From IMG/VR virus record IMGVR_UViG_3300032236_000110, positions 1 to 20,319 of that record: DNA of 20,319 nucleotides; one strand, given 5' to 3'. The notes under the pieces are model-generated. The model was not told the DNA's origin. It saw only the letters and a program-made list of their open reading frames with translations, and did not search any database. How positions within the stretch are numbered: the stretch's first letter is position 1; each line of letters starts with the position of its first letter. Of the stretch, positions 1 through 20,319 are shown one piece after another. This DNA comes from a virus. Position numbers and translations under genes: made by a program.

Positions 1-182
1 ACTTTTATATTTGTCATAGCTAATTCAGATGTGGGCACAATGCGTAAGTTCCACGAATCTCGTGCCCTATCTGAAATAAATCGGAATCGCTTTTCCCCTT
101 TGACATAAAAGTATCCTTTTTCTGTCTTAGCAATCATTCCACTAGGAACACGAGGGGTATATTTAATTTGCCTTCTGAGCAT
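1..182 (-). CDS. Partial hypothetical phage protein, N-terminal 60 residues
   Basis: An open frame runs from an ATG at 182 to the left edge without a stop; the rest of the gene lies outside the window. The start is supported by GGAG at 193-196, ten bases upstream, inside the preceding gene. It overlaps the end of that coiled-coil gene by 20 bases, so the two are probably translationally coupled. The visible protein begins MLRRQIKYTPRVPSG and is basic. It then has an aromatic-rich stretch (KGYFYVKGEKRFRFISDRA, followed by DSWNLRIVP). There is no signal peptide or membrane segment in the visible part. Its place after the tail fibre genes suggests a virion-associated or fibre accessory protein. 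I do not recognise a family with certainty and assign no function. Confidence 0.6.
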   Translation of the reverse strand, partial: MLRRQIKYTPRVPSGMIAKTEKGYFYVKGEKRFRFISDRARDSWNLRIVPTSELAMTNIK

Positions 183-396
183 TTACCTGAAGCTCCTGAA
201 TACGCTGTTCACGGGACTGAATTTCCTGTGTAGCCTGTGCCTTTAGGTGTGCCATTTGGACTTCGTACTGACTGGTAATCTGACCAATACGGTTTTGTAG
301 TTCCTGCACCAACAACTCTAGGGTTTGAAAATCCTTTGCTGATGGCTGTGGAGCCACATAGCGGGGGTCTGGTACAAATTCATTTTGTTCTGACAT
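163..396 (-). CDS. Small coiled-coil protein, function unknown
   Basis: This 77-residue protein starts at an ATG preceded by AAAGGAG with a five-base spacer, which makes the start clear. Residues about 22-77 form a long amphipathic helix rich in Q, E, L and K (for example LELLVQELQNRIGQI, then IQSREQRIQELQ), typical of a coiled coil. The first 20 residues are proline-rich and probably disordered. There is no signal peptide, membrane segment or cysteine. It follows the tail fibre and has its own promoter-like sequence just upstream. A role as a fibre-associated trimer or an assembly factor is possible, but nothing in the sequence proves it. It is too hydrophilic to be a holin. Confidence 0.8.
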   Translation of the reverse strand: MSEQNEFVPDPRYVAPQPSAKDFQTLELLVQELQNRIGQITSQYEVQMAHLKAQATQEIQSREQRIQELQVNAQKAN

Positions 397-420
397 TATA
401 TCTCCTTTATTGTCTATGTA

Positions 421-449
421 AGTATACTATTTATTTTCTAATAGTGCAA
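421..449 (-). promoter_or_regulatory. Predicted sigma70-type promoter before the coiled-coil gene
   Basis: Reading the minus strand, TTGCAC (444-449) and TATACT (421-426) are separated by exactly 17 bases. The -10 hexamer matches the consensus at 5 of 6 positions and the -35 at 3 of 6. The -10 lies just past the tail fibre stop codon, and the next gene starts 25 bases further on with a strong Shine-Dalgarno sequence. The placement at a gene boundary supports it; the weak -35 limits confidence. Confidence 0.45.
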
Positions 450-2394
450 GTCTTTGTTCTAAATCTTCTATTGTTTTTTGTTGATCTTGTATTACCGCCA
501 GCATTGATGCTACAATTCCATCTAGATTATACATGCCAGCTTCACCATCTTCATTTATGCTAGATAGTTCTGGAACTTTTTCAGCAATGTCTTCAACAAT
601 AAATCCAATATTTAACTTATCTTTATTATCTGTATCTAATACAGAATTAAAGGAAACTGGAGAAACATTTAAAATTTTAAACGGATTATAAGATCTTATT
701 TCAGAGACTTTTTCTAGGGGGATTTCTTTAGAAAGTTCTGAATATTTTGATATTGAATTAATATTATTTTTATTTTTAAAATGTGATGTATAAGTATATA
801 TGTATGGTGTTCCAGATTGAAGTATATAAAGTGGGTACTTTGATGCAGTTGTAACAGTTTCATTATATCTTATTGCTGGAGAAGATATATATGCATTATT
901 TGCGGAAGATGTTCCGTATCCCAGCACAATGTTTCCGCCAAATTGATTTATATATAAGGTTGTTCCAACCCTAGTTCCACCACTATAAACTGTAGACTGA
1001 ATTGTATTATTGTCAATAGACATTCTACTTGCAGATGCACCACTAAAATATGGATATGAGTAACTGGTAGTTGAATTGGCGTAAATATTAAAAGTACCCG
1101 TGTCAGACAAGCTATTTACGGTAGCATTGTCTGGTTCTATTGTTATACCACTTTGTGATACTGTGCCATATGTTGTTGTACCTCTAATAAAAATTGTTCC
1201 TTTAGCACCAATATTGGTAGAATAAAGTCCATAAATGTCTGTAAAATATATTCCATTTGGAGCAGTGTTGTAAGGGTCTGGACCTGTAGCAGCAATACCA
1301 ACAGTATAAGGATAGTATGTTGCACTTCCACCAGACAAATCTTGAGATAAAATTGCATTAAAAGTTGTAGTAAAAGTATTGCTAGTTGTTGAAATTACTT
1401 GAAGGTATTGGTTATTATAGCCTGATGTATTAAATCCAGAAATATAAGGGTTATCACCTATATTAAAGCCATGACAAAAAGAGACTACTCTTGATGAACC
1501 TGAAGCTGTTGTTGCAGCACTTAAAGTTACAGATGCACCAGATATATTGGTAATATACGATCCATTAATTCCAGTTCCATATACTTTTTGCCTAATTGAT
1601 AATCCCGCAGAACTACTAACAGTTATTGTAGTTGATCCTGAAGCATATGTTGCTGATGTTGTTGCAATATTTGATACAAATACTGCAGAAAAACCATCTG
1701 TAGCAGTACTAGCAGACAATAAATTAAAAATAAATCCAACTGGATTATATAGCTCTAGATATCCTTCGGAGTCTAACTCTACGCCACTCTTACTAAATGG
1801 TGGGTATTCTATGGTGCTATTATGAAGAAATGATGATATTACTCCATGACCAGTATCACCCTCATAATCGTAGTTTCCAATGTACCAAACATTTGTTGAC
1901 CCCGTTCCAATTTGACCTCCACCTGCATAAATAGTTCCTCTAAAATAAGCATTTCCGTCAAGGGTGTTTAATAAAAAGTTTGCCTGTCCTGCATTCTGTG
2001 ATGCAGAACTAAATTGATATCCAAGAATACCTGTGCTATTTATAATTACTGCTCCAGCACTTGCTGTTCCTGTCAGAGATGAACTTACTACTGGTCCCGC
2101 AGAAGTTGAATTCCAAATACTAGCAAGATTAGTTCTACCAGCATAAATCAATCCGTTTGCATCTAATGCACCTGCAGTTAGTGCTCCACCAACAACACAT
2201 GCAGAATCATTTGCCAATGCTGTAACAACTGTTGTGTTGGTAGATGTTAGCTGTGTGCCATCAAGTTTTGCGGTTGGAGTAGTAAAAGTATATGTAAGAG
2301 ATTTACCAGAACGGTTGCCATCTGAGTCTTTTGCTACCACAGCAACTGTATATGTTTTTCCTGGCTGTAATTTAGTAAGAAGTAATTGACCCAC
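427..2394 (-). CDS. Tail fibre distal part with C-terminal peptidase S74-like chaperone domain
   Basis: This 655-residue protein is the likely receptor-binding part of the tail fibre. Residues 1-45 are the second half of an FN3-like domain (KLQPGKTYTVAVVAKDSDGN), with no first half in this frame. Around 148-161 is a segment of the kind common in fibre shafts (GNAYFRGTIYAGGG). Residues about 250-305 carry a beta-rich module (GSTTITVSSSAGLS), followed by SGFNTSGYNNQYLQVIS. From Ser537 (SHFKNKNNI) to the end is a peptidase S74-type intramolecular chaperone, with NPFKILNVSPVSFNSV, GFIVEDIAEKVPEL, YNLDGIVASMLAVIQ and a final short coiled coil. Known members trimerise the fibre and then cut themselves off just before this serine. 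The start shown is a GTG overlapping the upstream stop (TAGTG) with only a weak GGTGA ribosome site; the real product may be a fusion with the 295-residue protein. Confidence 0.85.
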   Translation of the reverse strand: MGQLLLTKLQPGKTYTVAVVAKDSDGNRSGKSLTYTFTTPTAKLDGTQLTSTNTTVVTALANDSACVVGGALTAGALDANGLIYAGRTNLASIWNSTSAGPVVSSSLTGTASAGAVIINSTGILGYQFSSASQNAGQANFLLNTLDGNAYFRGTIYAGGGQIGTGSTNVWYIGNYDYEGDTGHGVISSFLHNSTIEYPPFSKSGVELDSEGYLELYNPVGFIFNLLSASTATDGFSAVFVSNIATTSATYASGSTTITVSSSAGLSIRQKVYGTGINGSYITNISGASVTLSAATTASGSSRVVSFCHGFNIGDNPYISGFNTSGYNNQYLQVISTTSNTFTTTFNAILSQDLSGGSATYYPYTVGIAATGPDPYNTAPNGIYFTDIYGLYSTNIGAKGTIFIRGTTTYGTVSQSGITIEPDNATVNSLSDTGTFNIYANSTTSYSYPYFSGASASRMSIDNNTIQSTVYSGGTRVGTTLYINQFGGNIVLGYGTSSANNAYISSPAIRYNETVTTASKYPLYILQSGTPYIYTYTSHFKNKNNINSISKYSELSKEIPLEKVSEIRSYNPFKILNVSPVSFNSVLDTDNKDKLNIGFIVEDIAEKVPELSSINEDGEAGMYNLDGIVASMLAVIQDQQKTIEDLEQRLALLENK

Positions 2395-3281
2395 TATGTC
2401 ACCGTCAAATAATATTCAATTTCTGTTGGCTGTCCATATTTTGTTACAAGTAGGGCTGCCGAAGATGATGTTCTACTGACTAAAAGTTCTTCAGGAGTTC
2501 TTGAAGAGCCATCCATTAATTTCATAGAGTCTAAGAAAATTCCACCAGTTATTGTGCTTGTACTAGCACTAATAGTTTCAACATAATAATTGAATGATGC
2601 ACTTGGCTGATTTGTAATCAAAGTTGACGCAGTAAAGTATCCACTGGCACCTGGGTTTAATGTAATTGTGGGAAGTGTCCAAGCATACCCAGAGTTATCT
2701 ATAAAACTAAATACAACTGATGCATTAGGGCTAGTTCCACTAGCATAATAAAGTATTTGTAAATAGTCATTTGCATTATAATCAGTTAGGTCGTAGCCAT
2801 AACCAGTTCTAGAATGAACACTAGATGAGTTTAAAGAAATATTGTAAGCTCCCAGCCTTGAGCCAGGGTAAAGAGTTTTATTAACACTTGCTGTAGAAAG
2901 CGATGAGCCAGATACCCAATCACTAGATCCAGATGTTCCAAATGTTTCTGAAAAATCGGTAAGAAAAAAATTGTCTTTTGTATTAGCCTGAAAACTATTT
3001 TGTGGAATAATTCCAACTTCATAAATAGAGCCTACTAAAAGTGGATCTAAACTGGCTTTAACTACAATCTGATTTGAGCCACTTGTTGCACCATTTACAT
3101 ATGTTCCAGATGGAGAGTATACTTTCAGTGTTATGGGGGAACGACTAATTTCATATGCAAGTTTAGTGTCTGTAGATGCTGATTGTGTGTATAGGGCACC
3201 AACTACTATTGTTCCCGCCCAATCCTGAACACCTTGTGCCAAAAATCTATTAATCATATCAATTCCATTTGTAGTTATCAT
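2394..3281 (-). CDS. Tail fibre proximal part, probable baseplate-attachment protein
   Basis: This is a 295-residue protein. Residues 1-30 (MITTNGIDMINRFLAQG, then TIVVGALYTQSAS) resemble the N-terminal attachment domain of phage tail fibre proteins, which usually begin MITT.G...I and continue with an IAVG-like strand and a T/D-rich loop. Residues about 95-250 look like a beta-sandwich, carbohydrate-binding-like module with many S, G, Y and N residues. Residues about 262-295 (LVSRTSSSAALLVTKYGQP, then TEIEYYLTVT) match the first strands of an FN3-like domain that stops abruptly. The matching second half opens the next gene in the -1 frame. The start ATG overlaps the upstream stop as ATGA, with AGGAG ten bases upstream. 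I read this and the next gene as two pieces of one fibre. Confidence 0.75.
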   Translation of the reverse strand: MITTNGIDMINRFLAQGVQDWAGTIVVGALYTQSASTDTKLAYEISRSPITLKVYSPSGTYVNGATSGSNQIVVKASLDPLLVGSIYEVGIIPQNSFQANTKDNFFLTDFSETFGTSGSSDWVSGSSLSTASVNKTLYPGSRLGAYNISLNSSSVHSRTGYGYDLTDYNANDYLQILYYASGTSPNASVVFSFIDNSGYAWTLPTITLNPGASGYFTASTLITNQPSASFNYYVETISASTSTITGGIFLDSMKLMDGSSRTPEELLVSRTSSSAALLVTKYGQPTEIEYYLTVT

Positions 3282-3751
3282 ATAGTACTTGCTCCTAAAA
3301 CAAATTCGTAGTCTTCTGCACCCTCAACATCATCAAAGTGGAGATAAGCAGTCCATCTAACAACACCATCAGAATTGGCACTATTGTTTTCTAAAGTATA
3401 ACTACTTGGGTCAACATATAAATTTGTTGGTGCAGATAGGGCATAGTCTGTAGATGGTTCCTCCATTGTTTCTTCAGGAGTAACAATAACTGGGTCGGAG
3501 TCTAATTCATACCACTGATCTGGATCTTGATCTTCATTCCAAAAATCTTCGGCAACATCCTGCTCTTGGACATTATCTAATTCTGTTTCACTTGTAACTT
3601 TGTAGGTATTTGGAGACTGCTCCATACGAAGTCTTGAGTTTCTTGGGTCATCTGAGGATATTTTGATTGTTTGCCCAAAATGGGGAATAGATGCTGGGCT
3701 AGTATATTTATGAGCCTTTGTATTCTTTTTCTTACTATGATTTTTTGCCAT
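3278..3751 (-). CDS. Hypothetical virion protein with basic N-terminus and FN3-like C-terminus
   Basis: This 157-residue protein starts at an ATG with GGAGG four bases upstream. The first 15 residues are very basic (MAKNHSKKKNTKAHK). Residues about 55-105 are acidic and likely disordered (for example EDFWNEDQDPDQWYELD). Residues about 108-157 resemble the first strands of an FN3 or Ig-like domain: SAPTNLYV, then VVRWTAYLHFDDVEGAEDY and EFVLGAST. The protein ends there, so either this is a short complete sandwich or only part of one. It sits between the hub and fibre genes and overlaps the fibre gene by four bases (ATGA), which suggests a minor tail or adaptor protein. The charge split is unusual, and no precise function can be given. 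Confidence 0.7.
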   Translation of the reverse strand: MAKNHSKKKNTKAHKYTSPASIPHFGQTIKISSDDPRNSRLRMEQSPNTYKVTSETELDNVQEQDVAEDFWNEDQDPDQWYELDSDPVIVTPEETMEEPSTDYALSAPTNLYVDPSSYTLENNSANSDGVVRWTAYLHFDDVEGAEDYEFVLGASTI

Positions 3752-3769
3752 ATTTCCTCCGATTTATAT

Positions 3770-3778
3770 ATTATACCA
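3770..3778 (-). promoter_or_regulatory. Predicted extended -10 promoter before the 157-residue gene
   Basis: On the minus strand the 28-base gap between the hub stop (3780-3782) and the next start contains TGGTATAAT, a perfect TGnTATAAT extended -10 element. No -35 hexamer is visible, as is usual for extended -10 promoters. The same nine bases occur in the gap before the tail chaperone gene. A transcript from here would drive the 157-residue gene and the fibre genes. Confidence 0.5.
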
Positions 3779-3779
3779 T

Positions 3780-6700
3780 TTATGAGATTATTAGGGGCTT
3801 TAGAGTTAATTTAGTATCCCCTAGCCCGCTGCTAATTGATTGCTCAACTGATGTAATAATACAATTTACTGGAGATACTGTTGATGGATTTGCTGGGTCA
3901 TATCCAATTCTTTTAAGTCCATATGTAAGTTGAGCAAAATCTCCAACTTGAATTAATGGGTTTCCAAATACTGAAACACTAAGGTCTGTATAAAATGTGT
4001 TAGTAGACTTAACAAGAGTAGCCATTATTTTTTCAGCCTCTGATTTTGAACCTACCCAACTTGTAGAAAGATCTATACTTAAAGTGTAGTTTGGGTCTAC
4101 CACACGCTCTATTATTCTTTCTTCAGATAGGAGCTGGTAGTTTGAAAAAATTTGCAAAGGTTCGTGGCTCTGAGAATCTTTTCCACTAGATAATACAACA
4201 AGTTCGTCTGTATTATTGACTACAGCAAACTTAGACCTAAAAGGTGTTGAATTTAATTCTGAGTAAGAAACATGCTCTGGTAAAACTGGACCAAGTATTG
4301 AACCTTTTTCATTTGTCTTACTTGATACAGCTTGTGATCCATACATAACTGGAACAATTCTTGCACTAAATGGTCTAATAGGAGATAAAGAATGTTTTAC
4401 ATCATAGAGCTTAAATCCATATGCTTGTGGAAATGATTGGAAAAGATAGTAATTTTTTGTTTGAGCAAATCCCCGCACAAGATTATTTAAATAAGGAGTA
4501 GACATAAAATAATATTTAGTATCTAGTGGATATTCTGCCACTGATATTTTCTTTCCAGTGGTATCACTTGATACCGTATCTGCGTAAAGTTCATTAATAT
4601 AAACTTTTACAGATTGATTTTCTAAAGATTTGATGAATGCTCCAAATCTAGTTCCTGCCTGATTATAAAAGGCATTGCTAGTTACATTTTTTCCAGTTCT
4701 TCTATTTTTAACAGTAAAAGGTGTAGCATTAGAAATTTTAATTCCGTCAATTGCAATTCCGACCTCTTTACCTTGCATGTACATTGAAAGTCTATGGGGA
4801 ACGCCATCAAATACATTGTGAACTGGATAATCTTTAATCAGATAATTCATCTTGTTTCCAGAAATAAAATAAAATGATAGTAAGTAAGATACAGTTTTCT
4901 TTCCACGACTGCTTTGTACTGACCTAATTTCAGCAAAGTGTGTAGCGTCTGACCCACTAAAAGACCCACCGCTAGTAGCCTTTCCATTTACAGTATTACC
5001 ATTCATATTAAAGAATAATCCAACAGCAACATTGTGATAATCACTGTATGCGCTTGTAGTAACTTTCTTTTTAACAGTACCATGCTTATCTTTAACTAAT
5101 TTCCCATGAACTTTTTTGTATCGAACGGTGTCCGTATGAGCTTTTCTTTTTGTAGAAAGCATAGATACTGTAAAGTCAAGGGCGAACAAGTTGTGTCCAG
5201 AACCTTTTTCTACCTTTGGTGTAATAATAATATATTCATCTTTTTTAGCAGCTGCAAGAAATAGACCATGCTTATCTACACCCGCCACACCTTTTGGTGG
5301 ACTCGCCACAGAAGTATTATGAATAGAGTATGAGTAGGTGTAAAAATCGCTAGTGTACTTGACTACAGGATGACTTTGTGGCGTTGTGCCATATTTACCT
5401 CTTTGCAACCCGACTAATCTTCCAGTTGGTCGATACTCTACTTGAGTAATTGGTGCACCACTAGATGTATAAATATCTGAAATTTCTTCAATTGCTCTAG
5501 CAATATCTCCTTGTTCTGTAATAATTTTTGTTATATAAACTGAAGGATTTCCAATTGGAAAGAATACATATTCCATTCCATTGTATCCAATAATTTCAGA
5601 TCCCACAAATAGTTCACCATGATATTGACCAATATTTTTTCTTGGATTATAAAATGTTATATTGGGGTCAAATGACATGGATGAATCACTTATGTCTAGA
5701 CTAGCATTAAGTGGGAAGTTTGGAATAGCTGATCCATCTTCTTCTTTCCATACTTGAGGGTATGATTGTGAGTTTAAGAACCATGTCTCTCCCGCCGAAT
5801 TTTTATTATTTTTTTCATCAATATCGGCAGAATCAAAATCTTTTGGAATTCTATATTTAATTTGAATTTTTCCAACCTTATCTCCAACAGACTCAGAGTA
5901 CGAGCCTGGAATAATATTAGTAATATATTTAATACTACTAGAACCTATTATTTTTGTTACATCTGTAACTCCCACGCTTGGATTAAAATCATTAGAAGTT
6001 ATTTCTTGAAGAATATTATTCAAGCTCTTAAATCTCATAATTCCATACTCATCTATCCAAGCACCTATTTGATGACCAATTAATAATTCTTGCAGGTTAT
6101 CCATAATAGTTTTTGACTCATCATACCAGAAGTTAGGAGTACTTGTTGAAGATTTACAAACATATTGTAAATTGTCGTAGTCATAGTCACTGAACCCAGC
6201 AGTATTTAAAAGCGTAGATATAATACTAAAAAGATTACTTCTTTCAGATGCGAACTGTGGTGACTCCATCCCATGATAAATTTTAGTAATATCATATAGT
6301 TCTACAGAAACTTTATCTATGTCACTTAAACTCCAGTTATGTGAATACATAGTGAGTAATGGAATGTTTTCTGTTAGGTCTTGTTGGAATGATGGAGATT
6401 GTAAAAATGCATAAAACTTTACCCCCTGCCTCAAAAGATTACTGAATGAAGATTGTGTAGAGTGATTTTCAAATATTGTAGCAGCATTTAAGTCTGTTTG
6501 ATATACTGGAATATTACTTAATTCTACTGTTCCAGAATTTGAATTTATATAAGATAAAGGAAATCCATTACTATTTGGAGATGTGATATCTTTCTTTACA
6601 GAAACATCTGAAACAATTGGTGATAAATCTACTTCAAGTCTTGGAGAAATTTCTAATATATGTGCCTTTTTTCTGTCTGCATCTGGAACCTCATAGTTTC

Positions 6701-8366
6701 CTAAAATTGCATTTCCACCAGATACATTAGTTACTAGCAAAGTTATTCCCTTAACTTGGTTCAGCGTGTTCTGGAAAGTGCCACTAGATGAAAGTTGTGG
6801 CGGTGAAGTCCAAGAACTTGTAGACCAACTAGATCCATTATAGTATAGTGTTGTGACACCATTTTTATTAAAATCTGTGGATTGTAAAGTAATAGATGTA
6901 GACGAATTTCCACTTCCAGTATAAAGAATAACTTTTGCACCACTAATGTTTGTATAAAAATTAGAATATTTTAATACAATTTTATTTATAGAAAGATATT
7001 GATTATATCTTGCCTGTATAGATTTTTGACTATCATATCCAGATGTAATATGATAAGAAAATTTATCGTACTCTGATGGCAACATTTGCATTAATGGTGC
7101 CGTTATTTCTTTTGCAAAATATGAACCTGGATTTTTAATAGCAAAACTTGCTGGCTTAACAACACTTGCGGTATAAGTATCGGTTTTAACAGACTTATCT
7201 GATGTTTGTAAAAGTGGGTGCAATAATGCTTCACCAGGTCTAAATGGCTTAAATACAGATTCTGCTGGATAATAATTATTTAAATAAAAATCATGTTCTG
7301 TTACTTGATATAACTCTATATCAGATACCATAAATTGAGCACCTTCATATTCTGCAACTGCATTTAGCCATAATTGTGCTCTAGAAAAACCATTTCCACT
7401 ATCTCCAGGAGTTCCAAACCAAATTTCAACCCGCTTCCATACATCTACCGTAGCTTGAATTGATGATTCAACTGATGAAAGACCACCAGTAGAAAAATCT
7501 GTAGATTTTACAAAGAAACTAATAGGAATATTATTTTGATTTGGGTCTAATGCAACAATTTGTGGAGATATAAAAACATCATTGGTGTAGGTACCTATTG
7601 TGTATGGATCTGGATTTCTAGTTAAATCTGTATCTACATAAGAACCGCTAGTTACTGTTGTAAGATACTGAGTATTAATGCTTGATGTTCCAATAGTTCT
7701 ATAAATTTTATAAGCACTTGAATGATCTGGTTTTACAGAAGCTGACCACTTTAATGTTATATTTCCAGATATACTAGAGTTTACTGTTTGTGCTGGTAGT
7801 GCCAATGGGTTTTGAATATGCATATTTGAAGAATTTACTCCAGCAATTCTATATGTAAATGGAACGGATCCAGAAGCAGATGTTGTTAAAGAGGTAATTT
7901 TTTGTTGTTTTGGAGTTCCATAATTATTTTTTTGATTTCCTCCCACTTTTACATAAAAAACAAATTTGTAAAAATTTCCGTCAGCGGATGATGAGAAGTT
8001 TATAAAGTCTGACGCAAATTTAGCCATAATTTTTCCAGAAGAATAGCTAGACTTATCACTATTTGAAAGCTTCTTTATTATTGTAAAATTAATGGGGTTT
8101 GCTGATGAACTAACTTTTGAACTAATTGATGATACTCCAGTTGCATAAGATATAGTTCCGTTACCAACAGAACTACTATTGGTGTCTACTTGTTTAGATG
8201 TCCAAATAGCAGATGAATTTAGTGTTCCAATACTACTTACACTAGATGTTGTTACTACATAAGGTTGAACAAAAGCATTGTAATTCCATTCCGCCCACAC
8301 TTTTGGAATAACTGCTATAGAATTAGCAGATGCAAAGAGCTGTTGCGTTAATGAACTTCCTAACAT
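3780..8366 (-). CDS. Tail-tip hub (Tal/gp27-like) protein with lectin-like and FN3-like inserts
   Basis: This 1528-residue protein probably forms the tail tip hub that links tube to fibres and contacts the cell. Residues about 199-259 are FN3-like (GNITLKWSASV, then YKIYRTIG). Residues 312-359 look like a carbohydrate-binding strand set (RVEIWFGTPGD, then AQFMVSDIELYQV). Residues about 576-785 match gp27/Tal-type hub domains: SLSDIDKVSVELYDI, FSIISTLLNTAGFSDYDYDN, then MDNLQELLIGHQIGAWIDEY followed by GIMRFKSLN. Residues about 1050-1276 form a concanavalin/LamG-like jelly roll with a lysine-rich insertion near 1070-1105. The last 100 residues (SIDLSTSWVGSKSEAEKIMA, then PLIQVGDFAQLTYG) are the hub C-terminal domain. 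The ATG overlaps the upstream stop as TAATG, with GGAG five bases upstream. Only two cysteines were seen. Confidence 0.8.
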   Translation of the reverse strand: MLGSSLTQQLFASANSIAVIPKVWAEWNYNAFVQPYVVTTSSVSSIGTLNSSAIWTSKQVDTNSSSVGNGTISYATGVSSISSKVSSSANPINFTIIKKLSNSDKSSYSSGKIMAKFASDFINFSSSADGNFYKFVFYVKVGGNQKNNYGTPKQQKITSLTTSASGSVPFTYRIAGVNSSNMHIQNPLALPAQTVNSSISGNITLKWSASVKPDHSSAYKIYRTIGTSSINTQYLTTVTSGSYVDTDLTRNPDPYTIGTYTNDVFISPQIVALDPNQNNIPISFFVKSTDFSTGGLSSVESSIQATVDVWKRVEIWFGTPGDSGNGFSRAQLWLNAVAEYEGAQFMVSDIELYQVTEHDFYLNNYYPAESVFKPFRPGEALLHPLLQTSDKSVKTDTYTASVVKPASFAIKNPGSYFAKEITAPLMQMLPSEYDKFSYHITSGYDSQKSIQARYNQYLSINKIVLKYSNFYTNISGAKVILYTGSGNSSTSITLQSTDFNKNGVTTLYYNGSSWSTSSWTSPPQLSSSGTFQNTLNQVKGITLLVTNVSGGNAILGNYEVPDADRKKAHILEISPRLEVDLSPIVSDVSVKKDITSPNSNGFPLSYINSNSGTVELSNIPVYQTDLNAATIFENHSTQSSFSNLLRQGVKFYAFLQSPSFQQDLTENIPLLTMYSHNWSLSDIDKVSVELYDITKIYHGMESPQFASERSNLFSIISTLLNTAGFSDYDYDNLQYVCKSSTSTPNFWYDESKTIMDNLQELLIGHQIGAWIDEYGIMRFKSLNNILQEITSNDFNPSVGVTDVTKIIGSSSIKYITNIIPGSYSESVGDKVGKIQIKYRIPKDFDSADIDEKNNKNSAGETWFLNSQSYPQVWKEEDGSAIPNFPLNASLDISDSSMSFDPNITFYNPRKNIGQYHGELFVGSEIIGYNGMEYVFFPIGNPSVYITKIITEQGDIARAIEEISDIYTSSGAPITQVEYRPTGRLVGLQRGKYGTTPQSHPVVKYTSDFYTYSYSIHNTSVASPPKGVAGVDKHGLFLAAAKKDEYIIITPKVEKGSGHNLFALDFTVSMLSTKRKAHTDTVRYKKVHGKLVKDKHGTVKKKVTTSAYSDYHNVAVGLFFNMNGNTVNGKATSGGSFSGSDATHFAEIRSVQSSRGKKTVSYLLSFYFISGNKMNYLIKDYPVHNVFDGVPHRLSMYMQGKEVGIAIDGIKISNATPFTVKNRRTGKNVTSNAFYNQAGTRFGAFIKSLENQSVKVYINELYADTVSSDTTGKKISVAEYPLDTKYYFMSTPYLNNLVRGFAQTKNYYLFQSFPQAYGFKLYDVKHSLSPIRPFSARIVPVMYGSQAVSSKTNEKGSILGPVLPEHVSYSELNSTPFRSKFAVVNNTDELVVLSSGKDSQSHEPLQIFSNYQLLSEERIIERVVDPNYTLSIDLSTSWVGSKSEAEKIMATLVKSTNTFYTDLSVSVFGNPLIQVGDFAQLTYGLKRIGYDPANPSTVSPVNCIITSVEQSISSGLGDTKLTLKPLIIS

Positions 8367-8872
8367 TATATCTCCGTAAATTCTATTTTAACATTTACTA
8401 AATCTGTGTATTCAAAACGCTTAGTTACTTCATAGGAGAAGTTGCTTATAAATGCTGTTATTGTTTCAGAACCCGATGCTGTTGGAGAAGGGTAAAAGGC
8501 ACTTGCTGAATTTGCACTAGCAGTATCTTGAGAATGTGTTATTTTTACTAATACTGGTTTAAACATATTATTCTCATAAAAGTCTTTAATCCAAGCCCCG
8601 CCTTTAAATCCATCTACAGTCATGGTGTAACCTTGACTTGTTCCATTAATTGGAGCAAATGTTCCAGATGGTAATTCTTGCCAAGCTGTATTAACCTTCA
8701 TTTTTCTAGCAACAACATATTTTCTCATAGTGCCATCTGCCATTCTAGATGCTTTTTCAATAACTTCAAAGTCAAAGGTGATGGGTGTGCGGTTATGATC
8801 TGTTAATGAATAAAAAGTTGATGAGGCTGTCTGTGTTGCTATTGCTATACCAGCGTTTGAATTATAAGCCAT
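8366..8872 (-). CDS. Small tail protein between tape measure and hub, possible distal tail protein
   Basis: This is a 168-residue protein predicted to be mostly beta. The start ATG overlaps the tape measure stop (TAATG), with AGGAG about 12 bases upstream. Features include TPITFDFEVIEKASRMADGT, a KYVVARKMKVNTAWQELP stretch, and GYTMTVDGFKGGAWIKDFYE; it ends with VNVKIEFTEI. It has no signal peptide or membrane segment. Its position directly after the tape measure and before the hub is where siphoviruses usually encode the distal tail (Dit) protein or a tube-like initiator, and its size is close to that of tube-fold proteins. The family assignment rests on position and general look, not on a diagnostic motif. 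Confidence 0.7.
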   Translation of the reverse strand: MAYNSNAGIAIATQTASSTFYSLTDHNRTPITFDFEVIEKASRMADGTMRKYVVARKMKVNTAWQELPSGTFAPINGTSQGYTMTVDGFKGGAWIKDFYENNMFKPVLVKITHSQDTASANSASAFYPSPTASGSETITAFISNFSYEVTKRFEYTDLVNVKIEFTEI

Positions 8873-11800
8873 TATGCGCTAAAACTCCTACCTGAACCCA
8901 TAGATTCTGCTTCTCTTCTAAATCTAGTTGCCACCATATCGGCAATTTGGCTTGCATCTGCGTTTGCTCCATTTACGACAATATTAACATTGTATTGGTG
9001 GGCGGGAAGTGTAGAATCTGATTTAACTCCACCAGTACTTCCTACACTATATGACTTAATTATACCACCAGTTGCATATTTAGGACCATATGTTCCAGCA
9101 TTTATTGCATCCATCATTGGTATTCCATACTTTGCTACGGATGATGCTTGAACAACATACTCACCATTTGAAAGCATTGCAGGAATTATGTCTGCTTTTG
9201 GTCCACCTGGACCAACAACTGGACCTATTCCAGAACTAGCAAATATAATTCCACCATTTGCTTTACTTACTCCTGGAACTTTAAGTTGTGCAGCTGCCTC
9301 TTCAATTGCTTTAGAGAAGTTATAAGTTTTTCCTTGTTTATATTTTTCTTGGTCTCCAAGAATCAACATCAGAGCACTGTGTACCACCGCCAATTTTGTT
9401 GTCTGATCTGTAAGACCTTTCATGCTTCCAGCTGAAGATTCTAGACCTGCATTAAATTTTCCAGCATCTTGATTTTTATTGTAAACATCTCCAAGATAGG
9501 TTGTTAAATCTTTAGCACTTAATCCAGATTTTTCTAAATATGTTTTAAAATCTTTATCTTTATTGAGACCTGTTGTAAACTCTGATAAATTTTTATATCC
9601 AGAATTTTGAGCAAAATTTCCAATTACATCAAGTAGGTGTTTTGTAGCATCAGTTGATGCCGTAGAATTTGTTCCAACAGCACTAATTGCTCCTGCAGTT
9701 TTTTGTGCAGCAGTTGCTGCTTTTTCTTGTAATTTTGTAAGCTCTTTTTGATACTCTTCCATCTTTGCATTTGCTGCATCAATTTTCTTTTGATCTGCTG
9801 CATCTGCTTTATCTTTAGCATTAATTTGTTGCTGCTTTGAAAGCTCGGTATTATAATCACTTTGTGCTTGAGCCATTGCAATAAGATCTCCAGAAGCACC
9901 CGCCTTAGTAATATTATTTTGCAAGTCTGCAAGAGTTTTTTGCTGATCAATATTTTTTTGCTGTGCGTCAAATAGCTTTTGACGAGCACTCATTTCATCT
10001 TGAATTCCCTTGACATAATCTTGTTGTGCCTGAATTTTATTTTTAAGATTTGTTTCTGCCTTAGATGGTCCAGTGGCTCCACCACCGCCAGTTCCTCCAG
10101 CTTGTTTTGCAGCATCTTTTGCAGCATCAATTCCTTGTGCTTTCGTCAGTAAGTCCCCTGATGATGATAAACTAGCAGTTTTTTGTTGCATACCAAGCAA
10201 TATATTTGCTCCTGCAAGCATTCTTTGTCCAAGAACTGTAGCACTATTTCCCATAATAGCCATTTGTTGTGCTGCTAATTTTATAGCTGCTGCTGAAGTA
10301 TTACCATCTGAAGCCAACCCTTTAAATTTTTGACTTAATAGACCAATAACCTGTGTTGCTCCAGTTGTAGTTGCTCCACCTTTTTGCATAGACTTGAGAT
10401 AACTTGCAAGTATAGAATTACTTTTTCCTACGGATGAAATTAATTTATTATAAGCACTTGTTGTATTAAGAATTTCTTTAGCTTTTCCAGTTATTCCAGA
10501 TACTTGTGTTGTTAAGTCTTTGCCTTTATTTGTAAGAACTGCTTGAGTAAGTGCATTAACAGCATTTGTTACAACTGTATTTCCAACCTTTTTTCCCTGA
10601 CCACCAAAGTCAAACCAGCTGTCGGTAGTACCAACAACTTGTCCATTTTCAATACTGGTTCCTGTTGCCGTATTTCCACCACTACCCAATTTTGAGCTAT
10701 TAAGAGTTTGACCAACACCAAGAGCAATTTGTTGACCTAAAGCACTTTTTTGACCTTTTGTATATTGACTATAAACATCATCGCTTCCAAAAATTGAGTT
10801 ATCATTACCTTTAGGAATATATCCTTTTAAAGTAGAACTAAGCAATTGGTTTTGATCTTTTTCACTCAACTTTGTTGATCTTAAAAGTGCAGTAAGCATT
10901 GCTTTAGATTTTTCTTTACTTGCTCCAGTTGCTTGAAATGCATTATATTGACTTTCCAAAGTAACTAATTCAGTCTGTTTATCTTTTTGATTGCTAATTG
11001 TTCCTATTAATGATTTTGTTGTATCGTCAGTAGCACTCGCATATCTTGCTGCTTGAGAATTTACAAAAACATCTCCAGCATGAGTTAATATTCCACCAGA
11101 AGTATATAATGCACTTGGCTTGTTGGTTGTACTTCCACTTGCTGTAGAAGTACCACTTCCAGAAGATGTTGGTAGTCCTGGAAGTTGTATATCTGAAATT
11201 GATCTTAAACTAACTCCTAAACCACTTAAGGCATCTGAAGATAATTGAGAAGACGCTTTAACAGAATTTGCAGAATCTGCTAAATTTTTATTAAACTCAT
11301 CTAGTCCGTGTTTTAAAGCACCAAATGTTGCTCCTAATGCCATACCAGCAACCATACCTTCTGGACCAAACATTCCACCAAATTGAGCACCCATTGCTGC
11401 ATCTCCCATTGCAGCTTTTCCAGCACCATCTTGCATATTGCCAGCAATTGCTTGCATACCTTGACCCAGAACCATGCCACCCATCATAGAACCCATTCCG
11501 CCCTTAAACATCTTGGTTCCTACTCGTTCGCCTTCTTCGTTAAAGACTCCTCTAAAGTTTTTGTATCCTTCCCAACCAGCACCCATTTTTGCTGAAGCCC
11601 AACCTGCTGCCCCTGTAACTCCACGAACTTGATTTGGTACATATACACTTCCAACACCAGATGGATTTGCTCCTGCTTCAGCTACTTCTCCTCTTGCAGC
11701 ACCAGCACCTTCTCTAAAGTTTGCTGCAGATGTTTTCATTTGTACTTCAAGGTCTCTAATTCCATTTACAACAGATTCTTTTAATGCTGTTGTTCCTTGT

Positions 11801-14800
11801 CTAATATTTCCTGGGAGTTCTTCCATTGTAGTTGAAACAGAAGTTCCTAGATTTTTAATTCTAATTTGAAGGTCAGTTGATTTATTCAGTAGTGCTTCTT
11901 TTGCAGTATTTGCACCCGCCATAAGTGCGTCAGAAAATCCTAAACCGCCTTGCTCTACAGCTGCTGCTGCCCTATTTGTTACTTCAACAATTGTCTGAGC
12001 AACATTGCTACCCATTCCCTCAAGTGCTCTTGATTCTTCTCTATTTAAGTTTTGATATACCTGAGCACCAGGTGTCATTTTTACTGCTCTGCCTAATGCT
12101 CCAAATGCACTAAATCCACCACCATCAAAATGCCTTACTCCGCCACCATTTGCAAATTTGGCGGTGCCGTTATTAATACCAGACATAAAGTCTTTTCCGT
12201 ATGCAGCAGTAGCTCCTGGAGACATAACATACTCTCCGTTAGAAAGCATTGCGGGAATATGACCACCATTAGCAAGTTTTGGTCCCATACCCATCATCAT
12301 AGCCATCATCATTCCTTCAGGACCCATCATGGCTTCTCTTTCAACCATAGCTAATCTTTCTGCTGATGCTAGTTCGGATGTTCCAAGTTTATTGGTTAAT
12401 TTCTTTCCAGTATTAAAGAAGTTATATAGACCTTTTCCGCCACCGCCCTTTGTTCCAACATAAGATGTTACTCTAGCTTTTGCTATCGATTCTGGCACAG
12501 CTAATCCAGCAGTTTTTCCTTCTCCATATTTTGCAAGACGGTTTTTAATTGTTGCAATTCTTTTTGAAGTTAAATGTTGTTTATAAATTGGATTTTTTAA
12601 TGCTGCATCTAATTCTGAATAAGTTCTAATATGAGCAACATTTTTAAGTTCTCCCCAAACTTCTGGACTACCACTCTTGGCAACAAAAGATTCTATTGCT
12701 GAATCACCAATAGCTGATTCAAAATGTGTGTAAGGTCCACCATACATTTCTGAGGGATTAATTTTTGAAAGAAGTTCTGTTTTAAACAAATCAATATCTG
12801 CAAGAACTTTTTCTGGAGCCATGCCCATTTTTATTCCAGTCTGAGCCATAAGGGCATATCCTTCTGGTTTAGAGAACCAATTTATCAATTCTTGTCCAGA
12901 TACTCCAGTTTTTGAAGTTGTCATAAGTGATCTATTTAAAGAGTCTGGCATCATATTTATAAAACCAGATGTTCCAACATGTCCTCTTACTAATTTTTCC
13001 ATCTCACCCGCTTGGTTATGCCAATGTGGTGCTCCACCTTCATGTAACTTAACAGGTCCACCTATAGCATATCCATTGTTAATTGCATCAAGTAGTCCTG
13101 TTCCATACTTATTAACAGAAGATGCTTTAATTACGAATTCCCCGCCAGAAAGCATTGCTGGAACTTTATCATCTCTTGGTCCACCTGGACCCACAACTTT
13201 ACCGCCATCAGCAAGCATTGGGATTGTTCCCTTTAAGTAGCTTGCATCCATAGAGACACCTGCCTCTAATTGAGAAACTCCTAATCTACCTGCACTTAGA
13301 GCCATCGTTGCTTGCTCCTCTGCACCAAGCATTGCAGCACCTGCAATTGGCATACCAGCCATTTGTGCAGTTAGGCGCATTTTCATATTTTCTACAGCAG
13401 CAAGAGCCTCTGCTGTTAATACTCTATTGAAATCTGCCCAAGCAGCTTGAATTGCAGGAAGTCTTTCTGACTCCGCTAATTGTAAACCAGCCTTTAATCT
13501 TCTTTGAAGTTCATTTACACTTGTTCTGGATCCTGTACTTTCAACTTGAGATATAATTGCTTGCTCTTGGGCAAGAGTATTAATCATATTTTCTTTAAAC
13601 TTGCTTTCTTCAAAGATTACAGTATCTAATGCTTTTTCAAGTTTTGCCTTTGTCTCATCATCTAGTTGACTTGCACGAACTCTTTCTGTGCCAAATATGG
13701 ATTGAAGTTGTGCTGTTGTTGTTGCATCTTCAGTAATTGTTTTATCAATGATTCCATTATGTGTGGCAATAAGCTTTGTTATTCCTGGAGCCATCATGCT
13801 TTCTTTAGATATTCCAGTGCTCCCGCCATAAATTGCTGGGGCTTTGCCGTAAGTAGAATTTAGTAATTCTGGAACACCCTTTGGTGCTGCTGTCCATTGT
13901 GCAGACAAACCTCTTTCAAGGTATCCTCTTTCTCCAGATAACCAGTTAGCACCTCTTGACTGTTGCATAGAAAATAATGATGGGTATGCCATTTGTTCAG
14001 ATTGTGTCATTCTTGACCAGTCTGTACGCAAATTTGAACCAGCGTACATATGTGGTCTTACAAATCCACCCATCTTGTCATTTGATGCTGGTGGCATACT
14101 TGGGTTCATTCCCCAAACACCCTTTGTAGCCATAGGCATAACTGGTGTTGAATTAACTCCAGAAATATATGCCATTTCACTCTTAAGTATTGCAACTTGT
14201 GCATTCAAGAATTTGAAGGAGTCGGCGGTACTCATAATTGTTTCTTTAAATGTATCTGCACTTGCATTAGATGCTAGGATACTTAGGTCTACTTCTTCAA
14301 AGTAATTATGTATGCCAGCTAAGGCTCCCTTGAACCCGCCATCTTTCCAACCGTCTCGGAACATTCGGGCAAAATTAGCCATCTTAAATAATTGACCAGC
14401 AAGGTTAATAAACAAACCTGTAAGCATAATGATGGGACCCATAACAATAATTCCAGCAAGACCCTTGCCAAAAAGATTGCCAATTATTTTTCCGATTGGT
14501 CCTAATGCATGCATAACTGATCTTACGCCATTAACAATTTTATCAATCATATTACCAATTGATGTGAAGGCTTTAAGGAATGATTTACCTAAAGGAATAA
14601 GGTCTGCCTGAAGAGTAGCCTTCATTTTTTGGAATTGTGCTGCTGGTGTTTTGTTAGTAGCAACATCTAATTCTTGACTTGCTACCTTTGATAGTTGTTC
14701 GTTACTCTGACCATACAGTTCAAGAACTTTTGCACTCTGCGAACCAGCAGTACCTAAGTTATTCATAAGGGCAGTAACACGAGCAAACTGGAACTTGCCA

Positions 14801-16101
14801 AAAAGCTCTTCAATTGCTTTAAGTCTTGATGACTCTGGTAGGGCTGCAAGTGATGACTGTAAAGACTGAACCATTCCCATCACATTGCCTTGATTTTTGG
14901 CTACAATTCCAGCAAGGTCAATATGCATTGCTTGGAAGTCTTTTCTTGCTTGAGCGGTAGGTTTAATAATAGAAGCTAACATAGATTTAATTGCGTTAGC
15001 ACCTTGAGCAGCAGGAACACCAGATTCTTTCATAGCTACAATAAATGTTACGAAGTCTTTGTATGTACCACCCATTTGTTGAATAATTGGACCAACACGA
15101 GGGATAGCATCAATAATATCTTGCATGGTAGTTGATGTAGAGTGCTTTGCAGCATTTAAGAAGTTAACTGCATCTTGTACTTGGTTTGCTTGTAGCTTGA
15201 AAACATTTTGCAAAGAGACCATAGAATTTGCTGCTTGACCTGCTTGCAAGTCTCCAAGTTTCATAAGTCTTGTAGTTGCCTCTGTAGCACTAATAAGATT
15301 TTGTCCCTCAAGACCAATTGCAGAAAATGTCTTAGCAATTTCAACTGTGTCAGACATTGCAATACCTAGGGTTCTTGCTGTTTTATCTGCAAGATTAGTT
15401 ACTGACTTTTCAATAGTGTCAAGTGTCTGCTGTGATTGGACAACTGCGTGAGCACCATATACCTTCAACATAGAAGTCATTTGCTTATCAAAGTCTAGGT
15501 ATGCTTTAGATGCAGCAGCACCAAACATTACTAATGGCATTGTCAGACCTACTGTTAACTGACGACCCGCCCATTGTGTATTTTTACCAAAGTTGACCAT
15601 ACCTGTGCCAACTTCACGCATAACAGAATTAAGTGCAGAAGCACGAATTTTTGTATATTCTGCTGTTGCACCTAATTCTTTCATACTTGCATTTGTGGTG
15701 GTAATTGCTTTTGCATACCCCTGCATATTTGGATCTGGGATGAATGTAGACTTCATCAGCCTTGTTTGTCTGGTAGCAAGGTCGGTAAGCATTTTAGACC
15801 CGCCAGTGGCTTCTTGTCTCCAAGTCTGCCAAGCTTTAGCCATTCCAAGCTGACCTTTTGCTAATGAGTTGCCAAAGTTATCTACAGCACTTGCCATCTT
15901 GACAGTTTCTATAGAGAACGCTTTGGATGATAAAACCATTCGCTCAAAATTAGCCATAGCATCTCTAGTGCCTTTAGCTAAAGCATTAGCATTTAGCCCA
16001 CCACCAGACATGGACATTTTCTGAATCTCTGCCATTTGAGCTTTGAGTTCATTAATTTGAGTTTTTAGTTGTGAGAAATTTGCAGTAGCTGTTACCTGCA
16101 A
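8872..16101 (-). CDS. Tape measure protein
   Basis: This 2409-residue protein sets tail length and is probably ejected with the DNA. At about 1.5 angstrom per residue it predicts a tail of roughly 350 nm, less if some domains are not extended. Residues about 190-470 match the phage minor-tail/tape measure core (YLDFDKQMTSMLKVYG, then GVPAAQGANAIKSMLASI). A hydrophobic segment lies at about 546-572 (GLAGIIVMGPIIMLTGLFIN). Three glycine-rich repeats (VGPGGP.., PAMLS.GE[FY]V) occur near 963-1009, 1275-1320 and 2280-2335. A coiled coil spans about 2007-2147. Methionine/glycine-rich stretches lie at 1251-1273 and 1531-1596. I saw no cysteine and no lysozyme motif. The TTG start is the only canonical one in frame but has no ribosome site; an ATA at 16122 has a well-placed GAGG and would add seven residues (VANNIN after the initiator). 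Confidence 0.95.
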   Translation of the reverse strand: MQVTATANFSQLKTQINELKAQMAEIQKMSMSGGGLNANALAKGTRDAMANFERMVLSSKAFSIETVKMASAVDNFGNSLAKGQLGMAKAWQTWRQEATGGSKMLTDLATRQTRLMKSTFIPDPNMQGYAKAITTTNASMKELGATAEYTKIRASALNSVMREVGTGMVNFGKNTQWAGRQLTVGLTMPLVMFGAAASKAYLDFDKQMTSMLKVYGAHAVVQSQQTLDTIEKSVTNLADKTARTLGIAMSDTVEIAKTFSAIGLEGQNLISATEATTRLMKLGDLQAGQAANSMVSLQNVFKLQANQVQDAVNFLNAAKHSTSTTMQDIIDAIPRVGPIIQQMGGTYKDFVTFIVAMKESGVPAAQGANAIKSMLASIIKPTAQARKDFQAMHIDLAGIVAKNQGNVMGMVQSLQSSLAALPESSRLKAIEELFGKFQFARVTALMNNLGTAGSQSAKVLELYGQSNEQLSKVASQELDVATNKTPAAQFQKMKATLQADLIPLGKSFLKAFTSIGNMIDKIVNGVRSVMHALGPIGKIIGNLFGKGLAGIIVMGPIIMLTGLFINLAGQLFKMANFARMFRDGWKDGGFKGALAGIHNYFEEVDLSILASNASADTFKETIMSTADSFKFLNAQVAILKSEMAYISGVNSTPVMPMATKGVWGMNPSMPPASNDKMGGFVRPHMYAGSNLRTDWSRMTQSEQMAYPSLFSMQQSRGANWLSGERGYLERGLSAQWTAAPKGVPELLNSTYGKAPAIYGGSTGISKESMMAPGITKLIATHNGIIDKTITEDATTTAQLQSIFGTERVRASQLDDETKAKLEKALDTVIFEESKFKENMINTLAQEQAIISQVESTGSRTSVNELQRRLKAGLQLAESERLPAIQAAWADFNRVLTAEALAAVENMKMRLTAQMAGMPIAGAAMLGAEEQATMALSAGRLGVSQLEAGVSMDASYLKGTIPMLADGGKVVGPGGPRDDKVPAMLSGGEFVIKASSVNKYGTGLLDAINNGYAIGGPVKLHEGGAPHWHNQAGEMEKLVRGHVGTSGFINMMPDSLNRSLMTTSKTGVSGQELINWFSKPEGYALMAQTGIKMGMAPEKVLADIDLFKTELLSKINPSEMYGGPYTHFESAIGDSAIESFVAKSGSPEVWGELKNVAHIRTYSELDAALKNPIYKQHLTSKRIATIKNRLAKYGEGKTAGLAVPESIAKARVTSYVGTKGGGGKGLYNFFNTGKKLTNKLGTSELASAERLAMVEREAMMGPEGMMMAMMMGMGPKLANGGHIPAMLSNGEYVMSPGATAAYGKDFMSGINNGTAKFANGGGVRHFDGGGFSAFGALGRAVKMTPGAQVYQNLNREESRALEGMGSNVAQTIVEVTNRAAAAVEQGGLGFSDALMAGANTAKEALLNKSTDLQIRIKNLGTSVSTTMEELPGNIRQGTTALKESVVNGIRDLEVQMKTSAANFREGAGAARGEVAEAGANPSGVGSVYVPNQVRGVTGAAGWASAKMGAGWEGYKNFRGVFNEEGERVGTKMFKGGMGSMMGGMVLGQGMQAIAGNMQDGAGKAAMGDAAMGAQFGGMFGPEGMVAGMALGATFGALKHGLDEFNKNLADSANSVKASSQLSSDALSGLGVSLRSISDIQLPGLPTSSGSGTSTASGSTTNKPSALYTSGGILTHAGDVFVNSQAARYASATDDTTKSLIGTISNQKDKQTELVTLESQYNAFQATGASKEKSKAMLTALLRSTKLSEKDQNQLLSSTLKGYIPKGNDNSIFGSDDVYSQYTKGQKSALGQQIALGVGQTLNSSKLGSGGNTATGTSIENGQVVGTTDSWFDFGGQGKKVGNTVVTNAVNALTQAVLTNKGKDLTTQVSGITGKAKEILNTTSAYNKLISSVGKSNSILASYLKSMQKGGATTTGATQVIGLLSQKFKGLASDGNTSAAAIKLAAQQMAIMGNSATVLGQRMLAGANILLGMQQKTASLSSSGDLLTKAQGIDAAKDAAKQAGGTGGGGATGPSKAETNLKNKIQAQQDYVKGIQDEMSARQKLFDAQQKNIDQQKTLADLQNNITKAGASGDLIAMAQAQSDYNTELSKQQQINAKDKADAADQKKIDAANAKMEEYQKELTKLQEKAATAAQKTAGAISAVGTNSTASTDATKHLLDVIGNFAQNSGYKNLSEFTTGLNKDKDFKTYLEKSGLSAKDLTTYLGDVYNKNQDAGKFNAGLESSAGSMKGLTDQTTKLAVVHSALMLILGDQEKYKQGKTYNFSKAIEEAAAQLKVPGVSKANGGIIFASSGIGPVVGPGGPKADIIPAMLSNGEYVVQASSVAKYGIPMMDAINAGTYGPKYATGGIIKSYSVGSTGGVKSDSTLPAHQYNVNIVVNGANADASQIADMVATRFRREAESMGSGRSFSA
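9097..9264 (-). repeat. Tape measure glycine-rich repeat, copy 3
   Basis: This codes for ANGGIIFASS...VVGPGGPKADIIPAMLSNGE, then YVVQASSVAKYG and MMDAINAG. It is the same unit as the two other copies at about 13076-13215 and 12143-12280. Such units are common in tape measure proteins and may be flexible or membrane-interacting joints between domains; that role is inference. Confidence 0.75.
12143..12280 (-). repeat. Tape measure glycine-rich repeat, copy 2 (short form)
   Basis: This codes for LANGGHIPAMLSNGEYVMSP, then GATAAYGKDFMSGINNG and FANGGG. It lacks the GPGGP segment found in the other two copies but keeps PAMLSNGEYV and the INNG ending. It follows directly after a methionine-rich stretch. 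Confidence 0.75.
13076..13215 (-). repeat. Tape measure glycine-rich repeat, copy 1
   Basis: This codes for ADGGKVVGPGGPRDDKVPAM, then LSGGEFVIKASSVNKYG and LLDAINNG. It is clearly related to the copies at about 12143-12280 and 9097-9264. A unique region of about 220 residues lies between this copy and copy 2. Confidence 0.75.
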
Positions 16102-16118
16102 ATTTATATTATTGGCAA

Positions 16119-16741
16119 CTATGATTGCACCTCATATCCCAGACCCACTCCGATACCAAAGCCCTCTTTTTGAGCTTTCCATCCATTAAGATCCTTAATG
16201 TCATTTGTATCTTGTGGATCAGTTTTTGTTTTTTCTTGCAAATCAATTCCTTGAATTGCAGCGTGAAACCTATTGTTACGATCTTCTTTTTCATAAACTG
16301 CTGCCACAGTTGCAAGCAACTCTTCGACAGATAGTGATGATTCAAGTTCGTCATAGTTTTTCCAACGACCAAGCAGAAATACTTCTGCTTCTAACTTGGC
16401 AAGATCTAGCTCATCCCAACTAGACTTGCCGCTCCCAGGTTTGGGTCGTTAAGTTTCAATCCTCCAGCCACTTCAAGAATCTTCATCATGGTTGGTACCT
16501 CGATAGACTCTTCAAATTTTTCTTTATCTTCTGATAGTTCTGGATATAGTTGCTCTAGGCAGACCATTGCTGCTTCGATGAAGATTTCCATAACTTGGTC
16601 TTCTTCTGTAATTTCTGGATCATCAATCTTTTTAATTACTGCTAAAAATTTCTTTAGATGCTTGATTGATAATGGCTTGATTGTTAGTGTGTCACCATTT
16701 GATAGCTGAATTTCTTCTACGCTGTATACTGTTGTTGGCAA
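16119..16741 (-). CDS. Tail assembly chaperone, -1 frameshift fusion product
   Basis: A predicted programmed -1 frameshift joins the 111-residue chaperone frame to a second frame, giving a 207-residue protein: 101 codons from 16741 to 16439, then 106 from 16439 to the TAG at 16119-16121. In other long-tailed phages (lambda G/GT is the model) the short and extended forms coat the tape measure during tail assembly. The extension reads PGSGKSSWDELDLAKLEAEV, then FLLGRWKNYDELE, AVYEKEDRNNRFHAAIQGID and ends GLGYEVQS. The LDLAKLEAEVFLLG stretch is a familiar second-frame chaperone motif. No good independent start exists in this frame before that motif, which supports frameshifting. It lies directly upstream of the tape measure gene. 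Confidence 0.88.
16398..16445 (-). promoter_or_regulatory. Programmed -1 ribosomal frameshift signal (CCCAAAC plus stem-loop)
   Basis: On the mRNA strand the canonical heptamer C CCA AAC lies in frame at 16445-16439. After an eight-base spacer (16438-16431) a hairpin forms. Its 5' arm GGCAAGTCTAG (16430-16420) pairs with 3' arm CTAGATCTTGCC (16409-16398), giving 11 base pairs with one bulged T at 16404 and a ten-base loop. The 0-frame TAG stop (16406-16408) is inside the 3' arm. Heptamer, spacing and stem all fit the X XXY YYZ frameshift model. Confidence 0.9.
16406..16741 (-). CDS. Tail assembly chaperone, short (0-frame) form
   Basis: This 111-residue protein is the unshifted product of the chaperone gene. 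It starts at TTG (16739-16741), chosen because a perfect AAGGAGG (16747-16753) sits five bases upstream and no ATG or GTG is better placed. The protein reads MPTTVYSVEEIQLSNGDTLT, then IKPLSIKHLKKFLAVIKKID and has an acidic, helical middle (EFIEAAMVCLEQLYPELSED is the style). It is the size usual for lambda gpG-like proteins. Ten residues follow the slip site before the TAG at 16406. It has its own promoter-like sequence upstream and lies between the major tail and tape measure genes, the standard position. Confidence 0.9.
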   Translation of the reverse strand: MPTTVYSVEEIQLSNGDTLTIKPLSIKHLKKFLAVIKKIDDPEITEEDQVMEIFIEAAMVCLEQLYPELSEDKEKFEESIEVPTMMKILEVAGGLKLNDPNLGAASLVGMS

Positions 16742-16746
16742 AACAA

Positions 16747-16753
16747 CCTCCTT
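16747..16753 (-). promoter_or_regulatory. Ribosome binding site that fixes the TTG start of the chaperone
   Basis: AAGGAGG on the mRNA strand matches the anti-Shine-Dalgarno core completely and stands five bases before TTG at 16741. It is the strongest such site in the window and is the reason for choosing a TTG start. Confidence 0.85.
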
Positions 16754-16768
16754 ATTTCCTATAGTAGA

Positions 16769-16777
16769 ATTATACCA
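16769..16777 (-). promoter_or_regulatory. Predicted extended -10 promoter for chaperone and tape measure genes
   Basis: TGGTATAAT on the mRNA strand is a perfect TGnTATAAT element. It lies between the hairpin at 16802-16820 and the strong ribosome site at 16747-16753. No convincing -35 is present. It would restart transcription after the hairpin. An identical nonamer precedes the 157-residue gene. Confidence 0.55.
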
Positions 16778-16801
16778 AAATAATCCTTTAAAACATAAAT
16801 A

Positions 16802-16820
16802 CCCCCCAATAAATGGGGGG
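16802..16820 (-). terminator. GC hairpin after the major tail gene, probable partial terminator
   Basis: CCCCCCA and TGGGGGG pair as a 7-bp stem around a five-base loop, 21 bases past the major tail stop. In the minus direction it is followed by TATTTATGTTTT, a broken T-rich tract, so termination may be incomplete. It could also act as a transcript-end stabiliser that raises major tail mRNA over the genes downstream. In this AT-rich region the six-C and six-G runs stand out clearly. Confidence 0.7.
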
Positions 16821-16840
16821 CATTTACTATTAAGTTTTTA

Positions 16841-17584
16841 TTAAGTCCAAGTGCTACCTAGAACACGGTCAATGATGATACCATATTCTGCACCATCATA
16901 CTTATCGTTATCATCTGGTAAGCAACGGAACTGAACTGGGAATACAGTTGCAGTATCACGCTTCAAGCCATGAGATGATGCTTCGATCTGTACAACACGG
17001 CGGGCAACATATACACGCTCTGTCTTAGCACCAGTAGCAACTGCTGTACCAGCAGAAGCACCAGAAGCTGAAGTTGTAATAACGCCTGGGGCGTTACCAA
17101 CTGCAACAAGAGAACGCTCTACTGGAGCATCACCAAGTGCACCTGCTGCAATGTTCAGTGTTGCTGAACCTGCAGAACCAGTTGAACCTGTGTATGTACC
17201 AGAAACGGTGTTGTATGATGAAGCTACCGAACCTGAGTATGCAGTCTGAACTTCAGCCTGACCCATTACTAGGTTGATATTCTGAAGGGTACCTTCAGTT
17301 AATTCTGTCTTAAGTAGAACCTTGATTGTTGCTTTGAACAGACGAGCTGCATCAAGCAACTGGTCTACCATTACATCGTTGTAGCCTGGTTCATATGATA
17401 CTTCAAGACCTTGGTTTGTGTAACCAACATCTCTCCAGTTTGTGCTGGACAACAAGGTTGTCTTTGTGCTAACTGAAGCAGTTGGAAAAAGGCTTGCTGA
17501 AGTTGTGTCTGGGCGGTTTGCACCTGTTCCAGTAGATATGAAGATCTGGGCTGCACCAACGATAATATTTCTTACATCTGCCAT
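16841..17584 (-). CDS. Major tail tube protein
   Basis: This 247-residue protein forms the stacked rings of the tail tube. Diagnostic stretches are NWRDVGYTNQGLEVSYEPGY near residue 50, VDQLLDAARLFKATIKVLLK, then RSLVAVGNAPGVITTSASG and a C-terminal FPVQFRCLPDDNDKYDGAEY. These resemble major tail proteins of actinobacterial siphoviruses. The ATG has AGAGGTG 11 bases upstream. The gene is visibly richer in G and C than its neighbours and uses C-ending codons more often, consistent with high expression. It stands alone between a promoter (17641-17669) and a hairpin (16802-16820), matching the need for hundreds of copies per virion. A threonine/serine/glycine-rich loop lies at about 115-145. Confidence 0.92.
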   Translation of the reverse strand: MADVRNIIVGAAQIFISTGTGANRPDTTSASLFPTASVSTKTTLLSSTNWRDVGYTNQGLEVSYEPGYNDVMVDQLLDAARLFKATIKVLLKTELTEGTLQNINLVMGQAEVQTAYSGSVASSYNTVSGTYTGSTGSAGSATLNIAAGALGDAPVERSLVAVGNAPGVITTSASGASAGTAVATGAKTERVYVARRVVQIEASSHGLKRDTATVFPVQFRCLPDDNDKYDGAEYGIIIDRVLGSTWT

Positions 17585-17640
17585 AATTTATTTTTCACCT
17601 CTATTCATTTTATAGAATATTGGCAATTTTCACTTCCTCT

Positions 17641-17669
17641 TTTATAATTTTATCATAGTAGGACCTCAA
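17641..17669 (-). promoter_or_regulatory. Predicted sigma70-type promoter for the major tail gene
   Basis: On the mRNA strand TTGAGG (17664-17669) and TATAAA (17641-17646) are separated by exactly 17 bases. Matches to consensus are 4 of 6 and 5 of 6. It lies in the gap between the tail terminator stop and the major tail start, with a leader of about 50 bases. Confidence 0.5.
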
Positions 17670-17676
17670 AGCGAAC

Positions 17677-18186
17677 TTAGAGGAATCTGCCATGTTGATC
17701 TAAATGTCTTGCATATGAAACACATAACTGTATTTCACCCATCATAAACCCGCCTTCAGTTGCGAAGTGTTGCGGGGATACAATTTTATCCACATAAATA
17801 AAATGAAAATCATAGTTTCCTGATACTCCAGACCAGCTATTTAGATCCTTAGCTGAGTCATCATATCTGCGAAATGTGTCTTTAAAATAGTTTAATATTT
17901 GATTAATTTTGTCATAGTTTGGAGAAACAACATAGTAGGTAGCAATAATTTCAGATATCCACCAATGTTCAACTGTAGGTTTTTCTTCAAAGTCGTATAC
18001 TAGATATGTTTGACCTGGGAGCAAGTTATTGAACTCAGGTATCTGCTGTGCGGGTACAATTGGAATAAGGCTATCCTGTAACTCTGCTGTGTAATAGTTA
18101 TTTGGGTCTAAAATACCATCTGATTGTAATTGTGACCAGATATAGGCATTCATATCAAAAATAGGAAATTTTGTGTAATCTGACAT
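17677..18186 (-). CDS. Tail terminator protein
   Basis: This 169-residue protein probably caps the finished tail tube and joins it to the neck. Its recognisable part is the central strand-helix block: PGQTYLVYDFEEKPTVEHWW, then ISEIIATYYVVSPNYDKINQ and ILNYFKDTFRRYDDSAKDLN. The end has DFHFIYVDKIVSP and EIQLCVSYARHL, as in lambda gpU / SPP1 gp17-like proteins, which share a mixed alpha-beta fold of this size. The ATG overlaps the upstream stop by one base (TAATG), with AAGGAG about 13 bases upstream. Its place just before the major tail gene fits this role. The family call rests on pattern and gene order. Confidence 0.78.
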   Translation of the reverse strand: MSDYTKFPIFDMNAYIWSQLQSDGILDPNNYYTAELQDSLIPIVPAQQIPEFNNLLPGQTYLVYDFEEKPTVEHWWISEIIATYYVVSPNYDKINQILNYFKDTFRRYDDSAKDLNSWSGVSGNYDFHFIYVDKIVSPQHFATEGGFMMGEIQLCVSYARHLDQHGRFL

Positions 18187-18905
18187 TATAGTTTAATAAC
18201 TCCTTGTGAATATTTTTGAGCAATAAGTCTAATAGTTTCTCTTACCTGTGCTGGTCCCGCCTTCTTTTCATTTAGTGTTCTTGCAACACCTTTTCCAATT
18301 TGACTGTATAATCCAGAACTCATAATAGCTGAGTCTACTTTTGTAGCATACCACTTAGTAACAAACTTTTCAAAGGATAGTGTGGTATTTTTCCCTCCAG
18401 GAAATTTATTTATAATAGTTTTATTTGGCGGTAAAAAGTGTGGTTCACCATTAGACATAAATACTATAGCTTGTCTTGTAGTAAATGTTACTGGTTTTCC
18501 AGTTTCCATTACTTCTGCCATATCCTTAAATATAGATCTTTTAGTAACAAACTTTTGAGTTTTTCCAGGGGAAAGTAATTCTGGTGCAATTGGCACTGGG
18601 GTAGTTGATTTTAAGTATGACATATGTATCCTAAGATTACCTCCAGAAACAGATTCTCTATTTACACTATAAAGTTTTTTAGCTGGATTTCCAACTTTAT
18701 TCCATTCATACATATGAAAATATTTTTTCTTTTCACCCATAGAAACAACAGAAAAATCTTTAATAAACTTTTTTGTTGTTATAGTAAAAATAGCTTTAGC
18801 TAATTCTGTTTTTGATTTACTTGTTACCATCTCTTCAAGACCAGTATACTTTTGATTTAACTCAAACATTAAGTCGTCTAGATTCTCAAACTGCAATGAT
18901 ATCAT
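18186..18905 (-). CDS. HK97 gp10-like neck protein
   Basis: This is a 239-residue protein starting at the ATG at 18903-18905 (MISLQFENLDDLMFELN). That start has AGGTG (18913-18917) seven bases upstream and overlaps the preceding gene by 20 bases. An upstream TTG at 18959 would add 18 residues but lies deeper inside the previous gene without a clear ribosome site. The protein is basic, with KAIFTITTKKFIKDF, GGNLRIHMSYLK, PHFLPPNKTIINKFPGGKN and a C-terminal helix ETIRLIAQKYSQGVIKL. The order head closure, this protein, tail terminator is that of HK97 gp10-type genes in many siphoviruses, which are usually smaller. The assignment is mainly by position. Confidence 0.7.
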   Translation of the reverse strand: MISLQFENLDDLMFELNQKYTGLEEMVTSKSKTELAKAIFTITTKKFIKDFSVVSMGEKKKYFHMYEWNKVGNPAKKLYSVNRESVSGGNLRIHMSYLKSTTPVPIAPELLSPGKTQKFVTKRSIFKDMAEVMETGKPVTFTTRQAIVFMSNGEPHFLPPNKTIINKFPGGKNTTLSFEKFVTKWYATKVDSAIMSSGLYSQIGKGVARTLNEKKAGPAQVRETIRLIAQKYSQGVIKL

Positions 18906-19341
18906 TATTTTGCACCTGTGCTCTCTGTAGGTTAATTTCATAATAAGCAATCTTACCAAATGGATCTAAGACTGGGTGATTAGATATAATATCAAAAATA
19001 GTATCATCTAGGCTAATTTTATCTGGCTCAAGGAATACTCTTTCTCCATCTGCAGATGTGATATTTGTAACCCGCCAACGCTTTGATAATCTTACTGGTG
19101 CTTGCATTTTAACATGGACATTTTCTTTATATCCCTCAGCACCTGTACCATACGCCTTATCATCAGTGATTGTTCTACCAGATTTATTTTGAACTGGTAG
19201 TGCCTTACAGTTAATAGTTTCACTATAGACCCATTGACGAGTCATGGCACCAGAATCTGACTGCATATTTTTTTGAATATAAATATCGCAAGTCATATTC
19301 ATAAAAGTATTAATAAATGAATTTAACTGAAATAAAGGCAT
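18886..19341 (-). CDS. Head-closure (stopper) protein
   Basis: This 151-residue protein likely closes the connector after DNA packaging and gives the tail a docking face. It starts at an ATG immediately after the connector stop (TAAATG), with a weak GGTGA upstream, so translation is probably coupled. It reads like a small beta-barrel stopper: MTCDIYIQKNMQSDSGAMTR, then QWVYSETINCKALPVQ, VHVKMQAPVRLSKRWRVTNI and a late ISLDDTIFDIISNHPVLDPF segment followed by KIAYYEINLQRA. The pattern of a metal- or nucleotide-independent barrel with a long disordered loop (TITDDKAYGTGAEGY) fits SPP1 gp16 / HK97 stopper proteins. Two cysteines are present. Confidence 0.72.
   Translation of the reverse strand: MPLFQLNSFINTFMNMTCDIYIQKNMQSDSGAMTRQWVYSETINCKALPVQNKSGRTITDDKAYGTGAEGYKENVHVKMQAPVRLSKRWRVTNITSADGERVFLEPDKISLDDTIFDIISNHPVLDPFGKIAYYEINLQRAQVQNNDIIAV
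18913..18917 (-). promoter_or_regulatory. Ribosome binding site that decides the gp10-like start
   Basis: AGGTG on the mRNA strand stands seven bases before the ATG at 18905, inside the preceding gene. It favours this ATG over the upstream TTG at 18959. Confidence 0.6.
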
Positions 19342-20283
19342 TTAAATCACCACAATATTATAATTACGGTATTGGTCTAGAATTCCATCAACAATGACAT
19401 TACCTGTACCATTAAAAGCCCCGCCACTTAATTCAAAGCTAACTTCAGCAAGACTTACTTTATTTAGATATTTTGTTCTCCACGCTGCGTCATTGCTTAA
19501 TAGATCGCCTACAAGCAACAGAGAGCAAAGTTTAATATCTTGGGGTACATAATTGTACCCTATTTCTCCAACAATTTCATAACGCCCGTTTGACCTGAAT
19601 TTGCCATAGTATAAAACAGTTGGGTCTACCTGATTATCATAAACAACATCGTTAAAATTATTTACAATTCTTACTACTTTTCCAGTAGGACTTAACTCTA
19701 CATCATAGCCAAAAGCATTGTAGGCGGGACTTGCTGTATAATCTACCACAAGTCTACCGTTTTCATAAATTTTATCTAGAGTAAGCATCTTTTCTACTAA
19801 CTCTAGTGCATCTCCACCAGAACCAAATATTTCTTGAGAACCGTACCTTTTACCAAAATCTAGGCTTGTATAGTTATTAATCATAGTTCTTGCAATTTGT
19901 TCTGCTACCAAAATATCTTCTTGTGAAGAATAGTTAAGTTCTGATGGCTTTGTGCCAATTCTATAATAAGAAACAATATCGCTGACTAAAGCGTATGGGG
20001 TGACAACTTCAAAAAATTGTGTTTGTGATGTACTTTTACCGCTTAGGGTATAAGACCAAGTAATCTGAAGTACTCTATTTGTTGTGGTTAGGTCTGGGGT
20101 AAGTTCATAAGAATATTTACCTGTAGGTGGGTCATTAGTAGCTGATGCAGATGATAGCAATACTGTGCCGTCATCTGCATCGTTTATGCTTACTAGAACA
20201 GCTCCATCCGCATTAGTTAATTGACCTTGCTTATAAATTTCTAATGAAACTGTTTGTTGAGTTCCATTGTGGATCTGTTGCAA
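19342..20283 (-). CDS. Head-tail connector (adaptor) with N-terminal Ig-like domain
   Basis: This is a 313-residue protein. Residues about 1-95 form a beta-rich Ig-like domain (TVSLEIYKQGQLTNADGAVL, then GKYSYELTP and VLQITWSYTLSG). Residues about 100-313 are the adaptor part: LVSDIVSYYRIG, EDILVAEQIARTMINNYTSL, then GRYEIVGEIGYNYVPQDIKL and LLLVGDLLSND, as in gp6/gp15-type connectors whose helices bundle under the portal. The start is TTG at 20281-20283, chosen because GGAGG (20291-20295) lies seven bases upstream and the preceding frame is closed by a stop just before it. An added Ig-like domain is a known variation in actinobacterial phage adaptors. It opens the neck cluster and is followed without a gap by the stopper gene. 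Confidence 0.8.
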   Translation of the reverse strand: MQQIHNGTQQTVSLEIYKQGQLTNADGAVLVSINDADDGTVLLSSASATNDPPTGKYSYELTPDLTTTNRVLQITWSYTLSGKSTSQTQFFEVVTPYALVSDIVSYYRIGTKPSELNYSSQEDILVAEQIARTMINNYTSLDFGKRYGSQEIFGSGGDALELVEKMLTLDKIYENGRLVVDYTASPAYNAFGYDVELSPTGKVVRIVNNFNDVVYDNQVDPTVLYYGKFRSNGRYEIVGEIGYNYVPQDIKLCSLLLVGDLLSNDAAWRTKYLNKVSLAEVSFELSGGAFNGTGNVIVDGILDQYRNYNIVVI

Positions 20284-20319
20284 TTAAATTCCTCCAATAA
20301 GATTAGCCGTAGAATTCCT
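20284..20319 (-). other. End of an upstream gene plus leader of the connector gene
   Basis: Two frames could be the tail of an upstream gene. One reads NSTANLIGGI and stops with TAA directly before the TTG start (20284-20286). The other reads EFYG and stops with TAA at 20303-20305, leaving a short leader with the GGAGG site. The 36 bases cannot decide between them. By gene order a capsid gene is expected upstream. Confidence 0.4.
20291..20295 (-). promoter_or_regulatory. Ribosome binding site that fixes the TTG start of the connector
   Basis: GGAGG on the mRNA strand is seven bases before TTG at 20283. No ATG or GTG is as well placed, so it determines the start choice. Confidence 0.75.

Follow-up and report, generated by a model that had tools for sequence, protein, structure and literature searches.

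The fibre built from gp34-gp37 of phage T4 and the lateral fibres of the T5-like phage DT57C each consist of several consecutive gene products. To our knowledge, there is no case among fibres of this type in which one fibronectin type III (FN3) domain is divided between chains. Completion of an immunoglobulin-like fold by another chain is familiar from donor-strand complementation in pili and from artificially split FN3 domains. In mycobacteriophage Mysterious, gp35, gp36 and gp37 are consecutive baseplate accessory proteins that assemble together and for which an N-terminal hairpin arm and beta-sandwiches are described (PMC13252515).

The window, i.e. the whole stretch of DNA analysed here, is an IMG/VR virus record of 20,319 bases whose tail genes lie on the minus strand. 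Its list of open reading frames gives the order tape measure, a 168-aa gene, a 1528-aa hub identified as a minor tail protein by its match to phrog_10359, and then three genes termed g0, A and B. The 157-aa tail gene g0 (3278..3751, minus strand) combines a low-complexity N-terminal part of basic and acidic character with a beta-rich C-terminal half-domain, and both its position and its C-terminal pattern recur in most relatives. Gene A (2394..3281, minus strand) encodes a 295-aa minor tail protein with an attachment-type domain and an insert resembling a carbohydrate-binding module, and ends in PTEIEYYLTVT followed by the stop codon. Gene B (427..2394, minus strand), defined by its open reading frame and its relatives, starts with GTG and encodes a 655-aa fibre with a half-FN3 N-terminus, which opens with GQLLLTKLQPGKTYTVAVVAKDSDGN and runs on to TYTFTTP, and an S74-like C-terminus. 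The favoured reading, to which a probability of roughly 60% is assigned, is that g0, A and B form a three-gene tail module after the hub, whose products are separate chains that complete one FN3 domain in trans.

The boundary between A and B in relatives

A hub-based scan yielded 78 loci and, together with earlier matches, 55 distinct loci with a full A gene, which comprise the window, other IMG/VR contigs and sequenced Streptomyces phages, many of them closely related to each other. Where no match to A was obtained, the contig breaks off ahead of this region or inside it, except for one copy of the window in opposite orientation; a scan of genome contigs for hub relatives returned none. The end point of A is equivalent in 55 of 55 loci and B is always a separate gene that begins with half an FN3 domain (strands E-F-G), no fused A-B relative being found among them. 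In each of the first four relatives of B (4/4), a separate A ends in IEYYLTVT and B starts at once, and three separate genes are annotated here in the GenBank records of the Streptomyces phages Moab and Bmoc (Stanwilliamsviridae).

In the window, the stop codon of A and the start codon of B share one base as TAGTG (2392..2396, minus strand) and B lies in the -1 frame, in agreement with the first-pass annotation. Across the relatives, B always starts within 8 nt of the A stop (55/55), at an offset of -4 in 23 loci, -1 in 19, +1 in 7, -8 in two, 0 in one and +3 in one, and in the remaining two loci (L026 and L027) the B start overlaps the A stop as well. Relative to A, all three frames of B are thus represented; because the offsets span them all, one conserved frameshift or indel is excluded, and what is conserved at the junction is a stop followed by an immediate start.

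These observations bear on two accidental or exceptional origins of the frame change that had been suggested, a recent one-base indel and an unusual recoding site. Nothing beyond the frame change itself speaks for an indel or a sequencing error, and the same boundary occurs in many unrelated assemblies as well as in isolated, annotated phages, so that this explanation deserves practically no credence. A comparison of homologues had been designated beforehand as the refutation of an accidental split, and the relatives do share the two genes and the split point; the varying frame of B and the separate GenBank genes dispose of the recoding site in the same way. A related proposal, that programmed frameshifting joins A and B in some of the chains, could draw on the -1 frame of B in the window and most relatives and on the typical -1 heptamer, CCCAAAC, in the tail chaperone genes of the window. 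It is nevertheless very improbable, as B lies at +1, 0 or +3 in other relatives, a conserved start codon and ribosome site precede B, and the window has no in-phase XXXYYYZ heptamer within 250 nt of the A stop, which bears out the earlier remark that no canonical slippery heptamer is visible at the junction. The features expected of programmed -1 frameshifting, an in-phase heptamer and a constant frame relation, are therefore both missing here. The comparisons indicate that the split is real and old and constitutes a stable gene boundary. A and B are almost certainly made as separate chains, a conclusion that the comparison of relatives supports well.

Elsewhere in the window, a likely tail assembly chaperone pair is located upstream of the tape measure gene (16741-16119), its second part being in the -1 frame (SSWDELDLAKLEAEVFLLG...). 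The CCCAAAC at 16445 is in phase in the G-like tail chaperone gene and is the probable true frameshift site of the window.

Probable translation restart ahead of B

The first-pass annotation had judged the ribosome site before the GTG to be weak, which would make stop-restart translation less comfortable. This view is contradicted by a conserved Shine-Dalgarno-like GGTGA (2399..2403, minus strand), which is embedded in the final codons of A and precedes the GTG start of B by 4 nt. Among 20 low-GC members whose A ends in TVT, QVT or a similar form, the valine codon near the end of A is GTG in 19 cases, compared with 49 of 760 valine codons in the A genes (binomial P about 4e-22 if independence is assumed; the loci are related and the true figure is weaker, although synonymous positions nearby do vary). 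It is because this rare codon helps to build GGTG(A) in 19 of the 20 relatives that the classification of the site as weak is wrong. The preceding threonine, where present in the low-GC group, is encoded by ACG. GGTGA, AGGTGA or GGTG lies 4-8 nt upstream of most low-GC B starts and 1 nt upstream in L037. Streptomyces-type members have ATGA overlaps, and ribosome-site sequence is absent or weak in them.

With overlapping or adjacent genes and a ribosome site present, the A/B junction fits stop-restart, i.e. coupled, translation. Ribosomes would finish A and restart on B, assisted by the Shine-Dalgarno-like site in the last codons of A, and g0, A and B may all be translated through successive stop-restarts. 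In a distant group (L062, L063, L075, L076, L081 and L096), the A/B boundary is equivalent, a different-looking gene occupies the position of g0, and AGGAG precedes the B start in most members.

Half of an FN3 domain at the start of B

Residues 2-40 of B (2275..2391, minus strand) carry the E-F-G pattern of fibronectin type III, L.PG..Y..rv.a, and align in hhalign, with a P of 1.5e-9, to strands E-F-G of the complete FN3 domains of related B proteins. In addition, joined sequences match Pfam fn3 (11/11) or Pur_ac_phosph_N, with the match located in B, and the earlier statement that B opens with strands of an FN3-like domain is upheld by both results. Neither half, when used by itself in profile searches against PDB and Pfam, returned an FN3. 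This FN3 domain is not whole within one chain; in the relatives where B was found, B begins at about strand E. At its other end, B of the window scores 16.1 bits against Pfam S74 (PF13884) and that of the relative L001 scores 18.6, both under the cut-off of 22. The S74 end that had been assigned to the fibre is thus retained as a plausible Peptidase S74 chaperone end with a score below the Pfam threshold.

Two relatives reduce B almost to the half-domain. In L026 (14957-15148) and L027 (15245-15439), B is only 63-64 aa long and contains little besides the E-F-G half, a different 144-aa gene follows it, and gene A encodes 661 aa. Since this short B is little but half a domain, it would need to be completed by something else. 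One candidate is B itself: no other gene would complete the half-FN3, and strands would be exchanged or shared among three B chains in the head of a trimeric fibre. Fibres with an S74 end are trimers, a half-domain could have been adapted to a homotrimeric state, and the 63-aa version of L026 and L027 could oligomerise as well. A homotrimer would, however, leave the complementary-looking end of g0, which is kept in most relatives, without explanation, and this arrangement is considered unlikely.

Gene A as a probably self-contained protein

Another candidate is gene A, whose end had been taken to supply the first strands of the FN3 domain. Residues 1-294 of the 295 of A align with positions 1-271 of the 273-position profile of the tail protein phrog_9983 (E 3e-19), and the end of the profile coincides with the end of A. 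In L017, A and B lie in one frame, and the sequence was folded through the A stop with AlphaFold2 to test A as a partner; this model and the L024 model described below were judged by pLDDT and secondary structure. In the L017 model, pLDDT is 90-97 for the final hairpin of A (LVSRTSSSAALLVTKYGQPTEIEYYLTVT; 2397..2483 in the window, minus strand), which lies within A itself, and about 80 for the B half, and the E strand of B is not formed. Foldseek identified stand-alone proteins of 265-300 aa that share the predicted A fold (TM by target 0.78-0.84), and CBM22 and CBM16 modules are among the PDB matches of the L017 A model. Profile searches of PDB and Pfam detected no FN3 signal in the A C-terminus, and in an hhalign comparison with FN3 strands A-B-C the end of A scored 9.3 against a background mean of 8.7.

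On account of the confidently predicted hairpin, the Foldseek proteins of similar length and the end point of phrog_9983, gene A very probably encodes a protein that is complete without B, and its last strands are probably not FN3 strands. The idea that they complete the domain together with the first strands of B, as two chains, is attractive insofar as the tail of A directly precedes B in gene order, PTEIEYYLTV joined to LLLTKLQPGKTYTV looks like an FN3, and A and B scored as fn3 in all 11 members when joined. Against this, the fn3 score of the joined sequences derives almost wholly from B, the tail of A lacks an FN3 signal and belongs to the confident fold of A itself, which stand-alone A-like proteins share, and the E strand of B remains unpaired even in the fused model. 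A pairing of A with B is accordingly regarded as quite unlikely. Of the original suggestion that two chains complete a domain in trans, the two chains stand; the partner does not appear to be A, which seems complete alone, and more likely resides on g0.

As a separate observation, A of the window lacks at its start (3281-3230) an N-terminal hairpin of about 20 residues (GKYVFKSNGEIIAEKEN) that is present in most relatives. As the Samistivirus-type Streptomyces phages L013 and L059 lack one too, this hairpin seems to be dispensable or to have been lost more than once.

g0 as the probable partner of B

The C-terminal 53 residues of g0 (3281..3439, minus strand; LSAPTNLYVDPSSY...GVVRWTAYLHFDDVEGAEDYEFVLGAS) follow a consensus of 22 relatives, L..P.NL.I...DG...W.A.L.FDDV.GA..YEY, that corresponds in its pattern to strands A-B-C of an FN3. 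In an hhalign comparison with FN3 A-B-C, this C-terminus obtained a modest score of 12.9 (P 0.02; strands B-C aligned), and the two of 86 background windows that exceeded it both lie in a part of the hub that resembles FN3. This part (roughly residues 160-240 of the hub, 8366-3780) has the top background score against FN3 A-B-C and is missing from the Streptomyces homologues. Searches with single profiles of the g0 C-terminus gave no FN3 match, and an HMM of joined halves, compared with complete FN3 domains, scored arbitrary stretches of A as well as g0. When g0 and A of L024 were modelled together, the strands of the g0 half were ordered A-B-C at a pLDDT of 47-62, a range low enough that A does not seem to complete the g0 half. 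A query of joined g0 and B, used to search for a natural fusion of the two, had matches only in Streptomyces phages (127 records), mostly as two separate places, and no locus reads g0 and B as one chain.

Since the predicted fold of A seems complete in the absence of B, g0 is favoured over A as the partner, and a single FN3 domain formed in trans is more likely to consist of g0 and B than of A and B. The A-B-C-like half at the end of g0 thus probably completes the half-FN3 of B, a role that we infer, the other sequence tests being negative or undiscriminating and the different-looking gene at the g0 position in the distant group of L062 speaking against it. A variant with three contributing products, in which g0 would supply strands A-B-C, the end of A one strand and B strands E-F-G of the same FN3, is improbable; if true, it would represent an assembly lock that forces equal numbers of three tail proteins. 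For the favoured pairing of g0 with B, it is proposed that the N-terminal part of g0, mostly of low complexity, presumably binds the tail tip. The half-domain of g0 would then snap onto that of B, forming one FN3 joint that links the fibre to the tail tip, and A would be a separate minor tail protein held beside this joint.

Comparison with known systems

Fibres of several chains and overlapping genes are ordinary in phages. FN3 halves that reside on different chains, with a whole gene between them, and that are kept over a wide family are undescribed in the open-access literature searched, the coverage of which is incomplete and in which no description of a split FN3 in phage tails was found. 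If the favoured reading is true, the locus would encode a natural split domain that serves as a strong non-covalent joint and is conserved over a large phage family, including many Streptomyces phages. It would also explain why "hypothetical" and "minor tail" genes look incomplete when viewed singly, caution against annotating such splits as errors, and supply protein engineering with a natural pair of FN3 halves that is ready for use.

The same split and half-FN3 are seen in Stanwilliamsviridae (Moab genes 42/43/44, Bmoc 60/61/62), where a small g0-like gene, an A-like minor tail gene and a large B come after the hub. These phages differ from the window in that their B has about 2000 aa and contains further complete FN3 domains, and in that their starts and stops overlap as ATGA and little sequence resembling a ribosome site is present. 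By description, gp35, gp36 and gp37 of Mysterious resemble g0, A and B as three consecutive proteins that assemble together, and fibronectin or FN3 domains are unmentioned in that report (PMC13252515). In comparison with donor-strand complementation in pili, where one strand is given, about half a domain would be contributed here, and this within a phage tail.
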